From Desulfocarbo indianensis (lineage in GTDB: Bacteria; Desulfobacterota; Desulfarculia; Desulfarculales; Desulfarculaceae): a stretch of 64,000 nt of DNA. The stretch's first letter is position 1, and each line of letters starts with the position of its first letter. Below the pieces are notes generated by a model. It worked only from the letters and a program-made list of their open reading frames with translations, was not told the origin of the DNA and did no database searches. Location of the stretch: positions 1 through 64,000 of the forward strand of contig LBMP01000004.1 in NCBI GenBank assembly GCA_001184205.1. Direction: 5' to 3'. The position numbers and the translations under genes were made by a program. This document shows, piece by piece, positions 1 to 64,000 of the stretch.

Positions 1-48
1 CACCAGCGCGCTGACCCGATGTACCTTGATGTCGTCCCAAAGCCCCAT
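1..48 (-). CDS. sdhA: Succinate dehydrogenase/fumarate reductase flavoprotein subunit, N-terminal fragment
   Basis: Only the first 16 codons lie in the window (start ATG at 48-46, reading off the left edge); they begin MGLWDDIKVHRV. A GGGAG ribosome binding site lies about 8 bases upstream. The fragment is too short to show the FAD-binding motif, so the call rests on context: it follows the two membrane-anchor genes of succinate dehydrogenase in the same direction, 30 bases after the second one, where the flavoprotein gene normally sits. It would be the FAD subunit oxidising succinate, or reducing fumarate, on the cytoplasmic face. Confidence 0.6.
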   Translation of the reverse strand, partial: MGLWDDIKVHRVSALV

Positions 49-78
49 ATCCACTGCTCCCGCGCGGTGCGCCCGCGT

Positions 79-438
79 TCAGCCCTGATAGGTAAAGGTC
101 AAAATGGTGATGGAACCGAACAAAAGGAAAGCCAGCGTCACCAGCCAATTCAGGCTGGTCAAAATCACCCGCCAGCCCTCCCGGTGCACGTAGTCGTCGA
201 TCACCAGCTTGATGCCGTTCATGGCGTGATACAAACCCAACACCAAAAACAACATCTCCCAGGCCTTGTAATAGGGGCTCGCCAAACGATAAGCCACCTT
301 CTCATAGCTCACCGGACCGTCACCCACGTAGTGAATCAAAATAAAATGCAAAAACAAGATGACCACCAGGGCTACCCCGCTCACCCGCTGGAACAGCCAC
401 TCGAATGCCCCGCTGCGTCCCGATCCCATGAATCGCAT
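79..438 (-). CDS. sdhD: Succinate dehydrogenase membrane anchor, second subunit (SdhD-like)
   Basis: A 119-residue hydrophobic protein with three membrane segments (about 20-38, 57-80 and 94-116). It carries the anchor-family patterns QRVSG (17-21) and HAMNGIK (71-77); His71 is the likely haem b ligand. Its role would be anchoring the SdhAB dimer and passing electrons to or from the quinone pool. The start at 438 is preferred over the ATG at 444 because AGGAGC lies 6 bases before 438 but directly abuts 444. The reading frame stays open far upstream through a repeat-filled spacer, but that stretch has no anchor-like sequence and is treated as untranslated. The flavoprotein gene follows after 30 bases. 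Confidence 0.85.
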   Translation of the reverse strand: MRFMGSGRSGAFEWLFQRVSGVALVVILFLHFILIHYVGDGPVSYEKVAYRLASPYYKAWEMLFLVLGLYHAMNGIKLVIDDYVHREGWRVILTSLNWLVTLAFLLFGSITILTFTYQG

Positions 439-470
439 CGCCATGCTCCTTGGGAAGAGAAGGTTTGCTC

Positions 471-506
471 GGGGGAGAAACTTTCTTGGAAGAAAGTTTC
501 TCCCCC
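471..506. repeat. Palindromic repeat element, 17-bp perfect stem (copy 1)
   Basis: A perfect inverted repeat: GGGGGAGAAACTTTCTT (471-487), a GG centre, then its exact complement (490-506). It is flanked on the right by GAACCCCCTCTTCAAAG. On the minus strand this reads AGGGGGTTCGGGGGA leading into the hairpin, the same order as copy 2 at 684-715 on the plus strand. It lies in the 300-base spacer between sdhC and sdhD, not at an operon end, and has no clean T-run, so a dispersed REP/MITE-type element or processing signal is likelier than a simple terminator. The 507-660 stretch between the two copies is AT-rich and shows no gene. Confidence 0.85.
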
Positions 507-683
507 GAACCCCCTCTTCAAAGAACTTTAAACTATATATATGCGCATCAATCCCATTAGCATATTTGGCAAGGACCCGGTTTTTTTTCTTCATGAAATA
601 TTTTTCTTTCCGGACCCCTTTTTCATAAAGCTTAAGGTTTGACCTCGAATATTCTAACCCTGCCTTTTTAGGAGGGGGTCCGG

Positions 684-715
684 GGGAACCCTTTTGGGGC
701 ACCAAAAGGGTTCCC
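684..715. repeat. Palindromic repeat element, 14-bp perfect stem (copy 2)
   Basis: GGGAACCCTTTTGG (684-697) pairs perfectly with 702-715 around a GGCA loop. It is preceded by AGGAGGGGGTCCGGGGG (670-686), which matches the flank of the palindrome at 471-506 read on the other strand. The two copies therefore face opposite ways, with their palindromes outward and their G-rich flanks inward, bracketing about 245 bases between sdhC and sdhD. This is the geometry of a small non-autonomous element or of paired REP units (a BIME). No target duplication is obvious by eye. Confidence 0.8.
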
Positions 716-741
716 TCGGATTCTCTTCCCTCTTCTCTTCT

Positions 742-1119
742 TTAATGAAACGCCAGGCGCAGCATGGGTATGCCGCCCAATACCACCAGAACGGCGCTCA
801 CTCCCAGCACGGACCACACCCAGGCAAGGTGGGGGCCTTTCTCGCCGGCGTTGCCGTAATCAATCAGCACCACCCGGATGCCGTTGACCCCGTGAAACAC
901 CACCGCGCCCAAAAGCGCTATCTCCATGAAATGGAACAGGGGCGACTGCACCACCGCCATCACCTGGTCGAAAGCCTCCCGGCCCCGGCTGATGTGATGT
1001 ATCACCCAAATGTGCATGAACAAATACAAGGCCAAACCAAGACCCGTGGCACGGTGCAGCAACCACGCCACGTAGCCCGCGTGCAATCTATAATGCTTCC
1101 GCATAGGATAGGTTTTCAT
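742..1119 (-). CDS. sdhC: Succinate dehydrogenase cytochrome b subunit (SdhC-like)
   Basis: A 125-residue protein with three predicted membrane helices (about 18-42, 62-85, 98-117). It has the SdhC patterns LLHRATG (20-26) and FHGVNGIR (75-82); His76 is the probable axial haem b ligand. It anchors the succinate dehydrogenase catalytic subunits and contributes to the quinone site. The first anchor gene is separated from the second by a 300-base spacer holding palindromic repeats, which is unusual because sdhC and sdhD normally abut. It follows fumB by about 36 bases, so fumarase and succinate dehydrogenase look co-transcribed, linking two consecutive TCA-cycle steps. Confidence 0.88.
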   Translation of the reverse strand: MKTYPMRKHYRLHAGYVAWLLHRATGLGLALYLFMHIWVIHHISRGREAFDQVMAVVQSPLFHFMEIALLGAVVFHGVNGIRVVLIDYGNAGEKGPHLAWVWSVLGVSAVLVVLGGIPMLRLAFH

Positions 1120-1155
1120 GATGTCGCCATCCCTGTTACGCCTGTGGGGCAGGGG

Positions 1156-1710
1156 TTATCTTTGATAGGCTTTGCGGCCTTCGATGTATAGGTCGCCGCC
1201 GTTGACGTCGTTCACGCATACCAGGGGCATGTTCTCCACCACCAGGCGGCGCACCGCCTCCGGGCCCAGGTCCGGATAGGCGATGACCTCGGCTTCCTTG
1301 ATGCAGCGGGCCATGAGCGCGCCCGCGCCGCCGATGGCGCCCAGATACACCGCCTGGTGCTTGGCCATGGCGGCTTTTACTTCGTCGTTGCGCTTGCCCT
1401 TGCCGATCATGGCCTTGAGCCCGCGCTGGATGAGGGTGGGGGCGTAGGCGTCCATGCGGTAGCTGGTGGTGGGGCCGGCGGCTCCGATCACCCGTCCGGG
1501 CGGAGCCGGGCTGGGCCCCACGTAGTAGATCACCGCGCCGTCCAGGGGGAAGGGCGGCTCCTGGCCGTTTTGCAGGGCTTCCACGATGCGTTTGTGGGCC
1601 GCGTCGCGGCCGGTGTAGATGGTGCCGGTGATCAATACCCGGTCGCCGGCCTTGAGCTGGGCCACGTCGGCCGAGCGCAGCGGAGGGGTCAGGACAATGG
1701 CTTGGCTCAT
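1156..1710 (-). CDS. fumB: Class I fumarate hydratase, beta (C-terminal) subunit
   Basis: A 184-residue protein matching the C-terminal domain of iron-sulfur fumarases. It has the conserved GTIYTGRDAAHKR segment near residue 30, YYVGPSPAPPGRVIGAAGPTTSYRM split over about 62-88, and the GLKAMIGKGKR loop. With the alpha subunit it interconverts fumarate and malate. The start ATG at 1710 overlaps the alpha stop codon in an ATGA tetranucleotide and has AAGGAGG about 7 bases upstream, so the two subunits are translationally coupled. A longer in-frame reading upstream would overlap the alpha gene and adds no family sequence. The symbol means the beta half of a split class I enzyme, not the E. coli fumB isozyme. 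Confidence 0.92.
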   Translation of the reverse strand: MSQAIVLTPPLRSADVAQLKAGDRVLITGTIYTGRDAAHKRIVEALQNGQEPPFPLDGAVIYYVGPSPAPPGRVIGAAGPTTSYRMDAYAPTLIQRGLKAMIGKGKRNDEVKAAMAKHQAVYLGAIGGAGALMARCIKEAEVIAYPDLGPEAVRRLVVENMPLVCVNDVNGGDLYIEGRKAYQR

Positions 1711-2555
1711 AACACCGCCTCCTTGTGCCGCGCGGCGTGGCATTGCACGTTGATGGCCAGGGGGAGGCTGGCGATGTGGCATTGCTTGATGTCCACGAAA
1801 ACCCCCAGGCAGGTGGTGCGGCCGCCCAGGCCGGCCGGCCCGATGCCGGTGTCGTTGACCAGGGCGAGCAGCTCCCGCTCCAGGGAGGCGGCCTCGGGAT
1901 CGGGGTTGAGCGAGCCCAGCTCCCGGAGCAGGGAGCGCTTGGCCCTCAGCGCGGCCTCGTCAAAGGTGCCGCCAATGGCCACGCCCAGGATGATGGGCGG
2001 GCAGGGGTTGGGGCCGGCCGCCTCCACGGTCTCCAGCACCTTCCGCTTGACGCCCTCCAGGCCTTGGGCGGGGGTCAGCAGGAACACCTTGGACATGTTC
2101 TCGCTGCCGCCGCCCTTGGGCACCACCCAGAGATGCAGCTTGTCGCCCGGCACGATGCGCACGTGCACCACGGCCGGGGTGTTGTCGCCGGTGTTGGCGC
2201 GGGTGAAGGGGTGGCACACGCTCTTGCGCAGGTAGTTTTTTTCGTAGCCCTGGCGCACGCCTTGGTTGACCGCCTCCACCAGTTCGCCGCCCGTGACGTG
2301 CACGTCCTGGCCGAGGTCGATGAACACCACCGCCAGTCCGCAGTCCTGACAGATGGGCATGCTTTCCTTGGCCGCGATGTCGGCGTTTTCCAAAAGGCGG
2401 GCCAGTATTTCCCGGCCCACCGGGGATTCCTCGCTGGCGCGGCTTTTTTCCAAAGCGGCCTTCACGTCGGCGGGCAGCAAGAGGTCCGCTTCGCCGCAGA
2501 GCCGCTCCACCGTGCCGGCGATGTCGGCCGCGTTTACGGTTCGTACATCTCCCAC
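1707..2555 (-). CDS. fumA: Class I fumarate hydratase, alpha (N-terminal) subunit
   Basis: A 282-residue protein, the usual size for the alpha half of split iron-sulfur fumarases. Recognisable segments are PICQDCGLAVVF (Cys69 and Cys72), the HPFTRANTGDNTP stretch, KGGGSENMS and GPNPCPPIILGVAIGG; the conserved cysteines bind the [4Fe-4S] cluster that activates water. The start is taken as GTG at 2555 because AAGGA lies about 9 bases upstream and family similarity begins there; the in-frame upstream reading starts inside the promoter region and is not family-like. It is the first gene of the fum-sdh operon, and its product is expected in the cytoplasm. Confidence 0.9.
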   Translation of the reverse strand: MGDVRTVNAADIAGTVERLCGEADLLLPADVKAALEKSRASEESPVGREILARLLENADIAAKESMPICQDCGLAVVFIDLGQDVHVTGGELVEAVNQGVRQGYEKNYLRKSVCHPFTRANTGDNTPAVVHVRIVPGDKLHLWVVPKGGGSENMSKVFLLTPAQGLEGVKRKVLETVEAAGPNPCPPIILGVAIGGTFDEAALRAKRSLLRELGSLNPDPEAASLERELLALVNDTGIGPAGLGGRTTCLGVFVDIKQCHIASLPLAINVQCHAARHKEAVL

Positions 2556-2624
2556 TTGGCATGATCCTTTTCTATTGATAACCAGACCTGGGAAAAAATG
2601 TCTGTGGCGTCGGGGTGCAGAATT

Positions 2625-2654
2625 TATGTACCCCCCATATCCGGGCTCTGTCAA
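2625..2654 (-). promoter_or_regulatory. Candidate sigma-70 promoter of the fum-sdh operon
   Basis: On the minus strand a perfect TTGACA (2654-2649) is followed after 18 bases by TACATA (2630-2625), a weak -10. It would start transcription about 65 bases before the fumA GTG start, in the 155-base gap upstream of the operon. The -10 match is only partial, so the assignment is tentative. Confidence 0.4.
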
Positions 2655-2710
2655 CCCCAGGCCAGGATGGTTCACTATGCGAAAATGTTACAAAAATCGC
2701 GCAAAGGCGG

Positions 2711-4063
2711 TCACTGGCGGCGGCGGCGGTAGTAATGGCGCTCCAGGCGCTCCACCGGGGTATTCGTGATGGCGTAGCGGGCGAAGGTGTGCCAGTTGCG
2801 CAGGGTGTTGCGCCAGGCCCCCAGCTCTTGCCAGGCGCGGGCCGAGGAAAGGGCGGGCAGGGGCGAGATGACGATGCGGCCCCGGCGGCGGGCCCGGCGG
2901 ACCAGCTCCACGTCCTCCATGAGCGCCAAATCCGGCACGCCGCCTATCCGCTCCAGGGCGGCGGATTCAAGAAATATGGCCTGGTCGCCGTAAGGCATCT
3001 GGGCCCAGCGGGAACGCAGGCCCACCGTGATCTCTATGAGGCGCAGGCTCGCGCCCGGCGCGTTCAGCTTGAAGCGGAAGGCCCCCGCCGCCACTCCAGG
3101 CAGGGCGCAGATCCGGCGGACCTCGCTGTCCCATCCCGGCGCCAGGCGGGTGTCGGCGTGCAGGAACAATACGTATTGGCCAGCGGCTATTTCCGCGCCG
3201 GCTCTCAACTGGGGCCCTCTGCCCGGCGGGGTGCAGAGCACGCGGCAGCCCAGCCGCCTGGCCAAGTCGGCGCTGCCGTCGCGGCTGCCGCCATCCACCA
3301 GGATGGTCTCGAAATCCCGGCCGCCGGACAGGCTGCGCAGGGTGGCGGCAAGATTGGCTTCTTCGTTGAGGCAGGGGATCACCACGCTGATCAGGCCGGG
3401 CCGGTTTTCCCTGGGCGGCGCTTGGCTGGCTTGCCATTCGGCGAGATCGTCCGGCGTGTCCACGTCCCGGCGGGCGGGCAGGAGTTCGTGCCCGAGGCCG
3501 GCCGCCTGGATTGAGGCCAGGGTTTGGGCCAGGACCTGATCGCCGCCCCAGGAGACGCCGCGAAAAAGGGAAGGCGCCGGCCGGCTGAGGCCGATGAGGT
3601 AATACCCGCCGTCCAGGGTGGGGCCCAGCACGACTTCCTTCCGGCTTAGGAGCAGCAGGGCGTTTTCCAGGAGGCGGTCGTCCAGGCCGGGGATGTCGCA
3701 GCCCACCAACACCACCCGGCTGGCTCCCTGCTCCAGGGCCTGGTTCAGGGCCCACCACAGGCGGTCGCCCAGGTCGCCCGAACCTTGCGGATGATATAGC
3801 AGGTCGCGCCCCAGCCAGGCGGCGAAGGCTTCGGCATCGCCGCCCTCATAGCGGACCTCCAGCTCAAGGGGACGCCTGCGCCGCAGCCGCCTGGCCCAAG
3901 CCACGGCGCGCTGGGTCATGCGGCGGTGCAAATCCGCGGCGCCGGCCGGCCCCAGGGCCGGTATGAGGCGGGTCTTGCAACTGCCCGGCCTGGGCCAGCG
4001 GGTGAAGAGTATGAGGCGCTCCTTAATGGGGCCCTGGTTATGGGGAGGCCGGTCCCGCGTCAT
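2711..4063 (-). CDS. Fusion of rSAM/selenodomain-associated transferase 1 (DUF2064) and transferase 2 (GT2 glycosyltransferase)
   Basis: A 450-residue two-domain protein. Residues about 15-215 form a CofC/MobA-like nucleotidyltransferase fold of the DUF2064 family (TIGR04282): FTRWPRPGSCKTRL, VVLVGCDIPGL, GPTLDGGYYLIGL. Residues about 223-430 are a GT-A family 2 glycosyltransferase (TIGR04283): SVVIPCLNEEANL, ILVDGGSRDGS, FLHADTRL with the DxD-type metal site, PYGDQAIF, EDVELVRRAR. Both families are named for genomic association with the ArsS-type radical SAM protein, whose gene lies 2.3 kb upstream in the same direction; here they are one polypeptide. A role in building or modifying the sugar part of an arsenosugar-like product is inference. 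It follows the flavoprotein gene by 16 bases. Confidence 0.85.
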   Translation of the reverse strand: MTRDRPPHNQGPIKERLILFTRWPRPGSCKTRLIPALGPAGAADLHRRMTQRAVAWARRLRRRRPLELEVRYEGGDAEAFAAWLGRDLLYHPQGSGDLGDRLWWALNQALEQGASRVVLVGCDIPGLDDRLLENALLLLSRKEVVLGPTLDGGYYLIGLSRPAPSLFRGVSWGGDQVLAQTLASIQAAGLGHELLPARRDVDTPDDLAEWQASQAPPRENRPGLISVVIPCLNEEANLAATLRSLSGGRDFETILVDGGSRDGSADLARRLGCRVLCTPPGRGPQLRAGAEIAAGQYVLFLHADTRLAPGWDSEVRRICALPGVAAGAFRFKLNAPGASLRLIEITVGLRSRWAQMPYGDQAIFLESAALERIGGVPDLALMEDVELVRRARRRGRIVISPLPALSSARAWQELGAWRNTLRNWHTFARYAITNTPVERLERHYYRRRRQ

Positions 4064-4079
4064 GGCTGCGCGTGCTCCG

Positions 4080-5582
4080 TCATCGCCGCCAGGCCAGCCA
4101 GCGTTGCATCCATTTTTGCACGGTGGGGGTCAGCCGGGTCCGGTTGTAGGCATCGCCGGCCCTTTTCAGGGCCTCGGCCTGGGTGGGATAGGGATGGATG
4201 ATGGAAGCCAGGGTTTTCAGGCCCACTCCTCCGGCCATGGCCACCGTCACCTCGGAGATCATTTCGCCGGCGTGGGGGGCTACGATGGTGGCTCCCAGAA
4301 TGGCGTCCCGGCCCTGCTCCACGTGGATTTTCACGAACCCCTCGGCGTCGTCGGCCAGGGCCCGGTCCAGTTCGGCGAAATCCACGCGGAAGGTTTGCGG
4401 CTTTTTCCCCTGGGCTTCGATCTCGCGCGGATAAAGGCCCACGTGGGCAACCTCGGGGTCGGTATAGGTGCACCAGGGAACGATCAAGCGGCTGAGCTTG
4501 GCTGAACCGGCGAACAGGGCGTTTTGGATCACGATGCGGGCGGCGGCGTCGGCGGTGTGGGTGAATTTATGGGCCAGACAGACGTCGCCCGCCGCGAAAA
4601 TGTTCTTGTTGCTGGTGCGGAGCTGGTCATCGACCAAGACGCCGCGCTTGGGGTCGAACTCCACGCCGGCCTCTTGCAGCCCCAAGCCCTGCACCCTGGG
4701 CTTCCTGCCGGCCCCCACCAGGATCTCGGCGGCCTCGATGCGCTCCTCGCCGTTCGGGGTTTGCAAATAGAGCGCCTTGCGCCCGTTTTCAAAAGCCACC
4801 CGGTTGACGCCGGTTTCCAGGCGCAAATCCAGGCCGTCCCGCACCAGGGCCTGGGCCACCAGTTGCGCCGCCTCCGGGTCTTCCCGGGTCATTATTTGGC
4901 CGGAGCGGCCCACCATGACCACCCGGCTGCCGAAGCGCTGAAAGGCCTGAGCCAGTTCGCAGCCGATGGGGCCGGTGCCCAGCACGGCCAGGCTCGCGGG
5001 CAGCTCGGCCAGGTCGAAGACGGTCTCGTTGGTCAGGTAGCCGGTTTCCTTCAGGCCCTGGAAAGGCAGGCCGCCGGGGCTGGAGCCGGTGGCCACCACC
5101 GCCTTGGCGAATTGCAAGGTTTTGCCGTCCACCTGCAAGGCGTCGGGGCCAATGAACCGGCCGGTTCCCAGGTATACGTCCACGCCCAGTTCCAGGAAGC
5201 GCGCCGCCGAGTCGTGGGCGCTGATTTGGGCGCGGATGCGCCGCATGCGCTCCATGACCGCCGGGAAGTCCACCGCGACCCCGCCTGCGGTTTTCAGGCC
5301 CAGGCTCTCGGCCCGTGCGATTTCGCCCACGGCCCGGGCCGAACGCAAAAGCGCCTTGCTGGGAACGCAGCCCAGGTTGAGGCAATCCCCGCCCAGGAAA
5401 CGCCGCTCCACCAGGGCCACCTTGGCGCCGAGCCCCGCCGCCCCGGCCGCGCAAACCAGACCGGCGGTGCCGGCGCCCAGCACCACCAGGTTGTAGCGCC
5501 CCTGGGGGGAGGGGTTGACCCATGGCTCTGGGCGCACGTTGGCCAAGAGCTTTTGGTCATGGCGGCTGTCCGGACGGGTCAT
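4080..5582 (-). CDS. Mercuric-reductase-like FAD-dependent pyridine nucleotide-disulfide oxidoreductase
   Basis: A 500-residue class I flavoprotein disulfide reductase. The FAD-binding GAGTAGLVCAAG is at 36-47. The redox-active GGDCLNLGCVPSK (Cys67/Cys72) follows, then an NAD(P)H-binding GTGPIGCELA and a second FAD segment FAAGDVCLAHKFTH. The C-terminal interface motif is HPYPTQAEALK. It lacks the N-terminal metal-binding domain and C-terminal vicinal cysteine pair of true MerA, so mercury reduction is unlikely; it belongs to the MerA/lipoamide-dehydrogenase-like proteins often found beside TVP38 membrane proteins. In this cluster it could supply electrons for arsenic, selenium or thiol chemistry, but the substrate is unknown. 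Confidence 0.85.
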   Translation of the reverse strand: MTRPDSRHDQKLLANVRPEPWVNPSPQGRYNLVVLGAGTAGLVCAAGAAGLGAKVALVERRFLGGDCLNLGCVPSKALLRSARAVGEIARAESLGLKTAGGVAVDFPAVMERMRRIRAQISAHDSAARFLELGVDVYLGTGRFIGPDALQVDGKTLQFAKAVVATGSSPGGLPFQGLKETGYLTNETVFDLAELPASLAVLGTGPIGCELAQAFQRFGSRVVMVGRSGQIMTREDPEAAQLVAQALVRDGLDLRLETGVNRVAFENGRKALYLQTPNGEERIEAAEILVGAGRKPRVQGLGLQEAGVEFDPKRGVLVDDQLRTSNKNIFAAGDVCLAHKFTHTADAAARIVIQNALFAGSAKLSRLIVPWCTYTDPEVAHVGLYPREIEAQGKKPQTFRVDFAELDRALADDAEGFVKIHVEQGRDAILGATIVAPHAGEMISEVTVAMAGGVGLKTLASIIHPYPTQAEALKRAGDAYNRTRLTPTVQKWMQRWLAWRR

Positions 5583-5607
5583 GAAATATCCTCCTGGGTG
5601 GGTTGGC

Positions 5608-6315
5608 TTATTCGTCTTCCCGCAGGCGCTGGCGGGCCTTTTTGATGATGAAGAAAAGCAGCACGGCCATGGCCGCCACCACCGCCAGCAAGGCCCAGGG
5701 CACGCGGCCTTCCTTGATGCCCGTGAAAATGGCGTCGAAACCGGCCACGTATAGGATGGTGCCCGGCAGCATGCAAATCCAGGAATATAAAAGATAGGTC
5801 CAAAAAGGGACCTTGGTGAGGCCGAAGCCGAAGTTGAGCAGGTTGAAGGGGAAAATCGGCACCAGCCTGCTTATGGCCACCACGATGGCGCCCTGACGCT
5901 CCACCATGTGGTCCAGCTTTTGGAAACGCTGGTTGCCGGCCAGCCACGACTCCACGCTGGAGCGGGCGAAATAGCGCGCCGCCAGAAAAGCCAGGCCGGC
6001 CCCCAGGGTGGAGCCGATGCTCACGGTGATTATGCCCACCAGCGCGCCGAACAGGCCGCCGGCCACGGCGGAAAGCGCCACGCCGGGCAAGGCGGCCAGG
6101 GTGGCGCCGGCGTAGATGAGCACGAAGGCCACCGGTCCCCAAACGCCCAGGCCGTGTATCCAATCGCGCAGGGATTGTATCTTTTGGCCCGCGTCGAACA
6201 GGTAGGCCAGAATCATCACCGCGGCCACCGCGGCCAAAAGGACTAGGGGACGCCAGGGTATCCCCTTGGGCTTGGCCGGAGGGGGGCTGGCGGGGTCTTG
6301 CGTGGTTTGGTTCAT
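5608..6315 (-). CDS. TVP38/TMEM64 (DedA-like) membrane protein
   Basis: A 235-residue integral membrane protein with about five to six hydrophobic segments and the VTT/SNARE-associated domain. Diagnostic pieces are AALPGVALSAVAGGLFG, the GSTLGAGLAFLAARYFAR loop, RLVPIFPFNLLNFGFG and WICMLPGTILYVAG. Members are thought to be lipid scramblase-like or proton-coupled transporters; the role here is unknown. The ATG at 6315 has GAGGA about 5 bases upstream. The frame remains open far upstream across arsS, but that part is low-complexity antiparallel-frame sequence and not part of the protein. It sits between arsS and the flavoprotein gene, which is a recurrent pairing. Confidence 0.88.
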   Translation of the reverse strand: MNQTTQDPASPPPAKPKGIPWRPLVLLAAVAAVMILAYLFDAGQKIQSLRDWIHGLGVWGPVAFVLIYAGATLAALPGVALSAVAGGLFGALVGIITVSIGSTLGAGLAFLAARYFARSSVESWLAGNQRFQKLDHMVERQGAIVVAISRLVPIFPFNLLNFGFGLTKVPFWTYLLYSWICMLPGTILYVAGFDAIFTGIKEGRVPWALLAVVAAMAVLLFFIIKKARQRLREDE

Positions 6316-6366
6316 GTCGGTCCTCGGCGAGAAAGGGTCTGGTTCGGGGAAGCGGATAAGCCAAAA

Positions 6367-6398
6367 GCCTGGACTCAGGCCGCGATGGCGCCGCCTCA
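6367..6398 (-). promoter_or_regulatory. Candidate bacterial SECIS element at the arsS UGA codon
   Basis: Counting on the minus strand, the UGA (6398-6396) is followed 20 bases later by a hairpin: GCCTG (6380-6376), loop AGTC (6375-6372), CAGGC (6371-6367). The spacing to the apical loop and a small loop containing G next to U fit the loose rules known for bacterial SECIS elements, which recruit SelB. The stem is short (5 bp plus a possible G-U). The final stop codon of arsS (6377-6375) overlaps the loop. Confidence 0.55.
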
Positions 6399-7328
6399 GG
6401 TGAAGCCCGAGCCCGCCGTGCAGGTAAAACAATGCTCGCCCAGGGCAATGGGCTCGCCGGCCTTGGGCGGCGCGGAGAGTTCGTTCACGTGGGTCCTGCG
6501 GCCCCCCAGGGGCAGGCCGGCGGCCAGATTGAAATCGCAATCGTACAGGTAACCGTCCCAGGCCACCGAAACCTGGCGGCGGCACATGAGGCATTCCACC
6601 GCGCAGCTGTTGAAAGAGTCGATCAGCTTTTCCAGATAAGCGTCGTAATTGCCGGATTGGCGTAGCCAGCGCGCGAAACGCCCCAGGGGAACGTTGGCGA
6701 AGGTGTATAGCTGGTTGAAACGGATGTCCCAGCGGCGCTGCAACTGGGCGCGGAAGCGTTCCTCGGCCTGGCTCTGCGCCGGCGGCAGAAAGGCCCCCGC
6801 GGGGTTGGACACCAGGTTCAGTTCCAGACCGGAGCCCTCCTGCCCATAGCCCAGGGCGTTGAGTTTCCGCAGGACGTCCAGGGAGCTTGCGAACACGCCG
6901 GACCCGCGTTGGGCGTCGGTCTGGCTGGGGTTGAGCGCCGGCAGCGAAGCCACCACCACCACTTGGCTCCGGGCCAGAAGGCCCATGAGTTCTTGCTGGC
7001 CGGCCTGGCCCAGGGCGGTCAGGTTGGCCCGCAGCATGAGGCGGGGGGTGAGGGGGCGCAGGCTTTCGATCAGCAGAGGCAGGGACGGGTTCATTTCGGG
7101 CGCGCCGCCGGTTATGTCTATGCCGGTGAAATCGCCGCGCCTGGCGAACTCCACCACCTGGGCCATGGTGGCCTGGTCCATGATCTCCTTGCGCCGAGGG
7201 CCGGCCTCCAAGTGGCAATGGTTGCAGGCCTGGTTGCACAAAAGCCCCACGTTGATTTGCAGGGCCTCGCACGCCTCGCGGTCCAGGCTCAGGCGGTTTT
7301 GGCTCAGCATGCCGGCGAAGGTTTGCAT
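6375..7328 (-). CDS. arsS: Radical SAM/selenodomain protein ArsS, probable selenoprotein (UGA at 6398-6396 read as Sec)
   Basis: A 317-residue protein if the in-frame UGA is decoded as selenocysteine at position 311. The radical SAM [4Fe-4S] motif is CNQACNHC (Cys31, Cys35, Cys38), with DITGGAPEMNP as the SAM-binding GGE-like segment. A Cys-rich C-terminal part contains CAVECLMC and YDCDFN, ending HCFTCTAGSGFT-U-GGAIAA before a second TGA. The family (TIGR04167, arsenosugar-type ArsS) ends in a CTAGxGSS(C/U)xG tail. Stopping at the first UGA would cut exactly before its Cys/Sec, while the codons after the UGA continue the family tail as GGAI. ArsS is implicated in transferring a 5'-deoxyadenosyl group to a methylated arsenical. 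The transferases, flavoprotein, TVP38 protein and peroxidase-like protein are co-directional; no arsM is in view. Confidence 0.85.
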
Positions 7329-7344
7329 GGGGCGCGTCCCTGGC

Positions 7345-7677
7345 TTACATGGACAGCTTTGCGGCCAGCCGCCGCATCTGCATGCCGTGCACCAGGGCGG
7401 CGCCGCCCTTGATGGCGCAGGCCACGTGCACGGCCTCGGTCATCTCGCCTAGGTTGGAGCCCTTTTCCAGGCAGGCCTGGGTGTAGGCTTCTATGCAATA
7501 GGGGCACTGCACGGCGTGGGCCACGGCCAGGGCGATCAGCGCCTTTTCGCGGGCAGTGAGTTCGCCCTCCTGGAACACCTCTCCGTAGTAATCAAAGAAC
7601 TTCTTGGCCAACTCGGGAGCTTCGCTGCCGATTTCGCCGAAGTTCAGCAGATCCTTGCGGTCGTAGTATTCAGCCAT
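7345..7677 (-). CDS. Arsenosugar-associated peroxidase-like protein (AhpD/carboxymuconolactone decarboxylase fold)
   Basis: A 110-residue AhpD-like all-alpha protein with REKALIALAVAHAVQCPYC, the redox CPYC pair, EAYTQACLEKG, and MTEAVHVACAIKGGAALVHG. The N-terminus MAEYYDRKDLLNFGEIG matches the subgroup that occurs next to ArsS rather than general AhpD. The start ATG at 7677 has GGGAGG about 8 bases before it. It is the first gene of the minus-strand ArsS cluster, 16 bases ahead of arsS. A CxxC thiol peroxidase or reductase function is likely from the family; its specific role in arsenic or selenium metabolism is unproven. Confidence 0.88.
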   Translation of the reverse strand: MAEYYDRKDLLNFGEIGSEAPELAKKFFDYYGEVFQEGELTAREKALIALAVAHAVQCPYCIEAYTQACLEKGSNLGEMTEAVHVACAIKGGAALVHGMQMRRLAAKLSM

Positions 7678-7734
7678 GAGCGGGCCTCCCAAACGGCGTG
7701 AGAAAAAACGACGAATCTTATGATTAAAACAGCA

Positions 7735-7756
7735 TTTCAAATCGTCTGGCTTGAAA
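7735..7756. promoter_or_regulatory. Dyad TTTCAA-N10-TTGAAA upstream of the ArsS cluster
   Basis: An inverted repeat with arms 7735-7740 and 7751-7756 lies 58-79 bases before the first gene of the ArsS cluster, where an operator would be expected. Dyads of this general look bind small winged-helix repressors such as ArsR/SmtB, but no regulator gene is adjacent and the arms are short. The 105-base gap also holds a TAAGAT that could serve as a -10. Confidence 0.35.
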
Positions 7757-7782
7757 GCCGGCAAGGCGACAATTAGCGTATA

Positions 7783-8553
7783 TCATTTTCCCCAGGTGTC
7801 ATCCAGCATGAGAGGCTCCACCGTGTTGTGGACTCCGGACTGAAAGGAGAACAGAACCGGGTGGGTTCCCTTGAGGAACTCCAGATAATGCAGCCAAAGG
7901 CTTAGGAGCATCTTCAGGGCCTTGCCCACGTCCTGGGCCAGGTGCTCCCGCACGCTGGAGATGAGCTGGCGCTCCTTGCCCCGGAAACGGGATTCCTCGA
8001 TCAGGTGGAACACGGCCACCAGGGCCCGGTAGAGTTCCTCGAACTCCCATAAATTGGGGTTGCGGGTCATGTCCAGTATTTCCCGCTCCCTTTCGTGCAG
8101 GATGGCGAAGACCTTGGCCAGCTTTTCGGGGTCGGGGTCCATTTGCAGCGCGTAGTCCCGCACGCCCGTTTGAGCCTTGCGGAAACGGGCGCGGTCCCAG
8201 TCGCGGTCCACCATGATCAGCTTGTCCAGGCCGTCCCGGTTCTTGACCATGTCTATCATGGCCACGTAAAAATCCACGCCCATCTGCCGGAAGTAGATGC
8301 CCAGGAAAAGGTTCAGCTTCCGCTTCTGTTCCCTGTTTGCCCGCCAGGCGAGTATCTCCTCGATGATGATGCCCAGGATCAGGGCGTGAATGGGCAGGAA
8401 CGCGAAATGGTGGATCACGTATTTCTTGATGCCTTCGATATCGCCCAGCACCAGATAATCCACCGTGTAGAACAGGGCGGAGAGAGTGATCAGCCCGGCG
8501 GCGATGGCGATTTTTTCCAGCCATATTTTTTTATTGGAGGCGATGCTCGGCAA
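7783..8553 (-). CDS. Membrane-anchored protein of unknown function
   Basis: A 256-residue protein that I do not recognise. The N-terminal third has two hydrophobic segments (about 14-36 and 46-65: KIAIAAGLITLSALFY and AFLPIHALILGIIIEEIL). The rest is a soluble, charged, mostly helical domain with conserved-looking stretches FLGIYFRQMGVDFY, VDRDWDRARFRKAQ, ILHEREREILDMTRNP and FHLIEESRFRGKE. Spacing of charged residues suggests a helical bundle facing the cytoplasm. It is in the same direction as the ArsS cluster, ending 106 bases before it, but nothing links it functionally. It has codon usage like its neighbours and looks like a genuine gene. Confidence 0.7.
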   Translation of the reverse strand: MPSIASNKKIWLEKIAIAAGLITLSALFYTVDYLVLGDIEGIKKYVIHHFAFLPIHALILGIIIEEILAWRANREQKRKLNLFLGIYFRQMGVDFYVAMIDMVKNRDGLDKLIMVDRDWDRARFRKAQTGVRDYALQMDPDPEKLAKVFAILHEREREILDMTRNPNLWEFEELYRALVAVFHLIEESRFRGKERQLISSVREHLAQDVGKALKMLLSLWLHYLEFLKGTHPVLFSFQSGVHNTVEPLMLDDTWGK

Positions 8554-8709
8554 CAGGCCTTTCTCCCGGTTCTCTTGCTAATCGTTATTAAAGGTAACAT
8601 AAGACCGCGCTGGAACCCACGCAATAAGGCTGAGGCACTGGACGCGGGCAATGCCCTCCCGCATACTTTATTCAGAGATTCGAGAAATCCCCTAACAGGA
8701 GAGGTCTTC

Positions 8710-9342
8710 ATGGAGATACAGGTCGTCTTCTATAGCATGTATGGCCATGTGTATCAGATGGCTCAGGCCGTGGCCCAGGGCGCGCAGGAGGTGGAAGACG
8801 CCCGCGTCAGTCTCTATCAGGTGGCCGAGCTGGTGTCCGACGAGGCCTTGGAAAGAACCGGCGCCAAACAGGCGCGGCAGGCCTTCGCCCACGTGCCCAC
8901 GGCCGATGCCTCCCAGTTGGTCCAAGCCGACGCCATAATTTATGGCACTCCCACCCGCTTCGGCAACATGTGCGCCCAGATGCGGAACTTCCTGGACCGC
9001 ACCGGCCAGCTTTGGATGGCCGACGCCCTGGTGGGCAAGGTGGGCAGCGTTTTCGTCTCCACCGCCACCCAGCACGGCGGCCAGGAGGCCACCATCCTTA
9101 GCTTTCACACCACGCTCTTGCACCACGGCATGATTCTGGTGGGGCTACCTTATAGCGAGAAATTGCAGATGGGCGTGGATCAGGTGCGCGGCGGTTCGCC
9201 ATACGGGGCCACCACCCTGGCCGATGGCGACGGCAGCCGCCAGCCCAGCCCCGAAGAGCTGGAGATGGCCCGCTATCAGGGACGCCATGTGGCCCGGATC
9301 ACCAGGGCGCTCTTGGCCGGGGGATGGAAGTCGGGAGCCTGA
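8710..9342 (+). CDS. wrbA: NAD(P)H:quinone oxidoreductase, WrbA family
   Basis: A 210-residue flavodoxin-fold protein. It has the FMN phosphate loop YSMYGHVYQMA (8-18), the isoalloxazine-binding IYGTPTRFGNMCAQMRNFLD (about 78-97), STATQHGGQEATI (about 117-129) and GSPYGATTLADGDGSRQPS near the end, all diagnostic of WrbA. The enzyme reduces quinones by two electrons and limits semiquinone-derived oxidative stress in the cytoplasm. The ATG at 8710 is preceded by AGGAGAGG. The gene is monocistronic on the plus strand and is followed at once by a strong terminator. Confidence 0.93.
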   Translation: MEIQVVFYSMYGHVYQMAQAVAQGAQEVEDARVSLYQVAELVSDEALERTGAKQARQAFAHVPTADASQLVQADAIIYGTPTRFGNMCAQMRNFLDRTGQLWMADALVGKVGSVFVSTATQHGGQEATILSFHTTLLHHGMILVGLPYSEKLQMGVDQVRGGSPYGATTLADGDGSRQPSPEELEMARYQGRHVARITRALLAGGWKSGA

Positions 9343-9347
9343 AAAGC

Positions 9348-9389
9348 GGCGGCCCGGACGCCAAGCGCCGGGCCGCCGTCGGTTTTTTT
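9348..9389 (+). terminator. Rho-independent terminator of wrbA
   Basis: GGCGGCCCGG (9348-9357) pairs perfectly with CCGGGCCGCC (9368-9377) and is followed by GTCGG and seven T residues (9383-9389). It starts 6 bases after the wrbA stop. Confidence 0.9.
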
Positions 9390-9396
9390 GGGGGGA

Positions 9397-9978
9397 TCAC
9401 TTCTTGCGCCAGTTGCCGTTGTCTTCCTGGATCCACCAGCCGCCCGGCGCCTCGGAGCGCCATTTGCCGGCGAAGATGCCTTCCACCTTGCCCGCGTTTT
9501 GCGGCTGGTTCAGCGCCCTGGCCACTTCGTCATATAGCCGCCGCCGGTCGGCGTTGTCCGCGTTGACCAGCCGTTTCATTTGGGCCACCTGCTGCACGGC
9601 GAGGCCCTGGGTGTTACGTTCGGCGAGATAGCCCCTCTTGTCTATGCCCACGTTGCCTTGCGACAGATAGGGCGCCAGTTGGCCCACGCGCCCCTTGATG
9701 TTTTCCTTGAGCGCCCGGATGCTGGCGTTGGACACCGAGGTGGCGTCGGCGGCCTGGGCTTCGCAAGGCCCCAGCCAGGCCAAGAGCATCAGCAGGGAAG
9801 AGCTGCCTCCCGGCTTGGCCGGCGGCTCCTTTTCCACGCCCTCATATACGTCCTTGACGATCTCGTCGGCGGTTTTTTCCACCTTGGCCGCGGGAAAATA
9901 AATATTCACGGTAACGCAAGCCATGGTGAACATGATAACGCCCAGCGTCATGACGCCACGCAGGGTTGCCTTTTTCAT
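9397..9978 (-). CDS. DUF1318/YdbL-like lipoprotein, probable YnbE-YdbL fusion
   Basis: A 193-residue predicted lipoprotein with a lipobox ending at Cys21 (FTMAC) followed directly by VTVNIYFPAAKVEKTADEI. The C-terminal half (about 80-193) is the DUF1318 (YdbL) domain, ending GKWRSEAPGGWWIQEDNGNWRKK split around the W-rich tail. In E. coli, YdbL works with the AsmA-like YdbH and the small lipoprotein YnbE in phospholipid movement between inner and outer membranes. Here the N-terminal beta strand after the lipidated Cys resembles YnbE, so both functions may sit in one chain. Its start overlaps the stop of the YdbH-like gene by four bases (ATGA), implying coupling. Confidence 0.8.
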   Translation of the reverse strand: MKKATLRGVMTLGVIMFTMACVTVNIYFPAAKVEKTADEIVKDVYEGVEKEPPAKPGGSSSLLMLLAWLGPCEAQAADATSVSNASIRALKENIKGRVGQLAPYLSQGNVGIDKRGYLAERNTQGLAVQQVAQMKRLVNADNADRRRLYDEVARALNQPQNAGKVEGIFAGKWRSEAPGGWWIQEDNGNWRKK

Positions 9979-12866
9979 TGCGCCTCCTTTGCCTCGGGCG
10001 TCTCCTGCCCGGGGGAGTTGTCTTGCCGCACTCTTTGCAAGCGCTCCAGCATTCCCGAAAAACTGATGCGATTGTCGGGATTGCGGTTGATCACATTTAT
10101 GCCCATCAACAGGGGTCTCTTAACAAGATACTCCACTCCGTCTTCGTGGATAAGACCCTTGATGCGGAAAACATCATTATCTAACGCGCAGGAAAAGGCG
10201 ATTTTCTCATAGGGGAAGTCGTGGAAAAAAGATGCGAACAAACTTAAGCCCATCCCCGAAAGCCCGCTGCCGGTGCCCAGCAGGCTGATGGAGTTCACGG
10301 CCTTGAGGCTGACCCGCTGCGCTACGCCCGGCGTTTCCACGGATTTCACTTGCAGGTCGAAAGCCACCGGCTGGCCGTAGGCCAGGCGCAGTCCGCTCAA
10401 ATCCACGTCCACCCTGCCGGTTATGCGCCCGATTTGGGTGGCCTGGCTGAGCGGCTCCAGATGCACCCCGCGCACTTGTATGTCCGCGCCGGTTTCCCGG
10501 CCGGGATTGAAGGGAAACTTGACGGCCAGGTCTTTCACCGTGAGCGCTCCGCCAAACAATTCGCCTTGCAACTGGCCCTTGGTCTGGATGGACCGGCTGT
10601 CGAGCCGCACCGAGGCCAGGCGTCCGCTAAGGTTGCCGGAGAGCGGCAAGGCCGGGCCCGCCAGTTGGGCTAGGTCCAGGTTCTCCACCTGGGCCTTCAA
10701 TTTGGCCTTGAAACCGGCCGAAAGCGGTTCATCCACCCGCAGGTCGGATAGTATGATCTTGCCGCCGGCCAAGGGCGCTTCCAGCGCGCCCGCCGCCCAA
10801 AGCCGGTTGGGGGTAAGCGCCATGGAGAGCTTCAAGCCCTCCAGGTCCATGCCCGGCGCCTTCAATTTTTCCAGGCTCAGGCTGCCCCACTTGCCCGCGG
10901 CGGGCCTGGCCGGCTTGGCCGGGCCGGCTTTTCCCAGGTGATAGGCAAAGGGAAGATCGATAGCCACCCCCGCGAGGCTGGTCTCCCCGCCGGCCGCCAA
11001 GCCGGCCTGGCTCACCCTGAGACGCCCGCTCAAATCCGAGACCAGGCCGTTTCCCTTGCTGTTCAGTTCCAATTGGGCGCTGCCCCAGGCCCGCCAGGCG
11101 GCCAGTTCAGGCTGGGTCGCGGTGAGGGGATCGCGTATGAAGGTGACGAACAGCTTGGCCAGGTCCAGGCCGCGCAAGACCATACTGGCCTGATGGCGCG
11201 GCGCTCCTGCCTGCCAGTTCAGGCTGCCCCGGCCCGAGAAGTCGCCGTAGCCCTTCAGGCTGCCTTGCCAATCCACCTGGCGCGCATGCAGGAGCCCGGC
11301 GAATTGGGCCTGGGCGCTCAGTTCCAGGGGGGCCTTGGCCAGGTCCAGGAACACCGTGCCCCACAAGGCCTGGCCGGCGCTTATTTTTAATTGCGCCTGC
11401 GCCCGGGGCGCGTCCCGCCAGGAGCCGGAAGCCTCCAGTTGCCCGGCCAATTGGCCCACGAGCACCGAGCCGTCCGGCGAGCTGAAGCCCAAGTCCCGGC
11501 TTTGCAGGCTGGCCCGCCACTGGCCGGGTTGGTCCTTGCTCAGCCCGGCCTCCAGGCTCAGTTTGCCCTGGGCCTGCCAGGCCGGGCCTGCCAGCCCGCC
11601 CAAGGCGTGGGCCAGGGCCGACAGCCCCGCGGCTTGTAAGTCTTCGCCTTTAAGCGCGCCCTCCAGAGGAAGCCCCTGGCTGAAGACCATATCGCCGCTC
11701 AGCGCGCCCATTTCTTCCATCAGCAGTCGCATGCCCTGAAAAACCGCGTCTCCGTTGGCGCGAAGCCCGGCCTGGCCGGTGGCTTTCACCGCACCCAAGG
11801 CAAGGGCCCGCCCCTGCCAAAGGATGCCGCCTTGGGGGATGTCCAGTTTCAGGTCTTCCAGCAGCGGCGCGGTGAGACTCCCGGCCAGGCCGGCTTGCAG
11901 GCTTGCCTTGCGCAAAGCCAGGCGGTCATGTTCCAGGCTGCCCACGGCTTCCAGGCGGCCGTTCAAGCCATCTTTCCAGCCGCCCTGGAACTTGCCGGTG
12001 AGGCTGGCGGCGCTTCCCAGGCGCAGCTCGCTCAGGTGAAAATCAACCTCCGCCCCATCCAAGCGGCCCTCTCCGCTTAAGCTGAGCGAGGCCGGCAGCA
12101 GGGAGGAAGGCTTTCCGTCAAGCCGCATGGACAGCTCGGGCAGCTTGAAGCGATCCCGGTCCACAAGCAGACCGGCCTCGCCGCTAAGATCCCCGCGCAA
12201 TGGGGGCAGGTCGGCTCCGCCTTCCAAGAAGCGGAGATTCATCTCCAGGGAGGCGGCGCTCGCCATCTGCCCTTTGGCCTCGATCTTGGCCCAGGCCAGG
12301 CGCTGGCCGGCGCTGCCAGTGAACTCGGCCGAGGCATCCAGAACAAGCTCGCGCCGGCCATCGGCCTGGGGAGCCATGGCCAGGCTGAGGCCAGCGGCGC
12401 GGAAAATACCCGATCCGGTGGCGATCTTGATTTCGGCGCGGTTGACGCGCGCCTCTTGCATATTCAACAGCCAGGCCAGGCTCTCCAGGCCGGACCCCTC
12501 GCCGGCCTGGTCTTGCTTGAGCTGGATGGTGACCTGCAAGCCGTCCACGATCAGCGCGCGCAGCCAGGGCTTGGGGCCCCAAAAGCCCGCCGGGTCGATA
12601 TCCAGGCGCAGCGCGGCCAGGCTCAGCTGGGAGACGCCGGGCTCGCGCCGCTTGAGGTCGCGCGCTTCCAGGCGCAAAGGCGAGAAGCGGAACTCCAGGC
12701 TGCCCAGGCTGGCCGAGCCGCCGCTGGGGGTCAGCGCCCTGAGCAGCAGGGGCTGAACCAGGGCCGGCCGCCAGAGGATGAGGGCCAAGGCCAATAGCGC
12801 CAGGATCACGGCCGAGGCCGCCAAGGCCGTCAGCCAGGAGAAAAGGCGGGAGATCTTGGGCGGCAA
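9975..12866 (-). CDS. YdbH/AsmA-like inner-to-outer membrane bridge protein
   Basis: A 963-residue protein with an N-terminal membrane anchor (about 7-30) and then a long periplasmic region of repeating, Leu/Gly-rich beta-strand sequence such as LSGRLRVSQAGLAAGG and GRVDVDLSGLRLAYG, typical of repeating-beta-groove lipid-transfer proteins. The C-terminus has the family block SLLGTGSGLSGMGLS, FPYEKIAFSCALDNDVF, and VEYLVKRPLLMGINVINRNPD. It probably forms the lipid-conducting bridge with the downstream lipoprotein. The start appears to be TTG at 12866 with GCGAGG about 7 bases upstream; no better ATG lies nearby before the anchor. It is transcribed with the DUF1318 gene. Confidence 0.8.
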   Translation of the reverse strand: MPPKISRLFSWLTALAASAVILALLALALILWRPALVQPLLLRALTPSGGSASLGSLEFRFSPLRLEARDLKRREPGVSQLSLAALRLDIDPAGFWGPKPWLRALIVDGLQVTIQLKQDQAGEGSGLESLAWLLNMQEARVNRAEIKIATGSGIFRAAGLSLAMAPQADGRRELVLDASAEFTGSAGQRLAWAKIEAKGQMASAASLEMNLRFLEGGADLPPLRGDLSGEAGLLVDRDRFKLPELSMRLDGKPSSLLPASLSLSGEGRLDGAEVDFHLSELRLGSAASLTGKFQGGWKDGLNGRLEAVGSLEHDRLALRKASLQAGLAGSLTAPLLEDLKLDIPQGGILWQGRALALGAVKATGQAGLRANGDAVFQGMRLLMEEMGALSGDMVFSQGLPLEGALKGEDLQAAGLSALAHALGGLAGPAWQAQGKLSLEAGLSKDQPGQWRASLQSRDLGFSSPDGSVLVGQLAGQLEASGSWRDAPRAQAQLKISAGQALWGTVFLDLAKAPLELSAQAQFAGLLHARQVDWQGSLKGYGDFSGRGSLNWQAGAPRHQASMVLRGLDLAKLFVTFIRDPLTATQPELAAWRAWGSAQLELNSKGNGLVSDLSGRLRVSQAGLAAGGETSLAGVAIDLPFAYHLGKAGPAKPARPAAGKWGSLSLEKLKAPGMDLEGLKLSMALTPNRLWAAGALEAPLAGGKIILSDLRVDEPLSAGFKAKLKAQVENLDLAQLAGPALPLSGNLSGRLASVRLDSRSIQTKGQLQGELFGGALTVKDLAVKFPFNPGRETGADIQVRGVHLEPLSQATQIGRITGRVDVDLSGLRLAYGQPVAFDLQVKSVETPGVAQRVSLKAVNSISLLGTGSGLSGMGLSLFASFFHDFPYEKIAFSCALDNDVFRIKGLIHEDGVEYLVKRPLLMGINVINRNPDNRISFSGMLERLQRVRQDNSPGQETPEAKEAQ

Positions 12867-12946
12867 AACAGCCTCGCGCTAGGGGGTGCGATAACGACTT
12901 AAGTAATTTTAAGAGCACTCCCGCGGAGCTGTCAAAGCGGCCCTTA

Positions 12947-13495
12947 TTATTTGACCAGGGGCAAGGTGGCGCGGAACTCCTCGCTGCCGGCCCTGCCCAG
13001 CAATTCGTAGATGAGCATTTCCGTGGAGGTGAGCACCACTCCCCGGGCTCGCATGCGCTCCAGGGCGATGACCCAGTTGTGCTGGGCGCGGCTGCCCACC
13101 GCGTCGCTCACCACCTGCACCTTGTGGCTGGCGGAGGCGGTCAGCGCGGTCTGGCACACGCAGATATGGGATTCGATGCCGCAGAGAAGGATGGTACCCC
13201 GGTCCAATCGGGCCAGGCGCTGGCGGAAGGATTCCTCCCCGAAACAATCGAAGGTTATCTTTTCCACCGGCTGGCAGCCCGGCAGGGCCTCCTTGATGTC
13301 GGGCAGGGTGGGGCCCAGCTTCTGCTGCTCGGTAACCACTACCGGCAGCCCGATTATGCCCGCGAACTTGACCAGGCGCAGGATATTGGCCGCGACCGAT
13401 TCCTTGTCGTGGATCACCGGCATGAGCTTTTCCTGGGCGTCGATAACTACCAGGACGCATTCTTCGCGCCTTAGGAGAACGGGGCTGTCGCTCAT
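12947..13495 (-). CDS. Isochorismatase-family cysteine hydrolase
   Basis: A 182-residue protein with the isochorismatase-like fold. The catalytic triad is visible as Asp19 (VVIDAQEKL), Lys79 (EKITFDCF) and Cys112 (GIESHICVCQTAL). Related proteins hydrolyse small amides such as nicotinamide or act as YcaC-like hydrolases; the substrate here is not evident. The start ATG at 13495 has GGGAGG about 7 bases upstream. It is downstream of the first Cys-rich PAS regulator in the same direction, 141 bases away, and appears independent of the respiratory locus. Confidence 0.85.
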   Translation of the reverse strand: MSDSPVLLRREECVLVVIDAQEKLMPVIHDKESVAANILRLVKFAGIIGLPVVVTEQQKLGPTLPDIKEALPGCQPVEKITFDCFGEESFRQRLARLDRGTILLCGIESHICVCQTALTASASHKVQVVSDAVGSRAQHNWVIALERMRARGVVLTSTEMLIYELLGRAGSEEFRATLPLVK

Positions 13496-13636
13496 GAAAA
13501 ACCTCCCTTTTAGTCTGAGCGGGACGCGGCATCCTTGCCTGGTTATTTATAAGGGCCCCGGCAAGACTTGTTCAAGGGTTTTATTAAGGCCAGACGGGGG
13601 GGGCCGCCAGCCCAATGGCGGCGGAGAAAAGGAGCC

Positions 13637-14872
13637 TCAGAGCTGGCTCACGTCTATCCCGTATTTTTGCATGCGCTTCCAGACCGTGACCCGGCTGACG
13701 CCCAGGATGCGGGCCGCCTCGCTCTGGTTGCCGCCGGCCGTGCGCAGGGCCTGCAGCAGGCGTTGGCGGTCGTCCCCTTCGGCGGCCTGCTTTGCGAGGG
13801 GATAGGCGGCTCCATTCAGGGCCGGGGGAAGATGGGCGGCCTGGATCTCGCCCTGGGGGGCCAGCATCAGGGCGTATTCCAGGGCGTTGATCAGCTCGCG
13901 CACGTTGCCCGGCCAGGCGTGGGCCTGTATCAGGCGCAAGGCTTCCCGGCCGAGGCGCGCCGCGGGTCTGCCGCGCCGCTGGCAGAGATCGGCCAGGAGC
14001 CGTTCCAGCAGCGGAGGGAGGTCCTCGCGCCGTTCCCGCAAGGGAGGCACGTTGAGGGTGACCGGACGCAAGCGCCGCCAAAGGTCCTGATCAAAGCGGC
14101 CTCGGCCGACCAGCAGGCCCAGGTCCTGGTTGCTGAGGGCCAGCACCTTTAGCTCGGGCGGCTGGCGCTGGCCCAAATATTCCGCCAGCCGCTTTTGGGA
14201 GGCGGGGGGCAGGTCGCTGATCTCGTCCAGGATGATATCGGCCTCGGGCCCGTGGGCCCGCTGCCAGGGCCCCCCGGCCAGGTCCTGGGGCTGCAGCGAG
14301 GCGCAGCTCAGCTTGATCAACTTTTCGCCGGACCTGGGGCCCAGGCGGTGCAGCAGGCTCGCCACCAGCTCCTTGCCGGCGCCGCTCTCGCCCTGGATCA
14401 GGATGGGCGCGGCGCCCTTGGCCAGTCCCTCCAGCGAGTCCAGCAGGGCGGCCATGGCCGGAGAGCGGCCCACCAGGCGCATCCGCTCGTCATAAGCGCG
14501 GGGCGGGGGCGTGGCCTCCAGGTCGGACGCCTCCAGCAGGGTCTCCACCGCCCCCAGGATGCTGCCGTCGGCCGCCGTGAGCAGCGAGGCCCGCTTCAAG
14601 AGGCGCAAGGTGCGGCCGGATTTATGGCTCATACGACAGGAGATGGTTTCGCCGGCCGCTCCGCCGGCCAGAACGCAACCGCCGCCCTGGCCCGGCGCCG
14701 GGCAGGCGCTGCAAGCCAAAACCGAACAGGGACGCCCCAGAGGCTCGCGCTCGGAAAACCCCGTGATGCGCCGGAACGCCGGGTTCACCGCCACGATGAC
14801 GCCCTCGGCGTCCAAGACCATGAGGCCGTCGGGTAAGGCGTCGGTGATGTTTTTCCAGTGGTCGCGCTGCAA
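13637..14872 (-). CDS. PAS-AAA+-Fis regulator of the NtrC type lacking the GAFTGA loop
   Basis: A 411-residue protein. Residues about 1-120 form a PAS domain with an inserted cysteine cluster (C-x4-C-x2-C-x8-C within GRPCSVLACSACPAPGQGGGC shortened). The AAA+ domain spans about 130-345 with Walker A GESGAGKE, Walker B DIILDEISDL, a sensor segment LALSNQDL and PLRERREDLPPLL. A Fis-type helix-turn-helix (GGNQSEAARILGVSRVTVWKR) ends it. Between LSCASLQP and the Walker B motif about 20 residues are missing relative to the paralogue at 22605-23984, removing GAFTGA, the loop that touches sigma-54. It may regulate without sigma-54 remodelling, or antagonise the paralogue. The start is TTG at 14872 with AGGCGGG upstream. 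Confidence 0.85.
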   Translation of the reverse strand: MQRDHWKNITDALPDGLMVLDAEGVIVAVNPAFRRITGFSEREPLGRPCSVLACSACPAPGQGGGCVLAGGAAGETISCRMSHKSGRTLRLLKRASLLTAADGSILGAVETLLEASDLEATPPPRAYDERMRLVGRSPAMAALLDSLEGLAKGAAPILIQGESGAGKELVASLLHRLGPRSGEKLIKLSCASLQPQDLAGGPWQRAHGPEADIILDEISDLPPASQKRLAEYLGQRQPPELKVLALSNQDLGLLVGRGRFDQDLWRRLRPVTLNVPPLRERREDLPPLLERLLADLCQRRGRPAARLGREALRLIQAHAWPGNVRELINALEYALMLAPQGEIQAAHLPPALNGAAYPLAKQAAEGDDRQRLLQALRTAGGNQSEAARILGVSRVTVWKRMQKYGIDVSQL

Positions 14873-14973
14873 TTATCCCGCCTTTTGGGAGGCGCGGCCT
14901 GGCAAGCGGCCCCTCCGATGGGTTAGACTAAACCGTCGGGTTGCATCGGCCCCCAAGCCAATCGGGAGAAACC

Positions 14974-15609
14974 ATGGTCACCCTGTCCGCCATTGGAGCC
15001 AAGGAACGGGAACTCATCTTGGACAATCTCGCGCTTTTGGCCCGTCTGTTTTGGGGGCCGGACGAGTCCCTTTGCCAGGACCTTTGCGAAGAGGGCTGCC
15101 GCGGCTTCAGCGAATTGGGCCCCCTGCTTTCGCCTCCCGGCCCGGCCGCGGCGCGCGATCTCGAAGAAGCCCTGGCCGGCTTCGCTGACTCATCCCAGCT
15201 CCGCGACCACATGGAGACGGCCTACGTGCGCTTTTTCGTCAGCCGCCAGGGCGGCGTGACCGCGCCCCTGTATCATTCCTGCTATCTGGGCGACGGGCTT
15301 CTCATGGGGCCGCCGGCCCAGGAAATGGCGCGCCGCCTGGAAGCCGCCGGCCTCGGCCTGGAGGAAGGCTCCTCGGAGCCGCCCGATCATCTCGCCGTGG
15401 AGCTGGAGTATCTCATCCTCCTCCTGGAAGAGGGCTGGGCCCATGACGACCCCGCTCTTCTGGCCGAGGCCGCCGAATTCGCCGGCGGCTTCATGCTGCC
15501 CTGGGTGGAGGCTTTTCTGGCCCGGCTCTCCAGCGAGGCCGGCCCGCGCCTCTACCCGGCGGCCGCCGAGTTTTTAACGGCGCTGCTGGCCCGTCTGGGC
15601 CGCTTTTAG
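14974..15609 (+). CDS. TorD/DmsD-family molybdoenzyme chaperone
   Basis: A 211-residue, all-helical, acidic protein. It has the family pattern of a central YVRFFVSRQGG followed by APLYHSCY and then EPPDHLAVELEYLILLLEEG, the EPxDH signature of TorD-like chaperones. These proteins bind the Tat signal and the apo form of molybdopterin oxidoreductases so that cofactor insertion precedes export. The obvious client is the Tat-dependent molybdoenzyme encoded at 19414-21612, whose operon runs on the other strand. The ATG at 14974 follows GGGAG by 6 bases. The gene is divergent from the GAFTGA-less regulator, 101 bases away. Confidence 0.88.
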   Translation: MVTLSAIGAKERELILDNLALLARLFWGPDESLCQDLCEEGCRGFSELGPLLSPPGPAAARDLEEALAGFADSSQLRDHMETAYVRFFVSRQGGVTAPLYHSCYLGDGLLMGPPAQEMARRLEAAGLGLEEGSSEPPDHLAVELEYLILLLEEGWAHDDPALLAEAAEFAGGFMLPWVEAFLARLSSEAGPRLYPAAAEFLTALLARLGRF

Positions 15610-15621
15610 CCCGAGCCCGGT

Positions 15622-16620
15622 TTAGGGCGCGGCCGTGGCCACCGCCGCCTTGATCTGGCCCAGCACCTTGCCGATATCATTGATGTGCCCCGGCAGAATG
15701 CGCAGAATCTTCAGCCGGCCATCCTGGCCCCGCCCCAGCACGTAGGCCGTGGGCAGGTCGGGCTCGCCCAGACAGCGGAACACTTCCTTGTCCTGGTCGG
15801 CGAACAAGGGGAAGCGCACCCCTTCGCGCAGGCGGAAGTTCCTCACCTCGCGCAGCAGGCTTCCCACCCCCAGGCCCAGCATCTTGAAGTGACGCCGCAG
15901 GAACGGGTCCGCCTCGATCATGGCGAAAAGCTGGTTGTAGCTGGCCACCTCGCGCAGGCAGCCGTAGCAAAGCTGGTGATAAAGCTCCACGAACAAAAAG
16001 TCCGCCTTGACTTCGCTCAGCGCGAAGGCCTTAAGCCCGGCGGGCAGGCCCAAATAGGCGCGGTCGTCCTCGCCGCCCAGCACCACCAGCCGGCAGGAAG
16101 GGAAGTAATCCCCCAAGCCCGGTCCGGCCGGCTCCTGGCTGAGGGGCTGCCCCGTGTGCTCCAGCCAGCCGTGCCAGCCGCCGGCGAAGCGGTACACCTT
16201 GGCATAGCCCTGCTGAACGGCCCATTTGGCGGCGATGCCGCTACGCAGGCATTTGAAGCTGCGGCAGTACACCACGATCCGCCTGGACTTGTCCGGCCCC
16301 ACCAGATCGGCCAGGGCTCGGGCCTTTGCCGGCTTGAGGCTCAGGCGGTCGCCCAGGTGGAACTCCAGATTCTTGGAGCCGGGAATGTGGCCGCGCTGGT
16401 ATTCGTAATCGGGCCGCACGTCCAGGAGCAGGAGGCCGTCGCCGGCCTTCATGAGTTCGGCCAACTGCGCGGCGCTGATCAATCGGTAGCCATCGGCCTT
16501 GGCCTCCTCGGCCGCCCGCTGCCACCACTCGGGTTCAGCGCCGGCCAGGGCCGGCCACGGCTGCCAGGCGGCCAGCAGGCAAAGCGCCAGTAACCAGGCA
16601 AGCGGATGGGATGGGCGCAC
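15622..16620 (-). CDS. Exported rhodanese-thioredoxin-like two-domain protein
   Basis: A 332-residue protein with an N-terminal signal peptide (about 1-27). Residues about 45-155 form a rhodanese domain with LLLLDVRPDYEYQRGHIPGS and an active loop VYCRSFKCLRSG (Cys119, Cys124). Residues about 175-325 look like an AhpC/TSA thioredoxin fold with LYHQLCYGCLREV, a CxxC pair (Cys218/Cys221), and FPLFADQDKEVFRCLG. It probably handles sulfane sulfur or thiol exchange in the periplasm. The start is GTG at 16620 with a strong AAAGGAGG 7 bases upstream. It is the last gene of the molybdoenzyme operon, after a 95-base gap containing a GC-rich hairpin. Confidence 0.85.
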   Translation of the reverse strand: MRPSHPLAWLLALCLLAAWQPWPALAGAEPEWWQRAAEEAKADGYRLISAAQLAELMKAGDGLLLLDVRPDYEYQRGHIPGSKNLEFHLGDRLSLKPAKARALADLVGPDKSRRIVVYCRSFKCLRSGIAAKWAVQQGYAKVYRFAGGWHGWLEHTGQPLSQEPAGPGLGDYFPSCRLVVLGGEDDRAYLGLPAGLKAFALSEVKADFLFVELYHQLCYGCLREVASYNQLFAMIEADPFLRRHFKMLGLGVGSLLREVRNFRLREGVRFPLFADQDKEVFRCLGEPDLPTAYVLGRGQDGRLKILRILPGHINDIGKVLGQIKAAVATAAP

Positions 16621-16643
16621 GCGAAGCCTCCTTTAAGCGGCGG

Positions 16644-16682
16644 GAGCGGCCGGCCCGCCGGATAGCCGGGGGCGGGCCGCTC
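16644..16682. other. Intercistronic GC-rich hairpin
   Basis: GGCCCGCC and GGCGGGCC plus GAGC/GCTC outer arms form an imperfect stem with a four-base bulge, between the triple rhodanese gene and the rhodanese-thioredoxin gene. No T-run follows on the minus strand, so it is more likely an mRNA processing or stability element, or a weak attenuator, than a full terminator. Confidence 0.55.
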
Positions 16683-16715
16683 CTCATTCCCATGGGGCCC
16701 TTTGGCCTGGTCAGG

Positions 16716-17909
16716 CTACTTGGGCTTGGTCACCTGGCAAGAACCGTCCTTGTTGAAGGTGATCTCGCCGTCGACGTAGTACACGTCGGTCATCTCGGGC
16801 TTCTGATCCTTGATCATGTAATAGGCCTCGCCGGAGCGGGCGCCGGTGCCGCACACGAAGATGATGGGCTGGTCGGCGGGCAGCTTGTCCAGGTTCTTTT
16901 CCAGCTCGCCCACCGGGATATTCACCGAGCCCTTGATGCTGCCGGTCTTGAACTCGCCGGCGTCGCGCACGTCCACCAGATAGGCCTTGGGGCCCTTGCC
17001 GGCCGCGATCTGCTTGAATACCTCCATGTCCACCGAGCCTTCTTCCTGGCCGGGCTTCAGGCTGCCCTTTTTGCCGGCGGGCTTGGCGGCAGGCGCGGCG
17101 GCCATGGCGGAGCCGGCGCCGTAGGCCTTGGTCCAGGCCGGATAGCCCTCGGCGAAAACCTTGGCGTTCTTATAGCCCAGCTTTTCGGACATGAAGGCGG
17201 CCTTGTGGGAAAGCGGGCAGGCCAGGCCGCCGCAGTAGAACACCAGCAGGGCGTTCTTGTCGGCCGGCAACAGGCCCTTCATCTTGTCGAAGTTGCTGGT
17301 TGGCAGGCTGATGGAGCCGGGGATGTGGCCCTTGTCGTATTTGGTGATCTTGGGCCGGGAGTCCACGATCAGGCCCAGTTTCTTGCCGTCGGCCACTTGC
17401 TTGACAAAGGCCGCGTCCACGATGGCGTGGAACTGCTTGAACTTGGGCTCGGCCTTTTTGGCGGCGTCAGCCGCGGTGGGGCCGGGGCCGTAGGTCTTGG
17501 CCCACAGGGGATAGCCCTCGGGGAAGACCTTGGCGTTGGTGTAGCCCAGCTTTTCGGCCTTGTAGGCGCTCTTGTGGGAGAGGGAGCATTTCACGCCCTC
17601 GCAATAATAAACGATGAGCGCGTTCTTGTCCTTGGGCAGCAGGTTGAGGTTTTTATCGAACTGGCTGTCCGAGATGTTGATGGCGCCGGGGATGTGGCCC
17701 TTGTCGTATTTCTTGGCCTTGGGCCTGGCGTCGATGAGCAGGCCCTTGGTCTTGCCGTCCACCATGTCCTTTACAAAGGCGAGGTCCACCAGGGTGTGGA
17801 ATTGTTTGAAGGCGGGTTTGGCCTCTTCGGCGGCCAGGGCCGCGCTGGCGCCCAAGAGCGCCAGGGCCAGGACCAAAGCCAGGGCCCAAGTCTTCTGCAT
17901 GGGTTTCAT
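16716..17909 (-). CDS. Periplasmic triple-rhodanese sulfurtransferase
   Basis: A 397-residue protein with a signal peptide (about 1-27) and three rhodanese domains at about 35-140, 157-263 and 290-390. Each has an active-site cysteine: Cys103 (YYCEGVKCSLSHKS), Cys226 (FYCGGLACPLSHKA) and Cys353 (FVCGTGARSG). Domains 1 and 2 are close copies (KQFHxxVDxAFVK, YDKGHIPG, EKLGYxNAKVFxEGYP), pointing to internal duplication, while domain 3 is a more ordinary single-domain rhodanese. The first two loops have an extra Cys five residues after the nucleophile. It probably carries sulfane sulfur to or from the molybdoenzyme encoded upstream; it is 16 bases downstream of the cytochrome b gene. Confidence 0.9.
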   Translation of the reverse strand: MKPMQKTWALALVLALALLGASAALAAEEAKPAFKQFHTLVDLAFVKDMVDGKTKGLLIDARPKAKKYDKGHIPGAINISDSQFDKNLNLLPKDKNALIVYYCEGVKCSLSHKSAYKAEKLGYTNAKVFPEGYPLWAKTYGPGPTAADAAKKAEPKFKQFHAIVDAAFVKQVADGKKLGLIVDSRPKITKYDKGHIPGSISLPTSNFDKMKGLLPADKNALLVFYCGGLACPLSHKAAFMSEKLGYKNAKVFAEGYPAWTKAYGAGSAMAAAPAAKPAGKKGSLKPGQEEGSVDMEVFKQIAAGKGPKAYLVDVRDAGEFKTGSIKGSVNIPVGELEKNLDKLPADQPIIFVCGTGARSGEAYYMIKDQKPEMTDVYYVDGEITFNKDGSCQVTKPK

Positions 17910-17925
17910 TTGCTCCTCCGTGGTT

Positions 17926-18669
17926 CTATTGGTCAGAAGTTTTAATGGCGACTTCGTCGTACCAAAGCTTGTGGTGATGCCTGGCGTATTCCTCGGGCAC
18001 CTCGCCGCTGAACATGGACCAAAAGGCCGGGCGTTCCTCTTTGGCGATGGCGGCCATGAAGATGTGCACCAGGAGTATGCCGAAGGTGACTCCGGCGGCG
18101 ATGTAATGGATGGTGATGGCCCACTGCACCCAGGCTATGTCGGCCAAGGGCGCGGTCATGAAGTATTTGCCGCGCAGCATGATGGCGCCGGTCACCGCCA
18201 GAACCAGCGCGCCCAGCAGCATGACCTGGGCGGCCACCTTCTGCCCGGCGTTGTAGTATTCCTGGTCGGGAATCTTGGCCCCCAGGCCCAGGGGCTTCAT
18301 GAAGAAGGCCATGGCCTTGTAGCCCAGGGTCATTTGCAGGTTCTTCTTGATCATCCACTCCATGTCGCGGCCGGGCTTCAGGGTGAAGACCTGGGCCAGG
18401 AAGGGCACCACGTGGCTGGACCAGTTGGCGATGATGAACACCAGCCAAACCAAAAGCCAGGTGACGGCCACCGCCAGATGGATGATCAAAAGTCCGCCGC
18501 CGCCGAACACCGCGCGCAGGGCGTTGGGGTACCACTGGCCCAGGGGCTGCAACTGGGGGTTCTGGATGAGCCCCAGGCCGGTGAAGAGCAGGATGAACCA
18601 GCAGGCCGCGTTGAACCAGTGAATGAAAATGCCGCCCTTGGTGTGGCGGAGGATCATGCGCTTATTCAT
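17926..18669 (-). CDS. Cytochrome b membrane subunit (FdnI/PhsC-like)
   Basis: A 247-residue integral membrane protein with four main helices and histidines placed as in b-type di-haem subunits of formate dehydrogenase and thiosulfate reductase: GGIFIHWFNAACW, LLIIHLAVAVTWLL, and WAITIHYIAAGVTF plus ILLVHIFMA. It would exchange electrons between the quinone pool and the FeS subunit. It is not NrfD-like, so the complex resembles Salmonella PhsABC more than Wolinella PsrABC. The start ATG at 18669 has GAGGAGG 8 bases upstream and overlaps the end of the FeS gene by eight bases; an upstream in-frame start would deepen the overlap without adding family sequence. Confidence 0.88.
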   Translation of the reverse strand: MNKRMILRHTKGGIFIHWFNAACWFILLFTGLGLIQNPQLQPLGQWYPNALRAVFGGGGLLIIHLAVAVTWLLVWLVFIIANWSSHVVPFLAQVFTLKPGRDMEWMIKKNLQMTLGYKAMAFFMKPLGLGAKIPDQEYYNAGQKVAAQVMLLGALVLAVTGAIMLRGKYFMTAPLADIAWVQWAITIHYIAAGVTFGILLVHIFMAAIAKEERPAFWSMFSGEVPEEYARHHHKLWYDEVAIKTSDQ

Positions 18670-19414
18670 GGCCAGCCTCCTCGTGCGCGCCGCCATCGGC
18701 CGGGGGGGCGTCTTTGGGCATGGCCAGCTGCTTGCCCAGCATGGCCAGGACGCCCAGGCCGGAAAGCCCCACTACCGCCTTGACCACCGGATCGGCCAGC
18801 CGGCGCCAGAAGTCGAAGGCCTCCGGCATCCTGGCCTGCACGGTCCAATTGGTGGGGCCTGGTTCGCCCAGGTAATAAATATTGGGGTCGGTCCTGGTTT
18901 GCTCGTTGGCCACCCGCACGGCCCGGTTGGCCTTCAGGAGCTTGGCCACTTCGCTGTTGGCATCGTTCAGGTCGCCGAACTTGCGGGACTTGGTGGGGCA
19001 GGTGCTCACGCAGGCCGGCTCCAGGCCGAATTTGCGGCGCTCGGCGCAGAAATCGCATTTGTCGGCCACGCCCAAGTCGGTGTTCTTGAAGCGCGCGCCA
19101 TAGGGGCAGGCGGCCAGGCATTGGCCGCAACCGATGCACAGGGTGCGGTTGATGACCACGGTGCCGTCGGCCTGGTTCTTATAGGTGGCGCCGGTGGGGC
19201 AGGCCTCCACGCAGGTGGGCTTGTCGCATTGCATGCAATTGCCCGGCTGAAACACCACCGGCGAGCTGGCCCGGCGCTCCGGGTCGGCGCCCTTGATCCA
19301 GTTGCGCCATTTGCCGTCGGGCACGTTGTTGGCCACCTTGCAGGCGGCCAGGCAGCCCTTGCAGTCCAGGCAGGTGGGAGCGTCGATAACCATGGCCAGT
19401 TTTTGGTTCGCCAT
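18662..19414 (-). CDS. Four-cluster ferredoxin-type electron transfer subunit (PhsB/PsrB-like)
   Basis: A 250-residue protein with four cysteine groups for [4Fe-4S] clusters: CLDCKGCLAAC (15-25), CMQCDKPTCVEAC, CIGCGQCLAAC, and CDFCAERRKFG followed by CVSTC. A C-terminal hydrophobic stretch (about 210-232, VVKAVVGLSGLGVLAML) may anchor it, which is common in periplasm-facing complexes. It relays electrons between the cytochrome b subunit and the molybdopterin subunit. It has no Tat signal and would be exported with the catalytic subunit. Its ATG shares one base with the stop codon of the catalytic subunit gene (TGATG). Confidence 0.92.
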   Translation of the reverse strand: MANQKLAMVIDAPTCLDCKGCLAACKVANNVPDGKWRNWIKGADPERRASSPVVFQPGNCMQCDKPTCVEACPTGATYKNQADGTVVINRTLCIGCGQCLAACPYGARFKNTDLGVADKCDFCAERRKFGLEPACVSTCPTKSRKFGDLNDANSEVAKLLKANRAVRVANEQTRTDPNIYYLGEPGPTNWTVQARMPEAFDFWRRLADPVVKAVVGLSGLGVLAMLGKQLAMPKDAPPADGGAHEEAGHE

Positions 19415-21612
19415 CAGGCCGCCTCCTTGCTGACGGTGACAAAGGTCTCATGCATGGCCATGTTGCCGCTTATCTGATCGAAGTCGTCCACCAGCACCTG
19501 GGCGATGCAGGCGCCCCGGCCGTGGGCGGCCAGCTGCGGGGAGAGAACCCCGAAGCCGGTTTCCATGTACACCGTGTCCGGCCTGGTCATGTCGGTCACC
19601 TTGGCCTGAATCCATTGCTTACCCGCCGGACTGGCAACCTTGACCCAGTCGCCGTCCTCGATACCCAGGCCCTTGGCCGCCGCCGGGTTGATCCAGAGAT
19701 GGTTGGTGGGCTGAAACTCCATGAGCAGGGAATTGCTGGTGCTGGAGCTTTGGGTGACCACCGCGTTGCGGCCCACCACCAGGCGGAACTGATCGGCCTC
19801 CGGCTGGGCCGGCTTGCGGTAGACGGGCATGGGGTCCAGGCCCATGTCGGCGTAGCGTTGGTTGAAAAGTTCGATCTTCTGCGACTTGGTCTTGTAGATG
19901 CGGCCCTCGTACACGCCGTACAGCTTGGAGGGGTTGTAATACACCCCGTCCTTTTGCAGCGCCTCCAGGGCTCCGGGCAGGTCCTTCAGTTGGGCGTTGC
20001 GGAATTCCTCCACGCTGAAATTGAAATGTTCGCCCAGCTCCAGGCGGTTGGCCAGTTGGCGCATCACCCAGAAGACGGGCTTGGCCTCGAACATGGGCTT
20101 GACCACGGGATCGCGCATGACCACGCAGGCGCAGGCCGAGGAGCCCTGCTGAGCCGAACAGGGGTCCAGCCGCTCCAGGTAGTACTGGCTGGGCAAGACC
20201 AGATCGGCCATCCAGGCGGTGTCGCTCATGGCCACGTCCATGACCATCACGAACTCCATCTGGTCGAACATCCGCGCCGTCTTGGCCCGGTTGGCCACGG
20301 TCTGCATGGGGTTGGAGTGATAGCAGAAAAACCCCTTGACCGGATAAGGGTTGGCTTCCAGCACGGCGTCGCGGGCCAGCTTGAAGGAGCCTTCCTCCGG
20401 GAACATGAGGGTGGCCCTGCCCGCGTCCACGCGGTCGGCGGGGTTGTTCTCGTAGAAGGGCTCCTCCAGGGGGACGCCGCCCCCCAGGCCCACCATGCGG
20501 GCGGCGGTGAGGCCGCCGGGGCGGTCCCAGTTGCCCAACAGCGCGTTTACGATGGCGAACGCCCGGCGCACCTGGGTTGAATCCCGGTAATTGGAGGAAC
20601 GGCGGCCGGGGTAGATCATGGCCGCCGGCTTGGCCGCCCCCAATTCGCGGGCGATCTTCACGATGACCTCGGCCGGCACTTCGCTTTCCGTTGCGGCCCA
20701 CTCCGGGGTGTAGGGCTCCACGTGCTTGGCCAGCTGCTCCAGGCCGTAGGTCTTTTCCGCCACGAACTCCCGGTCGTAAAGGCCTTCCTTGATGAGCACG
20801 TGGGCGATGGCTAGCATCACCGCCATGTCGCTGTGGGGCTTGATGGGGTAATACTCGTGGGCCTTGGCCGCGGTCTTGGTGTAGCGCGGGTCCATGACCA
20901 CCAGCTTCATGCCCTGCTTCATGGCGGTCATCATGTCGATGGAGTCCGGCGTCACCAGGGCCTCGAAGCGGTTGGCCCCCATCATGAGGCAGTATTTGGC
21001 ATACAGCATGTCCGGGATGGGCACCTCGCCAAAGGTGTCCAGAAAGGCCCGGGTGCCGGCGATGAGGCACTGCGATTCGTGGGAAAGGGTGTTGTAGGAG
21101 CCGTAGGCCTTGGCGAAGCGGTGAATAAAAGTGGATTGCATGTCCGCGCCGGCCATGAACATGAATCCGCAGCGGGTGTATTTTTCGCCGATGGCCTTCA
21201 TTTTTTCGGCCGCCAGATCCAGGGCCTCATCCCAACCGAGGCGCTTCCATTTGCCCTCGCCGCGCGCGCCCACCCGCAAAAGGGGATACTTGAGCCGGTC
21301 GGGGTCGTATTGCTGGCGCACGCCCGCGTTGCCCTTGGCGCAGAGCATGCCGCGGGACTTGAGGAACTTGGGGTTGGGGTCCAGCTTTTGGACTTTGCCG
21401 TCCACCACCCTGGCGATGGCGCTGCACTTGTTGAAGCACATGTCGCAGACCGTGTACTTGCTCTCAAAGCCGGGCTTAAGCCTGGTGCCCGCCTGGGCCG
21501 CTCCGGGTTTGAGGGCGCTGTCCGAGCCGCCCAGGGCCGCCGCCGCGGTGGCCGCGCCGGTCAGTTTAAAGAAACCCCTGCGCGATATCTTTTGATCCAG
21601 GGAGGATGTCAT
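19414..21612 (-). CDS. Tat-exported molybdopterin oxidoreductase, thiosulfate/polysulfide reductase type (PhsA/PsrA-like)
   Basis: A 732-residue catalytic subunit with a Tat signal (SRRGFFKLTG, Arg11-Arg12). A [4Fe-4S] site is made by Cys56, Cys59, Cys63 and Cys91 (CDMCFNKC ... GMLCAKG). SHESQCLIAG puts Cys182 where the molybdenum ligand sits in PhsA/PsrA/Nap-type enzymes. The C-terminal molybdopterin-binding domain begins near 615 (LVVGRNAVVTQSSSTSN). Thiosulfate, polysulfide or tetrathionate reduction fits best because two rhodaneses are encoded downstream, but arsenate or other oxyanions cannot be excluded by sequence alone. It is second in an operon that starts with a c-type cytochrome. 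Confidence 0.9.
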   Translation of the reverse strand: MTSSLDQKISRRGFFKLTGAATAAAALGGSDSALKPGAAQAGTRLKPGFESKYTVCDMCFNKCSAIARVVDGKVQKLDPNPKFLKSRGMLCAKGNAGVRQQYDPDRLKYPLLRVGARGEGKWKRLGWDEALDLAAEKMKAIGEKYTRCGFMFMAGADMQSTFIHRFAKAYGSYNTLSHESQCLIAGTRAFLDTFGEVPIPDMLYAKYCLMMGANRFEALVTPDSIDMMTAMKQGMKLVVMDPRYTKTAAKAHEYYPIKPHSDMAVMLAIAHVLIKEGLYDREFVAEKTYGLEQLAKHVEPYTPEWAATESEVPAEVIVKIARELGAAKPAAMIYPGRRSSNYRDSTQVRRAFAIVNALLGNWDRPGGLTAARMVGLGGGVPLEEPFYENNPADRVDAGRATLMFPEEGSFKLARDAVLEANPYPVKGFFCYHSNPMQTVANRAKTARMFDQMEFVMVMDVAMSDTAWMADLVLPSQYYLERLDPCSAQQGSSACACVVMRDPVVKPMFEAKPVFWVMRQLANRLELGEHFNFSVEEFRNAQLKDLPGALEALQKDGVYYNPSKLYGVYEGRIYKTKSQKIELFNQRYADMGLDPMPVYRKPAQPEADQFRLVVGRNAVVTQSSSTSNSLLMEFQPTNHLWINPAAAKGLGIEDGDWVKVASPAGKQWIQAKVTDMTRPDTVYMETGFGVLSPQLAAHGRGACIAQVLVDDFDQISGNMAMHETFVTVSKEAA

Positions 21613-21684
21613 CTTTTGTCTCCGAAGGCCGAAAAACTTGGCTGTCCGCCCGCCGGGCAGGTCCGGCGGACGGAGCGGCTTGCT

Positions 21685-22017
21685 TTACTTGCACTTGGCG
21701 GGAGAGGGCGAATCCTTGGCGTGGCCGTAGAGATAGGAGTAGATGTCCTTGACGTCCTTTTCCGGCACGTTGCCCCATTTGTCGTAGCAGGGCAGCTTTT
21801 TGTAATCGGAGAAAAGCTGCTTCCACTGCGCCTGGGTCATGTCCACGGGGCTCATGTCCTTGGCCTGCTGCCCTTCGGCGTGACAGCCGCGGCAGCTCTT
21901 GCGGAACAGGTATTTGCCCTTGCGGGAGTTGCCGTCAGCCTCCAGGGCCAGGGCCATGCCCAATCCGCTGAACACGATGATGAGGGCCAGAACCATGGCT
22001 GCGCTACGTTTCAACAT
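21685..22017 (-). CDS. Monohaem c-type cytochrome
   Basis: A 110-residue exported protein with a signal peptide (about 1-25) and one haem motif CRGCH (42-46). Methionines in DMSPVDMTQ could supply the sixth ligand, and two further cysteines (LPCYDKWG and the C-terminal AKCK) might form a disulfide. It has the size and layout of class I cytochromes c. It is the first gene of the molybdoenzyme operon and probably passes electrons to or from that complex in the periplasm. The ATG at 22017 has AGGAGG about 6 bases upstream. Confidence 0.9.
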   Translation of the reverse strand: MLKRSAAMVLALIIVFSGLGMALALEADGNSRKGKYLFRKSCRGCHAEGQQAKDMSPVDMTQAQWKQLFSDYKKLPCYDKWGNVPEKDVKDIYSYLYGHAKDSPSPAKCK

Positions 22018-22159
22018 CTCTACCTCCTGATTATAAGATTAACGTAATATGTAATATTGTAATACTGTTAATAGTTGTTTGAAAAGGTCCCGCCCCGGAA
22101 GATAACCGCCCGCACTCGGTTTAGATCTTCCGGTGAGCGGCGGGACGTCTTCCCTCATG

Positions 22160-22174
22160 GCAAGCTGTGTGCCA
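22160..22174 (-). promoter_or_regulatory. Sigma-54 (-24/-12) promoter of the cytochrome c-molybdoenzyme operon
   Basis: On the minus strand the sequence reads TGGCAC (22174-22169), ACAGC, TTGC (22163-22160): a full match to the sigma-54 core TGGCAC-N5-TTGC with correct spacing. The predicted start is near 22148, giving a leader of about 130 bases before the cytochrome c gene. The leader contains AT-rich repeats (GTAATAT-type, 22044-22066). The adjacent divergent gene encodes a sigma-54 activator with an intact GAFTGA loop, which is the natural partner. Confidence 0.9.
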
Positions 22175-22252
22175 AAATAGTTACGCCCTAAATAAGTCAG
22201 TGATAATCGAATGTTGAGCTTTTCGGGCCGCGACGGGGGCAGGGGATGGCGT

Positions 22253-22298
22253 TGTTAAGGGTGTTAAATAGTTAATTGTTGTTAACTGGTAAGTTAAC
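22253..22298. promoter_or_regulatory. Cluster of TGTTAA-type half-sites, probable enhancer for the sigma-54 promoter
   Basis: Five GTTAA-containing sites occur within 46 bases (TGTTAA at 22253 and 22262, GTTAA at 22271, TGTTAAC at 22280, GTTAAC at 22293), some in inverted orientation. They lie about 80-140 bases upstream of the -24/-12 promoter, the usual place for activator-binding enhancers. A related inverted repeat occurs at 22570-22588. The rest of the 586-base gap is non-coding. Confidence 0.6.
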
Positions 22299-22569
22299 AC
22301 CAGGAGCATAAAGGCGCGTTGCCGGCCCTTACGCGGTCATTTCCTGAAAAAGCAATATTAACGAATTGTTATTTTTAGGAATTTTAAAGGGGGCCCAGGC
22401 CGGCAGGGTGGGGTGCTAAGTTTTCCATGAGCGCGTTACCGGCCGCGCGAACGCCGCCGGCCGGGCGCCTGGAAGAGGTCGCCTTATATATCAAGCTGAA
22501 TAAACTGCAAAAAGCGATAATAATCTGGCGGAGTCGCAAGCTTGCCTTTACAATTGAATCGTTAAGGGC

Positions 22570-22588
22570 TGTTTAACAAGCTTAAACA
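22570..22588. promoter_or_regulatory. Inverted repeat TGTTTAA-N5-TTAAACA before the sigma-54 activator gene
   Basis: A perfect 7+7 inverted repeat (22570-22576 and 22582-22588, spacer CAAGC) ends 16 bases before the activator start codon. Its arms resemble the TGTTAA cluster near 22.25 kb, so it may let the activator control its own synthesis. Confidence 0.5.
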
Positions 22589-22604
22589 TGGTAAGCGATT
22601 GACT

Positions 22605-23984
22605 ATGGATTTCGCCGATTATTGGAAGGCCGTGGCCGACACCATGCAGGACGGCCTTTTGGTGGTGGATGACCAAGGGACCATCTTGCAGGTCAATCCG
22701 GCCGTCTTGGAGATGACCGGCTATGAGGAGGGCGAACTGGTGGGTCAGAGTTGTAGGGTACTCAATTGCACCGGGTGCAACATATACGGCCAGGGCCGCG
22801 GCCGGCAGTGGTGCAGCCTGTTCGTGGAAGGCAAGGTGCTGGCCAAGCAGTGTTTCATCACCGGCAAGAACGGCGAACCCATCAGCGTCACCAAGCGGGC
22901 TTCCGTGTTAAAGGACGACCAGGGCCGCGAATTGGGCGCGGTGGAGACCCTGTACGACACCAGCGAGCTCTTGCGCAAGGATCAGGAGATCAACGCCCTC
23001 AGGCGCACCCTGGACGGCCGGGAGGGTTTTCACGGCATGTTGGGCAATTCGCCGCCCATGCAAAATCTTTATCGCCTGTTGGAGAACGTGGCCCCCTCCA
23101 CGGCGCCGGTGTTGATCTGGGGCGAGAGCGGCAGCGGCAAGGAGCTGGCCGCCAAAGCCATCCACGAGTTGGGCCCCCGCAGCGGCAAGCCCTTCATCAA
23201 GGTCAATTGCGCGGCTCTCAACGAAAACCTTTTGGAAAGCGAGCTGTTCGGCCACGTGAAGGGGGCCTTCACCGGGGCGGAGCGCGCCCGCATGGGACGT
23301 TTCGAGGCGGCTTCGGGGGGCGATCTGCTCCTGGACGAGGTGGGCGATATTCCCCTGGCCACCCAGGTCAAGCTTCTGAGGGTCATCGAGCAAAAAGAGA
23401 TCGAGCGGGTGGGCGACCACCGGCCCATCGCGGTGGACGTGCGCATCATGGCGGCCACCAACCGCAACCTGGAAGAGATGATAAGCGAGGGCCGCTTCCG
23501 GGAGGATTTGTTCTATCGCATAAACGTGGTGCCGGTGATGGTGCCTTCCCTGCGCCAGCGCCGGGAGGATATCCCCCTCTTGATCCATAATTTCGTGGCT
23601 TCGGTGGCCTCCAAAAGCGGCAAGCCCATCAGCGGGGTGGCGTTGCCGGCCATGGATGTGCTCATGGCCTATTCCTGGCCGGGCAACGTGCGCGAGCTGT
23701 TGAACGCCGTGGAATACGCGGTGGTGCTTTGCCCCGGCGGAGATATCGGCGTCGAGCACTTGCCGCCCCGGCTGACCTCGGCGGGTGAGGCCCGCTCGCT
23801 CTCCCCGGCCCGCGAGACCGGCCGGGCGCTTGGCCGGGCCGAACGCCAACGCCGGGAACTGGTGGAGGCGCTAGAGGCCTGCGGGGGAAACCAAAGCGAG
23901 GCCGCCCGCCGGCTGGGGGTCAGCCGGGTCACGGTTTGGAACCGCTGCAAGCGTTTCAAGGTGGACGCCAGGTCCATGTCCTGA
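22605..23984 (+). CDS. Sigma-54-dependent activator with Cys-rich PAS domain
   Basis: A 459-residue enhancer-binding protein. The PAS domain (about 1-120) holds the cluster CRVLNCTGCNIYGQGRGRQWC, spaced C-x4-C-x2-C-x11-C. The AAA+ domain (about 135-365) has GESGSGKE, ELFGHVKGAFTGAERA with the sigma-54-contacting GAFTGA, Walker B LLLDEVGDI and the R-finger region FREDLFYRIN. A Fis-type HTH (GGNQSEAARRLGVSRVTVWNR) closes the protein. It lacks a receiver domain, so the Cys-PAS probably senses redox state, a metal or a sulfur species directly. It is divergent from the cytochrome c-molybdoenzyme operon and very likely activates its promoter. ATG at 22605 is chosen; TTG at 22599 is in frame. The ribosome binding site is weak. 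Confidence 0.9.
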   Translation: MDFADYWKAVADTMQDGLLVVDDQGTILQVNPAVLEMTGYEEGELVGQSCRVLNCTGCNIYGQGRGRQWCSLFVEGKVLAKQCFITGKNGEPISVTKRASVLKDDQGRELGAVETLYDTSELLRKDQEINALRRTLDGREGFHGMLGNSPPMQNLYRLLENVAPSTAPVLIWGESGSGKELAAKAIHELGPRSGKPFIKVNCAALNENLLESELFGHVKGAFTGAERARMGRFEAASGGDLLLDEVGDIPLATQVKLLRVIEQKEIERVGDHRPIAVDVRIMAATNRNLEEMISEGRFREDLFYRINVVPVMVPSLRQRREDIPLLIHNFVASVASKSGKPISGVALPAMDVLMAYSWPGNVRELLNAVEYAVVLCPGGDIGVEHLPPRLTSAGEARSLSPARETGRALGRAERQRRELVEALEACGGNQSEAARRLGVSRVTVWNRCKRFKVDARSMS

Positions 23985-24184
23985 AGGCCGGGAGCCGGGT
24001 CTCCTGAGTCAAAGCGCTGAATCACGCCGCTACTATTCGCACTCGGCCACAAGGGACCTTGTTAGGGCCGAAGCCGCTGTGCTAGCCTAAAATAATCCCG
24101 CCCAGCTTTGATACCTCACCAGAAAAGCGCGGGGCCCAGGTGGGCGCCTGTTGCATGCCGTTATTTTTTCCAAGGAGGAAGACC

Positions 24185-24397
24185 ATGAGCGAGAAGAGAG
24201 TTGCCAGGGTCACTGATATCATCGCCGCTTCTCCCACCAGCTTCGAGGATGCCATCAAGGTGGGCTTTGAGCGCGCCACCAAGACGCTGCGCGGCGTCAC
24301 GGGTCTCAAGTTGAACGAGATGCGGGTGGCGATCGAAAACAACCAGATATTGGAATACCGGGTGCGCATGGAAGTCATTTTCGTCTTGGAGGATTAG
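24185..24397 (+). CDS. Dodecin family flavin-binding protein
   Basis: A 70-residue protein of exactly dodecin size: RVTDIIAASPTSFEDAIKVG, then FERATKTLRGVTGLKLNEM and EYRVRMEVIFVLED. Dodecins form hollow dodecamers that store or buffer flavins (or CoA in some members). The start ATG at 24185 is preceded by AAGGAGG at the right distance. It stands alone between the sigma-54 activator gene and a universal stress protein gene; a GGGCC-rich hairpin with a TTCG loop follows the stop at about 24409-24434. Confidence 0.93.
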   Translation: MSEKRVARVTDIIAASPTSFEDAIKVGFERATKTLRGVTGLKLNEMRVAIENNQILEYRVRMEVIFVLED

Positions 24398-24572
24398 GGC
24401 GTTGCCCGACCGGGCCGGCCCTTCGGGGGCTGGCCCGATGCCGCCCTGGGCGGGCCACACCGCCCAACCGGATCATCGCCCACTTAAGATTGTGCATTTA
24501 CGCGTGGACAAGCTTCGAGTTATGATGGGCTGTCAGCCAGCGTGAACGTAACTGTGTCAAAAGGAGCTTGCC

Positions 24573-25058
24573 ATGGAAGAGTGCAGCGTAAATTTAAAAC
24601 GCGTAATGGCCCCGCTGGATCTCAGCGCATATTCGGAAGCCACCTTCACCTATGCCCTGACCCTGGCCCGCAGCCTGGGCGCGGAGTTGATCATCCTGAA
24701 CGTGATCAACTCCAAGGGCCTGGAAGCCCTGGACTTGGTGTCGGCCCAAGGATACGCGGTCAGCAAGGAGCAATACCTGGAAAAAGTTCAGGAGGATCGT
24801 CAAGCTGACTTCGAGCGTCAATTCCTGGCGCGCTGTGGAAATGTTCCGGTGCGTTTGATCTTCCGGGTGGGCTTGCCCTACGAGGAAATACTCAAGGCCA
24901 TCGCCAAGGAGCAGGCGGACCTATTGGTCGTGGGGACCAAAGGCCGCACCAACCTGGCGGGAACCCTCTTCGGCACCACCGCGGAAAAAGTTTTCCGCCG
25001 GGCCAATTGCACGGTCGTTTCGGTGCGCGGCCCGGAACATTGCCGGCTCCCTCAATAG
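24573..25058 (+). CDS. Universal stress protein (UspA family)
   Basis: A 161-residue single-domain Usp protein. It starts KRVMAPLDLSAYSEATF, with the Asp of the nucleotide site, and ends with the ATP-binding signature GTKGRTNLAGTLFGTTAEKVFRR (shown in part; G-x2-G-x9-G-T) followed by CTVVSVR. It is expected to bind ATP and act in stress survival; partners are unknown. AAAAGGAG precedes the ATG by about 7 bases. Confidence 0.92.
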   Translation: MEECSVNLKRVMAPLDLSAYSEATFTYALTLARSLGAELIILNVINSKGLEALDLVSAQGYAVSKEQYLEKVQEDRQADFERQFLARCGNVPVRLIFRVGLPYEEILKAIAKEQADLLVVGTKGRTNLAGTLFGTTAEKVFRRANCTVVSVRGPEHCRLPQ

Positions 25059-25087
25059 CCGGACGGATTTACCGGGGCTGCGGTCAA

Positions 25088-25351
25088 CTACTTGGATTGT
25101 TCCGGGCAGGGGGCCCAGCCCCGGGCGCGCATGCAGCGCTCCCATTCCTCCTTTATGATCTTGTCATCGCCGGTATCGCCGCGCTGGCCCGCCCGCACGT
25201 AGGATTCCCCATCGCATTCGTAACGGTCCTTATCAAACGCTTGGGGCATGGGTTTGCTGGGATGGCACCAATAATGGGTGGTGGCGCCGCAGCCGGCTAT
25301 CAAAATGGCGGCGCCCGCCGCCGCCGCCGCCAGACCTATGAGCCTAATCAT
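25088..25351 (-). CDS. Small Cys-containing lipoprotein, unknown function
   Basis: An 87-residue protein with an Ala-rich signal peptide and a lipobox LIAGC (Cys at about 21), followed by a short mature part rich in charged residues with several cysteines (HYWCHPSK, RYECDGESY, ERCMRARGWAPC). The pattern YECDxES and ERCMxAxGW is common in small lipoproteins of proteobacteria. The ATG at 25351 is used because AGGAGA lies 8 bases upstream; an ATG at 25375 is in frame but would add polar residues before the signal. Its stop lies 29 bases from the end of the converging stress protein gene. Confidence 0.7.
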   Translation of the reverse strand: MIRLIGLAAAAAGAAILIAGCGATTHYWCHPSKPMPQAFDKDRYECDGESYVRAGQRGDTGDDKIIKEEWERCMRARGWAPCPEQSK

Positions 25352-25556
25352 GGGTTCGTCTCCTGTTATGACCACTAGTCAACGCGCCATGAGAATAATA
25401 TAAGCGCGGCCTCCTCGCCAGAATAAAAAACGCTCCAGCCGGCGCCGGGCCGCGCTGGCCAGCATATGAATTTTTCTGTTAAGGTGTAAAATCGCCGTTG
25501 GTGAGAGGGTGTTTCTCCTGATCAGCACGCCTGGGGGGGCGTCAGGGGCATGGGGC

Positions 25557-26963
25557 ATGAAAGCGGGCTCGTTGGAAAAGCTGTGGCTCTGGCTGGAGGC
25601 CAGGGCGGGATTATTGTCCAAGGGCGGCGACGAGTCGGCCGGCTGGCGGCTGCTGGCTTTCAACGGCGTATTCCTGTGCCTGGTGGTGCTGGGGGGGCTT
25701 TCCTATCTTCCCACCATGGTAAGTTCCATCCAGCGAGGCATGTGGGCGGCGGTGCTGCTCTACTCGCTGCTCTATTTTTTCCTGATGGCGGTTCTCTTGG
25801 CCCGGAGGCTCACTTTTCCCAAAAGGGCCGCCCTGGGCATCGCCGCCGTCTACCTCATCGGCCTTTACACCCTGGAGGTGGCGGGGCTGGCCGGCAGCGG
25901 GCGGGTGTGGCTGTTCTGCTTTTCCCTGCTCGCCTGTCTTTTCCTCGGCTTGAGTTGGGGCCTGGCCGCCCTGGGTCTGAACATTCTCACCCTGGCCGCT
26001 TTCACGGTTTGGGGAGAGGCCTGGCGGCCGGACTGGGACGCGCTTTACCTGAAGGCGAGCCACCGGGAGGCCTGGCTGGTGACCAGCGGCACCCTGACCC
26101 TGGTCAACGCGGTGGCCGTGGTTTCGCTGGCCTTTATCGTGCGCGGCCTGGAGGCCAGCCTGGGCTCCGCCCGCAAGCTGCAGCGCCGGTTGGAGGCCAA
26201 GCGCCTGCGCCTGGAAGAGGCCAATCAGGCCCTGGGGCATGAAATCCAGGAGCGCCGCCGGGCCCAGGCCCGGCTGACCGCCGCGCTAAAAGAGCGGGAG
26301 CGCATGCTCAACGACATGCATCGCCGGGTAAACGACCACATGCAAGTGGTTTCCAGCCTGCTCAGCATTTCCAGGGCCAAAATAGCCGACACCCAGGCCA
26401 GGGAAGCGGTTCAGGAGAGTCAATACCGGCTGCGCGCCATGGGTTTGATTCATGAATCAATGTATCGCTCGGGCAGCCTTTTGGAGGTGAGCCTGGCTGA
26501 ATACATCAAGGAACTGACCAGCAACCTGTTTCAGGTCTATGACCTGGAGAGCCGGCAAATCAAGTTGCAGGTGAAGGCCGAGGGCGTTTTCCTGGGCCTG
26601 GACCAGGCGGTGCCCTGCGGGCTGATACTGAACGAGCTGGTGATCAACAGCATCAAGCACGCCTTCACCTTGGGGGTGGGAGGGAGTCTCGTCATCGCGG
26701 CTGAAAAAGACGCCGAGGGTTGCCTTACGCTTGGCGTTTGCGATGATGGCATAGGGCTGCCGCCGGGATTCGAGGCGGGCCAGGGAGCGGGAATGGGCCT
26801 GTATTTGGCAAGGGGATTGGCGGAAAACCAGCTGGGCGGGTCTTTCAGGCTGGAGAGCGGCCCAGGGCTGCGGGTGAGCGTGCGCTTTCCCCTGCAAGAT
26901 GCCGAGAAGCAAGGGCTGTATCATCCTGAAATCACAAGTCAAAAGTCTGAAAGCGCCAACTGA
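25557..26963 (+). CDS. Membrane sensor histidine kinase (HisKA_2 type)
   Basis: A 468-residue kinase. The N-terminal part has five to six hydrophobic segments between about 33 and 197 forming a membrane sensor, and a coiled-coil linker runs about 200-250. The HisKA_2 phosphoacceptor is ERMLNDMHRRVNDHMQVVSSLL with His255, and a HATPase_c domain follows (LILNELVINSIKHAF, CDDGIGLPPGF, GMGLYLARGLA). This kinase type often works with separate response regulators; none is adjacent, so it is an orphan here or cross-talks with the convergent NarL-type regulator. A GTG at 25509 is an alternative start; ATG 25557 has AGGGG upstream. Confidence 0.85.
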   Translation: MKAGSLEKLWLWLEARAGLLSKGGDESAGWRLLAFNGVFLCLVVLGGLSYLPTMVSSIQRGMWAAVLLYSLLYFFLMAVLLARRLTFPKRAALGIAAVYLIGLYTLEVAGLAGSGRVWLFCFSLLACLFLGLSWGLAALGLNILTLAAFTVWGEAWRPDWDALYLKASHREAWLVTSGTLTLVNAVAVVSLAFIVRGLEASLGSARKLQRRLEAKRLRLEEANQALGHEIQERRRAQARLTAALKERERMLNDMHRRVNDHMQVVSSLLSISRAKIADTQAREAVQESQYRLRAMGLIHESMYRSGSLLEVSLAEYIKELTSNLFQVYDLESRQIKLQVKAEGVFLGLDQAVPCGLILNELVINSIKHAFTLGVGGSLVIAAEKDAEGCLTLGVCDDGIGLPPGFEAGQGAGMGLYLARGLAENQLGGSFRLESGPGLRVSVRFPLQDAEKQGLYHPEITSQKSESAN

Positions 26964-27071
26964 GAGCCTCTCAAGACATTAAGCTGTCTTGGGCGGCCGG
27001 CCGGGCCGGGTTCATAAGCAACCGATATTTTGCAGTAAATGCTTTAAGCGGCGGGACCCTGGAAAAGGCTG

Positions 27072-27154
27072 GGCTTCCAGCCAGCGTTCCCGGGGGATCC
27101 CGCCCCCCGTCGCCTTCTTTGCCGGATCCAACCAGGACCCGCTAGCTGGAAGCC
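27072..27154. other. Long inverted repeat in the gap between converging sensor genes
   Basis: The arms 27072-27086 and 27140-27154 are complementary at 14 of 15 positions (GGCTTCCAGCCAGCG against CGCTAGCTGGAAGCC). A second, smaller hairpin (26972-26991, CAAGACA/TGTCTTG) follows the histidine kinase stop. The 26964-27278 gap is otherwise non-coding. The structure could be a bidirectional terminator, a small RNA or a repeat; no T-run adjoins either arm. Confidence 0.6.
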
Positions 27155-27278
27155 ATATCAGCTGAATCCAGCCTATAACAGGCGATCCAAAAAGTGTTAG
27201 TAGGTCTGGCGCTCCTTTTCTAAGGTAATGGCAGTTTGTAACTAAGAAAATGGATTAGACAATTCTATATTTTTTTGC

Positions 27279-27947
27279 TTAGGAAGACAGCCACTCATCT
27301 AGCGAGACGACGCCTTCGCGCATGGCGTATTTGATGAGGTCCACCAGGTTTTTCAGGCCCAGCTTCTCCATGATATTGCGGCGATGGGTCTCCACGGTCT
27401 TGACCCCCAGGTGAATGCGTTCGGCGATGGCCTTCACCGTGTGCCCTTCCACCAAAAGCTGCAACACCTCCCGTTCCCGGGGGGTGAGCACCGAGGCCGG
27501 CGGGGTGCCGGTTTCCTCGCCCAGGCGGCGGACGAAACCCTTCACCACCACCTCGGCCACCTGGGGGCTCAGGTAGGTTCCGCCGCCGGCCACCGTGCGG
27601 ATGCATTCCAAAAGCTCCTGGGAGGTGCAGTCCTTTATCATGTAGCCGTGAGCGCCCGCTTCCAGGGCCCCCGCCACGAAGCGGGGATCGGCGTGCATGG
27701 ACAAGGCCAGCACCCGCACCCGGTCCAGTTCGTTCAATATCTGGCGGGTGGCTTCTATGCCCGAAAGCCCCGGCATGGATATGTCCATGACCACCAGGTC
27801 CGGCTTCAGGCGCTTGGCAAGTTGCACGGCCTGGCGGCCGTCGCTGGCGTCACCCACAACTTCCAAATCCGGCTCGCCGGCCATGAGGCTCATGAGGCCC
27901 TCGCGCATGATTTGGTGGTCGTCAACCAATAGTATGCGGGTGATCAC
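27279..27947 (-). CDS. NarL/LuxR-family response regulator
   Basis: A 222-residue regulator with a receiver domain (LLVDDHQIMREGL, phosphoacceptor Asp55 in VVMDISMPGLSG, Lys in GYMIKD) and a LuxR-type HTH at about 152-210 (LTPREREVLQLLVEG, ETHRRNIMEKLGL). Its start overlaps the stop of the upstream histidine kinase gene by four bases, so the two form a classic coupled two-component pair. Target genes are not identifiable from the sequence. Confidence 0.93.
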   Translation of the reverse strand: MITRILLVDDHQIMREGLMSLMAGEPDLEVVGDASDGRQAVQLAKRLKPDLVVMDISMPGLSGIEATRQILNELDRVRVLALSMHADPRFVAGALEAGAHGYMIKDCTSQELLECIRTVAGGGTYLSPQVAEVVVKGFVRRLGEETGTPPASVLTPREREVLQLLVEGHTVKAIAERIHLGVKTVETHRRNIMEKLGLKNLVDLIKYAMREGVVSLDEWLSS

Positions 27948-29737
27948 GGTTCCTCTCCTTTCCTGTCCGTGGCATTGGTCAGGGGGATCCAGATGGTCGC
28001 CCGGGTGCCGCCCCCCTGGGGCGATTCCACTTCCAAACGGCCGTCCAAAAGCTCCAGCCGCTCGCGCATACTGAAAAGGCCCAGGCCGCCGCGCCGCTGT
28101 TCCAGGACTTCCGGATAGTCGAAGCCGACCCCGTCGTCGGCCACCACCAGGCGCAGGCGGTTGCCTTCCCGGCCCAGGCTTATCCAGGCCCGGCGGGCCC
28201 TGGCGTGCTTGGCCGTGTTCAGAATCAGCTCCGAAGCCGCCCGGAAAACCGTGCTGCGCAAGTCTTCGTCAAGGTCCTTTTCGCGGTTGTCATGCTCAAA
28301 GGAGCATTCCAGGTTGAAGCGCTCGCGGCAGTTTTGCGCCAGCCACTCCAGGGCGGCCTCCAAGCCCAACTCGTGCAGGATGCGGGGGCTCAGGCGGGCG
28401 GTGAGCGATCTGGTGTCCTGGATGGCCTGCTCCAGAAGGTTCATCACCTGGCGGGCGGCCTCGGGGCTGGGGGCGCGGTCCTGGCCCAGCATGCCGGAGA
28501 GACGCAGCTTGCAGGCCGCCAGGTATTGTCCCACCCCGTCGTGCAAATCGATGGCGATGCGGCGTCTTTCGCGCTCCTCGGTCCAGGCCAGCTCGCCGGC
28601 CAGCGAGCGCAGGCGCTTTTGATAGGCTATGAGCTTGCTTTCGGCCTGCTTGCGCTGGGTGACGTCGCGGGCGATGCCCCGGAACCCCGTGACCTGGCCG
28701 CCGGCTTTCTTGATAAGGGAGACCGAGACCTCGGCGTGGCGCGGCTGGCCGTCCTTGTGTTTGAGCTGCCATTCCATGGCCAGGGCGGGCTCGGCGGTGC
28801 GCCGGACTTGCAGCAGGGTGTCGTGCAGGTGGGAAGCCTCGGGCTCTTCCATGAGCGAGCGGGGATCGCGGCCCAAGAGCTCCGCTTGATCGTAGCCGGT
28901 GATGCGGCACATGGCGTCATTGCAAAAGGTGATTTCGCCCTCCAAATCCAGCTCGTAATAGCCTTCTTCCATGCTTTGCAGAATGCTGCGGTGCTTTTCC
29001 TCGCTCTGGCGCAGGGTCTGCTCTATCTGCCGCAGATAAAGGGCCACGGCCAGGGCCTGGCTCAAGGAAAGCCAGACCGAGCCCAGCCACAGCACGGTGT
29101 AATCGAAGACGGTCGGCAGCCCCAGCGAATAGAGCGCGTCGTGGATGCCGCCCAGGAGCCAGAAGCCCAACCCCCAGAGCAGGGGGCGCACGAAGGTGGG
29201 GGGCCTGGCGCCCGGCCACCAGCGCAGGCGCATGATGAGCATGAAGGCCAGGTTGCTCGCCAGGCAGCTGAAATAGATCAGGGGCCGCGCCAGCCAGGAT
29301 TGGGGGCGGAACACGCCTCCCTTGGTGAGGAACTCCAAGTTATCGCTCAGCACCGCCGGATGCTGAACCAAGGCCAGCGCCGCGCTGAAGACCAGGGCCG
29401 CGACCAGAGTGTAGATGAACATGAAGCCCTTTTTGCCGCCCCGCATGTCCGTGGCGAACCATCCCCAGGTGAAGGGGATCCAGGCCAGGCCCAGCAGCAT
29501 GACCCCATACCAGAAGGTTATGGCCGCCGGCGAGGATTGGAATCCGTAAAGGGTGTAGCCCAGGAAGTAGACGAAAAGGGACAGGTAGAATATGGCCAGG
29601 CTGCGCAGCGCCTTGAACTGGGTATAGATCACCGCCAGGGCCACGCAGAGGGCCAAAAGGCAGCCGTTCACCACCAGACCTATGGCCGGCCCGACGCTAT
29701 ACCATGGCACGAAATGAGGCAAAGCGCGATCTCCCAA
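27944..29737 (-). CDS. Membrane sensor histidine kinase with PAS domain (HisKA_3 type)
   Basis: A 597-residue kinase. Residues about 14-235 carry seven hydrophobic helices resembling other multi-helix membrane sensors; no known ligand motif is seen. A PAS domain follows at about 248-365 (ITGYDQAELLGRDPRSL), then a NarX-type HisKA_3 dimerisation domain with His399 (RRRIAIDLHDGVGQYL), and HATPase_c (SELILNTAKHARA, VADDGVGF, GLGLFSMRERLELL). Its partner is the NarL-type regulator encoded immediately downstream. The start is most likely TTG at 29737, although the N-terminus is uncertain and GTG codons exist a few residues later. Confidence 0.87.
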   Translation of the reverse strand: MGDRALPHFVPWYSVGPAIGLVVNGCLLALCVALAVIYTQFKALRSLAIFYLSLFVYFLGYTLYGFQSSPAAITFWYGVMLLGLAWIPFTWGWFATDMRGGKKGFMFIYTLVAALVFSAALALVQHPAVLSDNLEFLTKGGVFRPQSWLARPLIYFSCLASNLAFMLIMRLRWWPGARPPTFVRPLLWGLGFWLLGGIHDALYSLGLPTVFDYTVLWLGSVWLSLSQALAVALYLRQIEQTLRQSEEKHRSILQSMEEGYYELDLEGEITFCNDAMCRITGYDQAELLGRDPRSLMEEPEASHLHDTLLQVRRTAEPALAMEWQLKHKDGQPRHAEVSVSLIKKAGGQVTGFRGIARDVTQRKQAESKLIAYQKRLRSLAGELAWTEERERRRIAIDLHDGVGQYLAACKLRLSGMLGQDRAPSPEAARQVMNLLEQAIQDTRSLTARLSPRILHELGLEAALEWLAQNCRERFNLECSFEHDNREKDLDEDLRSTVFRAASELILNTAKHARARRAWISLGREGNRLRLVVADDGVGFDYPEVLEQRRGGLGLFSMRERLELLDGRLEVESPQGGGTRATIWIPLTNATDRKGEEP

Positions 29738-29848
29738 TGCCCGCGGGGCATTCCCTGGCGGTCACGTTCAGGTGACCATAGGACCTGGAGGCTCCGCCGC
29801 CAAGGACTAATTGAAAAACGCTATAGCGGCGACCGCGCCGTGAGCCGC

Positions 29849-32428
29849 CTAACCGAGAATCCGTTGCAGCGCTTTGAGTTCGAAGCCCGATTCATACAAA
29901 AGATCGCCTTGCACCCTGGGCGCCTGCCCGGCGTCCGGCGGGGGCAACAAGCTCAAGCTTAAAACGTTCCGCACCGGCTTGGCCCAGAAATCCTCGGTCC
30001 AGAGCCGGCGCTGGCCCATGACCCCCGCCTGGCGCTTGGGCCAGGCGTAATGGGCGGCCCAGTACAAGAGGCGGTTGGGTATGTTGCTGGTGGGCGAGGC
30101 TATCCATTGGTGTATCTCCCGGTCCGGCCCCACGGGTATGCGGCAAAAACCGGCCACGTGCACGTCGCCCCCCACCAGCACCGCCCGTCTGGCGCCCGGG
30201 GGATGGGCTTGCAGCATTTCGGCCAGGCCGCCCACGATGGCGTCGCGGGCCTTCACGTTCAGGCCGCAGGCGAGCTGATCCCGCCAGTCGTCGTCAAAGC
30301 CCTCCCAATGCAGAAAGCGCTCCATCCAGCGCATGAAGCCGGTGAGGCGGCAGGCGGCCATATCCAGGCGCCAGCGCTTGATGAAAACCGGGGGCGAGGA
30401 GGTGACCACGATGAGGACTTGCGACTCTTGGCCGGCCTTGGCCAGCCAGGCGCGGTAGCGTTCCATTTGGCTGGGCCCGAAGGGATGATAATCGCAAGGG
30501 TTCTGATAGCAGCGGTAGGTGCGGGGGTCGAAAACGAAAATGGCAACCGGGCCCAGTTGCAGGGTGAACTGGAAATCCTGGCCGCTTTGGGCCGGCGGGT
30601 TGCCCTGGGTCTGGTAGAGGGTGAAGGCCTGGCGGGCGGCCTGGTATTTCTCCCAGGCGGCCGGCTTGAAGCGGCCCTCGTGAAAATCGTGCCAATTGTC
30701 TCCCCAGCCGTCGCGCACGTCGTGATCGTCCCACATCATGCTCACCGGGGCCAGGCGCAAGAGTTCGCTCCATTCGGGATGCCGCCAAAAGAGGTCGTAG
30801 ACCTGGGAATAGGAGGCCAGGCGGGCCTGGTGACGCTCTTTCAGGCCCGGCCAGGGCAGATAGAGTTGCTCCTTCCAGTGATCGTCGGCGTAGATCTGGT
30901 CGCCCAGGTGAACCAGGGCGTGGGGGCGGCGCTGGGGGTGCTCCTGGAAGTATTCGAGCAGCAAGCGCACGAAGGACATGCCCTGGTCGCCGTCCCAGAA
31001 AACGTGGCGGGGATAATGGCAGGAGCCGAACATGATGCGCAGGTCCTGCGGCGAGCGCGGCGGGGTGCGCACCGCGAAGCAGGTGGGGGTTTGGGACAGC
31101 TCCTCCTTGAGCTTGTTCCATCTGGTGAGCGGCCACCAGTTGCCCTCCTGGTCCCGCCAGGATACCCGGAAGTCGTATGCGGTGTCCGGCCGCAAACCCT
31201 TGAAGCGCCAAAGATGGGTGAGCTGCCGGTCCTCCGCCACCGTCTCCTCCAGCCGGGCCGTGGCCTGGCCATTGAGGAAAAGCTCCGCCCGGTGCGGACC
31301 CGGCTCCAGGTGGGCGGTCCAGATGTCCAGGCTCTCCGGCGTGGCCTGGCGCAAGAGCGGGCCCAGCAGGAGGGGGCGGCGGTTGCGCGGCGAACGGGCC
31401 TGGGCCCGCGGGGCCTGGTGATATTTCTGCAGGCCGCTTGCCACCATCTCCCACAGGTTGGCCAGATGCCAATCGCGGTTGAAATAGGCGGTGTGGGCGC
31501 TGTAGGGGTTCCAGGATGCCCGGTACCATTGAAAATCCGGGTTCAACAGGGCCTCGTGCCTGGTGGGGCCGGCCACCGGGTCCAGGGGGTCGTAAAGGTT
31601 GCACCAGCCCAGGTCCAAATCCAGCTTTATCCGCTCCACCGGCGCGTAATCCTGGGCAATGGCGGGGATCACCCACAGGGGCGAGCCGAGGCTGATCCAC
31701 CCCATGGGCACCGGCGCGGGTTTGAGCTGGCGCTTGAGCTGATCCAGCACGAACACGCTCCCCAGGCTGTGGGAGACCAGCACCAGAAAACGGGGGCGAT
31801 CCAGGGCCAGGATGTCGTTCAGTTGGCGGTGCAGGCGCTGGTTGATGGCCCGGCGCACCTGGGGGTCTTCCATCTCCAGCACGTCGCCCAGGTATTCCAT
31901 GAGGGTGCCGGCCAGTTGGGCGGTCCAGTTGTAGCGGCCCTTTAGGGGCCAATTGCCCAGGGCCAACAGCAAGCCGGCCAGGCCCGAACCAAACAGAATC
32001 AAATACAGGAAAAAAGCGCGCAAGAGCGCGGCCGCGCGCCGGCCCGGGGAGGAGCCGGCCGGATAGAGCCGCGACAGGCGGGCCCGAAAGGGACAGCGCA
32101 GCAGCCAGTCCATGAGGCGCAGGAAGTTGGCCGGGCTGGGGCTGAGGCGGCCGTCCAGATCGGCCCAGTTGATTTCCCGCAGGCGGACCCTGGCCGCAGG
32201 GCCGGCCTCCTGGTCCTGATCGCCGGTCTCCGGCCGCATGACCAGGTCGTAGCCGCGCTCCAGGGTGGCCACGGCCGGAGCCGGCTGGCTGCAAAGCTCG
32301 GCCTGGCTGCGCAAACGCCGGTTCAGGAAGCTCAACAGGCCGTCCTGGAACTCCTCCACCACGGTCCAGCGTTGATGGTTGCCCACGCCATGAACTATGG
32401 CCACCACGCAGTCCGGATGCTGGCTCAT
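29849..32428 (-). CDS. Fusion of alpha/beta-hydrolase (lipase-like) and PhoD-like metallophosphatase
   Basis: An 859-residue multidomain protein. Residues about 7-380 look like an alpha/beta hydrolase: VVAIVHGVGNHQR (8-20) is an oxyanion-type HG start, and VLVSHSLGSVF places a nucleophile at Ser221. A hydrophobic helix at about 136-158 would anchor it in the membrane. After a fibronectin-like beta stretch (LEPGPHRAELFLNG, about 390-470) comes a PhoD-type phosphatase/phospholipase D: FGSCHYPRHVFW, HLGDQIYADDH, WDDHDVRDGWGDNWHDF, FVFDPRTYR and VLVGGDVHVAG, which supply the metal ligands. A role in lipid or teichoic-type phosphodiester turnover is plausible but unproven. No Tat signal is present. 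The ATG at 32428 has GGGGGGAAG upstream. Confidence 0.85.
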   Translation of the reverse strand: MSQHPDCVVAIVHGVGNHQRWTVVEEFQDGLLSFLNRRLRSQAELCSQPAPAVATLERGYDLVMRPETGDQDQEAGPAARVRLREINWADLDGRLSPSPANFLRLMDWLLRCPFRARLSRLYPAGSSPGRRAAALLRAFFLYLILFGSGLAGLLLALGNWPLKGRYNWTAQLAGTLMEYLGDVLEMEDPQVRRAINQRLHRQLNDILALDRPRFLVLVSHSLGSVFVLDQLKRQLKPAPVPMGWISLGSPLWVIPAIAQDYAPVERIKLDLDLGWCNLYDPLDPVAGPTRHEALLNPDFQWYRASWNPYSAHTAYFNRDWHLANLWEMVASGLQKYHQAPRAQARSPRNRRPLLLGPLLRQATPESLDIWTAHLEPGPHRAELFLNGQATARLEETVAEDRQLTHLWRFKGLRPDTAYDFRVSWRDQEGNWWPLTRWNKLKEELSQTPTCFAVRTPPRSPQDLRIMFGSCHYPRHVFWDGDQGMSFVRLLLEYFQEHPQRRPHALVHLGDQIYADDHWKEQLYLPWPGLKERHQARLASYSQVYDLFWRHPEWSELLRLAPVSMMWDDHDVRDGWGDNWHDFHEGRFKPAAWEKYQAARQAFTLYQTQGNPPAQSGQDFQFTLQLGPVAIFVFDPRTYRCYQNPCDYHPFGPSQMERYRAWLAKAGQESQVLIVVTSSPPVFIKRWRLDMAACRLTGFMRWMERFLHWEGFDDDWRDQLACGLNVKARDAIVGGLAEMLQAHPPGARRAVLVGGDVHVAGFCRIPVGPDREIHQWIASPTSNIPNRLLYWAAHYAWPKRQAGVMGQRRLWTEDFWAKPVRNVLSLSLLPPPDAGQAPRVQGDLLYESGFELKALQRILG

Positions 32429-32543
32429 GCCTTCTTCCCCCCTTCGGCATGTTGGCATGCACGCTCCCCTAAGCGCGCGTCCGCTCCGAATACAAGCAGA
32501 TGTCGGGATATTAGCATATTCCGGCGATGGGCCCCAGGAAGCT

Positions 32544-35294
32544 TTAGCGGGGAAACACCGCCAGTTTTTCCACCGACCACCACCAGGTGTCCACCCCCTG
32601 GGTGAGGGTCAGGCGCAGATAGCGGGCGTTCTCCGGCCGATCCAAAACGTATTCGCTGTAGCCGGCCCCCGCGGCGAACAGGCCGCGGCCGCCGTAGGCC
32701 AAGGGCGCGGCCAGGCTGGCTTCAACCCGCCGCCAAACAAGCCCGTCCTGGGAGACCTCCAGAGCCAGCCCTCTGGGATAATCCAGGGGGAAGTTGGGGT
32801 TTTTCAGACGCAGCCGCTGGAGCGGCCTGGCCTGGCCCAGGTCCACGGTCAGGCTCATGCCGGGGCGTTGCGGCGCCTGGCTGCCCCAGCGGCCCTTGGC
32901 GGGCCTGCCCTGGGCCAACTGGCCGGCGCTTGCGGGGTCGATGCCGGAGGCGACGCCGGCCAGGGGCCAAGGCTCGGCAGCGGGGCCGGCGGGGCCGTGC
33001 AAAAGGAAAACCTCCAGCCGGCCCGCGCCCAGGCTTTCATGGCGCACCCCCGCCCGGTCGAGCGCCTCGCGGGCCTGGCCGGCCTCGGCCAGGGGCACCA
33101 CCAAGGCGCTGCCCGGCGCGGCGTCCACCAACAGCGGCTCCTCGGGCGGCGGCCAGGAACCGCCGTAATCATCGCATTGATAATTGGCCGGCAGGGTCCG
33201 GACGACGCTTCCCATCTCCCGCTTCAGGAAAGCGGACAGCCAGGCGTCGGCGTAGACTTTCCGCACGCCCTTTTCGCGCAACAGCTTGGCCGCCAGCTTT
33301 GCGCTTTGGGGCCAATCCACCGCCGGGGCGGGCTCCGGCCCGGCCCCCAGCACCAGCACCTCCCCTATCAGGCCGGGATGGGGATTGTTGCGCGGCGCGT
33401 GCTGGGTGACGCGCAGATAACGCAATTCCCGAGGCGGGAAATAACACTCCACGCGGGCGTAGCGGGCCTTGAAAAAGGGATGCACCGCCGACCAGAAAAG
33501 GGGCTGCCTGGTGTCGCTGATCTTGGCCATGGTCTGGAAAACGCCGTCCTGGCCGGCGGCCTCCACCGTGATGTCGCTGGCCGCCGCGCGGAATTCGGGC
33601 GGCAGCAACGCCAGGCCGCCCACCCGCCGCGCCTCGCCCAAGTCCAGCAAAAAGCCCCGGCCCCGGCCCTCCGGCCCCCCCAGAGAAAAGCCGCTGCGCA
33701 GGTCGCCGTCCTTGAGGCTGTTGCCCGGCTCGAAGCCTCCCACGCCGCTGAAGCGCCAATTATGGCGGGGCAGGGGATAGTCCGCGCCCTGGGGAGGCTG
33801 GAAGCCGTGGAACACCCGGCCCTGCCATTTCTCATGGGCCAGGCCCAAAAAGGCCAGGCTATCCTGGGGCGGGTCTAGGAACGCGGCCTGGGTGTCCGAA
33901 TCCACTTGCACGGCCGCGTATTGCCGGCGGTCCTCCCAGGAGCCGGTGAACTGCGGCTTTTCGCCGGCAAAAAACGCCAGACGGTAAAAATCATTATTGA
34001 ACATATAAAGGCCCGTGAAACCGGCCTGCCGCAGGCTGGCGATGAACTCCCGGTCTTTGCACTCCACCTCATGGCGGAAGGATTGCCATCCGCAGAAAAG
34101 CACGCCCTTGGCAAAGCCGGGCCAACTGGAGAGGTTCAGCGCCAGGAGCAGCGCGCCCAAAAGCAGGGCCGCCCACCTGCCCCAGCGGGTCAGGGCTTGG
34201 GCCAGGGCGGCCCAGGCGAATGGCAGGCCCAGGTAGACGGGCAGCAGGTAGCGCAGGTCCCAATCATATAGTTCCCGGCCGTAAAGGGCGCTCACCAGCA
34301 CCGCCAGCGTCATGAGCGTCACCAGGAAGGGCAGCAGGGCCCAGCTCTCCTGCCTGCGCAAGCCGCGCAGCAACAGAAGCGCGAGCCCCAGCCCCAAGAG
34401 GGCGGCCACGGCCCCATAGACGAAGAACCAGGGCGAGCCCGGCGCGGTCTGGCCTCCGGCGGCCGGGGTGTTGAAGCCCAGGGCGATGGGCAGGCCGTTC
34501 TCCCACAGCATGCGCCAGTGGGTAGCCAGGTAATCCAGGGAAAAGCTCTGGCCTTGCACCCCGTGCTTCCATTGGTGCAGGACGTTGTAATAAATGAGGG
34601 GACCCGCCCCCAAGAGCGCGCCGGCCAGGCCGCTCAAAAGCGGGCCCAGGCGCAGCCGGGCGAGCCGGGTGAGGGCCAGGAACAGCATGCAGGCCCAGAT
34701 CACCACCACGGCCTGGAAGTTGGTCCACAGGGCCAGGCCGGCGGTGAGTCCCCAGGCCAAGGCGGTCAGCTTGCGCCAGGGTTTTTGCTCCCAAAGCTGA
34801 AAGCTGAACCACATCAGAAGCGCGCAGAGCAGGATGCCCAGGGGATAGTGGTTGTTGGGCTTGCCGGCGTGCAGATAGGCCATGGCCGGCGGCAGCGCCA
34901 GGTAGGCCAGGGCGATCAGGCTGGGCAACGGCTTGCAATAGCGCCGCAGGCAGGTGTAGAGCACCAGCAGGGTGGCCAGGCTGAAAATGGGCGACCAGAT
35001 GTTCAGGGTCAGGGTGCCGGGGCCGAAGAGGGCGTACACCGGCGCGGCCAGATAGCCGTCCAGGGCCCCCATGAAATCCTGGCCAAAAAAGAACAAGGGC
35101 CACCTGCCGGCCAGGACGCTCAAGCCCAACAGCCCGCAAATGGCCCCATCCACGCCCACGTAGCCGCAGTGCAGGCGGTAGAGCCGCACCGCCGCCGCGG
35201 CCAGAAGAAGGAGCGCCACGGCCCAGGCGTGCCACCTGGGCCTGGGTTCCCGGCCGTCCGCCGAATCGCGCAGTAATTCGCCCAACCTATGCAA
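32544..35294 (-). CDS. GT39-like membrane glycosyltransferase with C-terminal discoidin-like domains
   Basis: A 916-residue protein. Residues about 22-430 hold ten or more membrane helices; early acidic residues in VGVDGAICGLLGL and FFFGQDFMGALDGYL match the loop of ArnT/PMT-like (GT39/GT-C) transferases that use lipid-linked sugars. The remaining half is soluble, with two beta-sandwich regions resembling F5/8 type C (discoidin) domains: RGFLLDLGEARRVGGLAL ... YLRVTQHA at about 590-675, and SLTVDLGQARPLQRLRL ... YLRLTLTQG near the C-terminus. It probably glycosylates an exported substrate, with the tail binding glycans. The start is a TTG, either 35294 or 35285. Confidence 0.75.
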   Translation of the reverse strand: MHRLGELLRDSADGREPRPRWHAWAVALLLLAAAAVRLYRLHCGYVGVDGAICGLLGLSVLAGRWPLFFFGQDFMGALDGYLAAPVYALFGPGTLTLNIWSPIFSLATLLVLYTCLRRYCKPLPSLIALAYLALPPAMAYLHAGKPNNHYPLGILLCALLMWFSFQLWEQKPWRKLTALAWGLTAGLALWTNFQAVVVIWACMLFLALTRLARLRLGPLLSGLAGALLGAGPLIYYNVLHQWKHGVQGQSFSLDYLATHWRMLWENGLPIALGFNTPAAGGQTAPGSPWFFVYGAVAALLGLGLALLLLRGLRRQESWALLPFLVTLMTLAVLVSALYGRELYDWDLRYLLPVYLGLPFAWAALAQALTRWGRWAALLLGALLLALNLSSWPGFAKGVLFCGWQSFRHEVECKDREFIASLRQAGFTGLYMFNNDFYRLAFFAGEKPQFTGSWEDRRQYAAVQVDSDTQAAFLDPPQDSLAFLGLAHEKWQGRVFHGFQPPQGADYPLPRHNWRFSGVGGFEPGNSLKDGDLRSGFSLGGPEGRGRGFLLDLGEARRVGGLALLPPEFRAAASDITVEAAGQDGVFQTMAKISDTRQPLFWSAVHPFFKARYARVECYFPPRELRYLRVTQHAPRNNPHPGLIGEVLVLGAGPEPAPAVDWPQSAKLAAKLLREKGVRKVYADAWLSAFLKREMGSVVRTLPANYQCDDYGGSWPPPEEPLLVDAAPGSALVVPLAEAGQAREALDRAGVRHESLGAGRLEVFLLHGPAGPAAEPWPLAGVASGIDPASAGQLAQGRPAKGRWGSQAPQRPGMSLTVDLGQARPLQRLRLKNPNFPLDYPRGLALEVSQDGLVWRRVEASLAAPLAYGGRGLFAAGAGYSEYVLDRPENARYLRLTLTQGVDTWWWSVEKLAVFPR

Positions 35295-35465
35295 CCTCTA
35301 GGACGGGGACGGGCAAAAGAAAATGCGCGTTGGCCGGCGGCGGCCGCCCGAGGGGGCGCTGACGCCAGCCCCCCAGCCGCGCGAAGCAAAGTTCACAAAC
35401 GGGGAGGCAGTCACAGTTTTATCGTAAAAATGGCGTTTCGGCCAAGGGGATTGGCGGGCCCGGCC

Positions 35466-36059
35466 TCAACAAAGCATGAGCAGGCGGGCCAGTTCCTGGG
35501 GTTGATTGAGCATGCAGTAGTGATCGGCGTCGATTTCGTAGTAGCGCCAGGGCTGGCCCTGGGCCTGGCCTTGCAGCCGGGCGGCCATGCCGGCGGTGAG
35601 TTCGCGGAATTGGCTTTGCCGGCAACGGATATAGGTCTTGGGCAGGCCGTCGATGACGGACTGGTCGAAGACGAGGGGCTCGATGAAGGGAGGCCAGGCC
35701 GGCACGCTGAAATCGGCCTGGTTAAAACCGGCCTCGCTGAATACCTGCTGGAGCGATTGCCCGCTCCTGGGGATCGAGGAATCCACGTAGACCAGGCCGG
35801 ACAGGTTGCGCGGCGCCCGGCTGGCGGCTCCGGTGATCACGAAGCTGGCGTAGCTGTGGCCCACCAGGATGACGGGGCCTTGCGGGGTTTCCGCCATGGC
35901 CCGCAGGGTTTGCGCGATGTGGTCCTCCAGGGTGGAATGCTGGGGGTCGGAAAGGGTGATGGCCTTGCTGGGCAGGCCCTGCTCCGCCAAGATGGCGCGC
36001 ACCTGGTCCCTGTCCGCTTTGGCGCGCAAGCCGCCGGGAATGAAAAGATAAAAGGCCAT
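35466..36059 (-). CDS. Alpha/beta-hydrolase (EstA/MenH-like small hydrolase)
   Basis: A 197-residue alpha/beta hydrolase: FIPGGLRAKADRDQV at the start, the nucleophile elbow VILVGHSYASFV with Ser69, VYVDSSIPRSG, and a C-terminal DADHYCMLNQP supplying the His. Its shape matches small esterases related to salicylate/methyl-ester hydrolases. The substrate is unknown. It is separated from the GT39-like gene by 170 bases and from the tRNA gene by a terminator, so it looks monocistronic. Confidence 0.85.
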   Translation of the reverse strand: MAFYLFIPGGLRAKADRDQVRAILAEQGLPSKAITLSDPQHSTLEDHIAQTLRAMAETPQGPVILVGHSYASFVITGAASRAPRNLSGLVYVDSSIPRSGQSLQQVFSEAGFNQADFSVPAWPPFIEPLVFDQSVIDGLPKTYIRCRQSQFRELTAGMAARLQGQAQGQPWRYYEIDADHYCMLNQPQELARLLMLC

Positions 36060-36174
36060 TAAGGGGCGCTCCCGCTGGGAATCGATTTTCGCGGCTGATC
36101 GCCAGGGGATGGCAAGCTTCCTACGCGCAATAGGTTCCGGCGGAGGCCATATCCCCAGCCATTGCCGTTTGGCT

Positions 36175-36208
36175 AAAAAAAAAAAACAAAGAGGCCGGCC
36201 CGCCGGCC
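36175..36208 (-). terminator. Rho-independent terminator downstream of tRNA-Gly
   Basis: On the minus strand GGCCGG-CGGG-CCGGCC (36208-36193) is followed by CTCTTTG and a run of T residues (complement of the A-run 36175-36186). It begins 19 bases after the tRNA 3' end. Confidence 0.88.
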
Positions 36209-36226
36209 AACCCCTGGGAATCGTAG

Positions 36227-37765
<1,539 letters not shown>

Positions 37766-37786
37766 TCGCCAGGACTGAGACTTTTA

Positions 37787-37817
37787 AAGCCGGGGCCTGT
37801 AGCGCCCCGGCTTTTTT
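37787..37817 (+). terminator. Rho-independent terminator of purA
   Basis: GCCGGGGC (37789-37796), loop CTGTAGC, GCCCCGGC (37804-37811), then six T residues. The A residues before the stem could make it work on both strands. Confidence 0.92.
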
Positions 37818-37874
37818 CGCCCCTGACGCCAACGGCCTTCTTGGGCGGCGATCGCGGGGCGAAATGCCCCCGGC

Positions 37875-38687
37875 CTATTGGTTTTCCCGCCCGGCCGGGA
37901 CGGCCCAGCCCAATAAAGAGCCGATCTCGAAATAGGCGATGCCCAGGTATTCATATATGGCCCGCTCGGCGAGCGCCAAGCCCGCCGCCTGGGGCAGGTA
38001 CATCATGAAGTCGACTTGTTCCCGGCTGGAGTGGTGAAAATCAGCCGGCGCCGCCACGGGCCGCAGGCCCTGGCTCTGGAATATCCGCCTGGCGCGGAAC
38101 ATGTGGCTGGCCGAGGTGACCAGGGCGAAGGGGGCTTGCCCCAGTTTATCGGCCAGGTTGCGGGCTTGGGCCTGGGTATCCCAGGAGGCCGTCTCCTGGC
38201 GTATGCTCCGGGCCGGCACGCCCATTTGCAGGGCCAGTTCAGCCATGGCCCGCGCCGCGGGCTCCTCCTGATGGAACGACCCGCCGGAAAGCACCAGGGT
38301 GGCCCCGGGCAGGCCCTTCCAAAGCCGGATGCCCTCCAGGAGGCGCAAGGTGGTGGAATCGCCGCAGCGGTCGGCCGGAGTCAGGCCCGCGGCCCTTTGG
38401 CTGCCGGACAGCACCACGATTTGGCGCACCCCCAGCCGTTGCAGTTCCGCGGGCTGGGCATAGGGGCCGGCCAGGCGCTCCAGAGAGGTCAGCAGGGCTC
38501 CCGACAACCAGGGGCTGGAGAGGGCGAACAAAAAGAGCCCCGCCGTTATCACCAGGGCCGGACCTATCCTGCGCCGGGGCCGGGCCAGCCACAGACCCGC
38601 GCCCAAGGCCCCCAGGCCCAGCACCAGGCCCACCGGAAACAAAAGCCGGCTGGCCAGTTTTTTCAGGACGTATAGCAGGGCTTCCAT
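37875..38687 (-). CDS. ElyC/SanA/YdcF-family (DUF218) membrane protein
   Basis: A 270-residue protein with two N-terminal membrane helices (about 15-35 and 42-62) and a DUF218 domain: IVVLSGSQRAAG, EGIRLWKGLPGATLVLSGGS, ASWDTQAQARNLADKL, LVTSASHMFRARRIF. ElyC-type proteins affect peptidoglycan and undecaprenyl carrier use at the cell envelope; the biochemical activity is not settled. It ends 58 bases after the purA terminator on the opposite strand. It lies downstream of, and co-directional with, the sugar-nucleotide fusion gene (53 bases apart), so an envelope polysaccharide link is possible. Confidence 0.88.
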   Translation of the reverse strand: MEALLYVLKKLASRLLFPVGLVLGLGALGAGLWLARPRRRIGPALVITAGLFLFALSSPWLSGALLTSLERLAGPYAQPAELQRLGVRQIVVLSGSQRAAGLTPADRCGDSTTLRLLEGIRLWKGLPGATLVLSGGSFHQEEPAARAMAELALQMGVPARSIRQETASWDTQAQARNLADKLGQAPFALVTSASHMFRARRIFQSQGLRPVAAPADFHHSSREQVDFMMYLPQAAGLALAERAIYEYLGIAYFEIGSLLGWAVPAGRENQ

Positions 38688-38740
38688 GGGGTGGCGGCCT
38701 TAAGGAGCGGCGCGGGCCCGGCCTATAATGGCCGGCGCGC

Positions 38741-40363
38741 TCAAGCCTCGGTCAATCCCTCCTCGCACTCGAGATAACGCCGGCCGCAGGCTCCGCAGGT
38801 CAGTTCCTGGTCCAGGCGCACCCCGCAGGAGCACATCCAGCCGATCTGGCGGGCCGGGTTGCCCACCACCAGGGCGTGGTCGGGCACGTTTCTGGTCACC
38901 ACCGAGCCGGCCCCCACAAAGGCGTAGCGGCCGATGGCGTTGCCGCAGACGATGGTGCTGTTGGCGCCCAGGCTGGCCCCGGTTTTAACCAGGGTGGCGC
39001 GGATTTCGTCCATGCGCTTGATGCTGGCCCTGGGGTTGTGCACGTTGGTGAAGACCATGGAAGGCCCGCAAAAAACGTGGTCCTCCAGGGTGACGCCCTT
39101 GTACACGCTGACGTTGTTCTGAATCTTGCAGCCCTTGCCCATGGAGACCTCGGGCCCGATGACCACGTTTTGGCCGATGTTGCAGGATTCCCCCAGCTTG
39201 GAGCCGCCCAGCACGTGGCTGAAGTGCCAGATCTTGCACCCCTCGCCGATCTCCACGCCCTCGTCGATGACGGCAGAGGGATGGGCGAAATAGGAGGGCT
39301 CGGCCGTGGGAGCCTGGCCCAGGTGGGCCAGCACCAGGGCCCTGGGGTCCATCTGGCTGAACTGCTTTATCTCCATGGAAGTGAGCGCCATGGAACTGCG
39401 GTTTAGCACCCTGAGCACCCTTAAGCCCTCGCGGCCGTCGGTGATGGGCAACTCGCCCTTTTGCACGCAGGACAGGAAATGCTGGCATTCCGAGCGCAGG
39501 GGCTCCTGCTCCGGCACCTCCATCCGCTGGGACCCGGCCTTGACCGGGATGGGCACCTCGCCGCCCTTTTCGATTTGATGGGGGTAGAGCAGCAGCTTGT
39601 CGGCCCAGGGCTGGGTGTCGTCGAACACCGCCATCTTGCGCTCGCCCACCACCACCAGCTTTTGCTCCTTGAAGGGATGCAGCCAGGAGACGAAGATGTG
39701 GGCCCTCAGGCCCGAGGGGAAATGCAGGTGGGTGGTGGTCACGTCGGCCACGAAGCTTTGCAGATAAAAGCCGCCGGTGGCGGTCACCTCGTCCGGCATT
39801 TCGCCGGCCAGGGCCAGGATCATGGAGATGTCGTGGGGCGCAAAAGACCAGAGAATGTTCTCCTCGCGGCGGATCTTGCCCAGGTTGAGCCGGTTGGAGT
39901 AGACATAGTAAATCCTGCCCAACTCGCCGGCGCCCACCATCTCCTTCAATTTCACGAAGATGGGATGATATTGCAGCAAATGGCCCACCATGAGCACCAG
40001 GCCCTGGTGATCGGCCAGAGCCACCAGCTCCTCCCCTTGGCGCTCGTCCAGGACCAGGGGCTTTTCCACGTAAACGTGCTTGCCGGCCTTCAAGGCGGCC
40101 AGGGCCAGTTCATAATGGGTTTCCGCCGGGGTGGCGATGACCATGGCCGCGATGTCGTTCCTGGCCAGCGCCTCGGCCAACTCCGCGCAGGTGTCCACCC
40201 CTGGATACTGCTCCCGGAATTGGGCCAGGGTTTCGGGGTTCTTGTCGCAGATAAGGCCCAAGGCCCCCAACTGGTGGTAGTTCCGCACCAGGTTTTTGCC
40301 CCAATAACCAGAACCGACCACAGCCACGCGTGGTTGGCCGCTATTCCGCGTTTTGTCTTTCAT
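38741..40363 (-). CDS. Bifunctional UDP-acetamidouronate oxidase-acetyltransferase fusion (WlbA-WlbB type)
   Basis: A 540-residue fusion. Residues about 10-345 form a Gfo/Idh/MocA oxidoreductase: VAVVGSGYWGKNLVRNYH for NAD, KHVYVEKPL with the catalytic Lys, and WSFAPHDISMIL. Residues about 355-505 form a left-handed beta-helix N-acetyltransferase with hexapeptide repeats (IGQNVVIGPEVSMGKGCKI, VGAGSVVTRNVPDHALVVGNPA). The C-terminus adds a zinc-ribbon CSCGVRL...CGACGRRY. Separate WlbA and WlbB (WbpB/WbpD) act in making UDP-2,3-diacetamido sugars of O-antigens; here both are one chain, while the third, aminotransferase, step is not encoded nearby. ATG 40363. Confidence 0.9.
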   Translation of the reverse strand: MKDKTRNSGQPRVAVVGSGYWGKNLVRNYHQLGALGLICDKNPETLAQFREQYPGVDTCAELAEALARNDIAAMVIATPAETHYELALAALKAGKHVYVEKPLVLDERQGEELVALADHQGLVLMVGHLLQYHPIFVKLKEMVGAGELGRIYYVYSNRLNLGKIRREENILWSFAPHDISMILALAGEMPDEVTATGGFYLQSFVADVTTTHLHFPSGLRAHIFVSWLHPFKEQKLVVVGERKMAVFDDTQPWADKLLLYPHQIEKGGEVPIPVKAGSQRMEVPEQEPLRSECQHFLSCVQKGELPITDGREGLRVLRVLNRSSMALTSMEIKQFSQMDPRALVLAHLGQAPTAEPSYFAHPSAVIDEGVEIGEGCKIWHFSHVLGGSKLGESCNIGQNVVIGPEVSMGKGCKIQNNVSVYKGVTLEDHVFCGPSMVFTNVHNPRASIKRMDEIRATLVKTGASLGANSTIVCGNAIGRYAFVGAGSVVTRNVPDHALVVGNPARQIGWMCSCGVRLDQELTCGACGRRYLECEEGLTEA

Positions 40364-40509
40364 GGCGTTCCTTCCTTGTCAGCCTGCCGCGACCGCCTAT
40401 CGGCAATGAGCCCCGCCCCCCCAGATTACCCGAAGCGCCTAAGCATTCAAAAGTGTTTTCTTTGTTAAAGGCGCGCCAAGGCCGGCCGGCCGCCGGCAGC
40501 CCCCGGTGC

Positions 40510-40538
40510 TTGACCAAAGGCCGGGCAAGGTGCAGAAT
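40510..40538 (+). promoter_or_regulatory. Candidate promoter in the 40364-40693 gap
   Basis: TTGACC (40510-40515), 17 bases, CAGAAT (40533-40538), about 150 bases before the PAS-LuxR gene. The 330-base gap between the two divergent genes also contains GC-rich palindromes (GGCCGGCCGGCC near 40482) but no gene. Confidence 0.4.
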
Positions 40539-40693
40539 GCTTGGCAGGCCGTTTCGGCAGACGCCTCTGCTTTCTTGAGTTCATTTTGCCCCACGCCGGG
40601 CCGGCCTTAAGAGACAAACCGGTCGAGCGCGGGCGAGGCGGAGACGGGCATCATCCTGACCGGACGCTGATTTATTATCCATGACGAGGTATT

Positions 40694-42019
40694 ATGGAAA
40701 CTCGGGGGGAGCTTCCAGCTATTCTTTTTATCTACGGCGACGACGCGCCGGACGGAACCCACGACCAGATCAGCCAAGCCCTGAGCGGACACTTCAGTTT
40801 GGCCATGGCCAAGAACCGCGAGGAAGGCCGCCAAAAGATGGCCCGGCTGGGATACGACGCCGTGATTTGCCATCTGGGCCAAAGCGGGCAGTGCGATCCC
40901 AAGGCCCTCAGCGAACTTAACCACGCCCAACCCGGCGCGCCGCTGATTCTTCTTAGCGACATGGACGAGCGGGAACTCATCCGCGCCGCGGAGATTTCCG
41001 GCGCGGATGACTGCCTGCGGGGGGATGAAATATGCCCGGTGCGGCTGCCGCGCCGCTTGCGCCTGGCCATGGCGCGCCATAGCCGGCAAAAGCCGGTATG
41101 GCATGAATTGCATCGCTACCGCGACCTGGCGCGGGAAAGCCCGGTCTCCATAAAGGCGCTGGACCGGGAGGGGCGGGTGGTCTTTGTAAATAGTTGGCAT
41201 TTAAATACTTTCGGTGGAGGCCAGGTCGGAGCGGAGTTCTACCTGGGGAAATCCATTTTTGAGCTGCCCGTGGCCCAGGGCACTGGTTTGGCGCCGCGCC
41301 TCCGTGAGTTGCTGCAGGGCCAACCTCTGAGCGCGGAGCGCCTGCACGTGTCGCGCATGGCCGGCGGCGGCTCGGGCTGGATAAACCTGCGCGGCGTGCC
41401 GCTTTTCCGGCATGGGGCGGTGGAAGGCGCCGTTTTGATCGGCGAGGACGTCTCCGCCGCGGTGCGGGCGGAAAAGAAGCTTGTCGAGGCGCGGCAGCAA
41501 TTGGAACGCCGGGTTGCCCAGCGCACCCATGAGCTGCAAACGGCCAGTGAGACCTTGCGCCGCAAGGAAAGCGACCTGTTGAATCTGGCGCGCAAATTGG
41601 AGGAAATGAACGCGGCTTTGCGGTTTGTCTTGGAGCAGAGAGGAGTCGAGCGAAAAGACATCGAAGACAGCTTTACCTCCCATGTGAAAAGAGTTTTGGT
41701 TCCATTTCTATATAAACTCCGCCTAAGCGGATTGACCTTCGAACAGAAAAACTATGTGGAGGTCATGGAAAGGAGCCTTTCCCAGATTACCCCCCCTTTC
41801 AGCCGGCGGCTTTCCTCGTCGCAATTGGGGCTCACCCCCAAGGAACTGGAAGTGGCCCACCTGGTGCGCGATGGTAAAACCACCATCGAGATCGCCAGGT
41901 TAATGCATATAACCCCCAACGCGGTGGGCTTTCACCGTAAAAACCTCAGGTCCAAGCTGGGGTTGACCAACCAAAAGGCTAATCTGCGCTCGTTTCTGCA
42001 ACAGATGTCCATTCATTGA
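40694..42019 (+). CDS. PAS-LuxR transcriptional regulator with degenerate receiver domain
   Basis: A 441-residue regulator. The N-terminal part (about 8-125) has a receiver-like fold (DAVICHLGQSG, APLILLSDMDERELIRAAEISGADDCL) but lacks the phosphoacceptor Asp context, so it is probably not phosphorylated. A PAS domain spans about 145-255 and a coiled coil about 258-320. The C-terminus has the block FSRRLSSSQLGLTPKELEVAHLVRDGKTT and a LuxR HTH (ITPNAVGFHRKNLRSKLGL), typical of a large deltaproteobacterial family of PAS-LuxR proteins. GAGG precedes the ATG by 5 bases. Targets are unknown. Confidence 0.85.
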   Translation: METRGELPAILFIYGDDAPDGTHDQISQALSGHFSLAMAKNREEGRQKMARLGYDAVICHLGQSGQCDPKALSELNHAQPGAPLILLSDMDERELIRAAEISGADDCLRGDEICPVRLPRRLRLAMARHSRQKPVWHELHRYRDLARESPVSIKALDREGRVVFVNSWHLNTFGGGQVGAEFYLGKSIFELPVAQGTGLAPRLRELLQGQPLSAERLHVSRMAGGGSGWINLRGVPLFRHGAVEGAVLIGEDVSAAVRAEKKLVEARQQLERRVAQRTHELQTASETLRRKESDLLNLARKLEEMNAALRFVLEQRGVERKDIEDSFTSHVKRVLVPFLYKLRLSGLTFEQKNYVEVMERSLSQITPPFSRRLSSSQLGLTPKELEVAHLVRDGKTTIEIARLMHITPNAVGFHRKNLRSKLGLTNQKANLRSFLQQMSIH

Positions 42020-42684
42020 GCAGCCGATAGTAGTTCAATTCAGTAGGAATAGACTACCATTTTACTATCTATAATCTAGCTTTGAGCCGCCCATCTCCCA
42101 TGCAATAGTAATAAACGACATGCCGGCCCCTAAAGAAGCCCTCATGGGTTTGAGCAGAGCTGCAAGGGGGAGTTGGAAGGGGGCCCAAGGATGTTGTCAA
42201 GCCGCGCGAGGCTTTGCCCAGAGGCCTGGGGCGGCGGTAGTGAGCGGCACTCTTTAAAGCAGGGCGGGCGGGGCAACAACCTTGCCGCAGCCAGCCGCCC
42301 CTGGGGAAAGGCCTTCCGCTCATTCTGGGCATTTTCAGGCATTGCGGCGGGCTTTGCCAGAAGCAACCGCCGCACCGCCCCATGTCGCCTGCCAACACTT
42401 TTGCGTCCCGAGTTATCAGCGTTTGTTTTGCGCGGTTTTTTTGCGGTTTGGCCTGCCCGTTGGCGCGTTTAGAGCGAATAGGGTTGGGGGGAAAAGCGTG
42501 GCGCAATTAGAGGGGGTCGCAGGGCTGGGGGGTCTTGCTGATCAATCCGCTCGAGCATTCCCTGGCGGGAAGCCCGGCGGTCCGAACGGCCGTCAGGCGC
42601 GGATCCCGAGGAATTGCTGGGGCGGCCTGCTTGCATCAGGGTCGGGGCTGAAAATGGCGCTCTGATCCCAACGGGGCAGGCGAC
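42020..42684. other. Non-coding stretch without a convincing gene
   Basis: About 660 GC-rich bases with no family-like reading frame on either strand. The left end holds an inverted repeat GATAGTA/TACTATC (42026-42032 and 42062-42068). The middle has complementary arms GGGGCGGC/GCCGCCCC (about 42228 and 42294) and GCGGCGG/CCGCCGC (about 42350-42376), so a structured RNA or a decayed segment are both possible. No repeat boundary or transposase remnant is visible. Confidence 0.5.
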
Positions 42685-42750
42685 GAAGCGCGCCACTGGG
42701 CGCTTCCCGCGCGGTCGGCCTTTTTTTAGGGGCGGGCCGCGCGGGATATT
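42685..42750 (+). terminator. Tandem hairpins with T-rich tail
   Basis: GAAGCGC/GCGCTTC (42685-42691 and 42700-42706) is followed by CCCGCGCGG (42706-42714), which pairs perfectly with CCGCGCGGG (42737-42745), then ATATTTTT. A T7 run lies inside the second loop. It ends directly before the TonB receptor promoter, so it would insulate that promoter from upstream transcripts; what upstream transcript it ends is unclear. Confidence 0.6.
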
Positions 42751-42754
42751 TTTC

Positions 42755-42783
42755 TTGACATGTTATGTTTTAAATAATATAAC
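42755..42783 (+). promoter_or_regulatory. Strong sigma-70 promoter of the TonB-dependent receptor, with operator-like dyad
   Basis: TTGACA (42755-42760), 17-base spacer, TATAAC (42778-42783). The spacer and -10 form an imperfect AT-rich dyad GTTAT...ATAAC (42762-42783) suited to repressor binding. On the complementary strand it reads CGTTATATTATTTAAAACAT, which recalls ModE-type boxes, though this is only a visual resemblance. The leader to the gene is about 250 bases, with TGTTATTAACA (42830-42840) and a GTTCCCC/GGGGAAC hairpin (42919-42945). Confidence 0.75.
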
Positions 42784-43040
42784 GCCATAAGCCGACCCCG
42801 CCGAGGGGGAATTTTTTGGGGAAACGATATGTTATTAACAGAATAGCGAAGTTATGGAAAGCTCCCATGCTTGAAAAACGAACAGTTTCCGCACGGTTCT
42901 GTTTTCAGGCCCATGCCGGTTCCCCGCCGGCGGCCAATGGGGAACAGGATTTTTAATTTCCCGAAAGCACGTTGCAACAACCGCTAACCTGAACCTGATT
43001 TGGCGTGAAGCCTGTCCATGCCTCCTGGAGGAATGAAGCG

Positions 43041-45128
43041 ATGAAAGCGAGAGCACTGATTCTATTCTTGTTGCTGACCTTGTCACTGGCGGGGGCGGCG
43101 GGGGCGGCGGGGGCGGCAGGGGCGCAAAGCCAGGAGGAATCGTCCGCCTACCAGGTGTTCGATCTGGGCGAAGTGGTGGTTTCCAGCCAGAAGGGCGCGG
43201 TCAACCAGCCGGCCACGGTGAGCGAGTTCACGGCCGAGGATATAAAGCGCACCCACAGCCTCACGGTGCCCGAGGCCCTGTCCCACATTCCGGGCGTCAC
43301 CGTGACCACCGGCTTCAAGAACGAGCCGGACATCAGGGTCCACGGCTTCCAGCAATATGAAACCCTGATCCTGATCGACGGCGTGCCCTATTATGAAACC
43401 AACTACGGCAAGCTGAACCTGAACCAGCTCCCCACCGACATGATAGCCCGCATCGACGTGATAAAGGGCTCTCCCTCGGTGCTTTACGGCGCCGGCGCCA
43501 TGGGCGCGGCGATCAACATCATCACCAAGAAGGCCGGCGAAAAGGCCTCTTTCAGCGCCACCGGCGAAGCCGGCGACCACGGCGCCTACCGGCTGTCCGC
43601 CTCCCACGGCAACACCATCGGCAAATTCAACTACTGGTTGAACGCCAGCCGCAAGGAAACCGACGGCTGGGAGATGTCCGATGATTTCAGCCCCCACCAG
43701 GGCAGCATCGTGAGCCGCCCCGGCGGCACCAAGCAGGCCATCCTGGAGGACGGCGGCAAGCGCAACAACTCCGATTCGTCCCAGACCAGCCTGTGGGGCA
43801 AGGCCGGCTTCGAACTGGGGCCGGAGTCCAAGTATTACCTGAGCACCTATTTCATCGACTCGTCCTGGGGATTCCCCGTATCCACCCAGGAGGTGATCAT
43901 CTTCCCCAGCCGGCCGGCCTTTTCCCGGTTTTCCCGCATGGATAAATACCAGGACTGGGGCCTGGACCTGAGCGGCGAGCAGCGCCTGAGCGATTCCTTC
44001 AAGCTGCGGGGCAAGGTTTTCTACCACAACCACGTGGACGACCTGGTGTCGTTCTCGGATCAGCAATTCTCCGACGAGATATCGCGCAGCACCTACAAGG
44101 ATTATTTCGTGGGGGGCGTGGTGCTGGCCGATTGGGATATCGCCTCCCAGGACACCCTGCGCTTCGCCCTGCATTACCGCGGCGATTCCCACAAGGAGCG
44201 CAATGACGTGTACCTGCCCTATGCCGAGTCGTTCTCCTACACCGGTTCGGCGGCGGCGGAAAACGAATGGCGGCCCCTGGCCGGCCTGGCGGTGACCGCG
44301 GGCGTCAGCTACGACTGGTTCGAGGTGGACAAGGCCGAGGCCACCCAAACCGACAAGCAGGGCGATTTCGCGGCCACCGAGGAGCTGGACACCGGCGATA
44401 GCAAGGACGCCTTCAATCCCATGCTGGGCATCAGCTACACCTTCAGCGATCAAACCAGGGTGTACGCCTCGGCGGCGCGCAAGGCCCGCTTCCCCACCTT
44501 GCAGCAGATGTTTTCCTCCAAGGGCGGCAACATCGATCTGAAGGCGCAGAAAAGCAACAACTACACCCTGGGGATCTATCATCCCTGGGGAAGCCTGGCC
44601 CACGCCGAGGCCTCGGTGTTCTACTATGACATCGAGGACCGCATCACCCGCGACGCCCCCTATCCGGACGCCATGTACCGGAACTACGCCGAGGTCAAGA
44701 TCTACGGCTTCGAGGTGGCGGGCGGCTGGAATCCCTTGGCCGGCCTGAATCTCCGCCTGGGCTACACTTTCCTGGAGTCCCAGGACGAGAGCCCCGACCG
44801 GGTGACCGACGACGTGATAGGAGTTCCCCAGCACAAGGTTGACGTGGGGATAAGCTACCAGGTGCCCAGGCTGCAAACCCGCCTGAACCTGCAGGGGCTC
44901 TTCATGGCCGAGCAATGGAACCAGTTGCCCACCCCGGCCAGCCCGGACACCGAGCCGCGCCAGACCAGCGGCTATTTCCTGGCCGACTTTCATGTATCCC
45001 AGCCCCTGGGCGACCACCTGGAGGCCTTCGTATTCGTCAACAACATCCTGGACCGCGACTATGAAAGCGAATACGGCTTTCCGGGCATGGGGCGGAATTT
45101 CTGGGCTGGCGTTACCACAAGGTTTTAG
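43041..45128 (+). CDS. TonB-dependent outer membrane receptor
   Basis: A 695-residue outer membrane protein. After a signal peptide (about 1-30, containing an AGA-type tandem repeat) comes a short TonB-box-like VFDLGEVVVSS. The plug domain spans about 55-165 (VPEALSHIPGVTV, DIRVHGFQQYETLILIDGVP, IDVIKGSPSVLYGAGAMGAAINIIT). The 22-stranded barrel ends YGFPGMGRNFWAGVTTRF with the terminal Phe needed for assembly. The substrate (siderophore, metal chelate, cobalamin or other) cannot be told from sequence, and no periplasmic binding or ABC genes lie nearby. GGAGG is 9 bases before the ATG. It has its own promoter and stands alone. Confidence 0.92.
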   Translation: MKARALILFLLLTLSLAGAAGAAGAAGAQSQEESSAYQVFDLGEVVVSSQKGAVNQPATVSEFTAEDIKRTHSLTVPEALSHIPGVTVTTGFKNEPDIRVHGFQQYETLILIDGVPYYETNYGKLNLNQLPTDMIARIDVIKGSPSVLYGAGAMGAAINIITKKAGEKASFSATGEAGDHGAYRLSASHGNTIGKFNYWLNASRKETDGWEMSDDFSPHQGSIVSRPGGTKQAILEDGGKRNNSDSSQTSLWGKAGFELGPESKYYLSTYFIDSSWGFPVSTQEVIIFPSRPAFSRFSRMDKYQDWGLDLSGEQRLSDSFKLRGKVFYHNHVDDLVSFSDQQFSDEISRSTYKDYFVGGVVLADWDIASQDTLRFALHYRGDSHKERNDVYLPYAESFSYTGSAAAENEWRPLAGLAVTAGVSYDWFEVDKAEATQTDKQGDFAATEELDTGDSKDAFNPMLGISYTFSDQTRVYASAARKARFPTLQQMFSSKGGNIDLKAQKSNNYTLGIYHPWGSLAHAEASVFYYDIEDRITRDAPYPDAMYRNYAEVKIYGFEVAGGWNPLAGLNLRLGYTFLESQDESPDRVTDDVIGVPQHKVDVGISYQVPRLQTRLNLQGLFMAEQWNQLPTPASPDTEPRQTSGYFLADFHVSQPLGDHLEAFVFVNNILDRDYESEYGFPGMGRNFWAGVTTRF
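43089..43124 (+). repeat. 9-bp tandem repeat in the receptor signal peptide
   Basis: Three exact copies of GCGGGGGCG and a fourth with one substitution (GCAGGGGCG) encode Ala-Gly-Ala units in the signal peptide of the TonB receptor. Because the unit is 9 bases, copy-number change keeps the frame. Confidence 0.9.
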
Positions 45129-45370
45129 GAGCCGGCTGACGCCTGCCGGCCCTGAAATATGCAACCCTCGACGTGTTATGCCACCGGGAGCCTTCGACGC
45201 TGAAGCCGGAACCGGAGAAAGGAGCAAGACTATAAGGGACACGCCTATTTAGCCGCACTCATTTCTGTGGGAAAGGCCGGCGCCAAGGAGCTGCACTCAA
45301 ATCAACAGTCAGCGATACGCATTCCCCGGGCTCCTTGGCCGGCCGCTCCCCGGATGGGGCGGTTAATGTC

Positions 45371-46738
45371 TCAAGCCTCCTCCTCCACTTGCAGCACCCT
45401 GGCCCAGCAGGGCCAGAGGGGATCGATCCTGGCCCTGCCTCCGCGCAGGGGGAATTCCTGCCCCGGATTCAATAAGTCCACCAAGCGGCCGTTCACCGGC
45501 CGGGGCAGTTGCACGTCTTGGGCCGTGGGCTCCTTTTCCGCGCTTATGGCCACCACCAGCCATTGCCCGGGCGCGCGCCGGGAAAATACCAGGCTTAGGT
45601 TGCTCAGGGCCAGCTCCTCGTAGTCGCCGCGCCGCAGGGCCGGGCAGGCGGCGCGCAGATGGGCCAGGCGGGCCACGGCCTGGCAAAGCTCCCGGCCGGC
45701 CCGGTCTCGCCTCAGCTCCGCCAGGTTCAGGGCGGGCCGCAGGGTCCAGTCATGGCCCGCGGCCTTGACACCCTTGATGCCGAATTCGCTGCCGTAATAG
45801 ATGGACGGCGTGCCCGGCATGGTGAACAACAGGCAATGGCAGGGGAAAAGATGGGCCTGGTCTTCAAGCTTGCTGGCCAGCCGGTCCACGTCGTGATTGT
45901 CCAGGAAATTGTAAAGGCTGTGCCCGAGGTAAAGCCCGTAGCCGCCGGACTGGCGGCGCAGGGAGTGGGCTATCTCGAAGTAGTTGGCGTCCAGGTGGCT
46001 GGAGTAGATGCCCTTGTAGCATTCGTAGTTGGTCACCGAATCCAGGCCGCCGCCCTTGAGCCAGTTCTGATAATCGCCGTGCACCACCTCGCCCATGAGC
46101 CAGAACTCCGGGTCCAGGCGGCGGCAATAGGCGGCCAGCTCCTTAAGAAAGGCCAATTCGATGTGGTCGGCCGCGTCCAGGCGCAGGCCGCTGATCTGGA
46201 AATCCCGCAGCCAACTGGCCGCCGCCTCGAACAGGTGGCCCCGCACCTCCGGGTTGGCCAGGTTCAGCTTCACCAGGTCATGGCAGCCGTTCCAGGTGGC
46301 GTAGGTAAAGGGTTCTCCTTGTTCGCCGCGGCGGTTGAAATCCAGATGGAACCAGTCGCGGAAACGGGAGTCGCGGCCATGAGCCAACACATCGCGGAAG
46401 GCCCAGAAGGCGCGGCCCACGTGGTTGAACACGCCGTCCAGCACCAGGCGCAAGCCCCGCTGGCGGGCCTCGCCGGCCAGGGCCATCATATCCTCCCGCT
46501 GGCCCAGGCGGCGGTCCACCTGGAAAAGATCCACGGTGTCATAGCCGTGGGAGCCGGATTCCAGCACCGGCCCCAACAGGATGGCGCTGGCGCCCAGCTC
46601 CCTGGCGTGGTCCAGCCAGGGCACCAGCCGGCCCAGGCGGGCCTGGGGGGCGGCGTTGAAATCGTTTTGGCGGGGCGCATCGCAAAGCCCCAGGGGAAAG
46701 AGGTGATAGAACACCGCGTCGCGTGCCCAGTCAGCCAT
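45371..46738 (-). CDS. GH13 family alpha-amylase-like glycosidase
   Basis: A 455-residue GH13 enzyme without signal peptide, so cytoplasmic. The four conserved regions are visible: DGVFNHVG, GLRLDAADHI (nucleophile Asp), GEVVHGDYQNWL (acid/base Glu) and FLDNHDVDRL (third Asp). It resembles cyclomaltodextrinase/oligosaccharide-degrading members more than secreted amylases and may act on glycogen-derived or trehalose-like sugars. The ATG at 46738 has GGAGG about 7 bases upstream. A perfect 16-bp palindrome just upstream matches the site at the TetR gene, indicating control by that regulator. Confidence 0.9.
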   Translation of the reverse strand: MADWARDAVFYHLFPLGLCDAPRQNDFNAAPQARLGRLVPWLDHARELGASAILLGPVLESGSHGYDTVDLFQVDRRLGQREDMMALAGEARQRGLRLVLDGVFNHVGRAFWAFRDVLAHGRDSRFRDWFHLDFNRRGEQGEPFTYATWNGCHDLVKLNLANPEVRGHLFEAAASWLRDFQISGLRLDAADHIELAFLKELAAYCRRLDPEFWLMGEVVHGDYQNWLKGGGLDSVTNYECYKGIYSSHLDANYFEIAHSLRRQSGGYGLYLGHSLYNFLDNHDVDRLASKLEDQAHLFPCHCLLFTMPGTPSIYYGSEFGIKGVKAAGHDWTLRPALNLAELRRDRAGRELCQAVARLAHLRAACPALRRGDYEELALSNLSLVFSRRAPGQWLVVAISAEKEPTAQDVQLPRPVNGRLVDLLNPGQEFPLRGGRARIDPLWPCWARVLQVEEEA

Positions 46739-46755
46739 GTTTAACCTCCGCTAAT

Positions 46756-46771
46756 TATACCGATCGGTATA
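46756..46771. promoter_or_regulatory. Perfect 16-bp palindrome TATACCGATCGGTATA, TetR operator
   Basis: It lies 17-32 bases upstream of the GH13 start codon and overlaps a TATAAT. A second site with the same TATACC...CGGTA core occurs upstream of the TetR gene at 47445-47460. Confidence 0.8.
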
Positions 46772-46848
46772 TTACAGGGCCTAAAAATGCCCACCAGTTC
46801 GGCGGCCCGGCCGCGCCGGGTCACCTCCGCAGGTGGCTGGTCTATCGC

Positions 46849-47415
46849 TTATGAATAAATGCCGTGCATGAACTGATGCACCGCGTTGAAAACCAGTTCG
46901 TCGTTAAGCTCCAAGAGATTGTTCAGCCCCAGGCTGATGAGGGTGTTCAACATGCCCAGGAAGGTGGCCGCGTAGCGCCGGTGGCGGCCCTTCATGTTGC
47001 CATGGTCCCTCACCGCCGCCTGAAAAAGCGCCTCCAGCATTTCCTGCTGGCGGTGCCCCCAGGGGCGCACCGCGTCGAAGTCCTCGCTCTCCGGCGGCGA
47101 AAACCAGAGCGACAACTGTAACCTGTAGAAACCGGGCCTTGCTTTGGAAAAGGCGAAATATGCATTGGCCAGGCGGTACAGGGTCAGCGGCAGATCGCCC
47201 TGGTATTGGGCAGCCTCCCGGGTCTGCTGTAAAAGCGGCAAAAAGCCGTCTTCCAGCACGGCCTGCAACAAGCCCAGCTTGCTGCCGTAGTAGTGATACA
47301 GGGTGGGCTTGGTGACGTCGGCGGCCTGGGCCAACTCCTGCACGCCCACCGCGTTGTAGCCCTGGGCCGCGAACAGCTCCTCGGCCTTGGCCAGAATCTT
47401 TTGGCGGTTGTCCAA
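46849..47415 (-). CDS. TetR-family transcriptional regulator
   Basis: A 188-residue TetR protein. The N-terminal HTH (KAEELFAAQGYNAVGVQEL, then DVTKPTLYHYYGSKLGLL) is canonical, and the C-terminal ligand domain is all-helical with no known signature. The start is taken as TTG at 47415 because GGAGG lies 5 bases before it and the HTH begins in the usual register; longer in-frame starts would translate through the operator at 47445-47460. It lies upstream of the GH13 gene in the same direction and, from the shared palindromes, probably represses itself and that gene. Confidence 0.88.
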   Translation of the reverse strand: MDNRQKILAKAEELFAAQGYNAVGVQELAQAADVTKPTLYHYYGSKLGLLQAVLEDGFLPLLQQTREAAQYQGDLPLTLYRLANAYFAFSKARPGFYRLQLSLWFSPPESEDFDAVRPWGHRQQEMLEALFQAAVRDHGNMKGRHRRYAATFLGMLNTLISLGLNNLLELNDELVFNAVHQFMHGIYS

Positions 47416-47444
47416 ATCAGCCTCCAACTGACGCCTGTAATATG

Positions 47445-47460
47445 TATACCACTCGGTACA
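47445..47460. promoter_or_regulatory. TetR autoregulatory operator TATACCACTCGGTACA
   Basis: An imperfect copy of the palindrome at 46756-46771 (12 of 16 positions identical), located 30 bases upstream of the proposed TetR start. Confidence 0.7.
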
Positions 47461-47610
47461 TAAAAAGCACGCAAAAAAAGCGGCCAAACGAAAAAGGCGA
47501 AAAAATTTCATGGCCAGGGTGAACTGTATTTTGGGGGGGCATGCGCCCTTGCGATAAATTCTGGGCAAGCAGGGCAACCGCCTCCCGCCCGGCGTCGTCA
47601 CGCCAGCCGG

Positions 47611-48429
47611 CTAGCCTTGAATGATGAGGTTGGCCACCTCCTCGATGGGGCGGTCGGTGACGTCTATCACCTGGATGCCCTTGAGCCGGTCGAATACCTC
47701 CTCGCAAAAGCCCAGCTCCTCGGTGATGTTGCGCAGGTCGCAGTATTCGGCGGCCAGGCCGCGCTGAAAGCGGCCCTGGCGGATGCTGGCCAGCTTGGCC
47801 GGGCTTATGGCCAGGCCCACCATCTTGGGCCGTTTGAGCTTGAAGAGCTTGGCCGGCGGTTCCAGGCCCAGCACGATGGGCACGTTGGCCGCCTTCAGGC
47901 CGTAATGGCAGGAGAGATACAGGCTGGTGGGGGTCTTGGAGGTGCGCGACACGCCCAGGAGGATCACGTCCGCCAGCCCGATGCTCTCCAGGCGGCGGCC
48001 GTCGTCGTGGCGCATGGTGAAATCAATGGCCTCGGCCAGGCGCAGGGACTTTTCCCCCAGGGCGTTGGGCAAAAGCCCGCTGCTCAGAAGCGGCTCTGAC
48101 TTGAAGCGCCCTCTGATCTTGTCGAACAGGGGGCCCAGCATGTCGATCATCGCCAGATCGCGCCTGTCCTCTTCCCGGGCCAGGCGGAGGCGCAGGCCCC
48201 GGTCGTTCATGGTGTAGATCACCACTCCGTTCTTGGCCTCGGCCTCGTCCAGGATGGCCTTGATCTGGGCTCCGGTTTTCACGAAGGGGTGCCGGATGAA
48301 TATGGAGTGGAACTCCTTGTAAAACTGCACCAGGGCGGCCCGGGCCATGCGCTCGGCGGCGGTGCCGGTGGCGTCGGAAATGATGTGAATGTAGACGTTT
48401 CTGGCGTGCAAGGCTGGGGAAGGGCTCAT
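47611..48429 (-). CDS. ppsR: Pyruvate, phosphate dikinase regulatory protein (PPDK kinase/pyrophosphorylase)
   Basis: A 272-residue DUF299 protein. It has the P-loop-like GVSRTSKTPTSLYLSCHYG near 160-178, HIISDATGTAAERMARA at the start, the VIYTMNDRGLR block, and PKMVGLAISPAKLASIRQ. The bifunctional enzyme inactivates PPDK or PEP synthase by ADP-dependent phosphorylation and reactivates it by phosphorolysis, setting the direction of pyruvate/PEP flux. The ATG at 48429 has GGGAGG 7 bases upstream. The target synthase is not in the window. Confidence 0.95.
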   Translation of the reverse strand: MSPSPALHARNVYIHIISDATGTAAERMARAALVQFYKEFHSIFIRHPFVKTGAQIKAILDEAEAKNGVVIYTMNDRGLRLRLAREEDRRDLAMIDMLGPLFDKIRGRFKSEPLLSSGLLPNALGEKSLRLAEAIDFTMRHDDGRRLESIGLADVILLGVSRTSKTPTSLYLSCHYGLKAANVPIVLGLEPPAKLFKLKRPKMVGLAISPAKLASIRQGRFQRGLAAEYCDLRNITEELGFCEEVFDRLKGIQVIDVTDRPIEEVANLIIQG

Positions 48430-48688
48430 GCGCGGACCTCCCGCCGGATTTTGGCTCTGTTTGGGCAGGCTTTTCTCTAATTATGGCGCATTCGCAGCCG
48501 GTCCGGCCGCCTAAGTTGCTTCGGGGCCGCCTAAGGTTTTTCCCCGCCGCCCCGGCCGCCCAAACTGGCGCGGGGGCTTGCCTATCCTATATAATGAGCT
48601 ATCATCGTGCCCGGCGGGCGGAACCGCACACAACCAAGGCCAAGCGCCCGGAAAAATTTATTCAAGCTGAAACCTGGGAGTCAGGGAC

Positions 48689-50386
<1,698 letters not shown>

Positions 50387-50410
50387 ACCCGGATTCGTCA
50401 TAGGCGCACG

Positions 50411-50442
50411 GGCCGGCCTCCCAAGGGGCCGGCCTGGCTTTT
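50411..50442 (+). terminator. Hairpin terminator after glnS
   Basis: GGCCGGCC (50411-50418) and GGCCGGCC (50427-50434) form a stem followed by TGGCTTTT. The T-run is short. The rest of the 50387-50697 gap is GC-rich and shows no gene. Confidence 0.65.
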
Positions 50443-50697
50443 AGAGGGCCCCCGGTTTGTGCTAATTTGCTTTTAACGGCGCCGGGCGATCAGGGCAGGG
50501 CCGCTTCGCGAGCCCCGGCGGGCGGCCCCTAAGCCAGGCGGCGCGACACTGCGGCGGCGGGCAAGATTGCAGGGCCCGCCGTGAATGATGAGGCCTTTCC
50601 TTAATGGATTTATGGCTCTGCAAGGATTCATGCCGGCGATCGCGGGTCCGTGCGCCAAATCCTTAATCTGAAGCTGGGCGAGGAAGGGAAGAGGGAG

Positions 50698-51249
50698 ATG
50701 ATCGGTTGGAAGAATTGGCTGGCGGTGGCTCTGGGCCTGCTGCTGGCGCTTAGCGCCGCCTGCGGCGACAACCCGGAAAAGGCCGAGGTCAAAGGCGGCG
50801 ATGCTCTCAATCCGTGCAACTTGATAACCCAGGAGGAGGCGGCCCAGGCTCTGGGCGGCGCGGTTAAAAAGGCCAGGCTCCAGGAAGCGGCCAACCCCTT
50901 GGGCCAGAGCATTTGCTATTACGAGGGCCAGGCCAGCGACGCGGTCCGTTTCGTGCAGATTTCCCTGGTGACCACCCAAAAGCTGAGCCCCAGCCTGCGC
51001 GAAAGCGGCTATGGCGCGGACAAGCTTTTCCACGACAGCAAAAAGCTGTTGGGCCAGCCCCAGGCGGTGAAAGGCCTGGGCCAGGAGGCGTTTTGGGGCG
51101 GCAGCGGCTTGAAGGCCGGCGCCGGCCTGCACGTGTTGGGCAAGGAGGCCTATCTCAATATCACGGTGGCCTCGGGCGATGAAAAACGCGACCTGGAGGC
51201 GGCCAAGGACCTGGCGGAAAAGGCGCTGGACAGGCTGCCCCAGCCCTGA
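50698..51249 (+). CDS. Predicted lipoprotein with DUF3558-like features
   Basis: A 183-residue lipoprotein: hydrophobic signal with lipobox ALSAAC (Cys at about 22), then a mature domain starting NPCNLITQEEAAQALGGAV. This NPC.L.t..E...alG pattern is seen in small secreted lipoproteins such as DUF3558. Later segments ICYYEGQAS and GLGQEAFWGGSGLKAG fit the same fold, where the Cys of CNL and of ICYY may pair. Function is unknown. ATG 50698 follows a purine-rich AGGGAAGAGGGAG. It is monocistronic. Confidence 0.75.
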   Translation: MIGWKNWLAVALGLLLALSAACGDNPEKAEVKGGDALNPCNLITQEEAAQALGGAVKKARLQEAANPLGQSICYYEGQASDAVRFVQISLVTTQKLSPSLRESGYGADKLFHDSKKLLGQPQAVKGLGQEAFWGGSGLKAGAGLHVLGKEAYLNITVASGDEKRDLEAAKDLAEKALDRLPQP

Positions 51250-51344
51250 AATGCGCGCGGGCGGTTTCCCTCGGCCCGCCGAACCGATACAATGTACATT
51301 GAAACGCTAGAGAACAAGCACGACAACCCTAAGAGGCGACAGCA

Positions 51345-51905
51345 ATGGAAATAACCGTAAAGGATTTGATGATTCCCCTGGAAGAATACGCCACGGTAGA
51401 CCAAGAGGCCAATCTGCAAGAGGCGGTGAACTCCTTGGCCGAGGCCCAAGAAAAATGGGGCAGCGAGGGCTACAAGCACCGCGCCATCCTGGTGCTGGGC
51501 GCCGACGGCGGCGTGGTGGGCAAGCTTAGCCAATGGGACGTGATACGCGCCCTGGAGCCCAAATACGACAGTCTTTTCGACTTTAAAAAGCTCTCCCATT
51601 TCGGCTTCAGCGCGGATTTCATAAAGGGCATGGTCAACGACCACAACCTGTGGGAGCATCCCCTGAATGATATCTGCCGGGCCGCGGCCATGGTCAAGGT
51701 GGCGGACATCATGTATACGCCGCAGCGCGATGAATACGTGGCCGATAGCGCCAGTCTGCCTCAGGCCATTCACCAGCTCATCATGGGGCGCCACCAGTCG
51801 CTTCTGGTCACCAACGGCAACGGCAACGGCAAGATCGTGGGCATCCTGCGCCTGAGCGACGTGTTCAAGGAGGTGTGCGGCCGCATCCAGGCCTGCCGCC
51901 TGTAG
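51345..51905 (+). CDS. CBS-domain pair protein
   Basis: A 186-residue protein consisting of two CBS motifs: TVKDLMIPLEEYATVDQEANLQEAV ... AILVLGADGGVVGKLSQWDVIRAL (shown in part) at about 4-70, and VADIMYTPQRDEYVADSASLP ... SLLVTNGNGNGKIVGILRLSDVF at about 118-178. They are separated by a helical insertion (HFGFSADFIKGMVNDHNLWE). CBS pairs bind adenine nucleotides and regulate partners; none is fused or adjacent here. AAGAGGCGA precedes the ATG. A small MITE-like repeat follows the stop by 22 bases. Confidence 0.88.
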   Translation: MEITVKDLMIPLEEYATVDQEANLQEAVNSLAEAQEKWGSEGYKHRAILVLGADGGVVGKLSQWDVIRALEPKYDSLFDFKKLSHFGFSADFIKGMVNDHNLWEHPLNDICRAAAMVKVADIMYTPQRDEYVADSASLPQAIHQLIMGRHQSLLVTNGNGNGKIVGILRLSDVFKEVCGRIQACRL

Positions 51906-51927
51906 GCCGCGGGCGGCGGCCGCCGCT

Positions 51928-52052
51928 TAGCAGGGCGTTGAAAAACACCCTGCGCCGCCGGGCCATGGACGGCCCGCCAATTTGCGAGGTTTTGAAAAAA
52001 CAAGCAAGTTGGAATTGAAAAAGGCCAGGATGCCTTTTTCAATAACCTGCTA
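51928..52052. repeat. MITE-like element with TAGCAGG/CCTGCTA terminal inverted repeats
   Basis: A 125-base element with imperfect terminal inverted repeats of about 18 bases: left TAGCAGGGCGTTGAAAAA, right TTTTTCAATAACCTGCTA. It contains a perfect 11-bp hairpin TTGAAAAAGGC/GCCTTTTTCAA (52015-52042) and a GCAGGG/CCCTGC hairpin (51930-51953). No coding capacity. The right terminal TAG also serves as the stop codon of the damaged thioesterase gene on the minus strand. It could also act as a bidirectional terminator between two converging genes. Confidence 0.75.
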
Positions 52053-52504
52053 GAGATATTTGGGAGGAAGTTGCGCCTGGCCCTCCAGGCTCAGGTCCTT
52101 GAGGATCATCACGGTCACCGTGCCGTGGGCCAGGAGACGGCCGTTTGCGTCTTCCACCTGGGCGTCGGCCAGGCACAGGTTGCGCCCGGATTTGATGCAG
52201 CGGCCGCGGCCTCTCAGCAGGCCGTCCTTGGCGGGGGCCAGGTAGTTGAGCTTCATCTCCACGGTGGTGAGGCCCTCCTCGCCCTTTAAAAGCGAATAGC
52301 AGGCCCCCAGAAGCCCGCCGCGTCCACCAGGCCGGCGTAGGCCCCGCCGCGCACCAGGCCGAAGGGCTGTAGGCGTTTGTTCGCCACCGGTATCTCCAAA
52401 AGGGAAAAGCCGGGGGAGAGTTCCCTGATCGCCATGGACAGGAGAGAGAAATGGGGACAGGGATTGACCTGGGCCTGTGCGGCGGCCAGCCAGGCCGGAT
52501 TGAT
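52050..52504 (-). pseudogene. PaaI-type hotdog thioesterase, frameshifted
   Basis: The minus strand encodes a hotdog thioesterase in two frames. The 5' part reads NPCPHFSLLSMAIRELSPGF then RLQPFGLVRGGAYAGLVDAAGFWG. A one-base loss in the G-run at 52304-52308 then shifts to the frame that continues ACYSLLKGEEGLTTVEMKLNYLAP and GRNLCLADAQVED to the stop at 52050. With one more G the two halves join smoothly. The 5' end has no standard start codon before NPAWLAA (an ATC is at 52504), though ATG codons occur later. Either a genuine pseudogene or a homopolymer sequencing error plus an unrecognised start; without the shift it would be an acyl-CoA thioesterase of about 150 residues. Confidence 0.75.
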
Positions 52505-52537
52505 GCGCCGCCTGCGCCGCCTTCTTAGGCCTTGGGG

Positions 52538-53146
52538 TTACTTGAACTCCTCCACCGGCCCCGCGCCTTCGCGTATGACCTGGGGCACGTCGTCCACCAG
52601 GCTGATCACGCTGGAGGGCTCGCCGGGCACCGGGCCGCCGTCGATCACCAGGTCAAGCTGGCGGCCCAGGGCTTCCTCGATCTCCCAGGCATGCATGTAG
52701 TAATGCCCCTCGGGGTCGGTGGCGCTGGTGGAGATGATGGGGTTGCCCAGCTCGGCCACCATGGCCTGCACGATGGGGTGGTCCACCACCCGGATGCCCA
52801 CCTCCTTGCGCCGGGTGAGCATCATCTTGGGCACCTCGCGGGAGCCTTCCAGGATTATGGTGTAGGGGCCGGGCAGCAGGCGCTTGAGGTTCTTGTAGGC
52901 GTAGTTGGTCACCCGGGCGTATTGGCTGAGTTCGGTGAGGCCGGGGCAGATGAAGGAAAAAGGCTTGTCCAGGGGCTGGCGTTTTATCTGGTGCACCCGC
53001 TTGATGGCCTTCTTGTCCATGATGTCGCAGCCGATGCCGTAGACCGTGTCGGTGGGATAAGCCACCACCCCGCCCTGGCGCAAGGTTTCCACCACCCGGT
53101 GGATCAGGCGCGGTTGGGGGTTCTCGGGATTTATCTCCAAGAGCAT
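52538..53146 (-). CDS. YciO/YrdC/Sua5-family threonylcarbamoyl-AMP synthase-like protein
   Basis: A 202-residue YrdC-fold protein: GGVVAYPTDTVYGIGCDIMDKKAIKRV (in part), KPFSFICPGLTELSQYA, LLPGPYTIIL, VGIRVVDHPI and ISTSATDPEG, the nucleotide- and RNA-binding surface. The KR.P..KPF.f pattern and the length are those of the YciO branch, whose function in t6A tRNA modification is less certain than that of TsaC/Sua5. ATG 53146 has GGGAGG 8 bases upstream. It lies upstream of the damaged thioesterase gene in the same direction. Confidence 0.9.
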   Translation of the reverse strand: MLLEINPENPQPRLIHRVVETLRQGGVVAYPTDTVYGIGCDIMDKKAIKRVHQIKRQPLDKPFSFICPGLTELSQYARVTNYAYKNLKRLLPGPYTIILEGSREVPKMMLTRRKEVGIRVVDHPIVQAMVAELGNPIISTSATDPEGHYYMHAWEIEEALGRQLDLVIDGGPVPGEPSSVISLVDDVPQVIREGAGPVEEFK

Positions 53147-53315
53147 GGCAAGCGGCCTCCCTGGTCAATGGGCAACCTTAGACCAGCGCCACCCGCGCGT
53201 CAAGGCCCTGGCCGCCGGCGCTGAACCCTCGGACGCGGCTTCCCGGCGGCCTTGACCCCCTGGCGCGGAGAGGGATAATGAACCCCGGGCGCTTCGCTGG
53301 CAAGGGGAGGAAGCC

Positions 53316-54125
53316 ATGACGGCCGGGACCATCGCGGGAAGCTGGCAACGCAACCTGGGCTATTTGAGCCGGGCCGAGCAGGACCGCCTGGCCGCCAGCC
53401 GGGCGGCGGTCCTGGGCCTGGGCGGGGTGGGCGGCGTGGCGGCGGAGCTTCTGGCCAGGGCCGGAGTGGGCGGCTTGAGCGTTTGCGACGGCGACGCGTT
53501 CGAGGCGGGCAACCTGAACCGCCAGGTGGGCGCGCTCTCCTCCACCCTGGGCCGCCCCAAGGCTCTGGTCATGGCCCAGCGCCTGCAAGACATCAACCCC
53601 GGCCTGCGCCTGGCGGTCCATGGCCCCATAACCCCGGAGCCCGCCTCAGCGGAAACGGTCCTGGCTGGCTGCCGGGCGGGCGTGCTGGCGGTGGACGCCC
53701 TGGCCCCGGCCCTGGCCTGCCTGCGCGCGGCGCGGCGGCTGGGGATTCCCCTGGTGGAGGCCCTGGGCCTGCCCGTGGTGCAGCTAAGGGCTTACGCGCC
53801 CGCGGGCCGGGACCCGGAAGACGGCCTGCCCAGCCAGGGCCGGGACCTGGCCTCGGTGGAGCCCGCGCAATTGGCCCAAGCCTGGCTGGCCAGGGAAGCG
53901 CCCCTGTGGGGCGACGGCCAGGGCGGGCCCTTGGCCTTGAGCCCGGATTTCGCCCAGGCCATGCTGGCCGGCGGGGCCGCTCCCAGCCTGGGGCCGGTGA
54001 TCTGGCTGGCCGGCGCGGCGGCGGCGCTGGAGGCCCTGAAGATTCTTCTGGGCCGGGAGCCCCTGGCCTGGTGGCCGCGCGGGGTCAGCCTGGACCCTTG
54101 CAGTTGGCAAACAAGCCTGGCATGA
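53316..54125 (+). CDS. ThiF/MoeB/HesA-family E1-like adenylyltransferase
   Basis: A 269-residue protein with the E1-like Rossmann fold: GYLSRAEQDRLAASRAAVLGLGGVGG (in part; GxGGxG), DGDAFEAGNLNRQVG with the Arg for ATP, and a C-terminal helix AAAALEALKILLGRE. The CxxC zinc ligands and the catalytic cysteine of MoeB/ThiF are absent, so it probably adenylates a substrate without forming a thioester, like TcdA/HesA-type proteins. The ubiquitin-like partner, if any, is not nearby. Start ATG 53316 after GGGGAGG. Confidence 0.85.
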   Translation: MTAGTIAGSWQRNLGYLSRAEQDRLAASRAAVLGLGGVGGVAAELLARAGVGGLSVCDGDAFEAGNLNRQVGALSSTLGRPKALVMAQRLQDINPGLRLAVHGPITPEPASAETVLAGCRAGVLAVDALAPALACLRAARRLGIPLVEALGLPVVQLRAYAPAGRDPEDGLPSQGRDLASVEPAQLAQAWLAREAPLWGDGQGGPLALSPDFAQAMLAGGAAPSLGPVIWLAGAAAALEALKILLGREPLAWWPRGVSLDPCSWQTSLA

Positions 54126-54222
54126 TCGTTAGGGCCCGGCCTGGCGAGTAAGCGCCGGGCCCGTCTTGAATAAAAGAGGAAGGAGCGCCGCCGGGCCCGG
54201 CCCGGCCCCATCGCCGACAACC

Positions 54223-55932
54223 ATGCTCACCTATCTGCGCATAAAGGATTTCGCCCTCATCGAGTCCCTGGAGCTGGAGCTGGGGCCGGGGCTCAGCGTG
54301 ATGACCGGCGAGACCGGGGCGGGCAAATCCATCATCCTGGCCGCGGTGGGCCTGCTCCTGGGCCAGCGGGCCAGCGCGGATTTGATCCGCGCCGGGGCGG
54401 ATTCCGCCGTGGTGGAGGCCCAGTTTCTCATCGATCCCCAGGGGGCGGTGGCCGAACGCCTGGCCCGGGAGGACCTGGCCGGCGGCGAGGAGCTTCTGGT
54501 GCGGCGGGTGGTGAGCCGGGAAGGGCGCAACCGGGTGCAGATCAACGGCTCCCTGGCCACCCTGAACCTGCTCAATGACCTGGGCCCCGATCTCCTGGCC
54601 CTGTGCGGCCAGCATTCCCAGCAGGATTTGCTGCGGCCGGAGGAGCATCTCTTCTTGCTGGACGCCTACGCCGGCCAGGAGCGCCAGCGCGAGGAGGTGA
54701 CCCGGGCCGTGCGCCGGGTCCAGGAGCTGGACCGGGAGCTGAGCGATTTGCGCGGGCGCCTGGCCCGGCGCGAGGAGCGCCGCCAGTGGCTAATGGCGGT
54801 GGTCAAGGAGCTGGAGGAGGCGGGCCTGGACCCGGAGGAGGAAGCCTCCCTCAAGGCGGAGCGCAAGCTTCTGGCCAACGCCGAGCAGGTGGGGCGGCTC
54901 TCCCAGGGGGCGCTGGCCGGTTTGTCCGAGGCGGAAGAGGGCTCGGCCCTGGAGGTGAGCGCCAAGGTGCGCGGGCTCTTGGGCGATCTGGCCCGGCTGG
55001 ATGAGCGGGTCGAACCCCTGGCCAAGCGCTGGGAGGAGCTTTATTACCAGGCGGAGGATTTGGCCGGCGAACTGAGGGACTACGTGAGCCGCCTGGCCTT
55101 TGATCCCGGCCGCCTGGATTGGGTGGAGGGGCGGCTCCTGGCCCTGCAGCGCCTCACCCGCAAATACGGCGGCGACGCGCCCGCGGCGCTTGAAGCCCTG
55201 GACGAGGCCCGCCGGGAACTGGCCGGCCTGGAAAAGGGCGACCAGCGCCTGGCCCAGCTGGAAAAGGAGCGCGCCGCAGCCCTGGGCCGGGCTCTCAAGC
55301 TGGCCACGGCCTTGAGCCGGGCGCGCAAGCGGGCCGCGCCGGGGCTGGCCCAGGCCGCCCAGGCCGAATTGCAGGACCTGGGCCTGGCCCAGTGTCAGCT
55401 CAAGGTGGAGTTCAGCCCGCCCGCCGGCGGCGCGGTGGAGACGGAGCAGGGGCCTTTGAGCGCGCGCGGCCTGGAAACCGCCGAGGTGTTCATGGCGCCC
55501 AATCCCGGCGAGGGCTTCCGGCCCTTGAGGCGCATCGCCTCGGGCGGCGAGCTTTCGCGCATGCTCTTGGCCCTGAAGGGCCTGGTGGCCCAGAAAAAGG
55601 GCGCGCCCACCCAGGTGTTCGACGAGGTGGACGCGGGCATCGGCGGGGCCACCGGCGCGGCGGTGGGCCGCAAGCTGGCCCGCCTGGCTCTGGGCGCCCA
55701 GGTATTGGTCATCACCCATCTGCCCCAGATAGCGGCCTTTGGCGACCGGCATTTCACCGTGAGCAAGGAGACCCAGAAGGGCCGCACCGTGACCAGGCTG
55801 GCCGGTCTGGACGAGGGCGCGCGGGCTGGCGAACTGGCCCGCATGCTGGCCGGCGCGGGCGGCGGGGAGACCGCTCTCAACCATGCCAGGGAACTCCTGG
55901 CCTCGGCCGCCGACCTCAAGCAAGCCTCGTAA
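54223..55932 (+). CDS. recN: DNA repair protein RecN
   Basis: A 569-residue SMC-like ATPase of usual RecN length. It starts MLTYLRIKDFALIESLELEL with Walker A GETGAGKS at about 30-37. A coiled-coil arm occupies about 155-360, and the C-terminal ATPase half has the signature RIASGGELSRMLLALK, Walker B VFDEVDAGIGG and VITHLPQIAAFGD. RecN holds broken chromosome ends together during recombination repair. ATG 54223 is chosen by homology; the local ribosome binding site is poor, the nearest AGGAAGGAG being 40 bases upstream. No clear LexA box was found. Confidence 0.95.
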   Translation: MLTYLRIKDFALIESLELELGPGLSVMTGETGAGKSIILAAVGLLLGQRASADLIRAGADSAVVEAQFLIDPQGAVAERLAREDLAGGEELLVRRVVSREGRNRVQINGSLATLNLLNDLGPDLLALCGQHSQQDLLRPEEHLFLLDAYAGQERQREEVTRAVRRVQELDRELSDLRGRLARREERRQWLMAVVKELEEAGLDPEEEASLKAERKLLANAEQVGRLSQGALAGLSEAEEGSALEVSAKVRGLLGDLARLDERVEPLAKRWEELYYQAEDLAGELRDYVSRLAFDPGRLDWVEGRLLALQRLTRKYGGDAPAALEALDEARRELAGLEKGDQRLAQLEKERAAALGRALKLATALSRARKRAAPGLAQAAQAELQDLGLAQCQLKVEFSPPAGGAVETEQGPLSARGLETAEVFMAPNPGEGFRPLRRIASGGELSRMLLALKGLVAQKKGAPTQVFDEVDAGIGGATGAAVGRKLARLALGAQVLVITHLPQIAAFGDRHFTVSKETQKGRTVTRLAGLDEGARAGELARMLAGAGGGETALNHARELLASAADLKQAS

Positions 55933-55953
55933 GAACCCATCCCCCAAAATGAA

Positions 55954-55988
55954 AGCGGCCGGAGAATCCTCCAGCCGCTCGGCTTTTT
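55954..55988 (+). terminator. Rho-independent terminator of recN
   Basis: AGCGGC with GGAG pairs with CTCC and GCCGCT (55954-55979) around an AATC loop, followed by CGGCTTTTT. Confidence 0.85.
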
Positions 55989-56002
55989 GGGGGCCTCCCC
56001 GC

Positions 56003-56926
56003 TTAATCGGCGCGGATTATCAGGCCCGGCTCCACCTTGGGCGGTTCCTTGTTTTCAGTGTTGTAGGGCAGAATCTTGGCCCATCCCACCCTGGGCTCCA
56101 GGTCGCTGATGCGCAGCTTGGCCAGGGGCGGGCCGGTGAGGTATAGCAGGGTGCCCGCGCCGGTGCGGATCTTTTCGCCCCGGCTGTAGGCCGTGACAAA
56201 GGAGCCCACCGGCAGCCCGGTGTCGCGGCCCACCGTGATCTTGGCCATGTCGCCCTTTACCTCCAGCACGTAGGCGGCCCAGGGCTGGGCGTTCACCCGG
56301 CTGGCCGTCCACTGGCTGGTCATTTTGTCCAGCTCGGCCAAAAGGGGAGCCACCTGGGCGGGCTTGGGCTTTTCCCCCATGCGGATGGCGTCCGCTTCCA
56401 CGTCGTTCAGCTTGGCCTCGGGACGGAAGGTTTCCTGATCGGCCACCGTGCCGCTGGCCACGTCCAGCATCCTGAGTTCGGCCTCCACGCCCAGGAAGGG
56501 GTCGTTATCCCGGAAGCCGTAGATGCCGGAGAGCTGGCGGCGCACGGAAACGTCGGTGAACTGGCCCAGCACCACGCTGGTGAGCCCCAGGGCCCTGCCG
56601 CCCAGGATGGCCCGCTCCTCGGGGCTGCGCACCTCGGGCGGCACCTTGTCCATGGCGGCCGAAAGCTGGTCGAAAGGCACCAGCACCAGGTTGCCCTGGG
56701 CGGCCAGCGCCTTGCCGAGGTTCTCGTGCCAGGCCTTGGCCTTGGGGTCCAGCTCCTTGATGCCGCTGGAGAAATCCGCCAGACACACCCGTTTGCGCAG
56801 GCCGGTGTCTTGGCTGTCCATGTAGTTGTTAAAGGCGGTGGTCAGGCCGCAGCCCGCGGCCAACAACAGCAGGCAAGCCAAGAATGCGCCCAGAACCGGT
56901 CGGGATGGATTAGTACGGGCGGTCAT
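56003..56926 (-). CDS. Lipoprotein with CsgG/TolB-N-like and FlgT-like features
   Basis: A 307-residue lipoprotein: signal and lipobox LLAAGC (Cys26), then RKRVCLADFSSGIKELDPKAKAWHENLGKAL (in part), which resembles the TolB/CsgG N-terminal fold that starts with a beta strand and a helix. VVLGQFTDVSVRRQLSGIYGFRD follows. The last part (GDMAKITVGRDTGLPVGSFVTAYS) recalls the C-terminal FlgT/CsgG-type beta domain. It is probably an outer-membrane lipoprotein of envelope biogenesis; the exact role is unknown. The ATG at 56926 has a weak GGAGTGAG upstream. Confidence 0.7.
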   Translation of the reverse strand: MTARTNPSRPVLGAFLACLLLLAAGCGLTTAFNNYMDSQDTGLRKRVCLADFSSGIKELDPKAKAWHENLGKALAAQGNLVLVPFDQLSAAMDKVPPEVRSPEERAILGGRALGLTSVVLGQFTDVSVRRQLSGIYGFRDNDPFLGVEAELRMLDVASGTVADQETFRPEAKLNDVEADAIRMGEKPKPAQVAPLLAELDKMTSQWTASRVNAQPWAAYVLEVKGDMAKITVGRDTGLPVGSFVTAYSRGEKIRTGAGTLLYLTGPPLAKLRISDLEPRVGWAKILPYNTENKEPPKVEPGLIIRAD

Positions 56927-56990
56927 GCTGCTCTCACTCCCTGGGGGTTTCTGCCGAATACGGCGAAATATTACTTATCCCATGCTGAGT

Positions 56991-57014
56991 ACTGTAAATA
57001 CAGTTCCGTGTCAA
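56991..57014 (-). promoter_or_regulatory. TTGACA with adjacent ACTGTA(AA)TACAGT dyad upstream of the lipoprotein gene
   Basis: On the minus strand TTGACA (57014-57009) is followed by a near-perfect 14-bp palindrome ACTGTATTTACAGT (57004-56991). No good -10 follows at 17 bases. The dyad may be an operator; its CTGT-N4-ACAG spacing differs from E. coli LexA boxes (N8). Confidence 0.5.
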
Positions 57015-57025
57015 GTCCGCCGGGT

Positions 57026-57307
57026 CTAGTAGCGTATCTGGAAGCCCGTGAGGTCGCCGCGGGGCGCATCCCACTTGACCTCCACCCTGGTGACCTTGGC
57101 GCCCGGCGGGCCCTGCTGGCACCATTGGATGGCCTGTTTGACCCTGTCTTCCGGGCCTTGCAGCACCGCTTCCACCCGCATGAGCGGCAGGTTCTTGACC
57201 CAGCCCTTAAGGCCCAGCCTTTCGGCCTCATCCCTGGTGGAGGCGCGGAAAAACACGCCCTGCACCCTGCCGTGGATGATCAATTCAGCGCGGACTTGGT
57301 CTGCCAT
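57026..57307 (-). CDS. acyP: Acylphosphatase
   Basis: A 93-residue acylphosphatase. The phosphate-binding and catalytic loop [12 protein letters not shown] carries the catalytic Arg, GWVKNLP supplies the Asn, and [12 protein letters not shown] lies near the end. It hydrolyses carboxyl-phosphate bonds such as 1,3-bisphosphoglycerate. ATG 57307 is chosen over upstream in-frame ATGs by spacing to AGAGG and by family start. It follows ligA by 17 bases on the same strand and is likely co-transcribed. Confidence 0.95.
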
Positions 57308-57324
57308 TATCGCCATCCTCTCAA

Positions 57325-59412
<2,088 letters not shown>

Positions 59413-59534
59413 TCATTCGATTAATCAAGGGGGGGTGGATTGACAAGCCTCCGGGCCTGACTCATAGTGGGCACATGAAGCGCCGTCCGTCCCGTCGACT
59501 TGGTGTTTCAAACGTGATTTTTGGAGAATCCCCC

Positions 59535-59930
59535 ATGCGCAGACTTATCAAATCGCCCTGGGCCGCCCGGGTGGCCCTGTTGCTGACGCTTTTGGTGGCC
59601 CTGGCCACCACCGTGGCCAAGGCCGAGGCCGCCTTCATCCCCAGCGAGGAATCCCTGAGCCAGGCCATGGCCGGCCGCGACGCGGCCACCGTGCAGAGGG
59701 TTTTGCAGAACAAGATGGTGCAGACCCGCTTGCAGGAACTGGGCTACAGCACCCAGGAGATTCAGGACCGCCTGGCCCAGCTTTCCGACGCCGACCGTCA
59801 CGCCCTGGCCACCCAATTGGACAACCTGGCCCCGGCCGGCGACGGGGTGGGCCTGGTGATCGGCGTGCTTATAATTATTTTGTTGATAATCCTGATCCTC
59901 AAGCTCTTGGACAAGCGGGTCGTTGTCTAG
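59535..59930 (+). CDS. PA2779-family small membrane protein
   Basis: A 131-residue exported protein: a signal/anchor (RVALLLTLLVALATTVAKAEAAF), a helical middle starting FIPSEESLSQAMAGRDAATVQRVLQN (in part) and ending QIQ-type LSDADRHALATQLDNL, then a C-terminal membrane helix GLVIGVLIIILLIILIL. This layout matches PA2779-like proteins, which are found next to PA2778-type cysteine peptidases, as here. ATG 59535 with GGAG 8 bases upstream. The 3' end overlaps the next start by eight bases in one reading of that gene. Confidence 0.85.
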   Translation: MRRLIKSPWAARVALLLTLLVALATTVAKAEAAFIPSEESLSQAMAGRDAATVQRVLQNKMVQTRLQELGYSTQEIQDRLAQLSDADRHALATQLDNLAPAGDGVGLVIGVLIIILLIILILKLLDKRVVV

Positions 59931-60525
59931 GGCTGGCTTGCGGCCCCGTCTCGCTGCCGGGCCCAGGACGGCGGCTCTGTTGCTTTGTCTGGCGGCCGCG
60001 CTTTGCCTGCTTCAGGGCTGCGCCCCGGACGCCGGCCAGGCCGCCTGGCAGCCGCCCTCGGGCGCGCGGAGCTTAAGCGGGGTGCCCTTTTTCCCGGACG
60101 ATTCCCAGCAATGCGGCCCCGCCTCCCTGGCCGGGGTCATGGGCTTTCTGGGGGCGGAGGTAAGCCTCTCGGAGGTGAGCGAGGCGGTTTACCGGCCGGG
60201 AATCCAGGGCAGCCTGGGCCTGGACATGATGCTGTACGCCCGCTCCAAGGGCTTGCACGCGGCCATCCACCAGGGCGGGCCCCAGGATTTGCCGGGCTGG
60301 ATAGATAAGGGCCTTCCCTTGCTGGTGATGGTGGATAACGGCCTGGGGCCGGTCAGGAAGTTGCATTACCTGGTGGTCATCGGCTATGCGCCCGGCGCGG
60401 TGACGGTGAACTCCGGGCTGCAACCGGGCCTGGCCCTGCCCTGGGAGCGATTCCTGTCCGCCTGGCAACGCGCCGGCTTTTGGAGCCTGCGGCTGAGCAG
60501 GCCGGAACGGGGAGGGCGGCTGTGA
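59923..60525 (+). CDS. PA2778-family C39-like cysteine peptidase lipoprotein
   Basis: A 200-residue protein with a signal peptide and lipobox CLLQGC (Cys33), then a papain-like C39-type domain: VPFFPDDSQQCGPASLAGVM with catalytic Cys64, KLHYLVVIGY with catalytic His and VNSG with the Asn/Asp. It probably cleaves or binds a peptide in the envelope. The start is uncertain between TTG 59923, overlapping the PA2779 gene, and TTG 59938, which follows AGGG; both leave the signal intact. Its stop overlaps the next gene start (GTGA). Confidence 0.88.
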   Translation: MSRAGLRPRLAAGPRTAALLLCLAAALCLLQGCAPDAGQAAWQPPSGARSLSGVPFFPDDSQQCGPASLAGVMGFLGAEVSLSEVSEAVYRPGIQGSLGLDMMLYARSKGLHAAIHQGGPQDLPGWIDKGLPLLVMVDNGLGPVRKLHYLVVIGYAPGAVTVNSGLQPGLALPWERFLSAWQRAGFWSLRLSRPERGGRL

Positions 60526-61043
60526 GCCGTTTCCTTGCCGCGCTGTTTTGCCTGGCCCTGGGCTTAGGCGGCTGCGCCTTGCCCAGGATGGTGGTGCTGC
60601 AAGACCCCCTCACCCCGCGGGAGCACCTCGAACTGGGCCTGGCCTATGAAAAGCAGGGCCAGTACCCATTGGCCGCCCAGGAATACCAGGCCGCCGCCAA
60701 GGAACTGCCCGGCGCTTATTTGTACTTGGGCAACGCCTATTTTTATCTGGGCCGGGACGGTGAGGCGGAAAGCGCTTATCGCCAGGCCCTGGAGGCCGAG
60801 CCCAAGAACCCCAGGGCCTATAACAACCTGGCCTGGCTGCTCTGCGCCAGGGGCGAGGAACTAGAAGAGGCCGAGTTCCTGGCGCGCCGCGCCCTCATTC
60901 TGGCGCCGGCCGGCGAAAAAGACGCCTATGGCGACACCCTGGAAAGGGTGCGCCGCGCCCGGCGCGACGGCAAGCCGGCCTGTGAGCGTCCGGCGGACGC
61001 CTCCCCCGCCCCGCCGGCATCTGAAAAACCTCCCCAACCGTGA
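60522..61043 (+). CDS. TPR-repeat lipoprotein of the PA2778 locus
   Basis: A 173-residue lipoprotein with lipobox LGGC (Cys18) and about three TPR units: PREHLELGLAYEKQGQYPLA, GAYLYLGNAYFYLGRDGEA and RAYNNLAWLLCARGEELEEAE. The start GTG at 60522 overlaps the peptidase stop by four bases, implying coupled translation; GGGGAGG precedes it. TPR proteins normally follow PA2778-type peptidases, either fused or separate; here separate. The C-terminal tail is Pro/Ala-rich. Confidence 0.85.
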   Translation: MSRFLAALFCLALGLGGCALPRMVVLQDPLTPREHLELGLAYEKQGQYPLAAQEYQAAAKELPGAYLYLGNAYFYLGRDGEAESAYRQALEAEPKNPRAYNNLAWLLCARGEELEEAEFLARRALILAPAGEKDAYGDTLERVRRARRDGKPACERPADASPAPPASEKPPQP

Positions 61044-61071
61044 AAAAGGGAGCCCCCGCAAGGAGGCTCCC
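61043..61071 (-). terminator. Rho-independent terminator of the RND pump gene
   Basis: On the minus strand GGGAGCC (61071-61065) pairs with GGCTCCC (61054-61048) and is followed by TTTTT (61047-61043). It begins 22 bases after the stop of the RND gene and also lies at the end of the converging TPR gene. Confidence 0.85.
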
Positions 61072-61093
61072 CTGTATTTCCATGGTCTATGGG

Positions 61094-64000
61094 CTATCCG
61101 GCCGGGTGATCCTGGGGATTGGCGCCGAACAGCCGCTCCTTTATCCGCGCGCTCAGCCGGTGGATGTCCTCCAATATCATATACAGGCTGGGAATGAGCA
61201 GCAGGGTGATGCCGGTGGCGAACAGCACGCCGAAGCCCAGGCTCAGGGCCATGGGGATCAGGAACTGGGCCTGCAGGCTGCGCTCCAGGATGATGGGGGT
61301 GAGCCCGGCGAAGGTGGTCACCGAGGTGAGCAGGATGGCCCGGAAACGGTGCGGCCCGGCCTCCCGCACCGCCTGGCCCGGCGTCATGCCCTCGGCCACC
61401 AGGGCGTTGGCCCGGTGGATCAGGATGAGGGAGTCGTTGACCACCACCCCGGAAAGCCCCACGATGCCGAAGAGGCTCAAGAGGCTCAAGTTGTGGCCCA
61501 TGAGCAAATGGCCCACCACCGCGCCCACGATGCCGAAGGGTATGGCCGCCATGACCACCAGGGGCTGGGTGAAGGAGCGAAAAGGTATGGCCAAGAGCAC
61601 GTAGATGCCGAAAATGGCCAGAAGGAGTCCCTGCTGAACGTCGGCCAGGGATTCGGCCTGTTCGCGGCCCTCGCCCTCCATGTCGTAACGCAGGGAGGGA
61701 TAGCGCTCCACCAGTTCGGGCATGACCTTCTTTTCCAGGTTGCCCCTCAACTCGGCGGCGTTGGCCACTTTTTCATCCACGTCGGCGGTGACCTTGACCA
61801 CCCGCCGGCGTTGGGCGCGCTCGATGCTGGCGTAGCCCTCCTCCAGGCTCACCTGGGCCACCTCGCTGAAGGGCACCTCGTAGCCGTCCGGAGTGCGGAT
61901 GCGCATGCCTTCGATGTTGCCCAGGCTTTTGCGCTCGTTTTCCGGATAGCGCACCATCACCTTGACCTCGTCCTGGGCTCTTTGCAGGCGCAGCGCCTCG
62001 GCTCCGTAAAAGGCGTGGCGCACCTGCCGGGAGAGGTCCTCCAGGGTGAGCCCCAGGGAGCGGGCCATGGGCTTGAGCTTCAGTTGCAGCTCGTCCTTGC
62101 CCGGCAGCCAGCTGTCGGCCACGTCGCTCACGCCGGGATAGGTTTTCAGGCGCGCCTTGAGTTCGTCCGCCGCCGTTAGAAGCATCTCCTGGTCATCGGA
62201 ACTCAGGTGAACCTCGATGGCGTTGCCCGCGCTGAAAAGATCGCTGGAGAAAGTCACCGCCTGGGCCTCGGGAATGACGCCGGTTTCCTTGCGCCAGCGG
62301 TTGCCCAGTTCGGCGGCGGCGAAATCGCGCTTTTCGCCCTCCAGAAGCTGGGTGAACACGGTGGCCACGTGGCTGCCCGTTTCAGGGCTTCCGCCGTGGG
62401 GGCCGCTGCCGCCGGCCTGCACCCCCACCAGGCTCACGGTGTATTTATACAGGGATGGCTCGTCCTGGGCGCGCTCCTTGTCGGCGCTGGTCACCGCCTC
62501 CTTGGCGGTCCGCTCCAAATCGGCCACCACCTGGGAGGTGCGCTCCACCGGCGTGCCGGCGGGCATGGTCAGGTTGGCGGTGAGCACGTCGCTTTCCACC
62601 TTGGGAAACAGGGTGAATTTTAAAATGCCGCTGGTGAAGGTGCCCAGGGCCAGGAACAAGACCATGATGCCCAGGGCCACCGTGGCGTAGCGCCAGCGCA
62701 GGCTAAAGTCCAGGAGACTGCTGTAGGGTCCGTTGATGACGCCCATGAGCCAGGTGGTGGTTTTCTTCTCCTTGCGCACCCTGGCTTGTTTGGTGCGGGC
62801 CAAATGGGCGGGCAGGATGAAAAGCGATTCCAAGAGAGAGCCCACCAGCACCACGCAGACCACCACGGGAATGTTGCGCATGACCTTGCCCATGGAGCCG
62901 CTGCCCAAAAGCAGGGGCACGAAGGCCACCAGCGTGGTCAGCACCGCGAATACCACCGGCGCGGCCACCTCCCTGGTGCCTTCCACCGCCGCCTTCATGG
63001 CGGACATGCCCGCCTCGCGTTTCTTGAAGACGTTTTCGCCCACCACGATGGCGTCGTCCACCACGATGCCCAACACCAGGATGAAGGCGAACAGGGAGAT
63101 CATATTGATGCTGACGTCCACCGGGGGCAGCACCCACAAGCCGAAGGCGAAGGAAATGGGTATGCCCAGGGTCACCCAAAAGGCCAGCCGCAGATCCAGG
63201 AAAAGGCCCAGCACTATGACCACCAGCGCCAGGCCCATGGCCATGTTGCGCAAAAGCAGGTCCAGGCGGCTGCGCAGGATTTCCGAACGGTCCGCGAAAT
63301 AGTCCACGTTGATGCCCTTGGGCAGGTTGGGGCGGACCTTTTCCATGAAATCCTTGACCTTGGCGGCCACGTCCAGGGCGTTTTGATCGGCCACCCGGTA
63401 GACCTGGATAAGCGCCGCGTTTTGCCCCTGGAAGCGGGCGAAAAGGTCGGTGTCCTCGAAGCCGTCGCTGATCTCGGCTATCTGGCTCAAGGTGAGCTTG
63501 CTGCCGTCGGGCTTGGTCAAAAGGGCGATGTCGCCGTATTCCTTGGCGTAGTAGCGCCGGCCCTTGGCCCGCACCAGTATCTCGCCTCCCACGGTCTTGA
63601 CGCTGCCCGCGGGCAAATCCAGGCTGGCCTGCTGCACCGCGGACGCCACTTGGCTTAGAGTCAGGCCGTGGCGGCGCAGGGTGTCCTCGGATATCTCGAT
63701 GTGGATCTCCCCGGTGCGCACCCCGAAAAGATCGGCCTGGGTGACGCCGGGCAGGGCGGTGATGTCGTCGCGCAGGTTCTCGGCCAGGTTTTTGACGGTG
63801 CTTTCCGGCGCATCCCCGAAAATGGCCACCCACAACACCTGGGTGCGGCGCACCTCCTCCCGCACGATGGGCTTTTCCGCCTCCTCCGGGAAGGTGGTTA
63901 TGCGGTCCACCTCGGCCTTGACGTCGTCCAGGAGCTTTTGCAGGTCCCACCCGCTGACCACCTCTATGGTGATGAGGCCCAGGCCCTCGCGGGCGGTGGA
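61094..64000 (-). CDS. RND efflux transporter (AcrB/MexB-like, HAE family), 5' end outside window
   Basis: At least 968 C-terminal residues of an inner membrane RND pump; the frame is open to the right edge, so the N-terminus is missing. Visible elements include the periplasmic porter (IHIEISEDTLRRHGLTLSQV), the TM region with VIVLGLFLDLRLAFWVTLGIP, the TM4 acidic proton-relay segment LVLGIVVDDAIVVGENVFKKREAG, and FGIVGLSGVVVNDSLILIHRAN near the C-terminus. The HAE-type VDDAIVV motif rather than a heavy-metal pattern suggests export of organic compounds or lipids. The membrane-fusion and outer-membrane partners would lie upstream, beyond the window. Confidence 0.93.
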   Translation of the reverse strand, partial: STAREGLGLITIEVVSGWDLQKLLDDVKAEVDRITTFPEEAEKPIVREEVRRTQVLWVAIFGDAPESTVKNLAENLRDDITALPGVTQADLFGVRTGEIHIEISEDTLRRHGLTLSQVASAVQQASLDLPAGSVKTVGGEILVRAKGRRYYAKEYGDIALLTKPDGSKLTLSQIAEISDGFEDTDLFARFQGQNAALIQVYRVADQNALDVAAKVKDFMEKVRPNLPKGINVDYFADRSEILRSRLDLLLRNMAMGLALVVIVLGLFLDLRLAFWVTLGIPISFAFGLWVLPPVDVSINMISLFAFILVLGIVVDDAIVVGENVFKKREAGMSAMKAAVEGTREVAAPVVFAVLTTLVAFVPLLLGSGSMGKVMRNIPVVVCVVLVGSLLESLFILPAHLARTKQARVRKEKKTTTWLMGVINGPYSSLLDFSLRWRYATVALGIMVLFLALGTFTSGILKFTLFPKVESDVLTANLTMPAGTPVERTSQVVADLERTAKEAVTSADKERAQDEPSLYKYTVSLVGVQAGGSGPHGGSPETGSHVATVFTQLLEGEKRDFAAAELGNRWRKETGVIPEAQAVTFSSDLFSAGNAIEVHLSSDDQEMLLTAADELKARLKTYPGVSDVADSWLPGKDELQLKLKPMARSLGLTLEDLSRQVRHAFYGAEALRLQRAQDEVKVMVRYPENERKSLGNIEGMRIRTPDGYEVPFSEVAQVSLEEGYASIERAQRRRVVKVTADVDEKVANAAELRGNLEKKVMPELVERYPSLRYDMEGEGREQAESLADVQQGLLLAIFGIYVLLAIPFRSFTQPLVVMAAIPFGIVGAVVGHLLMGHNLSLLSLFGIVGLSGVVVNDSLILIHRANALVAEGMTPGQAVREAGPHRFRAILLTSVTTFAGLTPIILERSLQAQFLIPMALSLGFGVLFATGITLLLIPSLYMILEDIHRLSARIKERLFGANPQDHPAG

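Follow-up and report, generated by a model that had tools for sequence, protein, structure and literature searches.

In the biosynthesis of oxo-arsenosugars, arsenic is adenosylated by the radical SAM enzyme ArsS, as described in the review PMC12159101 (citing Cheng et al. 2021). The NCBIfam model TIGR04167 (rSAM_SeCys) carries the NCBI name 'arsenosugar biosynthesis radical SAM (seleno)protein ArsS', and a 2026 review of the prokaryotic selenoproteome lists it among the selenoprotein families predicted with high confidence, as 'Radical SAM domain protein, TIGR04167, GxxU', with AAR34688.1 as representative (PMC13188914). Our literature search for ArsS by name as a selenoprotein found nothing direct. 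The review also gives a rule for bacterial SECIS elements (bSECIS), i.e. a loop of 3–9 nt, a stem of 4–16 bp, a G within the first two loop bases, a spacing of 16–37 nt and a minimum free energy of at most -7.5 kcal/mol (PMC13188914).

Here we analyzed an arsS-type gene in the window, by which we mean the whole stretch of 64,000 nucleotides studied. The locus is well supported as a new member of the catalogued selenoprotein family and, since TIGR04167 is already listed as such (PMC13188914), it is an ordinary further example; the earlier note on this DNA had likewise named several family members as selenoproteins. The window gene shares the GxxU spacing of the catalogued family (here G-F-T-U), but it comes from a further species, near Desulfarculaceae judging by named close relatives, and its SECIS is backed by covariation and by a Sec/Cys contrast. 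The features of the locus are as follows:

2711–4063, minus strand: fusion of TIGR04282 (202.9 bits) and TIGR04283 (214.0 bits), 'arsenosugar' glycosyltransferase-like families, both over cut-off
4080–5582, minus strand: FAD/pyridine-nucleotide disulphide oxidoreductase, MerA/lipoamide dehydrogenase-like (NF004991), downstream of arsS
5608–6315, minus strand: VTT-domain (DedA/TVP38-like) membrane protein (PF09335), downstream of arsS
6367–6380, minus strand: GCCUG-AGUC-CAGGC, a hairpin of bacterial SECIS type whose stem has 5 bp (6 counting a G.U pair)
6375–6377, minus strand: predicted true stop UGA, inside the hairpin, where it covers the final 2 nt of the 5' arm and loop base 1
6378–6395, minus strand: six C-terminal codons after Sec, GGAIAA, with protein-level conservation and synonymous changes in 49 Sec homologues
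6396–6398, minus strand: UGA predicted to be read as selenocysteine, residue 311, in an invariant Cys/Sec column (37 homologues), with UGA in 48 other homologues
6375–7328, minus strand: arsS-type gene (TIGR04167/DUF3641 radical SAM), 317 codons plus stop if the UGA is Sec, with profile matches
7345–7764, minus strand: AhpD-like peroxidase-related protein TIGR04169 (186.9 bits), with a CPYC motif and not Sec, just upstream of arsS

The open reading frame 7328–6396 (minus strand, ATG at 7328) closes with HCFTCTAGSGFT and then the UGA at 6396–6398, where a plain ORF caller terminates the gene. In the same frame past this UGA stand GGC GGC GCC ATC GCG GCC (GGAIAA) and the second UGA; the earlier note, which had placed the first TGA right after CTAGSGFT and these six codons before the second, was exact. 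With read-through the predicted C-terminal tail is CTAGSGFT-Sec-GGAIAA, and the TIGR04167 profile is completed (390.8 bits, positions 2–303 of 303, compared to 380.3 bits and positions 2–297 if the UGA is a stop), a gain of 10.5 bits. With read-through the match is thus full-length and above the curated equivalog cut-off of 300 bits; the protein has the family's Radical_SAM and DUF3641 domains in Pfam and the same Cys/Sec site. The C-terminal pattern CTAGxGxx(C/U)xG is present as CTAGSGFT-U-GG, in which GFT-U differs from the commoner family form GSS-C, still inside the family.

Gene neighbourhood and the arsenosugar annotation

TIGR04169 adjoins ArsS in 13 of the 14 Sec-type relatives with full loci. 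The two glycosyltransferase-like families, which in the window form one protein of 450 aa, lie side by side near ArsS in some relatives (L040, L042), and in others (L035, L036) only one of them adjoins it. Upstream of the cluster lies a 256-aa protein (7783–8553, minus strand) without NCBIfam or Pfam match, a homologue of which (46–59% identity) adjoins ArsS in L033, L035, L036 and L038. Elsewhere in the window (14941–21612) we noted genes for a TorD-like chaperone, a molybdopterin oxidoreductase related to the thiosulfate reductase PhsA and two rhodanese-type proteins that partly resemble the selenoprotein TsoB. A GC3 search of the window for other UGA-interrupted frames yielded eight candidates, none of them convincing.

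The substrate of the window ArsS is uncertain, because no ArsM-type arsenite methyltransferase over cut-off was found in the source genome (assembly completeness 98.65%), the best match to NF008823 reaching 73.3 bits where the cut-off demands 263. In a phylum sample of 395 genomes, 120 of which contain ArsS, ArsM was found in 58 of the 120 genomes with ArsS and in 110 of the 275 others, a difference that is not significant (odds ratio 1.40, P 0.15). Taken together, these two results leave the arsenosugar role as annotation here. Both would also fit a selenoprotein whose cluster makes no arsenosugars and acts on some other substrate (another metalloid, selenium or a small molecule), so that the name ArsS would mislead at this locus. 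We think this unlikely, if worth keeping in view: the neighbouring TIGR04169, TIGR04282 and TIGR04283 are families that NCBI ties to arsenosugar biosynthesis, methylated arsenic can be taken up from outside the cell, and a methyltransferase of divergent sequence could escape detection.

The in-frame UGA in homologues and the decoding machinery

Among 60 near-relative genomes (source genome included) ArsS was found in 17, and 14 of these genes contain one in-frame UGA; the other three (in G017, G042 and G059) have Cys instead. In the phylum sample, 37 of the 120 genomes with ArsS have it with a single in-frame UGA. We read the C-termini of 49 Sec genes, including the window gene, and 33 Cys genes. 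All 49 carry the UGA at exactly this site, where the other homologues have Cys. Most Sec genes end in CTAGxGFT-U-GG(A/S)I and most Cys genes in CTAGxGSS-C-xG; the ending CTAGxGSS(C/U)xG, which the earlier note had given for the family, therefore describes the Cys members well, but not the Sec members, which mostly read GFT-U. A wider scan of named genomes, taking in Desulfarculaceae, Desulfobacterales, other deltaproteobacteria and many phyla, gave 8 Sec and 71 Cys forms among 79 scored, with GFT-C forms e.g. in a Nitrospinota MAG and in Geobacter sp. OR-1.

The codons past the UGA keep their residues while varying silently. The second position is Gly in 49/49 Sec genes, with all four Gly codons in use, and the fourth is Ile in 47/49 (ATC, ATT or ATA), which argues for selection on the protein and thus for translation of these codons. 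Relatives that stop at the same UGA without conserved downstream codons, which had been named beforehand as evidence against selenocysteine, are hence not what we observed. The second stop is a UGA at codon +7 in 28 of the 49 genes and a UAG there in 10, and lies elsewhere in the rest. Beyond it we found no conserved protein in this frame across the Sec homologues, which indicates that the second stop ends translation.

The other finding named as contrary, a genome without selA, selB or selC, did not turn up either: the source assembly contains selA (605.6 bits), selB (392.9 bits) and selD (375.9 bits), the last of them interrupted by a single in-frame UGA, as well as a tRNA-Sec (75.4 bits) with the anticodon tca (UCA) according to ARAGORN. 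The UGA of selD (L026, 1501–2424, minus strand) lies at the catalytic site, AAG-U-AAK, and SelD of this genome is probably likewise a selenoprotein; the UxxK form of SelD is listed as experimentally verified (PMC13188914). Using stricter filters, and with several assemblies incomplete, we did not find tRNA-Sec in 6 of the 37 phylum-sample genomes and 6 of the 14 near-relative genomes with Sec-type ArsS (the latter being G001, G009, G014, G015, G018 and G019); assembly gaps or the strict filter may account for this. tRNA-Sec is present in sister genomes (genus g4) that lack Sec-type ArsS. As a separator of Sec-type from Cys-type genomes its presence proved uninformative, 40 of 43 tested Cys-type genomes having it as well.

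The SECIS-like hairpin

Counted from the first UGA of the window gene, the distance to the hairpin is 15 nt for the start of the stem and 20 nt for that of the loop. With its AGUC loop, 6 bp including the G.U pair, a spacing of 20 and -8.4 kcal/mol it satisfies the full bSECIS rule, the check that the earlier note had suggested; its description there, 5 bp and an AGTC loop 20 bases past the UGA, holds, with 20 nt as the start of the loop. Like the bSECIS consensus, the hairpin has a 4-nt loop with G in the first two bases and then U, positioned at 20 nt, on a stem of at least 5 bp. Unlike the consensus, it overlaps the true stop and extends into the 3' untranslated region, as is to be expected with Sec so close to the C-terminus. 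Taken alone, the window hairpin is not significant in this GC-rich window: of 82 UGAs that close a long open frame in the window, whether genuine or not, 13 satisfy the rule (the ArsS UGA is probably among them), and the predicted folding of the 43-nt stretch is no stronger than that of its shuffles (z -0.49). The weight of the evidence is comparative.

For the comparison we required a stem of at least 4 bp, a G at loop position 1 or 2 and a loop 18–23 nt after the UGA. Such a hairpin was found in 48/49 Sec genes, but only in 6/33 Cys genes; after shuffling, the respective rates were 23% and 19%. Under the full published rule the counts are 31/49 and 2/33 (shuffles: 7–9%), and the 18 Sec genes that fall short do so mostly on the energy limit. 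In 20 genes of the same geometry 95% of the pair cells pair, and the two outermost pairs show exchanges in both arms (GC, CG, AU, UA and GU). The covariation score of 0.275 (0.122 after shuffling; none of 500 shuffles as high) drops when the partner is slid; it may be inflated by the relatedness of the sequences, and the inner four pairs are nearly invariant and hence uninformative. As the hairpin persists across the Sec genes while the second stop varies in type and position, it is the hairpin and not the stop that is the conserved element. By this comparison, the hairpin clearly has the marks of a conserved recoding signal in Sec-type ArsS genes. An Rfam search of the ArsS locus gave no meaningful match.

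Taken together, the UGA of the relatives, the downstream conservation, the hairpin and the Sec machinery support the earlier reading of a probable selenoprotein, and the first UGA of the window ArsS almost certainly encodes selenocysteine. If it were an ordinary stop, ArsS would be truncated to 310 residues and the codons behind it would be remnants of an old Cys/Sec tail. A plain ORF caller does end the gene there and the window hairpin alone is within chance, but the downstream residues are kept with silent changes in 49 UGA-bearing homologues, an invariant Gly is not expected of a decaying tail, and the Sec machinery is apparently in use, given the UGA in SelD; we consider an ordinary stop very improbable. 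Hardly any probability attaches to a sequencing error, or to a Cys codon turned into UGA by point mutation: UGA is one base away from UGC and UGU, and Cys is encoded at this site in related GFT-type genes such as L038, L127 and L129, but the recurrence of the same UGA with the hairpin in 48 other homologues, while Cys versions mostly lack the hairpin, rules it out. That the second UGA is also Sec, giving a longer protein, would suit a genome where another UGA is read as Sec, but has a negligible chance in view of the relatives, whose second stop varies and whose frame beyond it is unconserved.

Proposed mechanism and the Sec/Cys contrast

We are therefore highly confident that the locus is best explained by a Sec-tailed enzyme of the ArsS family, with insertion of Sec at 6396–6398 directed by SelB and the hairpin, and termination six codons on. 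SelB-dependent insertion is suggested because all parts are present. The hairpin, with its loop from 20 nt downstream, would recruit SelB and Sec-tRNA(UCA) to the first UGA; Sec would be inserted at residue 311 and six further codons translated, and the ribosome would terminate at the second UGA, within the hairpin just melted. Judging from its family, the enzyme would then move a 5'-deoxyadenosyl group onto a trivalent arsenical.

Invariant in 37 homologues are Cys31, Cys35 and Cys38, which form the CxxxCxxC motif of the radical SAM cluster, as well as Cys249, Cys264, Cys300, Cys303 and Cys/Sec311. The predicted structure has a pLDDT of 93.9 overall, with low values (75, then 50) in the Sec-bearing tail. 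Foldseek matched the fold to the SPASM/twitch enzymes SkfB (6efn), SuiB (5v1t) and EpeE (8ai2) with E values of 4.8e-12 to 1e-8, but identity is only 12–17% and, as said, the window tail is of low model confidence. A sequence search of the PDB found no close solved relative. From the likeness to SPASM/twitch enzymes and the C-terminal Cys pattern we infer that Cys249, Cys264, Cys300 and Cys303 may hold an auxiliary Fe-S cluster, and that residue 311 (Sec here, Cys elsewhere) could be an extra reactive selenol or thiol binding or reducing the substrate or the cluster.

In a tree of 47 proteins, 14 Sec genes form one group (support 100/100) with a single Cys gene, L038, inside. This gene, from the same genus as the Sec-bearing G014 and G018, reads GFT-C-GGSI and is without a comparable hairpin; it is best read as a putative Sec-to-Cys change with loss of the hairpin signal. 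It is a rather remote speculation that the Sec-type ArsS clade without ArsM runs some radical SAM reaction other than arsenosugar formation, with the C-terminal selenol as a ligand for the substrate or a metalloid; if so, GFT-U would be the signature of this activity. For annotation, a standard gene call would drop the last seven residues of the window ArsS, among them the family's invariant Cys/Sec position. The natural contrast between Sec and Cys genes, including the reversion in L038, would be useful for probing the role of selenocysteine in this putative arsenic-adenosylating family.
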